Shown piece after piece: positions 1 to 46,838 of a stretch of 46,838 nucleotides of DNA (position 1 is the first letter of the stretch; the number at the start of each line of letters is the position of its first letter). Location: NCBI GenBank assembly GCA_007695365.1, contig REDV01000096.1:1-46838 (forward strand), given 5' to 3'. Origin of the DNA: Cryomorphaceae bacterium. GTDB taxonomy: Bacteria > Bacteroidota > Bacteroidia > Flavobacteriales_D > SKUL01. Below the pieces are notes generated by a model, which saw only the letters and a program-made list of their open reading frames with translations, was not told the origin of the DNA and searched no databases. The position numbers and the translations under genes were made by a program.

Positions 1-47
1 TTTTCCTTATTTCACGGGGCTTTCAGGGTGTGGTGATGGGGGATTTG

Positions 48-118
48 CTTATGAGATAATTAGGTGATTAGATAATGAGCCGATGAGCCAATTAGACGAT
101 GAGACGATGAGACAATTG
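48..118. repeat. Degenerate short tandem-like repeats (GATGAG/ATTAG units)
   Basis: The stretch is built from imperfectly repeated purine-rich units such as GATGAGAC, GATGAGCC, GATTAGAT and AATTAGAC. No ORF runs through it. Such low-complexity intergenic DNA is often seen in Bacteroidota. I infer no function. Confidence 0.5.
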
Positions 119-120
119 GA

Positions 121-340
121 ACATTTAACCCGTGCAGCTATGACGGGTGAATGTAAACCAAGGGCTCCGAAGCAGTCTCTAAAAACAGGCGGAAGTGTCT
201 TGTAAATCACTGGAGGTCTATGATATAGCCCAAATTAGAGCGTCTTACCAACTTACTGAGTCGCAAAACAACAAACCGAAGGAGCGCGCAGGAAGACCAA
301 GTGACTCTATGACTTTTGATTGGCGATAGCTATCTTTCCA
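121..340 (+). other. Gene-free stretch with RNA-like hairpins, possible intron or ncRNA remnant
   Basis: No credible ORF occupies this stretch. It contains a bulged hairpin in which 121-125 pairs with 150-154 and 128-133 (ACCCGT) pairs with 143-148 (ACGGGT). GAGTCGC at 258-264 can pair with GTGACTC at 301-307, including one G-U pair. GGGCT near 162-166 can pair with AGCCC near 227-231. The wording of the sequence resembles from memory the 5' non-coding part of bacterial group II introns, but no reverse transcriptase or intron boundary is visible, so this is a weak suggestion. A TATCTTTC box at 331-338, one base off TAnnTTTG, could be the promoter of the next gene. Confidence 0.3.
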
Positions 341-360
341 CCCCAAACACCCCCCCCACC

Positions 361-1695
361 ATGAACCCCTCTCTCCCAACCATTGGCCTCATTTTCGCCT
401 CTTTACTGTTTTATTTTTCAAGCTTTTCACAAGAAAACCCCAATCCAAGCACCATGCTCGACGCCATCATTGCCAGTGAAATGGAGCTCGAACGCTTTCC
501 GGGGGTATCGGCAGTCATCGTCAAAGACGGGCAAATTGTATGGATTCAATCGTATGGAATGGCCGATATTGAGCAAAATATTCCCGTTGAAAATACCACA
601 TCGTTTTTGCTGGCATCCATCTCAAAAGTTATTACCGGCACGGCTGCCATGCAGTTGCACGAAAACAACACCATCAACCTCAACAACGATGTAAACAACC
701 ACCTTCCTTGGGATTTGCAAATACCGGCGTCGCCATCCAGCCCGGTTACTTTTCGCCAGTTGATGACGCACACGGCCTCCATTCGGGATAATTTCAACGT
801 GATGGACAATTACTACGACAGTCCCGACCCGACCATTTCGCTGGAAGAATGTATGCAACGCTACTTTGCACAGGATGGCGCCGACTACAACCCCACAGCA
901 AACTTTGTAAACAGCGCGCCGGGTACTGTTTTTGACTATTCAAACATCGCTACCGCCCTCAATGGATACCTCGTTGAACGGGTTACGGAACAGCCTTTTG
1001 ACTCGTATTGCCACGAACATATTTTTGTTCCGCTTTGCATGAACAACACTGCGTGGTTTATGGCCGATTTCGACTCTGCGCAGGTGGCACGGCCCTATCG
1101 CTTTGCAGGCGGAAACTACATACCCTATAATCATTACGGTTTTGCCGATTACCCCAGCGGTCAGCTCAGGAGCAATGTGGTGGACATGGCCCATTTTATG
1201 ATTGCTTACCTCAACGGAGGCGAGTTTGGCGATGAGCCCATTTTGAGTGCCGCCTCCATCAACGAAATGTGGACCGTTCAGTTTCCGGGACTTGAATCCA
1301 GCATGGGCTTAAACTGGTACCTCGAAGAGCTCTATCACAGCGGTGGTTCGGCGATGCTCTGGGGCCACAACGGCGGTGAGGCAGGCTCATCTACCGACAT
1401 GTACCTGGACCCCGAAAACAATATCGGGATTTGCGTGCTCACCAACGGCGAAGGAGACGCAATATGGTTGTGCGACGAAATTTACGACTACGCGCTTTCA
1501 CTTCCTTCCGGCTCAGGATACGCACCCGATTGCCTCACCACACACATTCACACGTACGAGCAACCCGAAGAGGCAGAAAAGGTGCTGATAAAAGTGATAG
1601 ACCTGATTGGCCGCGAAGTGCCCCTTACACCCAATACCCCGCTGATAAAAATTTACAGCGACGGCACCACCGACCGGGTGTTTATTGTGGAGTAG
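361..1695 (+). CDS. Secreted beta-lactamase-family serine hydrolase with T9SS sorting tail
   Basis: This is a serine hydrolase of the class C beta-lactamase / penicillin-binding-protein-like fold (esterase, D-aminopeptidase or peptidase; the substrate cannot be read). From the chosen ATG at 361 a signal peptide is visible (MNPSLPTIGLIFASLLFYF..FSQ). The upstream in-frame codon at 316 would place 15 polar residues ahead of it and is rejected. The catalytic SxxK is SISK at residues 86-89, the YxN motif is YSN in FDYSN, and the third motif is WGHNGG. The last ~40 residues (KVIDLIGREV..., ending VFIVE) look like a shortened type A T9SS C-terminal sorting domain, so export across the outer membrane is likely. 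The 444-residue length fits the family plus a tail. It stands alone with no obvious operon partner. Confidence 0.85.
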   Translation: MNPSLPTIGLIFASLLFYFSSFSQENPNPSTMLDAIIASEMELERFPGVSAVIVKDGQIVWIQSYGMADIEQNIPVENTTSFLLASISKVITGTAAMQLHENNTINLNNDVNNHLPWDLQIPASPSSPVTFRQLMTHTASIRDNFNVMDNYYDSPDPTISLEECMQRYFAQDGADYNPTANFVNSAPGTVFDYSNIATALNGYLVERVTEQPFDSYCHEHIFVPLCMNNTAWFMADFDSAQVARPYRFAGGNYIPYNHYGFADYPSGQLRSNVVDMAHFMIAYLNGGEFGDEPILSAASINEMWTVQFPGLESSMGLNWYLEELYHSGGSAMLWGHNGGEAGSSTDMYLDPENNIGICVLTNGEGDAIWLCDEIYDYALSLPSGSGYAPDCLTTHIHTYEQPEEAEKVLIKVIDLIGREVPLTPNTPLIKIYSDGTTDRVFIVE

Positions 1696-1752
1696 GAAAT
1701 AGCTGCACTTCTGAAAAGCAAGTTTACAGCACACTCATTAATTGGTTTTTTG

Positions 1753-1760
1753 TAGATTTG
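1753..1760 (+). promoter_or_regulatory. TAnnTTTG -7 promoter box
   Basis: TAGATTTG matches the Bacteroidota -7 element. It lies 35 bases before a GTG at 1796 that starts a clean signal peptide. It also lies downstream of the TTG at 1742, which therefore cannot be the start if the box is used. Confidence 0.5.
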
Positions 1761-1795
1761 ACAGAGGTTCTGTTCAAAAAAGCGCCCGCATTTTC

Positions 1796-2461
1796 GTGAG
1801 AATACTGTTTTTCACCTTCGCTTTGTTTTTCGCGTCATCCGGATATGCGCAAGAGCATTTTGTGGGGATTACAGGAGGCAGCGGGATTAGCAACATCACC
1901 GGGAATCATCCTGTTAATAACCCGGAAAACCGAACCTTTTTGCAAGGCGGAGTGTCTTATGCCTTTCATTTTGCACGCTTTGCACACATCGAAGCAGATT
2001 TGATGTACACCTCCCGGGGATACAACATCAAGATGTTACATACCGATGACGTGGGAGCCCTTACTGGCGAAACCACCATAAGTTCCTGGCAATTCAGCTA
2101 CCTGGCTTTGCCGGTAAAAGTCGGGTTGCATTTCGGAAACAAGCTTTTGTTTTTTCTGAATACCGGTGTCGTTTCATCGAGGCTCCTCCACGCAGCGTAT
2201 GACTTCCCCGGCATAGAAGACTTGATGCCGTCACAAAGTGTAAACCTGACCGAATACGTCCGAACGTTTGATTTTGCCGGACTCGTGGAAGCCGGGGTTT
2301 CTATTCCTCTCAGCAACGCTTTGTTTATCACTACCCATGTAAGTTATGCGCACAGCTTTACCTCTCATACCACACCCGACCACTACGCACACCGCTATCT
2401 ATACCACTACGGATTGAGCGGAAACCTCGGGTTAAAGTATAGGTTTGGACGTGGAAATTAA
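1796..2461 (+). CDS. Outer-membrane beta-barrel protein (PorT / porin-like family)
   Basis: The GTG start at 1796 gives MRILFFTFALFFASSGYAQ, a typical Sec signal peptide. The mature part of about 200 residues alternates glycine-rich and aromatic strands (FVGITGGSGISNI, GGVSYAFHF, HIEADLMYTSRGY, YLALPVKVGLHF) and ends GNLGLKYRFGRGN, the usual terminal strand of small outer-membrane barrels. The YLALPVKV strand is common in the Bacteroidota outer-membrane beta-barrel family annotated as PorT-like. No catalytic motif is present and the transported or bound partner is unknown. An upstream TTG at 1742 would extend the reading frame but precedes the likely promoter box. Confidence 0.75.
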   Translation: MRILFFTFALFFASSGYAQEHFVGITGGSGISNITGNHPVNNPENRTFLQGGVSYAFHFARFAHIEADLMYTSRGYNIKMLHTDDVGALTGETTISSWQFSYLALPVKVGLHFGNKLLFFLNTGVVSSRLLHAAYDFPGIEDLMPSQSVNLTEYVRTFDFAGLVEAGVSIPLSNALFITTHVSYAHSFTSHTTPDHYAHRYLYHYGLSGNLGLKYRFGRGN

Positions 2462-2543
2462 GGGGGGGATTACTTCGGTAACGCCTCTCAAAAACGCGCT
2501 CTCACCCGAAAGTTCAGTACTTTGTGCAACAAATTGCAGCCTT

Positions 2544-3443
2544 TTGTCCAACATTGATTTAATCATCGAAGAACGCGCGGCGAACATCGGGCCGTTTATG
2601 GTGGGACGTCTGTTGCCCTTCCGGCAAAAACGCATGGTAGGGCCGTTTATTTACATTGACCACATGGGGCCGGTTGAATTGCCCGCTGATGAAAATTTCG
2701 ACGTGCCGCCCCATCCGCACATCGGACTTTCTACACTTACTTTTCTGATGGAGGGCCACATCATGCACCGCGACACCTTGGGTACCGTGCAGGAAATCAC
2801 TCCCGGAGCAGTAAACTGGATGACCGCCGGAAGGGGAATCGTCCACTCCGAGCGTACGCCCGATAAGCTTCGGGAGAAACCGGTGCGCATGCACGGATTG
2901 CAAATATGGGTGGCGTTGCCGAAAGACCTCGAAGAAATCGAACCCAATTTTACCCATGTAGAGAAAGCCGATCTGCCATCATGGAGCAAAAATGGTTTGG
3001 ATTTTCGACTGGTGGCCGGAGAAGCCCTGGGTAAGAAATCGCCGGTGCCGGTGTACAGCAAACTCTATATGATTGAAATTAGAAACGGAGCAGAACGACG
3101 CGCACTGCACCTCGAAAACAAACTCTATGGCGAAGCAGGCCTCTACATATTGGAGGGCAGTGTTTTTGCACATGGAAATGAGTACGAATCGCGGCAGATT
3201 CTCGTGTCGAACGATGGTTCGCTGTGCAAACTGGAGCTGGCACCGCATACTACGCTGTACATTTTCGGTGGAGAACCTTTTCCCGAGGAGCGCCACATTC
3301 ACTGGAATTTTGTTTCGAGCCGGCACGAGCGCATCGAAGAAGCCCGTGAACAATGGAAAAATCAGGAATTCGGAACCATAGATGGCGAAACCGATTACAT
3401 TCCATTGCCCGAATTGCCGCGTGGTTTGCGGAGTAAATCGTAA
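2544..3443 (+). CDS. Pirin family protein
   Basis: This is a cupin-fold pirin, a family with a metal-binding N-terminal cupin; some members have quercetinase activity and others act as redox-linked regulators, and the role here is unknown. The metal-site region is clear: PPHPHIGLSTLT, followed by GAVNWMTAGRGIVHSE, with the expected histidines and a glutamate. The C-terminal cupin region (LYILEGSVFAHG) is present. I prefer the TTG at 2544 because it yields (M)SNIDLIIEERAANIG, the canonical pirin N-terminus, for a 299-residue protein. The longer frame from 2445 overlaps the previous gene and adds residues that do not resemble the family. A TACTTTG sequence at 2518-2524 is a near match to a promoter box. 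The alpha/beta hydrolase gene follows directly after the stop codon. Confidence 0.85.
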   Translation: MSNIDLIIEERAANIGPFMVGRLLPFRQKRMVGPFIYIDHMGPVELPADENFDVPPHPHIGLSTLTFLMEGHIMHRDTLGTVQEITPGAVNWMTAGRGIVHSERTPDKLREKPVRMHGLQIWVALPKDLEEIEPNFTHVEKADLPSWSKNGLDFRLVAGEALGKKSPVPVYSKLYMIEIRNGAERRALHLENKLYGEAGLYILEGSVFAHGNEYESRQILVSNDGSLCKLELAPHTTLYIFGGEPFPEERHIHWNFVSSRHERIEEAREQWKNQEFGTIDGETDYIPLPELPRGLRSKS

Positions 3444-4439
3444 ATGATGAGGACTGTGTATCGGGCATTCACTATGATTTTACTTTTTGGGGCTACCTCA
3501 ACGCTTATGGCGCAAACTCCGGTTTCCGGAACGGACTGTCTGCAATTTGAAATTCCCGGAAAAAAAGGATCGATACAGTTCATCCAGGTGGGGGCCGATA
3601 CCTCAGCGGTTCTGCCAGCGCTTATTTTTCTGCAAGGCTCACAACCGGTTCCGTTGATTATCGGCACCGACGAGTACAAGCATGTGGTGTTACCGTTTGA
3701 TTACCAGAAAGTAGCAGAGAAATTCCACCTTTTTGTCATTGCCATGCCCAATACTCCGGTAGAGGCTGTGATTAGCGCATTGGATGAAAATTCTTGTTTC
3801 GTGATTGATCACGATGAGCCGAACTCTTATGATCCTGAATATCTCCGAAACAATGTGCTTGAAAATTATGTGGAACGTACGCACCGGGTGATTGACGAAA
3901 TAGTTTCTCTGAATCATATAAATGGTCAGGTGCATATGGCGGGCCATTCGCAGGGAGCAAAAATTGCTGCGGTGGTGGCATCAGAAAACCCGGATGTGAA
4001 ATCTGTCGCTTTGCTCGCCTTCAATGCCTTTGGACGTTATGACGAAAGAATCCGAAGCGACCGACACGCGTTGAAATCCAGTAAAATTTCCGGAGAACAA
4101 TACCAGCAGAGATTGGCAGACCACTATGGTCGTTGGCAACACATTCAGCAAGATCCCGATGACTATGCATCGGGAAACAACGCGTGGGTAAGTTTTTCCA
4201 TTGACTATTTGCCGTTCCTGTTGAAAACGGATATCCCGTTATGGGTAGGATATGGCACCGAAGACATCAGCGCCGAAAACTGTGATTTGCTGCCGTTGCA
4301 TTTTATTTCAGCAGGTAAGGAGAACCTGCAGCTTAAACCCTATGCGGGTTGGGATCACAACTTTTTTGACAACGAGGGTACGATGCATTGGAATACGGTG
4401 ATGGAAGATGTGGTGGAGTGGTTGAAAGCTGTTGAGTGA
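3444..4439 (+). CDS. Exported alpha/beta hydrolase
   Basis: This is an alpha/beta-hydrolase-fold protein with an N-terminal signal peptide (RAFTMILLFGATSTLMAQ). The nucleophile elbow is GHSQG with Ser169. A candidate acid lies in YGTEDISAENCD and the catalytic histidine in GWDHNFFD near the end. This order and spacing fit a serine esterase, lipase or feruloyl-esterase-like enzyme of about 330 residues; the substrate cannot be inferred. The ATG directly abuts the pirin stop codon, so the two are almost certainly co-transcribed. The palindromic element after it probably ends the transcript. Confidence 0.75.
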   Translation: MMRTVYRAFTMILLFGATSTLMAQTPVSGTDCLQFEIPGKKGSIQFIQVGADTSAVLPALIFLQGSQPVPLIIGTDEYKHVVLPFDYQKVAEKFHLFVIAMPNTPVEAVISALDENSCFVIDHDEPNSYDPEYLRNNVLENYVERTHRVIDEIVSLNHINGQVHMAGHSQGAKIAAVVASENPDVKSVALLAFNAFGRYDERIRSDRHALKSSKISGEQYQQRLADHYGRWQHIQQDPDDYASGNNAWVSFSIDYLPFLLKTDIPLWVGYGTEDISAENCDLLPLHFISAGKENLQLKPYAGWDHNFFDNEGTMHWNTVMEDVVEWLKAVE

Positions 4440-4459
4440 TCAACTTGCAATCCTCTTGA

Positions 4460-4613
4460 GACTTCTCCACTTCGCGCTCCGTTCCTCCGCGCTCCGGTCG
4501 AGGTGACAACAGGTCGCATTCGAAATTTATCCTCTAAACACCTCTTGTCACTTCGACCGAAAACCGAAAGTAGCGCAGCGCAGCGAGCGCAGAGAGGTTG
4601 CAGTGGAGAAGTC
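4460..4613. repeat. Long palindromic intergenic element between convergent genes
   Basis: The outer arms GACTTCTCCACT (4460-4471) and AGTGGAGAAGTC (4602-4613) are perfect inverted repeats. The inner arms at 4495-4508 and 4546-4559 (CGGTCGAGGTGACA against the complement of TGTCACTTCGACCG) match with one mismatch. The right arm carries extra GCGCAGC-type sequence. The element lies between two converging genes, so it may act as a bidirectional terminator. Its form resembles dispersed palindromic repeats. Confidence 0.6.
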
Positions 4614-4643
4614 CCTGGTAATCAAGAAGCCTTTACTGTTCAG

Positions 4644-5195
4644 TCAAAATTCCTTGAATAACACCTCATCCAACTGCACATCGTGCGCTTCTCGCGGCAC
4701 CTTTTCCACTTCCTGAAAAGGATAGAAAATACCTGTTTTTTGCGCTTTGGATTGCGCTATTAAAAAATTATCGTAATAACCTCCACCGTATCCCAGGCGG
4801 TAGCGGCTGCGGTCAAAAGCCAGCCCCGGAACAATCACAAAATCAACCGGTCCTTCGTAGATATCCGCTTCGGCAGGATGTCGAGTGCCCATTTTGCCGA
4901 TCTCCAATTCATCAAGCGAATGCAGCACGCGGTTTTCGAGTTTACGGGCCGGTAATGCGCGGGGGCAAACCACGCACACATCCTCTGCCAACAGTTTTTC
5001 CAGAAGTGGTGTAATGTTGATTTCGGCCGGCAGTGGAATGTAAGCGTGAACAGTTCGATAGTTCTCTTTTTCAATGTGCTGGTACAATTCCTCGCATATC
5101 CATGCGTCGTATGTGCGCTTTACATCAGGATTGATTCGCGCCCGGCGCTCCAGCATTTCGGTTCTCAATTCCTTCTTTTCGGCAGTGATATCCAT
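4644..5195 (-). CDS. 5-formyltetrahydrofolate cyclo-ligase
   Basis: This is an MTHFS / YgfA-type enzyme, which converts 5-formyl-tetrahydrofolate and ATP to 5,10-methenyl-tetrahydrofolate in the cytosol, clearing an inhibitory folate. The diagnostic C-terminal motif is LGYGGGYYDNFL, preceded by VPGLAFDRSRYRLG. The N-terminal helix KKELRTEMLERRA carries the usual basic residues. The length of 183 residues is normal. It is divergent from the Rrf2 regulator. A minus-strand TATATTTG box at 5215-5222 lies 19 bases before its ATG and sits inside the first copy of the proposed Rrf2 operator, so the regulator might also affect this gene. Confidence 0.9.
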   Translation of the reverse strand: MDITAEKKELRTEMLERRARINPDVKRTYDAWICEELYQHIEKENYRTVHAYIPLPAEINITPLLEKLLAEDVCVVCPRALPARKLENRVLHSLDELEIGKMGTRHPAEADIYEGPVDFVIVPGLAFDRSRYRLGYGGGYYDNFLIAQSKAQKTGIFYPFQEVEKVPREAHDVQLDEVLFKEF

Positions 5196-5210
5196 TTCAA
5201 AAATTCAATT

Positions 5211-5229
5211 CGGACAAATATATCCTTTA
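5211..5229. promoter_or_regulatory. Candidate Rrf2 operator, copy 1 (CGGACAAA-n4-TCCTTTA)
   Basis: CGGACAAATATATCCTTTA carries a GGAC-n6-ATCC dyad core (5212-5225). It shares 15 of 19 positions, with identical spacing, with the element at 5723-5741. It overlaps the minus-strand -7 box of the folate gene and the expected -33 region of the Rrf2 promoter, where a repressor would be expected to bind. Confidence 0.5.
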
Positions 5230-5243
5230 TTGGAAATATTCCG

Positions 5244-5251
5244 TAAATTTG
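5244..5251 (+). promoter_or_regulatory. TAnnTTTG -7 promoter box of the Rrf2 gene
   Basis: TAAATTTG lies 18 bases before the ATG at 5270. A purine-rich AAGAAAGGA precedes the ATG. Confidence 0.5.
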
Positions 5252-5269
5252 CGCCAACAAAAGAAAGGA

Positions 5270-5704
5270 ATGTTTTCAAAAGCATGTGAATACGGAATCC
5301 GGGCTACGCTGCACATCGCACAGCAATCGCAGAATGAAAAGCGGGTAAGCCTGAAAGGCATTGCCGAATCCATCGACTCTCCGGTGGCTTTTACGGCGAA
5401 GATTCTGCAGCAGTTGGTTCACGCCGGTGTGATTCACTCGGTGAAAGGTCCGATGGGTGGTTTTGAAATGAATGCGCAGCAACTGTACGATGCGCGATTG
5501 AGCCACATTGTTTCGGCCATTGACGGCGACCAGATTTACAGAGGTTGCGGATTGGGATTAAAAGCCTGCGATGCGCAGAAGCCTTGCCCTGTGCACGATC
5601 AGTTTAAACTGGTGCGCGATGAATTACAACGCATGCTCGAAACCACTTCCATTCGCGAACTGGCCAATGGCTTAAACCAGGGGCAAACCTTTTTGAGACA
5701 GTAA
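5270..5704 (+). CDS. Rrf2 family transcriptional regulator with three cysteines
   Basis: This is a winged-helix Rrf2 protein (IscR/NsrR class). From the ATG at 5270 it starts MFSKACEYGIRATLHIA, the canonical Rrf2 N-terminus; the frame-extending TTG at 5249 is part of the promoter box. The DNA-binding wing region reads VHSVKGPMGGF-like (HSVKGPMGGFEM). Three cysteines, Cys93, Cys100 and Cys106 (GCGLGLKAC, KPC), form the spaced triad that in Rrf2 family members can hold an iron-sulfur cluster. It is the first gene of a run with a globin and an iron-sulfur repair protein, so an NO- or Fe-S-sensing role is inferred, NsrR-like in function. The duplicated operator suggests autoregulation. Confidence 0.85.
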   Translation: MFSKACEYGIRATLHIAQQSQNEKRVSLKGIAESIDSPVAFTAKILQQLVHAGVIHSVKGPMGGFEMNAQQLYDARLSHIVSAIDGDQIYRGCGLGLKACDAQKPCPVHDQFKLVRDELQRMLETTSIRELANGLNQGQTFLRQ

Positions 5705-5722
5705 AAAAATTTGAAACTAAAT

Positions 5723-5741
5723 CGGACAAAATCGTCCTTTA
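5723..5741. promoter_or_regulatory. Candidate Rrf2 operator, copy 2 (CGGACAAA-n4-TCCTTTA)
   Basis: This is the second copy of the element at 5211-5229, here with a perfect GGAC-n6-GTCC dyad (5724-5737). It ends two bases before the ATG of the truncated hemoglobin gene. Binding here would block transcription into, or translation of, the globin and downstream genes. Confidence 0.5.
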
Positions 5742-5743
5742 AA

Positions 5744-6136
5744 ATGCCGAAAACCGACATTACATCCCTGGCCGACATCAAGCAATTGGTGAATACATTT
5801 TACGACCGCGTGCGCGAGGACGACCTGATCGGACCGGTTTTCGAAAAAATAGTTCAGGATCGCTGGCCCGAACACCTGGAAAAGATGTACCGCTTCTGGC
5901 AAACGGTTTTACTGGGCGAACATACCTATTACGGTAGTCCGTTTCCTCCACACAGCAAATTGCCTATTGAAAAGAAGCACTTCGACCGCTGGATAAGCCT
6001 GTTCTCCGAAACTGTAAGTGAACTATTTTCCGGTGACAAGGCAGACGAAGCCTTTTGGCGGGCCGAAAAAATGGCGCAGATGTTTCAATTCAAAATCGAT
6101 CATATTAAGAACAACCCCAATAAAACACCACTATGA
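5744..6136 (+). CDS. Group III truncated hemoglobin
   Basis: This is a 2-on-2 globin of about 130 residues. From the ATG at 5744 it runs MPKTDITSLADIKQLV with FYDRVREDDLIGPVF and a YRFWQTVLLGEHTYYG segment, typical of the group III subclass found in Campylobacter Ctb and many Bacteroidota. The proximal heme ligand is probably His70 in PPHSKLPI, followed by KKHFDRWI. Such proteins bind O2 and NO and protect against nitrosative stress or store oxygen; the activity here is inferred. The upstream TTG at 5711 would include the operator dyad in the coding region and is rejected. The stop overlaps the next ATG (ATGA), showing translational coupling. Confidence 0.85.
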   Translation: MPKTDITSLADIKQLVNTFYDRVREDDLIGPVFEKIVQDRWPEHLEKMYRFWQTVLLGEHTYYGSPFPPHSKLPIEKKHFDRWISLFSETVSELFSGDKADEAFWRAEKMAQMFQFKIDHIKNNPNKTPL

Positions 6137-6573
6137 TCACTGTAAAATATCCCGTGGCATTAGCGGCTGTTTTTCTGTGGATTGGTTTCGTTTGTGCCAT
6201 CAGCTTTATGGAGGCCTGGCTCAAGTTTCGGGCACCGGGAATCACGGTCCCCCTCGGCTTGGGAATTGGTCGATTGGTATTTCATGCCCTCAACAAAATG
6301 GAATGGGTATTTGCGGTTGCCATTTTGGTCAACATGCTGTTTGCAGGTTACACTCCCAAATGGTCTCACCTGTTTTTCGTGCTGCCGCTTTTGTTGCTTG
6401 CCATTCAAACGGCATGGTTGCTTCCCGCGCTCGATGCCCGCGCCGAAATGCACATTCAGGGATTGAAAGTCCCATCGTCGAACAAGCATTTTATATACGT
6501 GGCTATGGAAGCACTAAAAGTCATTGCCCTTTTGATTTTCGGACTCACCCTTTTTAAACACACTACCCCATGA
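6133..6573 (+). CDS. Four-helix integral membrane protein of unknown function
   Basis: I do not recognise a named family. The 146 residues contain about four hydrophobic helices: residues ~6-28 (VALAAVFLWIGFVCAISF), ~52-72, ~77-97 (FFVLPLLLLAIQTAWLLPAL) and ~120-141. Polar conserved-looking stretches are MEAWLKFRAPG after helix 1, IGRLVFHALNKMEW before helix 2 and DARAEMHIQGLKVPSS before helix 4. His and Met residues near the membrane could bind heme or metal, but this is speculation. ATGA overlaps join it to the globin upstream and the tryptophan dioxygenase downstream, so it is translated as part of this operon. Confidence 0.7.
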   Translation: MITVKYPVALAAVFLWIGFVCAISFMEAWLKFRAPGITVPLGLGIGRLVFHALNKMEWVFAVAILVNMLFAGYTPKWSHLFFVLPLLLLAIQTAWLLPALDARAEMHIQGLKVPSSNKHFIYVAMEALKVIALLIFGLTLFKHTTP

Positions 6574-7478
6574 CACGCGAAAAACTCATTCAGTCTATCG
6601 AAGAAAAGTACGAGCAACTCGGAGAAAACCCGGATATCTACCTCAATGGTCTGCTGCAAGCCAAACCCATCAATTACTGGGATTATGTAGAAACCGAAAC
6701 GCTGCTCTCGCTCCAAAAACCCCGCACGGATTTTAAAGATGAGATGATCTTTATCATGTACCACCAGGTAACGGAACTGGTGCTGAAGATGATGGTTCAT
6801 GAGTTGGAACAGCTGGTTTTCGAAGATCTGGGCGATGACATTTGGGTAGATAAAATCAACCGGCTCAACCGATATACCGGGCTACTCATCAACTCATTTG
6901 ATGTGATGCGGTCGGGCATGAATTACGACGACTACAACACCTTTCGGCACACCTTGGCTCCTGCCAGTGGATTTCAAAGTGTTCAGTTTCGCTACATTGA
7001 AATTTACTGCACTCCGCTCGTCAACCTGATCAACGAAAACGGAAAAGAGCGCCTCAGCCCCACCCCGGATATGGACGAGTATTTTGAACACATCTACTGG
7101 AAGGACGCCGGACTGAATCGCAAAACCGGTAAGAAAACCCTAACGCTTCGTCAGTTTGAAGAAAAATATCTCGGCAATCTGAAATCGCTTGCGCAAAAAG
7201 TGAGCGGCCATACCCTTCAGGAAAAGTTTGCTGCCATGGCCTCACCTTCACCGGAACTTACCGACAAAATGCGAGAATTCGACCGAATGTACAATGTAGA
7301 ATGGCCACTGGTTCACCTGCAAACGGCTCGCCACTACCTGGATAGCAAAGGTGAAGAAAAGGCAGCCACCGGCGGAAGCGAATGGAAAAAATATTTACAC
7401 CCCAAATTTCAACAACGAAAATTTTTCCCGGAGCTATGGACTGAAAATGAAGTCGCTTCCTGGGGAGACGAATCTTAA
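6570..7478 (+). CDS. Tryptophan 2,3-dioxygenase
   Basis: This heme enzyme inserts O2 into L-tryptophan to give N-formylkynurenine, the first step of the kynurenine pathway. Family motifs are MYHQVTELVLKMMVHELEQL (His65 matches the substrate-site histidine), FRHTLAPASGFQSVQFRYIE (Arg141 matches the substrate carboxylate-binding arginine) and a C-terminal VHLQTARHYL...ATGGSEWKKYL block in which His249 is the likely proximal heme ligand. The family's GTGGS reads ATGGS here. The length of 302 residues is normal. It is coupled by ATGA to the membrane protein and followed 12 bases later by the RIC gene. No other kynurenine-pathway gene is adjacent, so its place in an NO-type operon is unexpected. 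Confidence 0.9.
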   Translation: MTREKLIQSIEEKYEQLGENPDIYLNGLLQAKPINYWDYVETETLLSLQKPRTDFKDEMIFIMYHQVTELVLKMMVHELEQLVFEDLGDDIWVDKINRLNRYTGLLINSFDVMRSGMNYDDYNTFRHTLAPASGFQSVQFRYIEIYCTPLVNLINENGKERLSPTPDMDEYFEHIYWKDAGLNRKTGKKTLTLRQFEEKYLGNLKSLAQKVSGHTLQEKFAAMASPSPELTDKMREFDRMYNVEWPLVHLQTARHYLDSKGEEKAATGGSEWKKYLHPKFQQRKFFPELWTENEVASWGDES

Positions 7479-7490
7479 AAACAAAATATC

Positions 7491-8207
7491 ATGAATATTA
7501 CAGAAAAACACATCATCGGCGAACTGGTGGCCAGGGATTACCGCGCTGCCAGCGTATTCAAAGCGCACAATATTGATTTTTGCTGCAACGGCAACCGCAC
7601 CATAGCAGATGCCTGCGCAAAACACGGACTCAATTCTGAACAAATCATTGGTGAACTGGAAAACGCCATGACACAAGCGAACAGCGGCAACATTGATTTT
7701 CAATCGTGGCCACCCGACTTGCTGGTCGATTACATCGAGAAAAAACACCACCGTTACGTGGAGGCCAAAATACCTGAGATCAAAGCCTATCTCAACAGAA
7801 TCGCCAAAGTGCACGGCGACAACCACCCCGAATTGCACGTGGTTGAGCAGCACTTTGCCGAGTCGTCAGGTGCCTTGGTTGCACACATGAAAAAGGAAGA
7901 ACTGATCCTGTTTCCGTTTATCAAAAAGCTGGCTGCGGCAGATGAAAACGATGAGCAGTTACCCGCTCCACATTTCGGTACGGTAGAGAACCCCATTGCC
8001 ATGATGCACGAAGAGCACGATGCCGAGGGCGAGCGCTTCCGCGAAATAGCGCGACTCACGAACAATTACGAACCACCGGAGGATGCGTGCAATACTTACC
8101 GCGTAGCATTTGCGCTGCTGCAGGAGTTTGAAAACGATTTGCACATGCACATCCACCTCGAGAACAACATTCTTTTTCCGATGACAATAGAGCTGGAGAA
8201 GGAGTGA
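7491..8207 (+). CDS. ric: Iron-sulfur cluster repair di-iron protein (RIC / ScdA / YtfE family)
   Basis: This cytosolic protein repairs iron-sulfur clusters damaged by nitric oxide or peroxide. The N-terminal DUF542 domain (residues ~5-60) shows GELVARDYRAASVFKAHNI followed by DFCCNGN with the paired cysteines. The remainder is a hemerythrin-like four-helix bundle with di-iron ligands in YIEKKHHRYVE, EQHF, HMKKEELILFPF, MMHEEHDAE and HMHIHLENNILFP. The length of 238 residues is normal. It closes the Rrf2-globin-TDO gene run. In other bacteria ric is a standard NsrR target, which supports the nitrosative-stress reading of the whole cluster. Confidence 0.9.
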   Translation: MNITEKHIIGELVARDYRAASVFKAHNIDFCCNGNRTIADACAKHGLNSEQIIGELENAMTQANSGNIDFQSWPPDLLVDYIEKKHHRYVEAKIPEIKAYLNRIAKVHGDNHPELHVVEQHFAESSGALVAHMKKEELILFPFIKKLAAADENDEQLPAPHFGTVENPIAMMHEEHDAEGERFREIARLTNNYEPPEDACNTYRVAFALLQEFENDLHMHIHLENNILFPMTIELEKE

Positions 8208-8511
8208 GATGGCGCCTCATGATTAACCCAACATTTGCATTGGCATTGACCAGATGCATAATCTTTATAGAGAGTTAATCTTGTGTAGTTCGCTGCGCAA
8301 CACTGAAAAAGTGAATTGCGGCAAGTAAAAGTTTCGAGTCCCCCTGGGCTGCGAAACGGATTGGGGTGCCTCCGGGCAATGGGCATGCCTCGCTCACTTT
8401 TGGCCGCCTTTTACCCGCTTTCTGTCGAAAATCTGCCACCTACGTGAAACCATGGCGCAATCCCTGCGTAATACCACCTGACAAGAAACAGGAAACGCAC
8501 CTTTAACAGCT
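8208..8511. other. Gene-free spacer with several possible RNA stems
   Basis: There is no convincing ORF. Perfect complementary segments include AAAAGTGA (8307-8314) with TCACTTTT (8394-8401), GCGGC (8318-8322) with GCCGC (8403-8407), GTAAAAG (8325-8331) with CTTTTAC (8408-8414) and GTTTCG (8331-8336) with CGAAAC (8352-8357). A TGCC-TCCG-GGCA mini-hairpin lies at 8367-8378. The first three pairings cross each other, so they would be alternatives or pseudoknots. No known riboswitch family was recognised. Confidence 0.35.
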
Positions 8512-8775
8512 ATGAATACAATTTCACATACCACTACACAACACAGACTCGAGGTATCGTTGGAAACCAGTCAGACGCTCACCGTACTATACCAGCCACA
8601 AACCGAACGGGCACTGTTCGATCTCTGTGACCTGAACGGCAGAATCCTGGTAACCGGTGAAATAAAGCAGAATCGAACCAGGGTGGATGTTACCGACCTG
8701 TACCCGGATCAGTATATTCTGCTGATTCTGGATGGCGACAAGGTGTGTAGCACCAAGTTTTCTATTGAAGGTTAA
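8512..8775 (+). CDS. Small stand-alone protein resembling a T9SS C-terminal sorting domain
   Basis: The 87 residues have no signal peptide. The second half (LFDLCDLNGRILVTGEI...VDVTDLYPDQYILLI...CSTKFSIEG) has the layout of a type A T9SS sorting domain: a VYDLxGR-like strand, a basic/polar strand, xIDVSxLxxGxYxLxI, and a final KxxI strand. Such domains normally sit at the end of a large exported protein. Here there is no cargo and no export signal, so it may be a gene remnant, an immunity or decoy form, or a cytosolic protein with a similar fold. Its stop overlaps the stop of the convergent aminopeptidase gene (TTAA). Expression is not assured. Confidence 0.55.
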   Translation: MNTISHTTTQHRLEVSLETSQTLTVLYQPQTERALFDLCDLNGRILVTGEIKQNRTRVDVTDLYPDQYILLILDGDKVCSTKFSIEG

Positions 8776-10061
8776 GCATTCATCAATGCTTCAATTTCAT
8801 CGGCCTCCAGGGGGATGTTGGCCATGAGATCCACAAAACCGTTTTCGGTAATCAGAATATCATTTTCGAGCCGGATACCCAGGTTCTCTTCGCGGATATA
8901 GATGCCCGGTTCTACGGTAAACACATTTCCCGCCTGAATGGGCTCGTACCAAAGCCCTACGTCATGCACATCCAAGCCAATAAAATGACTGGTGCCGTGC
9001 ATAAAGTACTTTTTGTACGCGGGCCAGTCGGGGTTTTGGTTTTGAATATCTGCCGCAGTCAGCAGCCCGAGTTTCAACAACTCTTCTTCCATCATCCTAC
9101 CTACCTGCACGTGGTAATCCGCCAAAAAAACGCCCGGACGAAGCAGGTTCATTGCGCCTCGCATCACCCTTAACACCGCGTTGTACACTTCCTTTTGGCG
9201 CTCGGTGAAACGGCCGCTTACAGGCACGCACCTGGTCATGTCCGAGGCATAATTACCATACTCCGCTCCTACATCCATCAAAATCACGTCGCCGGCCTTA
9301 CACTCCTGATTGTTGGCCACGTAGTGCAGCACGCACGCATTAAAGCCCGACGCAATAATGGGCTCATAGGCAAAACCGCGCGAGCGATTCATCAAAAATT
9401 CATGGGCCAGCTCGGCCTGGATTTCAAATTCGTGCACCCCGGGCTTAATCATCCCCAACACCCTCCTGAAAGCTTTCTCAGTAATATTACAGGCGGTTTG
9501 CATCTGCCGGATTTCACCATTGGATTTCACCGAGCGAACACGGTGCATGATGGGAGCCGAACGCTCATAGGTGTGAAGGGGATACTGCTCGCGAAGCCAT
9601 TTTCCAAACCGTGCTTCGCGCGTTTCTACTTCCACTTTGGCGCGGGTGTGCTCGTTGGAGTTGAGGTAAACACATCCAGCCTCCGCCATCAACGACGGAA
9701 GCACTTTATAAAACTCGCTCACCCAATGCACGGTTGTAATTCCGGTAAGCTCGCGGGCCTGCTCTTTGGTAAGCTTGGCCCCCTCCCAAATGGCAATGTC
9801 CTCGCTGGTTTCCTTCACAAAAAGAATCTCCCTGTGCCGCGTGTTGTGCGCATCCGGAAACATCACCAGTATCGTTTCCTCCTGATCTACACCGCAGAGG
9901 TACAACAAGTCGCTACTCTGACGAAAAGGCATGGTACCGTCGGCGCTGGCGGGCATGATATCGTTGGATTGAAACAAGGCAATTGCACCCGGCTTGAGGT
10001 GTTTTTTGAAACAATCGCGGTGCTGCCTGTAGGTTGCAGAATCTAATGGAGAATACTTCAT
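8772..10061 (-). CDS. Xaa-Pro aminopeptidase (M24 family aminopeptidase P)
   Basis: This cytosolic metallopeptidase removes N-terminal residues preceding proline. The N-terminal creatinase-like domain spans residues ~1-165 and the pita-bread catalytic domain ~170-429. The five dinuclear-metal ligands are visible: two Asp in ILMDVGAEYGNYASDMTR, His in HGTSHFIGLDVHDVG, Glu in FTVEPGIYI and Glu in GIRLENDILI. The length of 429 residues is typical of bacterial PepP. A TATATTTG box on the minus strand lies 24 bases before the ATG. It is divergent from the sdh operon. Confidence 0.92.
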   Translation of the reverse strand: MKYSPLDSATYRQHRDCFKKHLKPGAIALFQSNDIMPASADGTMPFRQSSDLLYLCGVDQEETILVMFPDAHNTRHREILFVKETSEDIAIWEGAKLTKEQARELTGITTVHWVSEFYKVLPSLMAEAGCVYLNSNEHTRAKVEVETREARFGKWLREQYPLHTYERSAPIMHRVRSVKSNGEIRQMQTACNITEKAFRRVLGMIKPGVHEFEIQAELAHEFLMNRSRGFAYEPIIASGFNACVLHYVANNQECKAGDVILMDVGAEYGNYASDMTRCVPVSGRFTERQKEVYNAVLRVMRGAMNLLRPGVFLADYHVQVGRMMEEELLKLGLLTAADIQNQNPDWPAYKKYFMHGTSHFIGLDVHDVGLWYEPIQAGNVFTVEPGIYIREENLGIRLENDILITENGFVDLMANIPLEADEIEALMNA

Positions 10062-10084
10062 TTTTCAATAGCTTTGCGGTTTGG

Positions 10085-10092
10085 CAAATATA
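10085..10092 (-). promoter_or_regulatory. TAnnTTTG -7 box for the aminopeptidase gene
   Basis: TATATTTG on the minus strand lies 24 bases upstream of the ATG at 10061. No clear -33 TTTG was seen. Confidence 0.45.
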
Positions 10093-10175
10093 ACGGATTG
10101 CGTCGCCAGAGCAGGTTTTGTTATTTAGATGGATTCTAAATACGGGCACGAACTGGCTACCTCTCGCACATAATT

Positions 10176-10183
10176 TAGTTTTG
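10176..10183 (+). promoter_or_regulatory. TAnnTTTG -7 box for sdhC
   Basis: TAGTTTTG lies 34 bases before the sdhC ATG at 10217 in the divergent aminopeptidase/sdh spacer. Confidence 0.45.
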
Positions 10184-10216
10184 CCTTGTTATTGACCTGT
10201 AAACTCGATTGCAAAC

Positions 10217-10891
10217 ATGAGCAACCAAGGAATTTTGAGTACTTCCATCGCACGGAAAGTTCTAATGGCCCTTACCGGCCTGTTTTTGTCTGTGTTTCTG
10301 ATTGTGCATCTGGCCGGTAACCTGCAACTGATACCGGGGATGGGAACCAAAGAGGGCTTTAATGAATACGCCGTCTTCATGACTACCTTTCCCCTGATTA
10401 AAATTTCCTCCTACGGCTTGTATGCCACCATTCTTGCGCACGCCATTTTAGGCTTGATTCTCACCATGCAAAACCGCAAGGCTCGTCCGCAGAAATACGC
10501 CTATGAAAAACCCGAACGCAACAGCAATTGGGCTTCTCGCAACATGGGTCTGCTCGGAACAGTCATTTTTGTTTTCATCGTGTTGCACATGCGCAGCTTC
10601 TGGTTTGAGTACCACTGGGGCGAATTGCCCAACGATGCCAACGGCAACCGCGATTTGTACACGCTTACTGTTACGGCCTTTCACCAATGGTGGTACACGG
10701 CCATCTATGTAGCAGCCATGGTTGCATTGGCATTTCACCTGCTGCACGGATTTCAGTCGGCCTTTCAATCCATGGGCTGGAATCACCCCAAGTACACCCC
10801 CTTTGTGAAAAAGGTCGGTGCATTTTTCAGTGTAGCAGTGTGTGGAGGTTTTGCCTTTATCGCTGTGATTAATTTCCTCGTCCAGTCCTAA
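10217..10891 (+). CDS. sdhC: Succinate dehydrogenase cytochrome b subunit
   Basis: This is the membrane anchor of a B-type succinate:quinone oxidoreductase / fumarate reductase, in which one five-helix subunit binds two b hemes. Five hydrophobic helices are visible, starting with [20 protein letters not shown]. Candidate heme-ligand histidines lie in [27 protein letters not shown] and [11 protein letters not shown]. The length of 224 residues fits the single-anchor class rather than the SdhC/SdhD pair of proteobacteria. It begins the sdhCAB operon, with 16 bases to sdhA. Confidence 0.92.
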
Positions 10892-10907
10892 AAAATTCTC
10901 AATATCC

Positions 10908-12911
10908 ATGTCCGAACTGAACGCTAACATACCCGAAGGTCCTATTGACAAAAAGTGGACATCACACAAAAACAACGTGCGTCTGGTAAACCCTGCCAAC
11001 AAGCGTCTGATTGATGTCATAGTGGTAGGCACAGGTCTCGCCGGAGCATCCGCTGCTGCCTCTTTGGCCGAAATGGGCTACAAAGTGAAGGCCTTTTGCT
11101 TTCAGGATAGTCCACGAAGGGCGCACTCCATTGCCGCACAGGGAGGAATCAACGCGGCCAAAAACTACCAGAACGACGGTGATAGCACCTATCGTCTGTT
11201 CTACGACACTGTAAAAGGAGGCGACTATCGCTCACGCGAAGCCAACGTGCATCGCCTGGCTGAAGTATCTGCCAACATCATTGATCAATGCGTGGCGCAA
11301 GGTGTTCCTTTTGCCCGTGAGTACGGCGGGCTGCTCGACAACCGCTCTTTTGGTGGTGTGCAGGTGTCACGAACCTTTTACGCCAAAGGACAAACCGGTC
11401 AGCAGCTATTACTCGGAGCCTATTCGGCCTTGTCCAGGCAAATAGGAAAAGGGCAGGTGCAGATGTACAACCGCCACGAGATGCTCGATGTGGTAGTGGT
11501 AGATGGCAAAGCGCGGGGTATTATAGCGCGCAACCTGATTACCGGCGAGATTGAGCGTCACTCGGCACACGCTGTACTGCTCTGTACAGGAGGATACGGA
11601 AACGTTTTCTTCCTCTCTACCAACGCCATGGGCAGCAACGTAACAGCAGCATGGAAAGCCCACAAACGCGGGGCATATTTTGCCAATCCGTGCTACACCC
11701 AGATTCACCCAACCTGCATTCCGGTATCTGGAAGCTATCAGTCAAAACTTACCCTAATGTCGGAATCGCTGCGAAACGACGGCCGCATTTGGGTACCCAA
11801 AAAGAAAGAAGACGCCGAAGCCATTCGCAAAGGAACCAAGAGCCCGCTCGACATTCCGGATGAAGACCGCGATTTTTACCTGGAGCGTCGTTATCCGTCG
11901 TTTGGAAACCTCGTGCCTCGCGACGTGGCCTCACGGGCTGCCAAAGAGCGATGTGATGCCGGTTACGGTGTGAATGCCACCGGTGAAGCTGTTTACCTGG
12001 ATTTCTCCTACTCCATCATGCGCTACGGTGAAGAGCAGGCGCGTGTTCGTCATCTTGACCACAACGATAAGAAACTGGTGCGTGAACTTGGAGAGCAGGT
12101 TGTTGCTGCCAAGTACGGTAACCTTTTTCAGATGTACGAGAAAATTACCGACGACAACCCCTACAAAGTTCCGATGAAAATCTACCCCGCTGTGCATTAC
12201 ACCATGGGAGGCATCTGGGTGGATTACAATTTGATGACCACTATTCCAGGCTGTTATGCCCTTGGAGAAGCCAACTTCAGCGACCACGGAGCCAACCGCC
12301 TCGGAGCTTCAGCCTTGATGCAGGGACTGGCAGATGGATATTTTGTGATTCCCTTCACCATTGGAGATTACCTTGCAGATGATATCCGAACCGGAAAAAT
12401 TTCTACCGACCTGCCTGAGTTTGAAGCAGCCGAAAAAGAAGTAAAAGAACGCCTTGAGAAGCTCCTGAACAATAAAGGCACCAAGACGGTTGATTATTTC
12501 CACCGCAAGCTCGGACGCATTATGTGGGACGAATGCGGCATGGCCCGAAACGCCGAAGGACTCAAAAAAGCCATTGAAGAAATCCGCGCACTCCGCGAAG
12601 AGTTCTGGCGCGAAGTGCGAGTGCCGGGCGATGCCAATGAGCTCAACCCCGAACTCGAGAAAGCGGGCCGCGTGGCAGATTTCCTTGAACTGGGCGAGCT
12701 GATGTGCAAAGACGCGCTGGAGCGAAACGAGTCTTGTGGAGGTCACTTCCGCGAGGAGTCACAAACCGAAGAAGGTGAAGCCCTGCGAAACGATGAGGAA
12801 TACGCTTATGTTTCGGCATGGGAGTACACCGGAGACCCAAAAGATGCCCGGCTTCACAAAGAAGCCTTGGTGTACGAGAATGTAAAAATGACCCAAAGAA
12901 GCTACAAATAA
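10908..12911 (+). CDS. sdhA: Succinate dehydrogenase / fumarate reductase flavoprotein subunit
   Basis: This is the catalytic FAD subunit that oxidises succinate to fumarate in the TCA cycle, on the cytoplasmic face of the inner membrane. The dinucleotide-binding region is [20 protein letters not shown] near residue 40. The FAD-attachment segment is [18 protein letters not shown], whose histidine is the usual covalent FAD site. The active-site loop includes [13 protein letters not shown] and [11 protein letters not shown], and the C-terminal FAD motif is [17 protein letters not shown]. The length of 667 residues matches Bacteroidota homologues, longer than the E. coli protein. It is followed 12 bases later by sdhB. 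Confidence 0.95.
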
Positions 12912-12923
12912 CCCCCGGATACT

Positions 12924-13670
12924 ATGAACTTAACGCTGAAAATCTGGAGACAAAAGAACAAGAACGACAAAGGCAGGATGGAAACCTACCAAGCGAAGGA
13001 CGTATCCCCCGACCAGTCGTTTCTTGAAATGCTTGATGTGCTGAATGAGAGCCTTGTAATTGAGGGTAAAGAGCCGATAGCATTTGATCACGACTGCCGA
13101 GAGGGTATTTGTGGGATGTGCAGCCTGTTTATCAACGGTGAAGCGCATGGGCCGGGACGTAACATTACCACCTGCCAATTGCACATGCGGAGCTTTAAAG
13201 ATGGTGAAACCATTTATATTGAGCCATGGCGCGCAGCTGCTTTCCCGGTTGTAAAAGATTTGGTGGTAGATCGCTCCTCTTTTGACCGGGTGATTCAGGC
13301 CGGAGGATTTGTCTCGGTGAATACCAGCGGAAATACCATTGACGCCAACGCTACACCCATTCCCAAAGAAAATGCCGACAAAGCCTTTGACGCGGCAACG
13401 TGCATTGGCTGCGGAGCCTGCGTAGCCACCTGCAAGAACTCATCAGCCATGCTGTTTGTGTCTGCCAAGGTATCGCAACTCTCTCTACTGCCGCAAGGAC
13501 AGGTAGAAGCCAAAGAGCGTGTAGCGAAGATGGTTGCTCAAATGGATGAGGAAGGATTTGGAAACTGCTCCAACACCGGCGCCTGCGAAGTGGAATGCCC
13601 CAAAGGCATCTCGCTCGAAAACATTGCCCGCATGAACCGCGAGTGGTTGGGTGCGGCGATTAAGAAGTAA
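12924..13670 (+). CDS. sdhB: Succinate dehydrogenase iron-sulfur subunit
   Basis: This electron-transfer subunit links the flavoprotein to the membrane quinone site. Three cluster motifs are seen in order: the [2Fe-2S] ferredoxin site [16 protein letters not shown] near residue 55, the [4Fe-4S] site [15 protein letters not shown] near residue 155, and the last cluster site [15 protein letters not shown] near residue 215. The length of 248 residues is typical. It is the last gene of the sdhCAB operon, and a strong hairpin terminator follows 75 bases downstream. Confidence 0.95.
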
Positions 13671-13745
13671 GAGTCCATTCGGAAAAATCCGTTTCAAAGG
13701 CCTTTCTGAGATAAGAATGCCATAAGACGTATTCAATGAGACAAG

Positions 13746-13792
13746 AAAAACCGGAAAAAGATGGAACCGGATTCCATCTTTTTCAGGTTTTT
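13746..13792. terminator. Bidirectional hairpin terminator between sdhB and katG
   Basis: A perfect 12-bp stem pairs AAAAAGATGGAA (13755-13766) with TTCCATCTTTTT (13772-13783) around a CCGGA loop. After a two-base internal mismatch it extends to AAAAACC / GGTTTTT. A- and T-rich flanks make it usable on both strands, which fits the convergent genes. Confidence 0.85.
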
Positions 13793-13850
13793 ATATGTGC
13801 GCTTCTTTTCGAAACGCTTTAACAGGCTGCTTGTACTCCTTTCCCGGTCT

Positions 13851-16043
<2,193 letters not shown>

Positions 16044-16071
16044 TTAATGTGAGGACGCGGAAGTTAACCAA

Positions 16072-16097
16072 AATTTCTCGGGGTGAGAAATTCACCC
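16072..16097. promoter_or_regulatory. Overlapping dyads upstream of katG
   Basis: AATTTCTC (16072-16079) and GAGAAATT (16085-16092) form a perfect dyad. It overlaps a second dyad of GGGTGA (16081-16086) and TCACCC (16092-16097). The position 41-66 bases before the katG ATG suits an operator, but no regulator is identified. Confidence 0.35.
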
Positions 16098-16155
16098 GCG
16101 CGGAAAAGCAATCGCAACAAAACTCAAAATCAACCAAGGATATTCAATGCTGCTC

Positions 16156-16851
16156 TCAGGGTTTTACCCTTGCCGTGCCGTGGAGGTTGCCATTGCTGAA
16201 AATCTGGAGTGCTACTTCACTGCCTTCAATTTGCCCAGCGGCGGTGTGGTACTCTCCGAGGTGGGTAAGCGGAATCATGGAAACTGTTTGCGCTGTGCAG
16301 TCAAACTCAAGGGTCATATCGTAACCGGCCAACCCCGTCACCAACAATTTACCTTCGCTGTTGTAGCTGCAGCCAATAACCTTGTTCTGGAGGATTCCAT
16401 TAATTTCATACGTGATTTCCCCGTTTGCATGATTGCGAAAGCCCCAGCCACAATTAGGGGCATAAACCAACTTGATGGTTTTGCTCTGCGAGGGTACATT
16501 TTCGTTGGCCAACGAAACTTCGAGCTTGGCGGGATACTCACCCGGCTGCATGTTGTGCTGGTTAAAAGGAACCTCAAACGTTGCTGTTGCTCCGCCGGTT
16601 ACCACCACCTGTTGACTTATGCCCGCAAAAAAGGCGTTGTTAAGGTCAGAAAGGCGCACCACAAACTCTTTAGCGCTACTTCCATCTACAGAAACAGCGA
16701 GAGATTGTGTATCGCTGTGTTCAAAGACCAATTCACTGGGAGCGTTGAAACTGAATTCGGCAGCCGGATTCGGAGAATCGGGGTCTTCTTTTTTGCAGGA
16801 AGAAAATAAGGTAAGGGTAAACAGGAACAGTGCAATAAGCTTTGTGTTCAT
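16156..16851 (-). CDS. Lipoprotein of unknown function
   Basis: From the ATG at 16851 the protein begins MNTKLIALFLFTLTLFSSCKKE, a lipoprotein signal with the cysteine followed by acidic and basic residues. The 231-residue product has beta-rich sequence: a possible Ig-like segment around residues 30-130 (SELVFEHSDTQSLAVSVDG, FEVPFNQHNMQPGEYPAKLEVSLA) and a C-terminal part with NCGWGFRNHANGEITYEING. I do not recognise a specific family. The longer frame starting at 16950 adds 33 basic residues and passes through the TAGATTTG promoter box, so it is rejected. Confidence 0.7.
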   Translation of the reverse strand: MNTKLIALFLFTLTLFSSCKKEDPDSPNPAAEFSFNAPSELVFEHSDTQSLAVSVDGSSAKEFVVRLSDLNNAFFAGISQQVVVTGGATATFEVPFNQHNMQPGEYPAKLEVSLANENVPSQSKTIKLVYAPNCGWGFRNHANGEITYEINGILQNKVIGCSYNSEGKLLVTGLAGYDMTLEFDCTAQTVSMIPLTHLGEYHTAAGQIEGSEVALQIFSNGNLHGTARVKP

Positions 16852-16872
16852 CAGCAAATGTGTAGATAAAAG

Positions 16873-16880
16873 CAAATCTA
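16873..16880 (-). promoter_or_regulatory. TAnnTTTG -7 box of the lipoprotein gene
   Basis: TAGATTTG on the minus strand lies 22 bases upstream of the preferred ATG at 16851. Confidence 0.5.
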
Positions 16881-16952
16881 AGTGATATCTCCATCTAAAA
16901 AAGATAACTGAAGACATTTTTTGGTGCTTGCACATCTTCCTATCTTTCACGC

Positions 16953-18101
16953 ATGATCAAATCAAAATTGCCCCACGTTGGCACGAGTATATTTTCTGTG
17001 ATGTCGGCCCTGGCCAATGAGCACCATGCGCTGAATCTCTCCCAGGGTTTTCCAAACTTTCCTTGCGATCCCGAATTGGTAGAGCTGGTAGCCAAATACA
17101 TGCGCGACGGCAAGAACCAATATCCGCCTATGCCGGGCATATTTGAATTACGGGAGGTAATAGCAGCCCAAACCCACAAGCGATACGGAGCAACCGTAAA
17201 CCCGGATTCTGATATTACGGTGGTTTCAGGAGCCACGCAGGCCATCTACACGGCTATTACCGCTACCGTGCAACAGGGCGATGAAGTGATTGTGTTTGCT
17301 CCTGCCTACGACTGTTACGGGCCGGCCATTGAGCTCAGCGGAGGTAAAGTGATAGAAGTACCCCTGCACACGCCCGGGTTTACCATCCCGTTCGAAAAAC
17401 TTCGCGAAGCCATTACTCCGCGCACCCGAATGATTATGGTGAACACGCCCCACAACCCGTCGGGGAGCCTCGTTACGCGTGAGGACTGGCTGCAGCTTGC
17501 AGAAATTGTTCGCGACACCGACATTTTGATTCTCAGCGACGAAGTGTACGAACACATAGTGTTTGACGGAGAAAAGCATTGCAGCGTGCTGAGCATAGAG
17601 GAGTTGCGTCAGCGCTCATTTGTGGTTTCATCATTTGGCAAGACCTTTCATGTAACAGGCTGGAAAATGGGCTATTGCATTGCTCCTGCTAACCTGATGA
17701 CCGAGTTTCGAAAGTGTCATCAGTTCATCGTTTTTACATCGCATACCCCCTCCCAGTACGCTCTGGCCGAATACATGCAAAACGATGAAAAGATTGATGG
17801 TTTGGGGCCGTTTTACCAGCGCAAACGCGATGTGTTTCTGGAAAGCCTCGGAGAAACGCGCTTTGCCCACAGCCCTGCCCAAGGCACGTATTTTCAGCTG
17901 CTCAATTACAGCAACATCACCAACGAAAGCGATGTGGACTACGCGCGCCACCTAACAATTGAGCGCGGTATTGCCTCTATTCCCATTTCGGTTTTTTACA
18001 GCGACGGCCGCAACGACCACTACCTCCGCTTTTGCTTTGCCAAAGATGATGATACCCTTCGCAAGGCCGGTGAGCTTCTGAATCAAATCGGCAGTATATG
18101 A
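16953..18101 (+). CDS. PLP-dependent class I/II aminotransferase (methionine / glutamine-kynurenine type)
   Basis: This is a fold-type I aminotransferase of the YbdL / kynurenine aminotransferase group, which transaminates methionine, glutamine and aromatic amino acids with 2-oxo acids. Landmarks are LSQGFPNFPCDPEL near the N-terminus, NQYPPMPGIFELR, SGATQAIY, VNTPHNPSG (residues ~163-171), SDEVYEH and the PLP lysine Lys230 in SSFGKTFHVTGWKMGY. The C-terminal arginine for the substrate carboxylate lies in LRFCFAK. The stop overlaps the ATG of the omega-amidase gene (ATGA). That coupling supports a glutamine-transaminase role, in which the amide 2-oxo product is hydrolysed by the neighbour. 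Confidence 0.9.
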   Translation: MIKSKLPHVGTSIFSVMSALANEHHALNLSQGFPNFPCDPELVELVAKYMRDGKNQYPPMPGIFELREVIAAQTHKRYGATVNPDSDITVVSGATQAIYTAITATVQQGDEVIVFAPAYDCYGPAIELSGGKVIEVPLHTPGFTIPFEKLREAITPRTRMIMVNTPHNPSGSLVTREDWLQLAEIVRDTDILILSDEVYEHIVFDGEKHCSVLSIEELRQRSFVVSSFGKTFHVTGWKMGYCIAPANLMTEFRKCHQFIVFTSHTPSQYALAEYMQNDEKIDGLGPFYQRKRDVFLESLGETRFAHSPAQGTYFQLLNYSNITNESDVDYARHLTIERGIASIPISVFYSDGRNDHYLRFCFAKDDDTLRKAGELLNQIGSI

Positions 18102-18877
18102 ACGATATACTGAAAATAACCGCCTTGCAATCGGATTTGCACTGGGAAAACCCGGAGGCCAATCATCAGACTCTCGGTGGAAAAATGCGATCAGCCACCG
18201 CAGCAGATGCCTATATCCTGCCTGAGATGTTTCCCACGGGTTTTTCAATGGATGCCAAAAGGCTTTCCGAGCCCATGAATGGCCCGACTCATCAATGGAT
18301 GAAAGCTATGGCGAATGAACTCCGTGCAGCGGTGGGGGGGAGCGTGATTATTGAAGACGCAGGCCATTTCTACAACCGTTTTTTATGGGTGCAACCGGGT
18401 GGCAGAACCGAATACTACGACAAAAGGCACCGCTTTACCATGGCCGGAGAGCACCATCACTTCAGCGCGGGATCTTCGCATACCGTGGTGGAATTAAAAG
18501 GCTGGAAGATTTTTCTGCAGGTTTGCTACGACCTCCGGTTTCCGGTGTGGAGCCGCAATCGCTCGCACTATGATGTGGCTGTATATGTGGCCAATTGGCC
18601 CGAAGCGCGCTCAGCAGCATGGAGCAAACTTTTACTCGCCAGAGCCATTGAAAATCAATGTTATGTGATAGGCGTAAACCGCGTAGGCACCGACGGCAAG
18701 GACATTTCTTACAGCGGAGATTCAGCCATTATTGACCCCAGGGGTGAGTATTTGGTTTGCCCACCCGCACACAGTGATCAAGCCTTATATGCCGAATTGA
18801 GCAAAGCGGAACTCCTGGACTTTCGGAAAAAATTCCCGGTGCTTAAAGATGGCGATGAATTTGAGGTGAGGGTTTAG
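18098..18877 (+). CDS. Carbon-nitrogen hydrolase, omega-amidase (Nit2 / YafV) type
   Basis: This nitrilase-superfamily amidase has the catalytic triad Glu43 (LPEMFPTGF), Lys109 (YYDKRHRF) and Cys143 (LQVCYDLRFP). Segment LRFPVWSRN and the short N-terminus place it with YafV/Nit2 omega-amidases, which hydrolyse 2-oxoglutaramate or 2-oxosuccinamate to 2-oxoglutarate or oxaloacetate and ammonia. The length of 259 residues is typical. It is translationally coupled to the aminotransferase, so together they can make transamination with glutamine irreversible, for example in methionine salvage. Confidence 0.9.
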   Translation: MNDILKITALQSDLHWENPEANHQTLGGKMRSATAADAYILPEMFPTGFSMDAKRLSEPMNGPTHQWMKAMANELRAAVGGSVIIEDAGHFYNRFLWVQPGGRTEYYDKRHRFTMAGEHHHFSAGSSHTVVELKGWKIFLQVCYDLRFPVWSRNRSHYDVAVYVANWPEARSAAWSKLLLARAIENQCYVIGVNRVGTDGKDISYSGDSAIIDPRGEYLVCPPAHSDQALYAELSKAELLDFRKKFPVLKDGDEFEVRV

Positions 18878-19049
18878 AAGTCCGAAAAGAAGATCAGGTA
18901 AACAACCGCTATATCGCAGGACAAAAAACTAAGGCCTGGCAAACGAACTTGATCCAATGGATGTGAAACAAATCTTTAGGCGGTGCCTCTACAGTCCGAC
19001 CGAAATAGCCGCCACCGCCCAGCCTTCCTTGCCGGTAATGCTCCACGCA
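18878..19049. other. Spacer between convergent genes, no terminator recognised
   Basis: No gene or strong hairpin is visible. A weak dyad GGCGGTG (18979-18985) / CACCGCC (19013-19019) with a 27-base loop is the only structure noted. Confidence 0.3.
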
Positions 19050-20699
19050 CTATTCTTCCGGCAACGATGTGTCCTCCGACTCTGGTTCTTCTTCTTTTTT
19101 AAGATTCCACTCCAACTCCATATCCCAGTTAGAGCGCACCTGAACCGTAGAGGGGTAATTCACCACCGGCTCGGGCTGCATACCCTCGCGGAAATTCCCT
19201 GTATCCCACTCGCCGTTGCCGTTCAGGTCATAAATCACTCGCATCCTAAAGGAGCCGGGGTTCATCCGGTTGAATTCAATGATACCGGATTCTTCGGGTA
19301 TCACCCGCTTGATAACCACATCGCGGTCGTTTACCAGCTCCAGAATAATGGGGTCGCCGGGATTAAAGCGCAAGTCGAGTTTTAGGTTTCCGAAATGCCG
19401 CTCCTCGCGGGTTTTTACCGTTTTATCGAGTGTATCGTTCACCAACTTGAATACATCGGTAAAAGTGCCTTCGGGAATAAATACACGATACGGTGTGTCG
19501 AACTCCCAGGGGTGGTGAATTTCAAACACGCGTCTGGACTCCGTGCTCTTTAAGGCGTAATCCACAGGTATAGAATCCCTGAATAATTCTATTCTACTTG
19601 TATCTATCTGCTCAATGGGGTGATTGAATTTCAGCCGCACCGGCGAAAATGGGTTGAAGTTGAACAGTAAATTGTCCTTGATTTCAAGTACGGGATCTTC
19701 GTCATTTTTTCGTCTGCGCAAATCCCACCGCACAGTGTCCATGAGGTTGGGCGCGGCTTCAAACACCAATTTAGTTCTATCGAGGTCCGGAAAATCGGCG
19801 CGATTGGTCATCCACACCCACGTGGTATCGCCAACTTCTCCATGCTCAACAATCAACTTTTGCTCAGGGTCAATGGGAGTAACCCAAACAGAATCTGCCG
19901 GCTGATGCAAGAGAACCATCAACTCTCCGTGGGGTTTTGCAATGCGGTCATCAATGTACTGCGTGGTGTCCTTCTCCATAAACAACCGCATGATGTGCGG
20001 CACATTGGTACTGTCGGCAAAGCCCGGAGTTACCAGCGAATCAATGAAGGCAATGGCTTCGCCTGCATTGTATTTAAAGTTGCTGTTCTCGTCGCGCAAT
20101 GCAAAAGCCATGTATGAGCCTTCGCGAATAAAGTTGATTTCAAACTGACCTTTTTCGTTGGTTTTTCCGAGGTAGTCAGGCAGACCTTTGTACGGCATGG
20201 TATCCACCGGATTGCTGTACAGCATGACCCACACATCCTTCTCTGGTTTTTCGGTAAAGGCGTTCACTACTTTGCCAATGAACTGAAGCGAATCCAGAAA
20301 ATCACCGGTTGAAAACACGTATTGCAGTCCGGAGGCCTTGTTGCCCTCATTCAGATCTACAATGGCATCTCCGAAATTTATCACGTAAGTTGTTTCTGGC
20401 TTGAGCGGGCTTTTAAGATCAATAATTACCTTTTTCCCTTTGAGTTTAACGTCGGGGCGCTCTTTCATGGTGGGGTTGATGACCATCTGAGCTTTGAGAT
20501 TGCGAATTTGCACAAATTCATCAAACTCCATCATGATGCGCGAAGCCGCGAAATGCGTGCTGTAGTTGAGCGGGGCCGTGGCAATCAACTCAGGCGGGTC
20601 TTCATCCTTTGGGCCGCCTGTTGGAGGCTTCATTTGCGCGCACGAGCGAAGCAGCAAGCCAACGATGACTACCGCAAGCAATAATGATATGCGCGACAT
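19050..20699 (-). CDS. Ig-like domain lipoprotein
   Basis: This is a surface or periplasmic lipoprotein. From the ATG at 20699 it begins MSRISLLLAVVIVGLLLRSCAQ, with a lipobox cysteine. The first ~110 residues (PPELIATAPLNYSTHFAAS, MMEFDEFVQIRNL, LKPETTYVINFGDAIVDLNEGN) match the bacterial Ig-like domain (Big_5 / SbsA type) common in Bacteroidota lipoproteins. A later carboxypeptidase-regulatory-like segment follows (FIGKVVNAFTEKPEKDVWVMLY, GKTNEKGQFEINFIREGSY). The C-terminus ends in an acidic tail (KKEEEPESEDTSLPEE). Its ATG overlaps the upstream fRMsr stop (ATGA), which favours this start over 20708. Confidence 0.85.
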   Translation of the reverse strand: MSRISLLLAVVIVGLLLRSCAQMKPPTGGPKDEDPPELIATAPLNYSTHFAASRIMMEFDEFVQIRNLKAQMVINPTMKERPDVKLKGKKVIIDLKSPLKPETTYVINFGDAIVDLNEGNKASGLQYVFSTGDFLDSLQFIGKVVNAFTEKPEKDVWVMLYSNPVDTMPYKGLPDYLGKTNEKGQFEINFIREGSYMAFALRDENSNFKYNAGEAIAFIDSLVTPGFADSTNVPHIMRLFMEKDTTQYIDDRIAKPHGELMVLLHQPADSVWVTPIDPEQKLIVEHGEVGDTTWVWMTNRADFPDLDRTKLVFEAAPNLMDTVRWDLRRRKNDEDPVLEIKDNLLFNFNPFSPVRLKFNHPIEQIDTSRIELFRDSIPVDYALKSTESRRVFEIHHPWEFDTPYRVFIPEGTFTDVFKLVNDTLDKTVKTREERHFGNLKLDLRFNPGDPIILELVNDRDVVIKRVIPEESGIIEFNRMNPGSFRMRVIYDLNGNGEWDTGNFREGMQPEPVVNYPSTVQVRSNWDMELEWNLKKEEEPESEDTSLPEE

Positions 20700-21163
20700 C
20701 AAACCCAAGGCTGCATGAGGCTTGTTAGTTCTTCCAGATAGCGTTGATCGGTTTCGCTGAACGCGGCAGGTTGGTCGTGATCCAGATCGAGCACCATCAC
20801 CACATCTCCATCATGATTCCTAACGGGCACCACAATTTCCGACTGCGACCTGGAATCGCAGGAAATATGCCCTGGAAAGGCATGCACGTCAGGAACCAAT
20901 TGCGTAGTACCGGTATCCCAGCAAGTGCCGCAAACACCTCTGCCCCGGGCAATTCTTACACAGGCCGGCGTGCCTTGAAACGGACCCAAAACCAGCTCCT
21001 TTTCCCGCACTATGTAGAAGCCAATCCAAAAGTAACCCAGCTCATTTTTAAGCACGGCCACTATATTGGCCAGGTTGGCAATTACATCGGATTCACCGCG
21101 GGTAAGTGCTTCAATTTGCTGCAAACATCGCTCGTAGCGTCCGGCTTTTTCTGTTTCGTTCAT
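20699..21163 (-). CDS. msrC: GAF-domain free methionine-(R)-sulfoxide reductase
   Basis: This is an fRMsr: a GAF-fold enzyme that reduces free methionine-(R)-sulfoxide using cysteines and thioredoxin. The three family cysteines are Cys68 (GTPACVRI), Cys78 (GRGVCGT) and Cys102 (GHISCDS), with the same 10- and 24-residue spacing as the E. coli enzyme (84, 94, 118). The flanking motifs LGPFQGTPAC, VPDVHAFPGHI and SEIVVPV are diagnostic. The length of 154 residues is normal. A TATCTTTG box ends only six bases before the ATG, so the mRNA may be nearly leaderless. It overlaps and is coupled to the Ig-like lipoprotein gene. Confidence 0.92.
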   Translation of the reverse strand: MNETEKAGRYERCLQQIEALTRGESDVIANLANIVAVLKNELGYFWIGFYIVREKELVLGPFQGTPACVRIARGRGVCGTCWDTGTTQLVPDVHAFPGHISCDSRSQSEIVVPVRNHDGDVVMVLDLDHDQPAAFSETDQRYLEELTSLMQPWV

Positions 21164-21168
21164 TGCGG

Positions 21169-21176
21169 CAAAGATA
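21169..21176 (-). promoter_or_regulatory. TAnnTTTG -7 box directly before the fRMsr ATG
   Basis: TATCTTTG on the minus strand ends six bases upstream of the ATG at 21163, implying a transcript start at or beside the start codon. No good -33 element was found. Confidence 0.35.
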
Positions 21177-21212
21177 GGGCACCCAATAGGATGAAGATGC
21201 GCAACACTGCTT

Positions 21213-21890
21213 TTACTCGGTATAGGCCATTACACACACGCTGACTCTAACATCCTTCATGCCATCAAAAAGCCGGATACAGCTTTCGAGAGTTGAGCCG
21301 GTGGTCACAACATCATCCACCAGCAGCACATGGGCCGGCCCGTTGGGGTGGAAGTCGCGCAGAGCAAACACGCCCTCCACATTCTGAAAACGCTCAAAGC
21401 GCGATTTTTTGGTTTGGGTGGGATTGTTTACCGGTCTTACCACCAGCTCTTCGTGTACATTCCAGCCAGTACTTTCGCCAATACCTCTTGCAATTAGGGC
21501 ACTTTGGTTGTAGCCGCGGATCTTCAATTTTTTATCGTGAAGCGGAATGGGTAGCACGTAATCCACATGACCTATGCGTTTTTCTTCTTTTAAACGCGCG
21601 CCCATCATGCGCCCCATCAGCAAACCCACATTCTTGTTTCCGCGGTATTTGAGCTCGTGCAACATGTGCTGCACCCGGTTTCCCTTTTGAAAATGAAACA
21701 GGGCCACTCCTGTGTGGATCTCCGTCCGACCCCAAAAAAGTTTTTCAACCGGATTGTCGGCATAGAGGTGATAATCGGTATAGGGCAGCGCAGAAAGGCA
21801 TGAAGTGCAAACGGTTTCCTCTCCCAGCAACAGTGGTTTTTGACAGGCGGCACACAAGTCCGGAAAGAAAACAGCCACAAGTTCGCGCAT
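21213..21890 (-). CDS. ComF family phosphoribosyltransferase-like protein
   Basis: This is a ComF / GntX-type protein, linked in naturally competent bacteria to DNA uptake, although its enzymatic activity is not settled. The N-terminal zinc-finger-like cysteines are in FFPDLCAACQKPLL and ETVCTSCLSALP. The LKYRGNKNVGLLMGRMMG segment and the PRPP-binding loop VLLVDDVVTTGSTLES are typical. The length of 225 residues is normal. It is divergent from the membrane coiled-coil gene at 21994. Confidence 0.88.
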   Translation of the reverse strand: MRELVAVFFPDLCAACQKPLLLGEETVCTSCLSALPYTDYHLYADNPVEKLFWGRTEIHTGVALFHFQKGNRVQHMLHELKYRGNKNVGLLMGRMMGARLKEEKRIGHVDYVLPIPLHDKKLKIRGYNQSALIARGIGESTGWNVHEELVVRPVNNPTQTKKSRFERFQNVEGVFALRDFHPNGPAHVLLVDDVVTTGSTLESCIRLFDGMKDVRVSVCVMAYTE

Positions 21891-21993
21891 GGTCGTGAAA
21901 AAAGAATGTTAATAAGTGCCGAATGACTTTGGATTGTACCGACTCAATTGCGGGTAAATTAGCAATTTCGCACCAAAATTCAGAAGCTGCTTC

Positions 21994-22932
21994 ATGAGCG
22001 ACCAAAAATCAACGCCGTCTGCGCCAGGCAAACCTAAATCAGATAGCAAAAACCGGTGGATGTGGATTGTCATCGCGATTCTACTGGTATTAAGCGCCGT
22101 ACTGGGCATTATGCTCATGAACAAGTCGCAAACGGCAGACCAGCAACTCACAGAAATCCTTCAACTGGAAAACACCACATTGACCCTTAAAAGCGATTTG
22201 CAGGAAATGCTTATTCAGTATGACACGGTGACGGTTGCAAATGAGCGGATGCAGGCAGAAATACAGGCACAACAGGATCAAATCAAAGACCTCCTCAAGC
22301 AGGTAGAGAAGCACAAGGACGACGCCTGGATTATTCACAAGCTGAAGAAGGAAGCCGGCACACTTCGCGAAATCATGAAGGGCTACCTGGTTACAATCGA
22401 TTCACTCAACACACTCAATATTAACTTAAGGGCCGATAAAGACAGCCTTTCCAAAGAGCTGAGCAAAGTGAGTAAAACGCGCGATCAACTGGCCACCAAG
22501 GCTACCGACCTGGAGAAAATTGTGACCAAAGGCTCGGTATTACCCATTTCTGATGTGATGGCCGAAGCCATACGCGTGCGGGGCAGCGGCAAGCAATCGA
22601 GCACCAATAGAGCAAACCGCGCAGAAATGATAAAAGTGTGCGGACGGCTCGGAGAGAACAAAATTGCCAAACCGGGCAAAAAAGTGCTCTATATGCGAAT
22701 TATCAGTCCGGATGCGCGGGTGCTTGACGATGGTTCCGGGGACCCGAAAACCTTCAAGTTTGACGGCGTTTCAGGTATGTACAGCGTAAAGCGCGAAATT
22801 GATTACCAAAACGAGCCACAGGATGTTTGTGTGTACTACACCGTAAACGAAGAACTGCCCACGGGTCAGTACATCGTTGAGTTATACGAGTCTGAGACCA
22901 AAATCGGAGTGGCTACTTTCGACCTGCGGTAA
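21994..22932 (+). CDS. Single-pass membrane coiled-coil protein of unknown function
   Basis: I recognise no named family. Residues 1-20 are polar and basic, and ~22-43 form one membrane helix (WMWIVIAILLVLSAVLGIML), so the bulk is probably periplasmic. Residues ~47-185 are a long heptad-rich coiled coil (QQLTEILQLENTTLTLKSDL onward). The C-terminal ~120 residues form a beta-rich domain (VCGRLGENKIAKPGKKVLYM, ending TKIGVATFDLR). The last 20 bases overlap the convergent FkbM gene. The layout suggests a structural or envelope-tethering protein, which is inference only. Confidence 0.75.
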   Translation: MSDQKSTPSAPGKPKSDSKNRWMWIVIAILLVLSAVLGIMLMNKSQTADQQLTEILQLENTTLTLKSDLQEMLIQYDTVTVANERMQAEIQAQQDQIKDLLKQVEKHKDDAWIIHKLKKEAGTLREIMKGYLVTIDSLNTLNINLRADKDSLSKELSKVSKTRDQLATKATDLEKIVTKGSVLPISDVMAEAIRVRGSGKQSSTNRANRAEMIKVCGRLGENKIAKPGKKVLYMRIISPDARVLDDGSGDPKTFKFDGVSGMYSVKREIDYQNEPQDVCVYYTVNEELPTGQYIVELYESETKIGVATFDLR

Positions 22933-23701
22933 ACGTAAAATTGTTGCAATAAGGGCCTTCTCCCCTCGTATCCTGGTGCTGTTCAACGGAAAACGCCGAC
23001 AATGGCAGGCGCTCGTGCCCCCGGATAAAATGCCCCTCATAGCCACAATCTCTCAGCCATTGAAAGGTTTCTTCCATCTGCTGGCGGCCGATGTGCCGCT
23101 CTTCAATTTCCACCAGAATGGCCGGTTTGTGTTCAAGTAGAACCCCCGCACCTCCTTTAAATACGTTGAGCTCATTACCTTCCACATCTACTTTTAGAAA
23201 ATCCGGAATGACCTTGTTGCGCTCACAATAGCCATCCAGGGTATCCATGGGCACAGTTTCGCGAAGGGCAATTTCACCACTTGCCACGCCTTCCACAATA
23301 CTCGCCCCCGGCGATGACCCCTTGTTGACCTTATTCACTGGAATGTGCAAGGTGACTTTTCCTATGCGATCAGAAAGAGCGAGGTGTTCAAGTCTCAGGT
23401 TTTGCCAGCCCATCAATGGCTTTACACGGCTGATATAATCGTACAGCGCAGATTGAGGCTCAAAAGCGTGTACATATCCTGATGAACCCACGCAATCCAT
23501 CATATGGTAAAGGTACCCTGCGCGGTGCGCACCTATATCAAATGCGCATTGACCCGGAAGCAACGTTTGGCGCAAAAAGGCAATGCCCCCGGGGTCCGTT
23601 TTGCGCTGATATTTGCGGGCTCTGAGCCTGAGTTTGAGTTTTTGGAAGGGCATAAAATGAGGTATGCAGCGCTCAAAGATGGGCATTTCCTGCGGCTTCA
23701 T
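22913..23701 (-). CDS. FkbM family methyltransferase
   Basis: This is an SAM-dependent methyltransferase of the FkbM type, often modifying sugars or natural products. The SAM-binding segment is CAFDIGAHRAGYLYHMM, followed by HAFEPQSALY. The family signature is PDFLKVDVEGNELNVFKGG, and the C-terminus has EIEERHIG. The length of 262 residues fits. The frame overlaps the stop of the upstream histidine kinase by 29 bases, and a later in-frame ATG (MPIFER, near 23686) is an equally possible start. The methyl acceptor is unknown. Confidence 0.85.
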   Translation of the reverse strand: MKPQEMPIFERCIPHFMPFQKLKLRLRARKYQRKTDPGGIAFLRQTLLPGQCAFDIGAHRAGYLYHMMDCVGSSGYVHAFEPQSALYDYISRVKPLMGWQNLRLEHLALSDRIGKVTLHIPVNKVNKGSSPGASIVEGVASGEIALRETVPMDTLDGYCERNKVIPDFLKVDVEGNELNVFKGGAGVLLEHKPAILVEIEERHIGRQQMEETFQWLRDCGYEGHFIRGHERLPLSAFSVEQHQDTRGEGPYCNNFTFTAGRK

Positions 23702-26700
23702 CGTTCAGCTCGCCCGGAAGTTCAATAAAGAATGAAGTTCCTCTGCCGCTCTCGGTTTCGAACCAGATCTTCCCGTTGATGTTGTGCACAATATTCTTAA
23801 CCATGGCGAGCCCGAGACCCATCCCGGTTGATTTGGTGGTGAAATTGGGTTGGAAGATGCGACTGCGCATCTCTTCCGGGATGCCCTTTCCATGGTCGCG
23901 CACTGTAATGAGGTAACCCTTGGGAGCAGCCGTCACCGAGAGTTCTACCACGGCTTCGCGGTCGTCATCGTGCGCCTGAAGTCCGTTTTTAATGAGATTC
24001 TGAATGGCCCTCATTAACTGGTTGTAATCGGCGCGTACAATGGGCGTTCCTTGCGTGTAAGGCGTGAATTGCACCTTGCTGTCGGGCACATCGTCATAGA
24101 GCGTTACAGTATTCTCAATGAGCTGATTGAGGTTTACTTCCGATAGCTCTGCGCGAGGCATTTTGGCGAAATTCGAAAACTCATTGGCGATTTGCGTAAG
24201 GGCATCGATTTGTTCAATGAGGGTTTCGCTTGTTCGGCGCATGCGCTCCTCCAGGTTCTCGTCGCCGCTCTCCACCGCTTTTTGCAGCATTTGCAATTTG
24301 AGCTTCATGGGGGTGAGCGGATTCTTGATTTCGTGGGCAACTTGTCGGGCCATTTCTCGCCACGCACTTTCACGCTCGGAGCGGGCCAACTGTTCGGCGT
24401 TGATTTCCAATTCACTCACTTTTCGATTGTATTCCTGCACCAGCTCACCGATAACGTCGCTACCGCGGTAGTGAATCGGCTCATTGCGTTTACCGAGTTC
24501 AATACGACTGAGGGATTCCTGAAGCAATTGCAATGGGCGAGTAATCCAGTCGGTGATGAAAAATGCGGCGAAAACGCTGAGTGCAAGCAGTAACACAAAG
24601 AGGTTTACCAGCGTCACAAGCAACCTCGTAAGTTCCTCTTCCAGAATCTCCTGCTGCGCAAAGTAAGGTAGGTTTACATACACCAGGATTTCGTTGGCGT
24701 GGTTTCGGAACGGCACATAGGCTGATAGGTGGCGCAGATTACCAATTGTTTCAGGATGAATGTAGTCGCTTTTCTGGTTGATGGCAATTTTCACAAATGC
24801 CTCTGCATTCATGCGCGGAGCCACCAGCCCGGCATCAAAAATCCGTGGTTGTGAGGTGGCTATCAATACGCCATTCGGGTCATACACGTTGATATCAGTG
24901 AAGAACACGTAAGAAAGTCTCGCTACCTGAAGCCGCAATCGGTCTATAACGGTTTCAGTGAGGTAATCCTCGTTTTTGAGATTGTTTTCCAGCTCAATCA
25001 AAACCGACTGAATCTTCTCGCTCAAAATGCTGTAGTTCTTCTCCTGAAACTGGCTTTCAATGTAAAACCGCGTGGCAAAACCGAAGCTAAGTAGGGCCAC
25101 CAGGATAATTCCCACGGCCAGCATCTGTATTTTTACGTTGAGGTGATTAAAAAGGCCGGCATTGAGCACCGAGGGATCCTGAATGTAGGTTACCACAAGC
25201 AGCAAAAGACCGAAAAGTCCAAACAAATAACTGAAAATGGTCACCTTGTCAAAAAAGCTCGGGATTTCCTTGCTTACCACAATGAGGGTTCGCTCGTCGG
25301 GGCGATGGATGAGGTGATTGAAGCCTTTGTAGTCTTCAAAATCAAATGGTTTCAGGTTGTCATCGTATAGACTTGTGTTGATTCGGTAATTATACTCTCC
25401 TGAGGCACCCACCAACTTACCATCCATGTAGCGCGCAAATGAATATCCACTCAGTTTGCGCAGCGGTCCCGGGTCGCTTTCAATCAACAAATCCGGAAAA
25501 CCGATTTCACCCGGAAAAAGGGTGGACTCGAGCCCTATCACAATCCACGCCTGCAACGCCCCCTCCGAATCATAAAGCGGAATTTTGGCGAGATAGCTCA
25601 AATTGTCGGGGTAGCTGTATAGGTGATGGAGGTAGGCACTGCCCTCAACCGGCTCACCAAGCTCGTATATCAGATCTTCAAAGTACCTCAAATCGGGCGG
25701 CCGGGTTTCCGTAAGCACTCCCCAATAGGCACCGTCAGGCAAATAAACGTGAATACTAAAAATGTACTTATTCCAGTACCTGTCGGTAAACTGCTCTTCA
25801 ATGACCGATGCCAGCGCCGCGTTGGTAAATCGTTGCGGCTGTTGAAACATGCGTTGTATGGCATGGCTTTCCTGGATGGTAGTTACGGCAGAGGCAAAGA
25901 GCAGTTCCGTAACAGGGTCTTCATCGGAGGCGAGCTTACCGGCAAGCACCCTGCGCTCGGAGCGCTCCTTGATGTCGGTGTATTTCAAAATCCACAGCGT
26001 GGTGAGCAGCGAGAAGAAAAAGAGCAAAATGATGGTGCCACGCGGACGCGTGATTATTACCCGGTCGGCCCTGAGCAAAGCAATCAGCAACAAAGCGGGC
26101 ACGGGCCACAAAATCACCTTGAAGTCGAGAATACCGATCAGATGCGAAGCCGTGATATGTACCGCCAGGGCCGCCAACGCAGCCCACACAAGATTTTTTC
26201 GGACCGGCAGTATCGGACCCGTAAACTGCAGTAAAACAGATGAAAGCTGAAAGTAGGCAAAGAAGAAAAAACCTATAGACGATACAGCCAGCAGAGTGTA
26301 CACGTCCAACGAAAAAACCTCATAGAGCGTAAAGGTGATGCGCGAGTTTTCTATTAAACCCATAATGAGTGGAGTAATAAAAAGCGCCAAGCCAAAAAGC
26401 ATCAGAAAAATGAGTGTGAGCGGCAAAAAGCCCTTAATGCGCCGTTTGGAACCTCCGAGCGTTTTCTTTAGGTAGTGACCGATATAAAGCAGCAGTAAGC
26501 TATTGATGAACAGATCACCAAGCGATGGAAACAAAAAGGAGGAGGCGTATAACGATGGATTGAAAACCTGCAAACCCGAAAAAACATGCGGGTAACTCAG
26601 TGTAATGAGCCTGATCAGGAAAAGGGTTGCAGGAAACAGTAGCACAGCGAGTCGCACGGGCATTTTCCGACTGAAGAGGATTGGACATGTGCGTAGAAAG

Positions 26701-27347
26701 AGCCACAGTCCGGCAATTACCATCAGCAGGTTAAACCATCGAAGTTGCTCGGGCAAGGGTGCGTGCTGGTGGATGTGGAAAACCGTTTCGGTTCCCACCT
26801 GAACAGGTACAGAATTTACGCGCGGACTCAAACTTAAAAAGTAAACCGGGGGCAGGGCAAAATCGGGGGCGAATTCATCCTGCAGGTGATCGTTGTTATA
26901 TGGGTAGGACGACTTGATCAGGAACAGCGCATAATATTCGCGTCCGTCCTTCACCACTTTCCGCAAACCATACCAGCCGTTGTCAAGTTGCAGGTATTGC
27001 TCATCCGGAATTCCCGGGCCAAAAAGGTAATCAAAAGCCACGCGGTTGTCCGACCAGAAAACCAATTCGTCATTTTCATATACTGCGAGCAAAATGCCCG
27101 TTTTGTCAAACAGACCCGCGTAATAATCCGAGTATTGAACAGCTGTTGGGTGTACACCCCATTCACTGAACCTGGCGCTTAGCAGCGAAATTTCGTTTCG
27201 CGTTTCGGAACTTTTTTGCTGAAGCACACCTGAAACATGCTGTGCAACTGCCTCCAAACTTCGCTCCTTGCCAAAGGGAAGCCCTACCCACCAACCTAAG
27301 CTCATGAGCAGCAGCCCTATTATTCCAACCACAAGTGAATCTCTCAC
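23673..27347 (-). CDS. Very large multi-pass sensor histidine kinase (NtrY-like)
   Basis: This is a 1224-residue membrane sensor kinase. Residues 1-22 form a membrane helix, then comes an extracytoplasmic region to ~205, then a block of about seven to nine helices (~205-465). A second soluble region follows (~470-720), two more helices, a third soluble sensor (~790-905, FFTDINVYDPNGVLIATSQ), and a final helix at ~907-931. A HAMP domain (DWITRPLQLL) follows. The kinase core has H-box WREMARQVAHEIKNPLTPM with His1005 (NtrY-like), N-box QNLIKNGLQAH and the G boxes DHGKGIPEE and GMGLGLAMVKNIV. No response regulator is adjacent. It is unusually long for the class. Confidence 0.9.
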   Translation of the reverse strand: MRDSLVVGIIGLLLMSLGWWVGLPFGKERSLEAVAQHVSGVLQQKSSETRNEISLLSARFSEWGVHPTAVQYSDYYAGLFDKTGILLAVYENDELVFWSDNRVAFDYLFGPGIPDEQYLQLDNGWYGLRKVVKDGREYYALFLIKSSYPYNNDHLQDEFAPDFALPPVYFLSLSPRVNSVPVQVGTETVFHIHQHAPLPEQLRWFNLLMVIAGLWLFLRTCPILFSRKMPVRLAVLLFPATLFLIRLITLSYPHVFSGLQVFNPSLYASSFLFPSLGDLFINSLLLLYIGHYLKKTLGGSKRRIKGFLPLTLIFLMLFGLALFITPLIMGLIENSRITFTLYEVFSLDVYTLLAVSSIGFFFFAYFQLSSVLLQFTGPILPVRKNLVWAALAALAVHITASHLIGILDFKVILWPVPALLLIALLRADRVIITRPRGTIILLFFFSLLTTLWILKYTDIKERSERRVLAGKLASDEDPVTELLFASAVTTIQESHAIQRMFQQPQRFTNAALASVIEEQFTDRYWNKYIFSIHVYLPDGAYWGVLTETRPPDLRYFEDLIYELGEPVEGSAYLHHLYSYPDNLSYLAKIPLYDSEGALQAWIVIGLESTLFPGEIGFPDLLIESDPGPLRKLSGYSFARYMDGKLVGASGEYNYRINTSLYDDNLKPFDFEDYKGFNHLIHRPDERTLIVVSKEIPSFFDKVTIFSYLFGLFGLLLLVVTYIQDPSVLNAGLFNHLNVKIQMLAVGIILVALLSFGFATRFYIESQFQEKNYSILSEKIQSVLIELENNLKNEDYLTETVIDRLRLQVARLSYVFFTDINVYDPNGVLIATSQPRIFDAGLVAPRMNAEAFVKIAINQKSDYIHPETIGNLRHLSAYVPFRNHANEILVYVNLPYFAQQEILEEELTRLLVTLVNLFVLLLALSVFAAFFITDWITRPLQLLQESLSRIELGKRNEPIHYRGSDVIGELVQEYNRKVSELEINAEQLARSERESAWREMARQVAHEIKNPLTPMKLKLQMLQKAVESGDENLEERMRRTSETLIEQIDALTQIANEFSNFAKMPRAELSEVNLNQLIENTVTLYDDVPDSKVQFTPYTQGTPIVRADYNQLMRAIQNLIKNGLQAHDDDREAVVELSVTAAPKGYLITVRDHGKGIPEEMRSRIFQPNFTTKSTGMGLGLAMVKNIVHNINGKIWFETESGRGTSFFIELPGELNDEAAGNAHL

Positions 27348-27584
27348 GCGCTAATTTTCAAGTGCCGACTAAGGTAAAGAATTTAGGTGGTGGGGCGTGA
27401 AGAGGAAGAAAACTGCATAGCCCCCAAATATGAACCGACCGCTCGGTTCATATCCGATAAAGTGAATCATGCTTTTTGCGCTTTCTGTGATGCGCGCAAA
27501 AAGCTGATTTTCTAATCGGGGTTACCCCAACTAATTCAAGTAATTTGCTGCTTAACACTCCTCCTATTGAATAAGTTGGGGTAA
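27348..27584. other. Gene-free region with three clustered perfect dyads
   Basis: Three inverted repeats with 11-bp perfect arms occur within 157 bases. ATATGAACCGA / TCGGTTCATAT lies at 27428-27453 with a CCGC loop. GCTTTTTGCGC / GCGCAAAAAGC lies at 27471-27504. TTACCCCAACT / AGTTGGGGTAA lies at 27522-27532 and 27574-27584. No ORF of interest is present. Confidence 0.6.
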
Positions 27585-27689
27585 ACTTCTCGCCCACTCG
27601 GGGAACAAAACAAAAAGTCCCCGAAGAAATAAGCTTCAGGGACCTCATTGCTGGTGCTATTCGAGATCTTTTGCTCCCCCTCCTGGGCT
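27585..27689. repeat. 105-bp direct repeat, distal copy
   Basis: This is identical base for base to 27743-27847. It contains the last 16 bases of the tRNA-Asn gene sequence at its right end (27674-27689) and the tRNA terminator hairpin, but no complete tRNA. A 53-bp spacer (27690-27742) separates the copies. Confidence 0.9.
27617..27643 (-). terminator. Duplicated tRNA-Asn terminator (distal copy)
   Basis: On the minus strand GTCCCTGAAGC...CTTCGGGGAC forms a hairpin followed by TTTTTG. It is the same as the copy at 27775-27801. Confidence 0.7.
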
Positions 27690-27742
27690 TACCGGCACCG
27701 ACGCCCTAACTCGTCACTCGAAGGGCCTCTGGGCCGGCATAG

Positions 27743-27847
27743 ACTTCTCGCCCACTCGGGGAACAAAACAAAAAGTCCCCGAAGAAATAAGCTTCAGGGA
27801 CCTCATTGCTGGTGCTATTCGAGATCTTTTGCTCCCCCTCCTGGGCT
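27743..27847. repeat. 105-bp direct repeat, tRNA-proximal copy
   Basis: This is the second copy of the repeat at 27585-27689. Its right end is the 3' part of the intact tRNA-Asn gene (27832-27847). Confidence 0.9.
27775..27801 (-). terminator. Rho-independent terminator of tRNA-Asn
   Basis: GTCCC (minus strand, from 27801) pairs with GGGAC across a GAAG/CTTC inner stem, followed by a T-run opposite 27768-27774. It lies 31 bases past the tRNA 3' end. Confidence 0.75.
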
Positions 27848-27905
27848 CGAACCAGGGACCCTCTGATTAACAGTCAGATGCTCTAACCAACTGAGCTAAG
27901 GAGGA
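27832..27905 (-). tRNA. tRNA-Asn (anticodon GTT)
   Basis: The minus-strand sequence starts TCCTCCTTAGCTCAGTTGG. The acceptor stem TCCTCCT pairs with AGGGGGA (one G-U), the D-arm is normal, and the anticodon stem-loop CTGACTGTTAATCAG has GTT in the loop. The T-arm is CCTGGTTCGAGCCCAGG and the discriminator base is G. CCA is not encoded. The last 16 bases are duplicated 158 bp away in the distal direct repeat. Confidence 0.95.
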
Positions 27906-28023
27906 ATAAAATAGTGCTCCGTAGAGCGGGCACAAAAATAAATCTTTGAACGAAACTACACAACATACTTACCCGAAAAAAATAACTAATCGTGCTATGC
28001 GCTTTTCAACCAGCATGAACCGC

Positions 28024-28031
28024 TATCTTTG
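28024..28031 (+). promoter_or_regulatory. TAnnTTTG -7 box for the PfkB kinase gene
   Basis: TATCTTTG lies 16 bases before the ATG at 28048 and inside the longer reading frame from 27946, which argues against the longer start. Confidence 0.55.
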
Positions 28032-28047
28032 CAACAAACAACAGCCC

Positions 28048-28977
28048 ATGAATCTCGTAAGTGTTGGCACTGTAGCCTTCGATTCCATTGAAACGCCATT
28101 CGGCAAACAAGAGCGCGTCATTGGCGGAGCCGCCACCTATATAAGCATCGCCGCATCCTATTACATTCAGCAATCAGGCTTGGTTTCTGTTATTGGTGAC
28201 GATTTTCCGAAGGAGGTACTGCAAGAAATGGAGAAGCGCGGCATCAACCAGGAAGGCCTCCAGGTTAAACAAGGCGAGAAATCCTTCTTCTGGTCGGGCA
28301 AGTACCACTACGACATGAATGCGCGCGATACGCTCGACACCCAGCTCAACGTATTGGCCGATTTTAAGCCGGTGGTGCCTGAATCATACCAGGGCTGCGA
28401 CTTCTTGATGCTTGGCAACCTCGACCCTGCGGTTCAGCTTTCGGTACTTGAGCAACTGCGCGAGCGTCCGCGGCTTGTGGTGCTCGACACCATGAATTTC
28501 TGGATGGACATTGCGCTCGATAAACTGAACGAAGTGCTGAAAAAAGTGGATGTGCTCACCATCAACGACGAAGAGGCGCGCCAACTATCCAATGAATATT
28601 CGCTGGTGAAGGCCGCCCGAAAGATTATGGAAATGGGGCCTCGCTACCTGATTATCAAAAAAGGAGAACACGGTGCGCTACTGTTTCATGAAGACCGCGC
28701 CTTTTTTGCCCCAGCACTCCCGCTCGAAGAGGTTGTGGATCCCACCGGAGCAGGCGATACCTTTGCCGGCGGTTTTATCGGCTACCTCGCCGGAGCGCGA
28801 AACATCTCTTTCGACAATATGAAGCGTGCCATCGTGGTGGGCTCGGCCATGGCGTCCTTTACCTGCGAAAAATTCGGCCCCGAGCGCTTGCTTGAACTGG
28901 ACCGCGAAACCATTGACCGCCGCGTTCAGGAGTTTGTAGATCTCGTTGATTTCGACATCGAGCTGGTAGGCGCCTGA
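28048..28977 (+). CDS. PfkB family carbohydrate / nucleoside kinase
   Basis: This is a ribokinase-fold kinase. From the ATG at 28048 it starts MNLVSVGTVAFDSIETPFG, the normal beginning of the fold. The first signature is GGAATYISIAAS, and the catalytic motif is DPTGAGDTFAGGFIGYLAG with its anion hole and base aspartate. The ATP-side segment LTINDEEARQLS is typical. The length of 309 residues is normal. The substrate is not readable; Bacteroidota homologues are often annotated as adenosine/sugar kinases. The longer frame adds 34 residues and spans the promoter box. A convergent hairpin lies after the stop codon. Confidence 0.85.
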   Translation: MNLVSVGTVAFDSIETPFGKQERVIGGAATYISIAASYYIQQSGLVSVIGDDFPKEVLQEMEKRGINQEGLQVKQGEKSFFWSGKYHYDMNARDTLDTQLNVLADFKPVVPESYQGCDFLMLGNLDPAVQLSVLEQLRERPRLVVLDTMNFWMDIALDKLNEVLKKVDVLTINDEEARQLSNEYSLVKAARKIMEMGPRYLIIKKGEHGALLFHEDRAFFAPALPLEEVVDPTGAGDTFAGGFIGYLAGARNISFDNMKRAIVVGSAMASFTCEKFGPERLLELDRETIDRRVQEFVDLVDFDIELVGA

Positions 28978-29000
28978 CAAACCATACCATGCACCAAAAC

Positions 29001-29033
29001 AGAACAGCCGGCTAACACGCAACCGGCTGCTCT
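29001..29033. terminator. Hairpin between convergent PfkB and pth genes
   Basis: CAGCCGG (29005-29011) pairs with CCGGCTG (29023-29029), extended by AGA/TCT after one mismatch. No strong T-run follows, so intrinsic termination is probable but not certain. A second small hairpin, TGTCCG-TAAA-CGGACA, lies at 29070-29085. Confidence 0.55.
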
Positions 29034-29133
29034 ATGCAAGCTGTGAGCTTTTAAAGGTTTACAATTGAATGTCCGTAAACGGACAGTCCAAAAATCGCGA
29101 ATACGATTTGAAATTCCAAACGCGCAAGGGGTC

Positions 29134-29718
29134 CTATTTGTTGTTAAAGGCCGTCATGGTTTGCGCAAGCCCCAAAGTTCCAAATGCCAGGATTGCATTC
29201 GATGCCTGCTTACATCTCTCAGGCAGTGCGGCTTTTTCATCTTCACTCCACGCACTGAGCACATAATTTACCTGCTGACCACGGCCAAATTCGCTGCCAA
29301 TTCCAAACCTGAGCCGTGCGTATTGCTGGGTGCCCAAAATCTGGTTGATGTTTTTGAGTCCGTTATGGCCCCCGTCGCTACCCTTCCCACGCAGGCGAAT
29401 GGTTCCGAATGGCAGGGCAAGGTCGTCGGTCACCACAAGCAAACGATCGAGCGGAATTTTCTCTTGTTGCATCCAGTAGCTTACGGCCTTTCCGCTCAGG
29501 TTCATATAGGTGGATGGTTTGAGCAGGATGTAAATACGGCCCCGGTGCTTCAAGGTAGCTACATCACCGTATCGCCCCGCGCGGAAGGCTGTTTCGCCTG
29601 TTAAAAAAGAAGTGCCGGACTCCCTCACGAGGGTGTCCAGCACTTTGAATCCAATGTTGTGCCGGGTGTTTTCGTATTCCGGCCCAATATTACCTAAACC
29701 TGCTATCAGGAATTTCAT
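29134..29718 (-). CDS. pth: Peptidyl-tRNA hydrolase
   Basis: This enzyme releases peptides from prematurely dropped peptidyl-tRNA so the tRNA can be reused. From the ATG at 29718 it reads MKFLIAGLGNIGPEYENTRHNIGF, placing Asn10 and catalytic His20 at the classic positions. The catalytic aspartate is in VVTDDLALPFGTIRLR, followed by GSDGGHNGLKNI. The length of 194 residues is normal. An ATG four codons upstream (29730) is possible but gives no family match. It lies 17 bases after rplY, and the two are commonly linked. Confidence 0.93.
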   Translation of the reverse strand: MKFLIAGLGNIGPEYENTRHNIGFKVLDTLVRESGTSFLTGETAFRAGRYGDVATLKHRGRIYILLKPSTYMNLSGKAVSYWMQQEKIPLDRLLVVTDDLALPFGTIRLRGKGSDGGHNGLKNINQILGTQQYARLRFGIGSEFGRGQQVNYVLSAWSEDEKAALPERCKQASNAILAFGTLGLAQTMTAFNNK

Positions 29719-29735
29719 GCAGCAGGGCAACCGTT

Positions 29736-30377
29736 TTATTCGGCAGCGGCCTCAGGTTTGGCTTCCGCGCCTTCGGCAGCAGCAGCTTCTCCTTCACCAC
29801 CTTCCTCTTCGTCCTCATCACCGGTATCCACCGCACCACGTGCAGTTTTAATAGACACCACCACGGCTTCTGGATCGTGTAGCAGAGCAAGCTCACCTAC
29901 GTTCAAATCTTTGACACGGATTTTCTGTCCGATACGAAGTTTGGTAATGTCCAGCTCAATGGCCTCGGGAAACTGAGGCGGAAAACCTTTTACGTTGAGT
30001 TTGCGGAAAAGCACAAACAAACGCCCCCCGTTCCGAACTCCGATAGCAGAGCCGGAAACGCGCAACGGCAGCTGAATCTTTACCTCTTTGTCGTTGAAAA
30101 GCTGGATAAAATCAACGTGGATAATTCTGTCGGTTACAGGGTGAAACTGCACCTCTTTAATCAGGGCGTCGAAAGACGTTCCGTCGATGTCGAGTGCAAT
30201 TCGGTGTACGTTCGGAGTAATTACCAGCTTGCTCATTTGGTTGTAGTCCACGTGAAAGTGAACCTGCTTTTCGCCTCCGTACAGCACACAAGGTACCCTA
30301 TCCTGGTTGCGAAGCGCCTTAGCATCTGTACTCCCTACGCCCTCTCTTGGAGAGCCGCTCAATGATACTTGCTTCAT
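29736..30377 (-). CDS. rplY: 50S ribosomal protein L25 / general stress protein Ctc
   Basis: This is a CTC-type L25 that binds 5S rRNA in the large subunit. The N-terminal L25 domain (LSGSPREGVGSTDAKALRNQ, VPCVLYGG) covers residues ~1-95. The TL5/Ctc C-terminal beta domain (VQIQLPLRVSG-like KIQLPLRVSGSAIGVRNGG, LDITKLRIGQKIRVKDLNV) covers ~100-185. A low-complexity Glu/Ala tail follows. The length of 213 residues is typical of Bacteroidota. It precedes pth and follows prs on the same strand, a common order. Confidence 0.93.
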   Translation of the reverse strand: MKQVSLSGSPREGVGSTDAKALRNQDRVPCVLYGGEKQVHFHVDYNQMSKLVITPNVHRIALDIDGTSFDALIKEVQFHPVTDRIIHVDFIQLFNDKEVKIQLPLRVSGSAIGVRNGGRLFVLFRKLNVKGFPPQFPEAIELDITKLRIGQKIRVKDLNVGELALLHDPEAVVVSIKTARGAVDTGDEDEEEGGEGEAAAAEGAEAKPEAAAE

Positions 30378-30392
30378 TTTATTTGATTTAGA

Positions 30393-31328
30393 TTAAGAAA
30401 TTACAAAGTGTGAACTAATGCTTTCGTACTGAACCACACCGCGAATCACCTCAGCAAACAGCGGTGCCGCGCTCAGTACTTTGATCTTGGGATGCGCATG
30501 TCTGAGCGGAATGGTATCGGTAACAATAAGCTCTGCGAGGTTAGACTGGTCCAGACGTTCGTATGCCGGACCCGATAACACGGGGTGCGTACACATAGCT
30601 CTCACGCTCAACGCGCCCTTATCCAGCATCATATCGGCAGCCTTGGTGAGGGTGCCGGCTGTATCAACGATGTCGTCAACCAACATCACGTGGCGGTCTT
30701 TAACGTCACCTATTACAGTCATGCTATCTACCTGATTGGCAACTTTTCGCTGCTTGTAACAAATAGCCATTTCCAGGTTAAAATGCTTGGCGTATGCGTT
30801 GGCCCTTTTGGTTCCACCGGTGTCGGGGGCCGCCATAATCAGGTTTTCGCGGTCTATGGATTCCAGGTACTTCACAAAAATAGACGAAGCAAATAGGTGG
30901 TCCACCGGAACTTCAAAAAACCCCTGAATCTGGTCAGCGTGGAGGTCCATCGTAACCACCCGGGTAACGCCCGCTGCAGTGAGCAAATTGGCAATCATTT
31001 TTGAACCGATGGCTACGCGAGGTTTGTCTTTTCGGTCCTGACGGGCATATCCAAAGTAAGGAATCACCGCTACAATTCTCCGGGCCGAAGCGCGTTTGGC
31101 AGCATCTATCAGCAGCAACAATTCCAACAGATTGTCGGCCGGAGGCATGGTGCTCTGAATGATGAACACATCCTTACCGCGAATGCTCTCCTCGTATGAC
31201 GGCTGAAATTCGCCGTCGCTGAATTCAGAAACAATCACGTTTCCGAGCTGTACACCAAACTGCGCGGCTATTTGAGAAGCCAAATGTTGCGATGTGCGCC
31301 CTGAGAATATTTTTACTGAATCCAGCAC
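30393..31328 (-). CDS. prs: Ribose-phosphate pyrophosphokinase
   Basis: This enzyme makes PRPP from ribose-5-phosphate and ATP for nucleotide, His and Trp synthesis. Key segments are VKIFSGRTSQHLA at the N-terminus, FSDGEFQPSYEESIRG, PYFGYARQDRK, MDLHADQIQGFF and the PRPP-binding loop LVDDIVDTAGTLTKAA. The GTG at 31328 gives a 311-residue protein with the normal N-terminus. A very good promoter (TTTG-n19-TACATTTG) lies directly upstream. The frame could be extended to 31484, but that would run through the promoter and into the tRNA-Leu gene. Confidence 0.95.
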   Translation of the reverse strand: MLDSVKIFSGRTSQHLASQIAAQFGVQLGNVIVSEFSDGEFQPSYEESIRGKDVFIIQSTMPPADNLLELLLLIDAAKRASARRIVAVIPYFGYARQDRKDKPRVAIGSKMIANLLTAAGVTRVVTMDLHADQIQGFFEVPVDHLFASSIFVKYLESIDRENLIMAAPDTGGTKRANAYAKHFNLEMAICYKQRKVANQVDSMTVIGDVKDRHVMLVDDIVDTAGTLTKAADMMLDKGALSVRAMCTHPVLSGPAYERLDQSNLAELIVTDTIPLRHAHPKIKVLSAAPLFAEVIRGVVQYESISSHFVIS

Positions 31329-31348
31329 GGGTCCTGTTAAGAGGGGTG

Positions 31349-31379
31349 CAAATGTAGGAAATTGGTTTTGCGAAACAAA
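31349..31379 (-). promoter_or_regulatory. Full Bacteroidota promoter for prs (TTTG-n19-TAnnTTTG)
   Basis: On the minus strand TTTG (31379-31376) is separated by 19 bases from TACATTTG (31356-31349). The expected transcript start is near 31342, about 14 bases before the GTG start. This is the best consensus match in the window. Confidence 0.7.
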
Positions 31380-31454
31380 GTAGCATTTCAATGTTTTCGT
31401 GTGGATGTTGTGGCATCCCGAACAAATGAATAAATTTGCAGCCCACTTCACTAT

Positions 31455-31534
31455 GCCTGGGTGGCGGAATTGGTAGACGCGCACGACTCAAACTCGTGTT
31501 CTTCGGAGTGTGGGTTCGATTCCCACCCCAGGTA
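31455..31534 (+). tRNA. tRNA-Leu (anticodon CAA)
   Basis: GCCTGGGTGGCGGAATTGG starts the gene. The acceptor stem GCCTGGG pairs with CCCAGGT (one G-U). The anticodon arm CACGACTCAAACTCGTG has CAA in the loop. A short variable arm (TTCTTCGGA) follows, then the T-arm GTGGGTTCGATTCCCAC, and A73. CCA is not encoded. Confidence 0.95.
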
Positions 31535-31535
31535 C

Positions 31536-31563
31536 AAAGGCCTCCGATAAGGGGCCTTTTTTC
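31536..31563 (+). terminator. Rho-independent terminator after tRNA-Leu
   Basis: AAAGGCC (31536-31542) pairs with GGCCTTT (31553-31559), followed by more T residues. It starts two bases after the tRNA. Confidence 0.8.
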
Positions 31564-31585
31564 GTTTCTTTGAAACACATACAAG

Positions 31586-32035
31586 ATGGAAGAAGGCTTT
31601 GTAAAATACAGCGACTCCGCCAAACAGGAACGCTACGACCGCGCTTACCTGCGTATGGCGAAGCAGTGGGCTACGCTCTCGCATTGCCAGCGCAAACAAG
31701 TAGGCTCGCTCATTGTAAAAGAGGGGATGATTATTTCTGATGGCTACAACGGCACGCCCACCGGTTTCGAAAACGATTGCGAAGATGACAACGGCAATAC
31801 CAAGTGGTACGTGCTGCACGCCGAAGCCAATGCCATCACCAAGGTTGCACGCTCAACCAACGACGCACGCAATGCAACACTATACCTTACGTTATCTCCC
31901 TGCAAGGAATGCAGCAAATTGATTCATCAGATTGGCATCAAGCGATTGGTTTTCATAGAGAGGTACAAAGACGATGCAGGTCTCAACTTTCTGCGTCAGG
32001 CCGGTGTTGAAGTAGTGCAAATACAAAACCCCTGA
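31586..32035 (+). CDS. Deoxycytidylate deaminase (ComEB / dCMP deaminase family)
   Basis: This zinc enzyme deaminates dCMP to dUMP for thymidylate synthesis. The zinc and catalytic motif is HAEANAI (His-Ala-Glu), with the second motif SPCKECSKLI providing the two cysteines. The QVGSLIVKEGMIISDGYNGTPTGFEN segment is typical. The length of 149 residues is normal. It lies eight bases before the S41 protease gene, so the two are likely co-transcribed. Confidence 0.9.
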   Translation: MEEGFVKYSDSAKQERYDRAYLRMAKQWATLSHCQRKQVGSLIVKEGMIISDGYNGTPTGFENDCEDDNGNTKWYVLHAEANAITKVARSTNDARNATLYLTLSPCKECSKLIHQIGIKRLVFIERYKDDAGLNFLRQAGVEVVQIQNP

Positions 32036-32043
32036 AAAGGAGG

Positions 32044-33660
32044 ATGAAAAAAACCTGGATTTTACTCCCCTTACTACTGGCCATCGCGCTAAGCGCCGGA
32101 ATATACATCGGTGCAGATATGTCGCGCTTTGGTGCCGAAGCGCCTGCATTCACCCGAATGGTGAACCACAGCAGCAACAAAATCACGCAGATTATCAACT
32201 TTATTGAGCGGCACTACGTGGATACAGTGGATAAAGCCGGACTGATTGATTTCAGTATCCAGGAAATGTTGCAGCACCTCGACCCACATTCGTACTACAT
32301 TTCAGCGCGCGAGCTTCGTCAATACACTGAACCGCTGGAAGGTAACTTCGACGGAATTGGCGTAGAATTTACCATTCAAAACGACACGGTTTTTGTAGTT
32401 ACGCCGTTGGAAGGTGGCCCCTCTGAAGCCCTGGGCATACGTTCGGGCGACCGCATCGTTACCGTGGACGGCGAAAACATTGCCGGCATCGGCGTTACCA
32501 ACCGCGATGTGATGACCACCCTGCGCGGCGAAAGCGGCACCCGGGTTCACATTCAAATTAAACGCCGGGGAACTCCCGGTTTGCTGGACTTTACCATCAC
32601 CCGCGGCAAGATTCCTATATACAGCGTGGCAGTGTCGTATATGCTGGATGATGCCACTGGCTACATTCGTGTTACGCGTTTTGCCAAAACCACGCATCAG
32701 GAATTTATGGAAGGAGTTGCGAAACTCAAAATGAGCGGAATGGAGCAACTTATCATCGACCTGCGCGGAAATGGTGGCGGCTACCTGAACACCGCCATCG
32801 CAATGTGCGAAGAACTGCTTCCGGCCAAAGAGCTGATTGTGTACACCGAAGGTCGTGCGCAGCCACGCAAAACCTATGAAACCCGCCGCAGCGGAAGTCT
32901 TACAAATTTGCCCATTGTGGTAATGATTGATCAAGGCTCGGCATCGGCCAGTGAAATTTTGGCGGGAGCAGTGCAGGACAATGATCGCGGTTTAATTGTA
33001 GGTCGCCGCTCGTTCGGAAAAGGACTGGTGCAGGAGCACTACGAGTTTCCGGATAGTTCAGCGATTCGCCTTACAGTGGCCCGCTACTACACCCCATCGG
33101 GCAGGAGCATTCAGCGTCCCTACGGAAACGGAATTGATTACGAAGCAGATATATACTCAAGATATGAAACCGGTGAACTATACGATTCAACCAAAATCAA
33201 CTACCCCGATTCGCTGGTGTATCTTACGCGTGCAGGCCGAAGGGTATTTGGCGGCGGTGGTATTGTGCCTGATTTGTACGTGGCCATTGACACGGTGGGA
33301 GCATCGGATTATTTTACGGAGTTGAGTTATCGCGGAATCCTCAACGACTTTGCCTTTGAGTACGCTGATAGCCATCGCGACAGACTACTGGCTGCGGGTT
33401 CGGTGGAGGAGTTTGTGAAAAGCTTTGTGGTGAATCCGCGAATGCTGCAAGACCTCTATCACTTTGCCGATGGTCGTGGACTAAAAGCCGACCCCACGGA
33501 TATTCACATTTCTGAATCGTACATTGCCCTTCGGCTCAAGGCCCTGATTGCCCGTAATATCTGGGGTAACGACGGGTATTATCCCATTATTGCAGAAGAC
33601 GACCGCATGTTGCAGGTGGCGCGGGGAGCTTTCGAGAAAGGAAAAACTATTCTACCGTAA
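32044..33660 (+). CDS. S41 family C-terminal processing peptidase
   Basis: This is an exported or membrane-anchored protease of the CtpA/Prc family. The N-terminal helix is TWILLPLLLAIALSAGIYIG. A helical segment with EMLQHLDPHSYYISARE follows, then a PDZ domain (~residues 95-180, GIGVEFTIQNDTVFVV, LGIRSGDRIVTVDGE). The catalytic core has the nucleophile in DQGSASASEILAGAVQD and the lysine in RRSFGKGLVQE. A C-terminal domain of ~150 residues completes 538 residues. The GGAGG sequence touches the ATG with no spacer, an odd distance for a ribosome-binding site. The gene's 3' end overlaps convergent glmS by 14 bases. Confidence 0.92.
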   Translation: MKKTWILLPLLLAIALSAGIYIGADMSRFGAEAPAFTRMVNHSSNKITQIINFIERHYVDTVDKAGLIDFSIQEMLQHLDPHSYYISARELRQYTEPLEGNFDGIGVEFTIQNDTVFVVTPLEGGPSEALGIRSGDRIVTVDGENIAGIGVTNRDVMTTLRGESGTRVHIQIKRRGTPGLLDFTITRGKIPIYSVAVSYMLDDATGYIRVTRFAKTTHQEFMEGVAKLKMSGMEQLIIDLRGNGGGYLNTAIAMCEELLPAKELIVYTEGRAQPRKTYETRRSGSLTNLPIVVMIDQGSASASEILAGAVQDNDRGLIVGRRSFGKGLVQEHYEFPDSSAIRLTVARYYTPSGRSIQRPYGNGIDYEADIYSRYETGELYDSTKINYPDSLVYLTRAGRRVFGGGGIVPDLYVAIDTVGASDYFTELSYRGILNDFAFEYADSHRDRLLAAGSVEEFVKSFVVNPRMLQDLYHFADGRGLKADPTDIHISESYIALRLKALIARNIWGNDGYYPIIAEDDRMLQVARGAFEKGKTILP

Positions 33661-35497
33661 CCGACTTGGCCAGGTTTCTGGGCTGATCAACGTTACAACC
33701 CCGCATCACAGCAACGTGGTACGAAAGCAGTTGCAAAGGAATCACCGAAATCAGACCCATCAATACCTCGTCCACTTCCGGAATTTCGATGGTGTGGTCG
33801 GCAAGGGCTTTCACTTGTTCATCTCCCTCGGTTACAATGGCAATCACTTTGCCTTTTCGCGCCTTTACTTCCTGCACGTTGCTCACAATTTTGTCGTACG
33901 ACGCACCTTGAGTGGCAATCACTACCACGGGCATATTCTCGTCAATCAGCGCAATGGGGCCGTGTTTCATTTCGGCGGCGGGATAACCCTCGGCGTGGAT
34001 GTACGAAATCTCCTTCAACTTGAGCGCGCCCTCCAGGGCCACCGGAAAGTTAATTCCACGACCTAGATAGAGGGCATTGGTGGCATTCTTGTAATAGTCG
34101 GCGATGTATTGAATCTGGTCATCCAGTTGAAGCACTTTCTCAATCTTCTCAGGGATGGCGTCCAGCTCAATCAGCAAACGCTGAAAACGTGAATGGGGAA
34201 TGGTTCCTTTACCCTGCGCAACCGACAAAGCCATCAGCGTAAGCACAGTAACCTGTGCGGTAAAGGCTTTGGTAGAGGCCACACCAATCTCCGGCCCTGC
34301 GTGCGTATAGGAGCCCGCGTGAGTTGTGCGCGGAATGGTAGAGCCAATAACGTTGCAAATACCAATAATGGTAGCTCCGCGTTGTTTGGCCATTTCAATC
34401 GCGGCCAAAGTATCGGCGGTTTCTCCCGATTGCGAAATGGCAATCACCACATCATCTTCCGAAATAATCGGGTTTCGGTAGCGAAACTCAGAGGCGTATT
34501 CCACCTCAACCGGAATGCGCGCAAGGTCTTCGAACAGGTACTCCCCTACCAAGCCGGCGTGCCATGATGTACCGCAAGCCACAATGATGATGCGCTTGGC
34601 CTGAAAAAGCCTTTGCTCATACTCGCGTATTCCGCCGAGAGCCACTATTCCTTTGTTTACATTCAGTCTGCCACGCATACTGTCGCGCACGGAGCGGGGC
34701 TGCTCGTAGATTTCCTTCAGCATAAAATGCTCGTAACCGCCTTTTTCCAGGGCTTCGAGCTGCATTTCCAACTCCTGAATGTAGGGGGTTTTCTCCTGGT
34801 TTTTGATGTTCCGCAATTGCAGCCCTGTCTCGCGATCAACAATGGCAATTTCTTCATCTTCGAGGTACACTACATTTTTGGTGTGCTCAATAATCGGTGT
34901 AGCATCGGAGGCAATGAAATACTCTCCTTGCTGCTTACCAATACCTATTACCAGCGGGCTTCCTTTCTTGGCGGCGATGAGTTGATCGGGGTTCTCGCGC
35001 GACATGACTACAATGGCATAGGCTCCCACCACTTCATTGAGTGCTTTGCGCACGGCCTCAAACAAGGAAATGTCCTTCTCGTTTCGCTTAATGTCGTCCA
35101 CGAGGTGAATCAATACCTCGGTGTCGGTGTCGCTCTGAAACACATGGCCTCGCTGGATGAGCCCCTTCTTGAGGGTGTCAAAATTTTCGATGATTCCATT
35201 GTGGATAATCACCATTTCATTGTTAGCCGTGGCATGCGGGTGCGCGTTCTCGTCGTTGGGCGGTCCATGGGTAGCCCAACGTGTATGACCAATTCCAATG
35301 TTTCCGATGAGCGGATTTTCATCCACCCGATGTTGCAGATTGCTGACCTTGCCTTTGCATTTTACCAGATGGATCTGCTCGCTGTCGTGAACGGCAATAC
35401 CGGCGCTGTCGTAACCCCGGTACTCTAGACGTTGAAGGCCTTTCAGCAGAATCGGAGCTGCCTTCTGTTCACCAATATATCCTACAATTCCGCACAT
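33647..35497 (-). CDS. glmS: Glutamine-fructose-6-phosphate aminotransferase (isomerizing)
   Basis: This enzyme makes glucosamine-6-phosphate from fructose-6-phosphate and glutamine, the first step to cell-wall and LPS amino sugars. The N-terminal glutaminase domain starts MCGIVGYIG with Cys as the mature nucleophile, followed by RLEYRGYDSAGIA and HTRWATHG. Two SIS sugar-isomerase domains follow (ACGTSWHAG, ISQSGETADTLAA, EIGVASTKAFTAQ), ending PRNLAKSVTVE. The length of 616 residues is normal. No glmS ribozyme or riboswitch is evident, since only seven bases separate it from the DUF4270 gene upstream. Confidence 0.96.
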   Translation of the reverse strand: MCGIVGYIGEQKAAPILLKGLQRLEYRGYDSAGIAVHDSEQIHLVKCKGKVSNLQHRVDENPLIGNIGIGHTRWATHGPPNDENAHPHATANNEMVIIHNGIIENFDTLKKGLIQRGHVFQSDTDTEVLIHLVDDIKRNEKDISLFEAVRKALNEVVGAYAIVVMSRENPDQLIAAKKGSPLVIGIGKQQGEYFIASDATPIIEHTKNVVYLEDEEIAIVDRETGLQLRNIKNQEKTPYIQELEMQLEALEKGGYEHFMLKEIYEQPRSVRDSMRGRLNVNKGIVALGGIREYEQRLFQAKRIIIVACGTSWHAGLVGEYLFEDLARIPVEVEYASEFRYRNPIISEDDVVIAISQSGETADTLAAIEMAKQRGATIIGICNVIGSTIPRTTHAGSYTHAGPEIGVASTKAFTAQVTVLTLMALSVAQGKGTIPHSRFQRLLIELDAIPEKIEKVLQLDDQIQYIADYYKNATNALYLGRGINFPVALEGALKLKEISYIHAEGYPAAEMKHGPIALIDENMPVVVIATQGASYDKIVSNVQEVKARKGKVIAIVTEGDEQVKALADHTIEIPEVDEVLMGLISVIPLQLLSYHVAVMRGCNVDQPRNLAKSVTVE

Positions 35498-35504
35498 AAA
35501 TCAG

Positions 35505-36863
35505 TTAATATTTGGTGTAGTGAATAACCAGCCGCATAGGCCTGTCGGGATGTTGAGGTCCGTTAAGAATCACACGATTGGCAGAACTTCCGGCGCGGTC
35601 CGGCACCAGCTCAATGGCAGTGTTCTCGCGCGACCCAAATGCCACCTGTGTAGCCCAACGGGTAATATTAACGCGGTATTGGCTGTTGATTACATCCAAA
35701 AATCCTCCAAAGTGTGAGTCACCTTCAAAAATGTCGGGAAGCAGAAAAGCCGTGTTCTCCTCTACGTTTCGCCCCACAGCAAACAGTCGGTTGGGTGGCG
35801 CAAAGGCGTGGTCGGCCTGAAAAGGAATAATCAACTCCGCATTATTGATGGCAAGGGTATCATTGCGAATGCTACCCAGGTGTGGGAAAAAGACACGCGT
35901 TTTAAGTCCGGCAGCTGCCCGCACAAATGTTTTTTGCCCACCTGAACTATGATCACCGTCCAATTGCGCCTGAATTTCGGGCATGGCCGTACTAAAATCG
36001 TGCACACTGCGGGTGTAGTACACGGCATTGGTGTTGATCAACAGATCGTACTCGCGGGTTTCATACTGCCCCTGATCGATGCCGTCGCGGTTGTAGAGGC
36101 GGTAGTACAGGGTTACTTTTGAAATCGGACTCAACAGGTTAAAGTAATGTACACCACCATTGCCCGGAGAAATGAACTGATCTGCTACAGTAACATAGAG
36201 CCCCTTGAAAAAAGCCGGAAAACCCTGTGTGCTCAAGTCATTGGTGCCAACCGCATTAAAAATACGTGTACCAATTTCAGGGTCAATTTTGATGCGCAGT
36301 TGGGGTGGCAGCGTATCCTGACCAACCACTACATTCACTCCCGGGCCGGGTCGCTGAATTTTGCTTTCGGGTTGAACGAGGTCATTTTCCTTTACCTGGA
36401 GTACGCGGTTGCTGTAGTACAAGGTATCGGCAAACAACTGTTCATCCAGTTCATACACCTTGTATTCCTGCGGGAAATTATTACCCCACTGTTCATTGGA
36501 ATAAGACAGAGCAAGTACCACTGAATCAATCTGCACCGTTTCGGATGCTACGCCGGATGTGAAAACAGGTTGATTGGTAGCCAATCGCAGTTGCGTGTAG
36601 AACCCTGAAACAAGCCTCCCGAATTTCGGGTCGTGGTGATTGCCGAGCAACACTGCGTCAAGTCCGTCGGCGCGAATACTATCATCCGGAACCGTGTAGG
36701 TTTCTATGGTCAGGGTATCTACGCGGTGTATGCCCAACAGCAATTCCGGGGGCAGTACTCCTTTGCCAATTCCATCTTCCTTGTCGCATGCCACAACAGG
36801 GAGCAAAAATAAAGCGGCCAATAGCGGCCGCATTATTCGTTGCAGGTTTAATTTCACGGACAT
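35505..36863 (-). CDS. DUF4270 family lipoprotein
   Basis: This Bacteroidota-specific lipoprotein has a family of unknown biochemical role. A signal with lipobox is visible (LLAALFLLPVVACDKEDG). The family-typical early segment is HRVDTLTIETYTVPDDSIRADG, then LLGNHHDPKFGRLVSGFYTQL, and the C-terminus contains MRLVIHYTKY. The length of 452 residues is normal. It sits between the GT5-only gene (3 bases) and glmS (7 bases) on the same strand. This gene order is familiar from other Bacteroidota and implies a cell-envelope polysaccharide context. Confidence 0.88.
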   Translation of the reverse strand: MSVKLNLQRIMRPLLAALFLLPVVACDKEDGIGKGVLPPELLLGIHRVDTLTIETYTVPDDSIRADGLDAVLLGNHHDPKFGRLVSGFYTQLRLATNQPVFTSGVASETVQIDSVVLALSYSNEQWGNNFPQEYKVYELDEQLFADTLYYSNRVLQVKENDLVQPESKIQRPGPGVNVVVGQDTLPPQLRIKIDPEIGTRIFNAVGTNDLSTQGFPAFFKGLYVTVADQFISPGNGGVHYFNLLSPISKVTLYYRLYNRDGIDQGQYETREYDLLINTNAVYYTRSVHDFSTAMPEIQAQLDGDHSSGGQKTFVRAAAGLKTRVFFPHLGSIRNDTLAINNAELIIPFQADHAFAPPNRLFAVGRNVEENTAFLLPDIFEGDSHFGGFLDVINSQYRVNITRWATQVAFGSRENTAIELVPDRAGSSANRVILNGPQHPDRPMRLVIHYTKY

Positions 36864-36866
36864 TTG

Positions 36867-37694
36867 CTATTCAACCAATACTCCGCTCTCTTCGAGCACC
36901 CGGTCGTAGAACTCGGAGCACGCAGCCACCAAAGCATCGCTTTCGGTGTGTGCAAGCACGGGTTTGCTGAGAGAATTCACGTAATCTTCCAGTTCGCCCT
37001 GAAGGCTTGAAGTTCCTTTCACCACGCCATCGCTGTGATCAATAGCAAATCGGGTGAGGTTTTCGTGTGTAGGTTCGTTAAGCAGTGACAGGTCTTCGGG
37101 GGCAAATCCCTCCTGACGCAATTTATCCACCATTCCCTTCTCGAGTGTTCCTTCAAAGCCACTTCCATAGGCAGAGAAAACCACTTTCGAATCGCTGAAA
37201 TGCGGGTCTTCGTTGATGATTTTCTTGAGGTATGCAGGCATGATGGCAGTCATCCAGCCGTGGCAGTGGATGATATCGGGTGCCCAACCAAGTTTCTTCA
37301 CAGTTTCAATAACGCCGCGCACAAAAAAGATGGAGCGCTCGTCGTTGTCGTTGAAAAACTTTCCTTTAGAATCGCAGTGTACGGCCTTGCGCTGAAAGAA
37401 GTCTTCGTTGTCAATAAAGTACACCTGCATGCGTGCTGAGGGAATGGAGGCTACTTTCAAAATCAGCGGGTGGTCGTTGTCGTTGATGATCAGGTTCATA
37501 CCTGAAAGGCGGATAACTTCGTGCAGCTGGTGACGACGCTCATTGATGCAACCGTAGCGCGGCATAAAGACGCGGATTTCACGGCCTTTTTCCTGCATTC
37601 CCTGGGGAAGCATGCGCGATACTGTTGAGATTTCGTTGGCTTCCAGGTACGGAGTTATCTCCTGCGATACATAAAGAACTTTCGTTTTTGCCAT
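36867..37694 (-). CDS. Glycogen/starch-synthase N-terminal-domain (GT5) protein without GT1 domain
   Basis: This resembles only the first Rossmann domain of glycogen/starch synthase. It starts KTKVLYVSQEITPYLEANEISTVSR, which lacks the KxGGL ADP-glucose-binding motif of true GlgA (the place is ANEIS). It includes RVFMPRYGCINERR and IIHCHGWMTAIMPAYLKK. The 275 residues end without any C-terminal GT1 domain, so normal glucan synthesis is unlikely. Such short forms are widespread in Bacteroidota upstream of DUF4270/glmS and usually annotated as glycogen synthases. The function is unknown; a regulatory or scaffolding role in sugar-nucleotide metabolism is a guess. Confidence 0.8.
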   Translation of the reverse strand: MAKTKVLYVSQEITPYLEANEISTVSRMLPQGMQEKGREIRVFMPRYGCINERRHQLHEVIRLSGMNLIINDNDHPLILKVASIPSARMQVYFIDNEDFFQRKAVHCDSKGKFFNDNDERSIFFVRGVIETVKKLGWAPDIIHCHGWMTAIMPAYLKKIINEDPHFSDSKVVFSAYGSGFEGTLEKGMVDKLRQEGFAPEDLSLLNEPTHENLTRFAIDHSDGVVKGTSSLQGELEDYVNSLSKPVLAHTESDALVAACSEFYDRVLEESGVLVE

Positions 37695-37719
37695 AAGTGC
37701 TCGGGATTTAATAAGGCTA

Positions 37720-37750
37720 CAAAATTACGACATTTTCGGTGGATATTCAA
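37720..37750 (-). promoter_or_regulatory. Promoter of the GT5-DUF4270-glmS operon
   Basis: On the minus strand TTG (37750-37748) lies 20 bases before TAATTTTG (37727-37720), which is 25 bases before the ATG at 37694. It is next to the divergent panC promoter. Confidence 0.55.
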
Positions 37751-37760
37751 GGAATCACCT

Positions 37761-37768
37761 TAGCTTTG
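37761..37768 (+). promoter_or_regulatory. TAnnTTTG -7 box for panC
   Basis: TAGCTTTG lies 33 bases upstream of the GTG at 37802 and inside the longer reading frame from 37739, which argues for the later start. Confidence 0.5.
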
Positions 37769-37801
37769 TTCGCTTCATTTGCGAGAAAGCCTCCTGTTTA
37801 C

Positions 37802-38641
37802 GTGGATATTTTCAATCGGGTATCAGACATCCGCAGTGCACTTTTGCACGCCAAACAAGGCAACAAGACCGTTGCTCTGGTGCCTACGATGGGTGCCTTG
37901 CACGACGGTCACCGGTCGTTGATGCAGGCAGCCCTCACACGCGCAGACATTTTGGTAGCCAGTGTTTTTGTGAACCCCACGCAGTTCAACGAAGCCGACG
38001 ATTTTAACAACTACCCCCGAAACCTTGAGGCTGATATGACGGTGCTGGCCGACGCCGGTTGCGACATAGCCTTTACGCCTACGGTAGAAGAGATATATCC
38101 TGAACCCGACCAAACCACCTACGATTTTGGCGAACTAGAAACCCGCTACGAGGGGGCGTTCCGACCGGGGCACTTCAAAGGTGTGGCCATGGTGGTGCGG
38201 CGCCTGTTCAACATCATTGAGCCTGATCTTGCTTTTTTTGGCGAAAAGGATTTCCAACAGGTGATGGTCATTCGCCAACTGGTGCGGCAATTCAATATTC
38301 CGGTTGAGATTGTAACCGTACCCACCCTTCGCGAACCCGATGGATTGGCCATGAGTTCGCGAAATGTGCGACTCAGCGATGCAGAGAGAAACCGTGCCAA
38401 TGCCATTTATAAGGCTCTGCTTCGAGCCCAAGAACTGGCTCCTTCCGAATCGCCCGAACAAATCCGCCATCTGGCGATGGAGCTACTGGAACAAAACGGC
38501 ATGCAGCCTGAGTATTTTGACATCGCCCATCCCGAAACGCTCCGACCCATTCGCGATTTTAATGGTGCACCGCACGCTGTAGCCCTGGTTGCCGCGCGCC
38601 TCGGTAATGTGCGCCTAATTGATAACCTGCAACTGTTTTGA
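37802..38641 (+). CDS. panC: Pantothenate synthetase
   Basis: This enzyme condenses pantoate and beta-alanine with ATP to pantothenate (vitamin B5, CoA pathway). The GTG start at 37802 gives MDIFNRVSDIRSALLHAK, the normal start before VPTMGALHDGHRSLM (HIGH-like motif, residues 28-42). Further landmarks are FVNPTQFN, RYEGAFRPGHFKGVAMVV, FFGEKDFQQVMVIR and LREPDGLAMSSRNVRL (KMSKS-like). The length of 279 residues is normal. In-frame sequence from 37739 precedes the promoter box. The next gene overlaps by four bases (TTGA). panD, often next to panC in this phylum, is absent here. Confidence 0.95.
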   Translation: MDIFNRVSDIRSALLHAKQGNKTVALVPTMGALHDGHRSLMQAALTRADILVASVFVNPTQFNEADDFNNYPRNLEADMTVLADAGCDIAFTPTVEEIYPEPDQTTYDFGELETRYEGAFRPGHFKGVAMVVRRLFNIIEPDLAFFGEKDFQQVMVIRQLVRQFNIPVEIVTVPTLREPDGLAMSSRNVRLSDAERNRANAIYKALLRAQELAPSESPEQIRHLAMELLEQNGMQPEYFDIAHPETLRPIRDFNGAPHAVALVAARLGNVRLIDNLQLF

Positions 38642-39639
38642 GCAAAGCAACTTCATCGCACCGCTGGACCAACTGGATCAAATTTGCCGTACCCGCCGGA
38701 GTGGGAATTTTGTTGTGCGTGCTGATTTACCGGCAACTGGGCCCCGAAGAGAAAAAAGACCTCTTTAATGCGCTGCGCTACGCGCGCTATGAGTGGTTTG
38801 CGCTGGCTATTGCGTTGGGCGCGCTGAGCCACGCCAGCAGGGCGTATCGTTGGAAATACCTGCTGCAACCTTTGGGAAAAACACCTCAGTTTAAGCACAG
38901 TTTTTACGCAGTGATGGTGGGCTACCTGATGAACATGGTGCTGCCACGAGCGGGTGAGGCGAGCCGCGCACTTGCCTTGTCGCGCAGTGAGGGCATTGCC
39001 TTTGAGCGCACCTTCGGAACCATCTTTGCCGAGCGAGTAATAGATATGTTTGTGCTGCTGGGCATTACCGCATTAACCTTTTACCTTCAATTTGAACTGC
39101 TCGGCGAGCACCTGGACACCTTGCAGGGCGGCCTCAAAGCCAAACTCGGTTTGCTGTTTTGGGTGGGAGCCGCGTTCGGAATCTTCATGGTATGGTTGCT
39201 TTTTCGCTTCGGAAGGAGATCGCGGTTCGCTATTGTGCGCAAGCTCTACCTGCTGGCACTGGGATTTTATGCCGGACTCAAAACCATTTTCACCATGCGC
39301 AACAAAGGGTGGTTTATTTTTCACACCTTGCTAATATGGAGCCTGTACATCGCCATGTATTGGGTGTGCTTTTTCACGCTACCCGAAACATCCAACGTGT
39401 CGGTAAACGGCGTTTTTGCCGGATTTGTGCTCGGTAGTTTTGCCATAGTTCTCTTTCCCGGCGGTATTGGCGCCTACCCGGTGGCCGTGCAAAAGGCATT
39501 GATGCTCTACGGCGTTGCAGGGGCCTTTGGCTTTGCCCTTGGGTGGATTATGTGGTTTTCGCAGTCGCTGATGATTGTATCTTTGGGGCTGGTATCGCTC
39601 TACCTCACACCCAAAACACGCACAGCCAAAAGCAGATAG
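38638..39639 (+). CDS. Flippase-like / lysylphosphatidylglycerol-synthase-type membrane protein (UPF0104)
   Basis: This integral membrane protein of the UPF0104 family has about eight helices (for example VPAGVGILLCVLIY, VIDMFVLLGITALTFYLQF, LLIWSLYIAMYWVCF and the C-terminal LMIVSLGLVSLYL). Typical motifs are SHASRAYRWKYLLQPLG, YAVMVGYLMNMVLPRAGEASRA and AERVIDMF. It has the membrane domain only and no lysyltransferase domain, so lipid or polyprenol transport is more likely than amino-acylation. Translation probably starts at TTG overlapping the panC stop. This gene follows panC(D) in many Bacteroidota. Confidence 0.85.
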   Translation: MSKATSSHRWTNWIKFAVPAGVGILLCVLIYRQLGPEEKKDLFNALRYARYEWFALAIALGALSHASRAYRWKYLLQPLGKTPQFKHSFYAVMVGYLMNMVLPRAGEASRALALSRSEGIAFERTFGTIFAERVIDMFVLLGITALTFYLQFELLGEHLDTLQGGLKAKLGLLFWVGAAFGIFMVWLLFRFGRRSRFAIVRKLYLLALGFYAGLKTIFTMRNKGWFIFHTLLIWSLYIAMYWVCFFTLPETSNVSVNGVFAGFVLGSFAIVLFPGGIGAYPVAVQKALMLYGVAGAFGFALGWIMWFSQSLMIVSLGLVSLYLTPKTRTAKSR

Positions 39640-39640
39640 C

Positions 39641-40156
39641 ATGCACAGGTCTATCGCAAAAAAAATACTCGATTTCGATTCGCTGCTTGAGCGCGTTGAC
39701 CAATGGCGCACCCTTCACAAGCGTGTGGTGTTCACCAATGGTGTGTTTGATTTGCTTCACCCGGGTCACGCAGATTACCTTGCCCGTGCAGCTGAATGCG
39801 GCGACAAACTGGTGGTGGGCATCAACTCCGATGCCTCAGTGCAACGCCTTCAGAAAGGTCCTGAACGCCCCATCGTGCCCTGCGCGGCCCGCATGGCATT
39901 GGTGGCGGCGCTGGCCTCGGTTGATGCAGTGTGTGCTTTTGATGAAGACACCCCCATCCGCCTTATCGAGGCTTTGCGACCCGATATATTGGTAAAGGGC
40001 GGCGATTACGACCCGCATTGCACCGACCCATCATCGCCCCGCTTCCTGGTTGGCTCAGACGTGGTGCGAAACAACGGTGGCGACGTACTGACCATACCTT
40101 TATTGGACGGCTACTCCAGCACCGGTATCATCCGGAAAATCAAACAGCATGGCTAA
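39641..40156 (+). CDS. RfaE2/HldE-C-type nucleotidyltransferase (heptose-1-phosphate adenylyltransferase)
   Basis: This is a cytidylyltransferase-fold protein of the RfaE domain II type, which attaches AMP to D-glycero-beta-D-manno-heptose 1-phosphate for LPS inner core. Motifs are VVFTNGVFDLLHPGHADYL (HxGH), VVGINSDASVQRLQKG, RPIVPCAARMALVAAL and ILVKGGDY, ending DGYSSTGIIRKIKQ. The 171 residues are the adenylyltransferase alone, without the fused kinase. The ATG at 39641 follows the previous stop by one base; the upstream frame from 39575 overlaps that gene and is rejected. Its last eight bases overlap radA. Confidence 0.88.
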   Translation: MHRSIAKKILDFDSLLERVDQWRTLHKRVVFTNGVFDLLHPGHADYLARAAECGDKLVVGINSDASVQRLQKGPERPIVPCAARMALVAALASVDAVCAFDEDTPIRLIEALRPDILVKGGDYDPHCTDPSSPRFLVGSDVVRNNGGDVLTIPLLDGYSSTGIIRKIKQHG

Positions 40157-41498
40157 GGTAAAAACAGCGTTTTTTTGTAGCTCGTGCGGATATGAGTCGC
40201 CTAAATGGTTGGGAAAATGTCCGGGTTGCGGATCGTGGAATACGATGGTTGAGGAACTGCTCCAACCCAAAAGTGCCCCGTTGGCCGGTATTGCAAAGGC
40301 GGCCCGAAAACCCGTTCAATTGGGTCGGGATACTGTGCAGGATGTGCCGCGCATTCAGTTGCCCGGCGTGGAGTTGAACCGCGTGCTGGGCGGTGGCCTG
40401 ATGCCGGGAGCGGTTACGCTGATCGGCGGCGAGCCCGGAATCGGAAAATCAACCCTGATGCTCCAGGTGGCGCTCGACTCCCAGCGCAAGGTGTTGTATG
40501 TGTCGGGTGAGGAGAGCGAAATGCAGATTCAACAGCGCGCCAAACGCATTGGCATTCAAAACGAGCAGTGTTACATACTGGCCGAAACGCTGACCCAAAA
40601 CATTCTGGAAGTCATTGAAGAAATGCAACCGGAGGTGGTGATTATTGACTCGGTACAGACGCTGCATTCACGGCTGATAGAGTCGTCGGCAGGCAGCGTG
40701 TCGCAAATACGCCAGTGTACCGCCGAGCTGATTGCCATTGCCAAGGAACTGGATTTACCGCTCTTTTTGGTGGGGCACATCACCAAAGACGGCAACATTG
40801 CCGGGCCGAAAGTGCTGGAGCACATGGTAGATACCGTGTTGCAGTTTGAGGGCGACCGTCATTTTGTGTACCGCATGTTGCGCTCGGTAAAGAACCGCTT
40901 TGGCTCCACGCACGAGCTGGGCATTTTTGAAATGACGCCCGGCGGTTTGCGCGAGGTGCACAATCCCTCAGAGATACTCATTGGCCAGCACGATGATGGA
41001 TTGAGTGGTACTACCGTGGCGGCCACGGTTGAAGGAGCGCGCCCCCTGCTGATAGAGGTACAGGCCCTGGTAAGCACGGCTGCCTTTGGAACGCCGCAGC
41101 GCTCAGCCACCGGTTTTGACACACGACGCCTCAACATGTTGCTGGCCGTGCTCGAAAAGCGCTGTGGGTTTAAACTTGCCATGAAAGATGTGTTTGTAAA
41201 CATTGCCGGCGGCCTTCGGGTGGAGGACCCTGCGCTCGACCTTGCCATTGTGGCCGCGGTACTGTCTTCCAACAGCAATATCGAGGTGCCGCGTAAAATT
41301 TGCTTGGCGGCCGAAGTAGGGCTCACCGGCGAGGTACGCACCGTAAGTCGGCTGGATCAGCGTATTGCCGAAGCGGGCAAACTGGGCTTTGAGCAGATTA
41401 TCGTATCGCGCCACCACAAGGCTACGCTCGCCAAAACCGATATTCAGGTGGTAGAAGTAGGCCGGGTGGATGAGGTTTTTAGGTTGTTGTTTGGTTAA
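40149..41498 (+). CDS. radA: DNA repair protein RadA
   Basis: This RecA-like ATPase processes recombination intermediates by helping branch migration. The N-terminal zinc finger has Cys10, Cys13, Cys24 and Cys27 (CSSCGYES..KCPGCGSW). Walker A is GGEPGIGKS (residues 93-101), Walker B lies in VVIIDSVQT, the RadA-specific motif is KNRFGSTHELGIFEM, and the C-terminal Lon-like domain follows. The length of 449 residues is normal. It ends the plus-strand run that starts with panC, and the next gene is convergent. Confidence 0.96.
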   Translation: MAKVKTAFFCSSCGYESPKWLGKCPGCGSWNTMVEELLQPKSAPLAGIAKAARKPVQLGRDTVQDVPRIQLPGVELNRVLGGGLMPGAVTLIGGEPGIGKSTLMLQVALDSQRKVLYVSGEESEMQIQQRAKRIGIQNEQCYILAETLTQNILEVIEEMQPEVVIIDSVQTLHSRLIESSAGSVSQIRQCTAELIAIAKELDLPLFLVGHITKDGNIAGPKVLEHMVDTVLQFEGDRHFVYRMLRSVKNRFGSTHELGIFEMTPGGLREVHNPSEILIGQHDDGLSGTTVAATVEGARPLLIEVQALVSTAAFGTPQRSATGFDTRRLNMLLAVLEKRCGFKLAMKDVFVNIAGGLRVEDPALDLAIVAAVLSSNSNIEVPRKICLAAEVGLTGEVRTVSRLDQRIAEAGKLGFEQIIVSRHHKATLAKTDIQVVEVGRVDEVFRLLFG

Positions 41499-41581
41499 TT
41501 TTTGACTGTTTTAGGCTGTATTGATTAACTCGGTTAAGATAGCAGTAAGCGCTGCCTCCTATATTCAGCCAGTTTTTACCC

Positions 41582-42889
41582 CTACTCCTGCACCACCACC
41601 TTTTTTACCACGGGCGTGTGGCCGGGGGTGTTAAGGTGCAGCAGGTACATGCCGGCAGGGCCAAAGCGGCGGGCATCCAATATGTGGGATTCATGTGCGT
41701 TTTGCAACACCTCGCTGTACACCTGTTGCCCGGCCAGGTTATAGACCTTCAGCTCACTGCCGGGCAGTAGGGCGCTGCCGCTGAGGGTGAGGTGCGCGGC
41801 GGTCGGGTTGGGGTGGATTTTAAAGTTACTTAAGTTAGAATGTTTCGCTGTGCTCACATTAACCTCCGAAGCATTGGTCATTTTGATAATTCTACCATTA
41901 TTAGTAGGCATATAACATGTATCGGAATCTACACATGAAATGGAAAGAGCAAGCCCTCCTATGCCATCATTAAGAGAGTATTCGAAGGTATCCCAATTTT
42001 CACCCCCGTCAACCGTCCACCACATGTTATGAACGTCTATAGTTGTGTTCGCTAGCCCTAAAGCAAAACCCACCATTCTGCTAGGAAAGCATAGTCCTCG
42101 TACGAAAGTGCAACTATAGTATTGGCTGTCCCAGCTAACTCCAGCATCGCTCGTACTTAAAAAGTAAAAATTACTCCCACAGTTTGCTTCGAATTCGCGG
42201 ATTACCGCGATACCAGTATCCCTATCAAAGAAATACATATCCCGTGGGTCACCTATACCCTCCAGAAAACCAACCTCCTCCCAATATTGCCCCATATTAT
42301 TTGACCTATACAAAGGAGCCTCATTTCCATACCCTAATGAATATACGGTTGAGTCATTAACCACCTGTATTCGCGCTCGACCGTACACAGAACCTTCGTC
42401 TTCTACATTCATCCAAGTTTCGCCACCATTATAGGTGTAGAGGTAAGCAAAGCCAGGCCCATTCGCTGTACCTACAAAACCTGTATCTTGGTTGGCAAAG
42501 GCTACGGTTCTGAGTTGGAAAGCAGGAGAAATAACGTTTGTGTTCTGATAAATCCAATTTTCTCCAGCGTCTGAGGTTTTCATTATTGTCGCTCCCTCAC
42601 CAACAGCATATCCCAAGCTATCGTTTACAAAGGTAATTTGGAAGAGGTTGTGAAGAACTTCCGTTTTAGACCAGCTTTCACCGTAATCGGTTGATTTAAT
42701 AATTGACCCGGTGCCCCAACCATAGCCTCCAACTGCAACTATAGTGCTGTCATTCTGTATGTAAGCGTGTCTTAGAGGGTGTGAAACGTTGGTAAGGTCG
42801 CTTCCAATTACCTGAAAAACCTGCCCATGACCATCTATTTGTAAATAGATCAGGACGGATAACATCAATGTACGCCAAAACACCTTCAT
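41582..42889 (-). CDS. Secreted BNR/YCF48-repeat protein with T9SS sorting domain (paralogue 1)
   Basis: This exported repeat protein has a signal peptide (LMLSVLIYLQIDGHGQ). The body has several beta-propeller-like repeats of the sialidase/YCF48 kind (IIKSTDYGESWSKTEVL, IMKTSDAGENWIYQN, YNGGETW, MWWTVDGGENWDTFEY). It ends in a type A T9SS domain: FKIHPNPTAAHLTL, LKVYNLAGQQVYSEVL and GMYLLHLNT. The body aligns almost throughout with the neighbour at 42893, showing a tandem duplication, but the sorting domain does not match that neighbour's. It has no relation to photosystem assembly despite the YCF48 name. The ligand is unknown. Confidence 0.85.
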   Translation of the reverse strand: MKVFWRTLMLSVLIYLQIDGHGQVFQVIGSDLTNVSHPLRHAYIQNDSTIVAVGGYGWGTGSIIKSTDYGESWSKTEVLHNLFQITFVNDSLGYAVGEGATIMKTSDAGENWIYQNTNVISPAFQLRTVAFANQDTGFVGTANGPGFAYLYTYNGGETWMNVEDEGSVYGRARIQVVNDSTVYSLGYGNEAPLYRSNNMGQYWEEVGFLEGIGDPRDMYFFDRDTGIAVIREFEANCGSNFYFLSTSDAGVSWDSQYYSCTFVRGLCFPSRMVGFALGLANTTIDVHNMWWTVDGGENWDTFEYSLNDGIGGLALSISCVDSDTCYMPTNNGRIIKMTNASEVNVSTAKHSNLSNFKIHPNPTAAHLTLSGSALLPGSELKVYNLAGQQVYSEVLQNAHESHILDARRFGPAGMYLLHLNTPGHTPVVKKVVVQE

Positions 42890-42892
42890 GAA

Positions 42893-44188
42893 TTAGAGCT
42901 TTATGAATTTGGCAAAGTACCTGTTTTCTTCATGTTGTAAAGACAATATGTACGTGCCCGAAGGTAAACCCGAGGTGTCAATATGGTTTTGACTGCTGTG
43001 TCCCAACTGCTTTTGAAAAACCAGCCGACCGTCAATGGAGTATATATTCAACTGGCCTGTATCTGTATTCAGCAAGTCAAGGTCAATCATAAACTGGCCG
43101 TTGTTTGGGTTGGGATAGACTTTGAGCTGGGCTGACTCTCGCGGCTGCCGCGGCGCGCTTAATGCGCCCTCAGTGGCGTTGGTCATTTTGACAATGTTGC
43201 CACAATTGGTGGGCATGTAGCATGTATCAGCATCCACGCATGCTATGGCCATAGCTATACAGCCCGAGCTTGCATTTTCTCCAACGGGATATTCAAACTC
43301 ATGCCAGCTCTCGCCCCCATCAAATGTGCGCCACATGAACCTGGTACCACTTGCAGAAATGGCACCAGTGGCATACCCTACATTTCTAGAAGGAAAAGAG
43401 AGATTACTGAAGTAGGAACAAGGGAAATATTGACTTGTCCAGGTAATTCCTGCATCCACCGTTTTAGCCAAATAGTGATTGTTCCCGCAGTTCATGTCGA
43501 ATTGGCGCATTAACACCAGGCCTGTGTCCCTGTCGAAAAAATGCAAATCCCATGCGCCTCCTGAGTCCTCTGGCATTAGAATTGCACCCCAACTTTGCCC
43601 TAAGTTGTCTGATCTGTATATCTGTGGCCCAAAACCTGCAGAATATACCGTAGAATCGTCCACTACTTGAATTTTGCCACGACCATAAACAGCACCTGCT
43701 TCAGCATTCTGCCAGGTCTCTCCACCATCATAAGTGTACAGAAAAGCAAATCCGGGCCCGTTGGCGGGCCCTACAAACCCTACGTTCTCATCGGCAAAGG
43801 CCACGGCTCTGTTTTGGAAAGCAGGCGAAATGATGCTGGTGTTCTGGTAAACCCAACTCTCACCGCCATCAACGGTTTTCATCACCGTCGCTCCTTCACC
43901 AACGGCATACCCCACGCTGTCATTTACAAATGTGGATTGAAACAAGTTATGGAGTACGTCGGTTTTGACCCAGCTTTGGCCGTAATCAGTAGATTTAATA
44001 ATACTTCCGGAACCCCATCCATGCCCTCCTAAAGCTATTATGGTACTGTCATTCAATACAACAGCATGTCGTAATCCGTGCGTGACTGTTGTTACTTCTT
44101 TATAAATTATCTCAAAATCTTGACAGTAACCGATCACAGGTATATATCCAGCCAAGCACAGAACAAGAATTCTTTTAATAAGCCACAT
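42893..44188 (-). CDS. Secreted BNR/YCF48-repeat protein with T9SS sorting domain (paralogue 2)
   Basis: This is a tandem paralogue of the gene at 41582: TDVLHNLFQSTFVNDSVGYA, GEGATVMKTVDGGESW, FVGPANGPGFAFLYTYDGG and CVDADTCYMPTNCGNIVKMT are near-identical between the two. The signal peptide is VLCLAGYIPVIGYCQ. The T9SS domain is LKVYPNPNNGQFMIDLDLL, LNIYSIDGRLVFQKQLG and LPSGTYILSL, ending FAKFIKL. It is almost the same as that of the next gene (44191), both in protein and in DNA. The gaps to both neighbours are only 2-3 bases, so the three are one operon. Confidence 0.85.
   Translation of the reverse strand: MWLIKRILVLCLAGYIPVIGYCQDFEIIYKEVTTVTHGLRHAVVLNDSTIIALGGHGWGSGSIIKSTDYGQSWVKTDVLHNLFQSTFVNDSVGYAVGEGATVMKTVDGGESWVYQNTSIISPAFQNRAVAFADENVGFVGPANGPGFAFLYTYDGGETWQNAEAGAVYGRGKIQVVDDSTVYSAGFGPQIYRSDNLGQSWGAILMPEDSGGAWDLHFFDRDTGLVLMRQFDMNCGNNHYLAKTVDAGITWTSQYFPCSYFSNLSFPSRNVGYATGAISASGTRFMWRTFDGGESWHEFEYPVGENASSGCIAMAIACVDADTCYMPTNCGNIVKMTNATEGALSAPRQPRESAQLKVYPNPNNGQFMIDLDLLNTDTGQLNIYSIDGRLVFQKQLGHSSQNHIDTSGLPSGTYILSLQHEENRYFAKFIKL
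42895..43135 (-). repeat. 241-bp sorting-domain module, copy 1
   Basis: It matches 44193-44433 at a constant offset of 1298 bases with about eight differences by my count. It covers the last ~80 codons (T9SS domain) of the gene at 42893. Confidence 0.85.
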
Positions 44189-44190
44189 GT

Positions 44191-46838
44191 TCAGAGCTTT
44201 ATGAATTTGGCAAAGTACCTGTTTTCTTCATGTTGTAAAGACAATATGTACGTGCCCGAAGGTAAACCCGAGGTGTCAATATGGTTTTGACTGCTGTGTC
44301 CCAACTGCCTTTGAAAAACCAGCCGACCGTCAATGGAGTATATACTCAATTGGCCTGGTGCTGTATTCAGCAATTCAAGGTCAATCATAAACTGGCCGTT
44401 ATTTGGGTTGGGATAGACTTTGAGCTGGGCTGAACCCTCAATCTCGCGAACGCGCACCACAGCTGCCAGTGGCAATAAACTAAACCGAGAAACAAATCCA
44501 TCGCTTTTCTCTCCTTCATATTCATTGATTAAGTTCAACTGATTTTGAAAATAAGGATTCGCCGATGGGGTATAATTTGACAAGGGAAAGGGCTGAGACG
44601 CAGGACCTCCGAAACTAAAAGTTCGCCCTACAAGGAACAATTTTTCTGAGGATGTGGTGGCCAATCCATACCCGTAGTCGAATGAGGCTCCACCAAAAAA
44701 ACTTCCCCAAACCAAGTTTCGTGAGGGATTCAGTGCAACGATGAATGCGTCAGCTAAACCCTGGTTAGTACTTTGAGAAAACAGCCCTGTTATGCCCCCG
44801 GTAGTATTGGTTAGCCATTGAACATTGGTGCTTAAAGTATAACCGGTTATGTAAATTTGATCAGCCCAATCGTATGCAACAGCTAAACAAGCGTCATTAT
44901 TAGAGCCTCCCAGATATGAGCCGAAAAGGAATGTGCCGTTTTCAGAAAATTCCGCTATAAATCCATCACCATGATGATCAGTGCTTCCGATAGGGGTTTG
45001 GCCGTCATCACCTCCGTATGAAGAATTATTTGGCAACGCGTTGAGTAGTGGTAATCCAGAGACGCTTGTAGTAGCACCGACAATACAAACTTTTGAACCA
45101 TCATTGTTTACAGCTATACCCTCACCCTGGTCTAAATTGTTCCCGCAATACCATGAGGACCAAGCCAAATTATCATCACTTCCGAACTTTGCGATAAAAC
45201 CATCGCTAAAAACTGACTGTGCATTGGAAATGAAATTGGGGTTCACTCCTATCGTTGGCTCAGTATGCTCAGGGTTTTCGGGTTCAAAACGTGTTGCACC
45301 TGTGATGTATTTGTTATTGTTTTGATCAATAGCAATGTCTGTAAGCCTGCAATAAGCTCTATGTCCAAAAGTTGTGGACCAGAGGGGAGTGCCGCTACTG
45401 GATAGTTTCAGGATACTACCGGCTTTATTGGTGTAACTATCTGTGCCTGTTTGTGGGTAAATCTGAATATTCAAGCCATTTATTTGACCTATCCAATACC
45501 CCACGCAGTATATGTTGTTTTCGTTGTCTACAGCTACTGATGTAAATGTATTGAAGCTAAAAGGTCCGAAAGGCGTTGCCCATTCTCTTATTGAGCCTGT
45601 TGAATTGAGCTTTCCTACAAACCCACTACTCCCCACATACGGCTGTAATTCATTTTCAACCGGGAAATCTGAGGAGCTGGTGAAGCCGCACATAATGATT
45701 TCATCGTCAGAAGTAATGGCAAGACCATTAATTCGGTCAACGCCTGTACCACCGTAAAAAGTAGCCCATTCGTTGTTCAAAGTTTCATGATCAAACTTGA
45801 CTATGCACGCGTCCAAGTTTAGCTCATACTCGAATTGCACAACCCCAGGGGTAACTGGAAAATTATCACTTTGGGTCTCTCCACCAATGAATGCATTGCC
45901 CATGCCGTCAGTGGCAACAACATTAAATTGCTCCGAGTCTGAACCACCATAAAAGGTGCTCCATTCTAGATTTCCGTTGCTGGAGCTTGAAGTTGAGTAA
46001 GTATTGCTTTTTGAAAGGCTGAGAATTAGTGGCTTTGATACGTCATACGAACTTAAACCAAGGACTACATAATTTCCAGACATTGAAAACTCTGGTTTCC
46101 AAGAAAGCTGATTGTGCGTACCGTTAGTTGATACCTCTCTGGCAAAATTAGCTTCGTATCCAAATTTTCCAGTTTGTGTATGTACGATTATCGAGTGTGG
46201 TGTAACTATTTCAACTGAATCCGCACCTTCGTAATACCATGCTATATCATCTGGTTTGAACTGGGGCTTGCAAACAAGTGAAATGCCCATCCCTGGTTCT
46301 TCATTAGTGATGTGCATATCAATATCACGCCAGAGTCCAAATACGACAACTTGTTCATAAGAGTGAATTCTTTTCTCGTCGAAATGAGAAAGGAAATAGC
46401 TTTCGTAGTATCGCTTCTGATTAAATGGTACAATTTTCCTCGACTGACTCGGGTTCTTCGGTTTCATGTCAACTCGAACAAGGGTGTCTGTTGCATTGAT
46501 AGACATTGTTGTGTCTGAGGTGCCATCGAGCAAAAATTGATATACGCTCTCATCAGAATTTCTAAAGACGTAAGAAATCCGGTCTGATAACACATAATTT
46601 TTTGGGTAGTCACAGTCATTAATAAACAGTACATCAGAAGCCTCGCTAAAATCAGTAGTTATAAGTTGGCCATTATTTGGTTTTATGTGCTTACTGGAAA
46701 GGGATGTTAACGTGGAATAGGGGTTTACAACATTCATTTCCACATACTTCACCGTATAGTACGTCGTAGTCGAGTCATTGATTTCACACTGCCCGGATAC
46801 CACAATATCTCCGTCATTATCTAGCGCCATATTCGTGG
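44191..46838 (-). CDS. SBBP-repeat / DUF7948-like secreted protein with T9SS sorting domain (5' end outside window)
   Basis: This is a large exported protein whose start is beyond the window edge; the frame stays open to 46838, and the first ATG inside (46830) lies mid-repeat (GDIVVSGQCEINDSTTTYYT). Visible parts are a DUF7948-like region (WYYEGADSVEIVTPHSIIVH, GKFGYEANFAREVS), then several SBBP beta-propeller repeats (WATFYGGTGVDRINGLAI, DEIIMCGFTSSSDFPV, FLFGSYLGGSNNDACLAVAY, WGSFFGGASFDYGYGLA). It ends with a T9SS domain (LKVYPNPNNGQFMIDLELL ... FAKFIKL). Cargo of this type is usually surface-exposed or released. It is the first visible gene of the three-gene cargo run. Confidence 0.88.
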   Translation of the reverse strand, partial: TNMALDNDGDIVVSGQCEINDSTTTYYTVKYVEMNVVNPYSTLTSLSSKHIKPNNGQLITTDFSEASDVLFINDCDYPKNYVLSDRISYVFRNSDESVYQFLLDGTSDTTMSINATDTLVRVDMKPKNPSQSRKIVPFNQKRYYESYFLSHFDEKRIHSYEQVVVFGLWRDIDMHITNEEPGMGISLVCKPQFKPDDIAWYYEGADSVEIVTPHSIIVHTQTGKFGYEANFAREVSTNGTHNQLSWKPEFSMSGNYVVLGLSSYDVSKPLILSLSKSNTYSTSSSSNGNLEWSTFYGGSDSEQFNVVATDGMGNAFIGGETQSDNFPVTPGVVQFEYELNLDACIVKFDHETLNNEWATFYGGTGVDRINGLAITSDDEIIMCGFTSSSDFPVENELQPYVGSSGFVGKLNSTGSIREWATPFGPFSFNTFTSVAVDNENNIYCVGYWIGQINGLNIQIYPQTGTDSYTNKAGSILKLSSSGTPLWSTTFGHRAYCRLTDIAIDQNNNKYITGATRFEPENPEHTEPTIGVNPNFISNAQSVFSDGFIAKFGSDDNLAWSSWYCGNNLDQGEGIAVNNDGSKVCIVGATTSVSGLPLLNALPNNSSYGGDDGQTPIGSTDHHGDGFIAEFSENGTFLFGSYLGGSNNDACLAVAYDWADQIYITGYTLSTNVQWLTNTTGGITGLFSQSTNQGLADAFIVALNPSRNLVWGSFFGGASFDYGYGLATTSSEKLFLVGRTFSFGGPASQPFPLSNYTPSANPYFQNQLNLINEYEGEKSDGFVSRFSLLPLAAVVRVREIEGSAQLKVYPNPNNGQFMIDLELLNTAPGQLSIYSIDGRLVFQRQLGHSSQNHIDTSGLPSGTYILSLQHEENRYFAKFIKL
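44193..44433 (-). repeat. 241-bp sorting-domain module, copy 2
   Basis: This is the counterpart of 42895-43135. The match stops sharply at 44433, where the unrelated body of the SBBP-repeat gene begins. Confidence 0.85.

Follow-up and report, generated by a model that had tools for sequence, protein, structure and literature searches.

Paired palindromes around an Rrf2 regulator gene are candidate operators of a nitrogen-oxide regulon in many Bacteroidota

Results

The window, the whole 46.8-kb stretch of DNA analysed here, carries a gene for an Rrf2-family regulator (rrf2) that is divergent from a gene for 5-formyltetrahydrofolate cyclo-ligase (5-FCL) and is flanked by two similar dyads, copy 1 and copy 2 (Table 1). 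Past copy 2 lies the operon globin-u146-TDO-ric, which encodes a truncated globin, a 146-aa membrane-like protein (u146), a divergent tryptophan-2,3-dioxygenase-like (TDO-like) protein and an iron-sulfur cluster repair protein. The ORF list placed the Rrf2 start at TTG 5249; we replaced it with the conserved ATG 5270 (MFSKACEYG...). At about 4450-4620, an intergenic G+C-rich, inverted-looking sequence (CACTTCGCGCTCCG... / ...GTAGCGCAGCGCAGCGAGCGCAG) resembles a dispersed intergenic repeat.

Table 1 Positions of genes and sequence elements around rrf2 in the window
Feature	Position	Strand	Basis
5-FCL, divergent from rrf2	4644..5195	-	TIGR02727 147.6 bits, cut-off 84.9
Candidate operator copy 1, 28-bp extended dyad	5205..5232	.	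Core GGACAAATATATCC at 5212-5225; matrix score 25.7
Predicted -7 box TATATTTG, divergent 5-FCL promoter	5215..5222	-	Inside copy 1 core
Predicted -7 box TAAATTTG, rrf2 promoter	5244..5251	+	TAnnTTTG, 18 bp past copy 1 core
rrf2, Rrf2-family regulator, 144 aa	5270..5704	+	Pfam PF02082; E7, C93, C100, C106 and H109 conserved
TAAAAAAATTTG element across the rrf2 stop codon, upstream of copy 2	5702..5713	+	A7T3 conserved in relatives
Candidate operator copy 2, 28-bp extended dyad	5717..5744	.	Core GGACAAAATCGTCC at 5724-5737; matrix score 23.9
Truncated globin	5744..6136	+	Pfam Bac_globin; closest solved structure a group III globin (2ig3)
u146, conserved 146-aa membrane-like protein (GAISFMEAWLKFRAPGIT...)	6133..6573	+	Recurs beside globin and TDO genes in relatives
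Divergent tryptophan-2,3-dioxygenase-like protein	6570..7478	+	Pfam Trp_dioxygenase, N-terminal part only
ric, YtfE/ScdA-type iron-sulfur cluster repair protein	7491..8207	+	NCBIfam TIGR03652 245.8 bits, cut-off 204.7

Two products of the operon are less readily named. The u146 protein had no family match in Pfam or NCBIfam. The TDO-like protein reached 103 bits on the NCBIfam model against a cut-off of 390; a weak second stretch aligned the histidine in its WPLVHLQ to WRFRHMR of bacterial TDO. The protein may bind heme but serve some other purpose. The TDO-like gene recurs in globin/ric operons of several relatives.

The preliminary description of this DNA had reported a repeated 19-mer sharing 15 positions, a GGAC-n6-(G/A)TCC core in each copy, and a second copy abutting the globin start codon. 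All of this was borne out by the window sequence. Copy 1 (CGGACAAATATATCCTTTA, 5211-5229) and copy 2 (CGGACAAAATCGTCCTTTA, 5723-5741) are identical at 15/19 positions, with all four spacer bases being the differing ones; GGAC-N6-RTCC is present in both, and 2 bp separate the end of copy 2 from the globin ATG at 5744. Matched without mismatches, GGACAAA-N4-TCCTTT occurs only at copies 1 and 2, in the window as well as in the organism's own 3.52-Mb genome. With 2-3 mismatches, this short pattern gave 23 matches in the window where 16.9 were expected, and its mismatch-tolerant search of the own genome gave 89 matches vs 171 for a reversed-pattern control. We dropped the mismatch-tolerant pattern as evidence, as it is too common in both window and genome; the significance of the repeat therefore rests on comparison with relatives.

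For this comparison, a 28-bp symmetrised matrix was trained on the relatives' rrf2-promoter sites alone, with the two sites of the window excluded. Across the 46.8 kb, it ranked copies 1 and 2 first and second (25.7 and 23.9), followed by a next-best score of 2.9, and its maximum on first-order Markov sequences of the same length was 4.3 on average and 14.2 at the highest in 40 trials. Two one-mismatch matches elsewhere in the own genome (C69, C92) were rejected, their matrix scores being near or below zero. We also built a sequence-only covariance model from 49 sites, the two window sites included. Up to an E-value of 10, copies 1 and 2 were the only sites of the own genome among the matches listed, and a single congeneric genome likewise had two sites among the matches listed. 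Random recurrence throughout the genome, the outcome that would have spoken against the motif, was thus not seen among those matches; as candidates are capped in number for each genome, weaker sites may have escaped the search.

We examined conservation in the 80 closest Rrf2 homologs, taken from contigs of one genome per species (loci L031-L110); these relatives are not an even sample and belong to Bacteroidota wherever a group is given. The site lies upstream of rrf2 in about 75 of the 80, in most of them about 48-63 bp ahead of the ATG, and its consensus, about WAATnnGGAY-AAWTTT-RTCCnnATTW, is a near-perfect palindrome. A second dyad directly follows the rrf2 stop in 45/80 loci at a strict threshold (null, 5/1449 windows), and further loci have a variant such as GGATAAAAAGGTCTTAATATC at that place. 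Conservation ahead of orthologous rrf2 genes, on which the earlier proposal had been staked, was therefore found at both positions.

In an even phylum sample of 198 genomes, 24 had an Rrf2 homolog at E ≤ 1e-30. An upstream site scoring ≥ 14 was present at 12 of 23 readable homologs vs 2/261 control windows, and nine of the 23 had a second copy. The sites go with the closer homologs, and homologs at about 47% identity and below are mostly without a recognisable site. An order-level sample had a homolog in 19/120 genomes; a model match at E ≤ 0.01 was found in 9/19 genomes with it vs 3/101 without. The matches in these three Rrf2-less genomes (G033, G075 and G109) were taken as chance: none is at a nitrogen-oxide gene, and that of G033 falls within a methylguanine-methyltransferase-like gene. 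Judged by these comparisons, the dyads are real candidates for binding sites, conserved across many Bacteroidota.

The placement of copy 1 is tied to a promoter. The flavobacterial sigma-A -7 box is TAnnTTTG, at -12 to -5 (PMC9723704). Such a box begins 15-20 bp past the dyad core in 64/75 loci (null, 0.4%), and the rrf2 start codon usually follows 16-22 bp beyond it. TTG occurs 19-22 bp ahead of the box in 39 instances over 65 promoters, often as the operator's own TTG. Because TAnnTTTG follows the core at 15-20 bp, operator 1 is predicted to cover the -33 region, a classic position for a repressor to bind. The overlap of copy 1 with the rrf2 -33 region had been claimed from the window, where the box lies 18 bp past the core, and the relatives have the same geometry. 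Its overlap with the -7 box of the divergent folate gene had been claimed too, and TATATTTG indeed reads within the core at 5222-5215 on the minus strand; its gap to the 5-FCL ATG (5195) resembles the box-to-ATG gap of rrf2. Two other loci that place the site at 5-FCL support a real link to this gene: in G129, some 8 kb away from rrf2, 5-FCL and globin genes diverge from a shared gap that holds the site (L172), and in L056 the operator is likewise at a divergent 5-FCL/globin arrangement. Across L172, L056 and the window (4644-5195), 5-FCL points away from globin or rrf2 each time, and the operator lies in the gap.

The genes downstream of copy 2 in relatives include ric, globin, quinol NO reductase (qNOR), a cbb3-like oxidase and others, and copy 2 keeps an almost unchanged distance from the rrf2 stop whichever gene comes next. 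The sigma-A box found past copy 1 in 64/75 loci was absent downstream of copy 2 (TAnnTTTG in 0/45). That the copy 2 core itself serves as the -7 box of the downstream gene was unsupported, with the T...G combination in the sense direction in 9/45 only. The copy-to-copy spacing of 502-518 bp was set aside as evidence of DNA looping, because the length of rrf2 and two short gaps fix it.

A second conserved element, TAAAAAAATTTG, which the preliminary description had missed, accompanies copy 2. On the plus strand of the 80 loci, A7T3 occurs 39 times, 35 of them at the rrf2 stop. The A-tract and copy 2 go together in 46/48 loci (Fisher P about 1e-8, kinship ignored).

In about a dozen loci (e.g. 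L033:4483-7294), a CcoN-like heme-copper subunit scoring 247 bits against a cut-off of 583 is encoded past copy 2, accompanied by a FixO-cytochrome c fusion. The enzyme could be NO reductase-like or a variant cbb3 oxidase.

The protein encoded between the dyads belongs to the Rrf2 family by PF02082 (79.1 bits, cut-off 30) and by its predicted fold, and is the only Rrf2-family match in its own genome. Its scores stayed below the cut-offs of the curated models for NsrR (23.3 bits, cut-off 182), IscR (54.2, cut-off 207.55) and the SUF regulator (55.9, cut-off 110.65), and well below those for CymR (36.7) and RirA (29.7). By these models, it is an equivalog of neither NsrR nor IscR. E7 and a C-x6-C-x5-C-x2-H loop are present in 80/80 relatives, eight loci differing only at other residues of the search pattern; the conservation of E7 is partly favoured by the search, whose six seeds included MFSKACEY. 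Structure prediction gave a model with a mean pLDDT of 86, less confident in the cysteine loop, that matches the Rrf2 structures of RsrR, CymR, NsrR and IscR.

Sites were also found away from rrf2. Neighbour genes were grouped into clusters and then named by family searches. Two of the distant sites are at ric genes, one inside a nos cluster (L136) and one at a second ric (L175), and others precede a methyltransferase-ric operon (L157, L158) and u146-TDO (L174). Among genes of nitrogen-oxide metabolism, sites were present at NirK, a copper nitrite reductase fused to cytochrome c (L176; TIGR02376 356.7 bits, cut-off 296.3), at a cytochrome c-nosZ cluster (L177; NosZ fragment, 367 bits) and at a cupin and qNOR-like pair (L171). 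The name given to the L171 protein comes from its similarity to a 745-aa protein (cluster 18) that has the NorB-type domains PF22085 and PF00115. A di-heme peroxidase (L178) and a formate/nitrite transporter (L121) also had sites. No isc or suf genes were among the targets examined, and in a small control the site was absent at ric in three loci of two Rrf2-less genomes. From their annotations, the targets share a common theme of nitrite, NO and N2O; sites at globin, ric, NO reductase-like, nirK and nos genes correspond to an NO-detoxification regulon of the NsrR kind.

Discussion

We consider it highly likely that the dyads are operators of the Rrf2 protein encoded between them, and that this protein is an autoregulated, NsrR-like repressor of a nitrogen-oxide regulon that is released by NO. 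The assignment follows from the sites and their conservation, the fixed promoter geometry, the targets and the way in which the sites go together with this Rrf2 subfamily. The proposal made from the window was a repressor acting on its own gene and at a second target site; at the level of comparative genomics, this interpretation is supported by the conservation of the upstream and second copies and by the distant nitrogen-oxide targets. An Fe-S-type Rrf2 protein would thus probably repress its own gene and genes for NO, nitrite and N2O until NO appears. From these patterns we infer that Rrf2 binds the dyads, that it represses, that it carries an Fe-S cluster and that NO is what it senses. Against the proposal, neither 5-FCL nor the TDO-like gene is usually counted among genes for NO detoxification.

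In the proposed mechanism, Rrf2 is most likely a dimer with an Fe-S cluster, for which C93, C100 and C106, plus E7 or H109, are candidate ligands. As long as NO is absent, this dimer would occupy GGAY-N6-RTCC. Sitting on copy 1, it would mask the -33 region of the rrf2 promoter as well as the -7 box of 5-FCL and so hold both promoters at a low level; sitting on copy 2, it would keep transcription from running into globin-u146-TDO-ric. Once NO appears, damage to the cluster would release the protein from DNA. Globin and Ric would then be induced for detoxification and Fe-S repair, and more regulator would be made, providing negative feedback.

The same operators and regulator might instead respond to Fe-S status, redox or oxygen, as in IscR or RsrR, with nitrogen-oxide genes being controlled because they are used at low oxygen. 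We judge this unlikely. The targets are genes for NO, nitrite and N2O and for Fe-S repair, and isc and suf are absent among those examined, although the SUF regulator and IscR models score far above the NsrR model, all three below their cut-offs. Like IscR and the SUF regulators, the protein appears to be an Fe-S-type Rrf2, autoregulated as we infer here, and the histidine two residues past its third and last cysteine recalls the IscR ligand set; those regulators have Fe-S assembly targets, whereas none is found among the targets examined here, and the scores lie below both cut-offs. Of the solved structures, the closest in both sequence profile and fold is RsrR of Streptomyces, for which an N-terminal Glu ligand has been reported. 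The two proteins share about 22% identity in the structural alignment, and the protein described here differs in its three-cysteine loop and nitrogen-oxide targets.

We think it improbable that copy 1 is the sole operator and that copy 2, as a degenerate or structural relic, has no effect on regulation in this genome. Copy 2 is conserved ahead of differing genes (ric, globin, qNOR and the cbb3-like oxidase), a conserved upstream element accompanies it, and its score in the window almost equals that of copy 1; these points weigh against a relic even though no promoter box lies past copy 2 and it keeps its place relative to the rrf2 stop codon, not to whichever gene follows. We give very little credence to the dyad being the site of another regulator, such as a CRP/FNR-like protein controlling rrf2 and its neighbours. 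There is a precedent in HcpR, the FNR-like regulator defined for Bacteroides hcp by Rodionov et al. 2005 (PMC1274295), but its published site, TTGACnnnnGTCAA in some species, is unlike the dyad (PMC1274295). Moreover, the site stays with rrf2 in most relatives while the neighbours change, ric loci of Rrf2-less genomes are without it, and rrf2 is autogenously placed. Chance similarity is practically negligible: common as the short pattern is at 2-3 mismatches, a matrix trained on other genomes puts exactly copies 1 and 2 on top, and conservation of the site across the phylum already refutes it.

The NO-responsive repressor that we favour resembles NsrR of Proteobacteria, Bacillus and Streptomyces, where an Rrf2 protein is likewise linked to an NO-detoxifying globin and Ric (dnrN/ytfE), in some species also to denitrification genes, and the operator is palindromic. 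The motif itself had been said to differ from the E. coli NsrR site; the published NsrR motif of Proteobacteria and Gram-positives, gATGyAT-N5-ATrCATc (Rodionov et al. 2005, PMC1274295), is clearly different from GGAY-N6-RTCC. NsrR loses its hold on DNA when NO nitrosylates its cluster. The cluster of NsrR has the ligand D8 (PMC13404960) with three cysteines, whereas here E7 stands at that place together with the C-x6-C-x5-C-x2-H loop, its three cysteines being present in 80/80 relatives. NsrR systems have the flavohemoglobin Hmp, and the window has a single-domain globin. With NsrR-like targets and scores below the curated cut-offs, the protein would therefore work like NsrR by its targets without being an established member of the NsrR subfamily.

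An Rrf2 gene has been noticed before beside nosZDFY in clade II nos clusters of Bacteroidota (PMC6264515) and beside the nos cluster of Melioribacter (PMC3534657), in the passages concerned without an operator or regulon. Our search of the open literature, with subscription journals and RegPrecise outside it, returned no earlier description of this operator. Comparative genomics supports extending the picture beyond the two sites of this genome, to a nitrogen-oxide regulon shared by many Bacteroidota. We lean, by a modest degree, towards a separate, Bacteroidota-wide class of nitrogen-oxide-sensing Rrf2 proteins with their own ligand loop (E7, C-x6-C-x5-C-x2-H) and operator, acting at nirK, NO reductase, the clade II nosZ cluster, ric and globin. 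Such a class would include a portable cassette, operator 1 - rrf2 - TAAAAAAATTTG - operator 2, whose downstream gene varies by lineage.

The greenhouse gas N2O is consumed by carriers of clade II nosZ, among which Bacteroidota are numerous. According to PMC6264515, regulatory knowledge is limited to Proteobacteria and Firmicutes, and the control of nitrogen-oxide genes outside these groups is described as unknown. A phylum-wide site model that picks out nirK, NO reductase-like, nosZ, ric and globin genes would make this regulation testable and the regulon readable from genomes. It would also tie two unexpected genes, 5-FCL and that for the TDO-like putative heme protein, to nitrogen-oxide stress.
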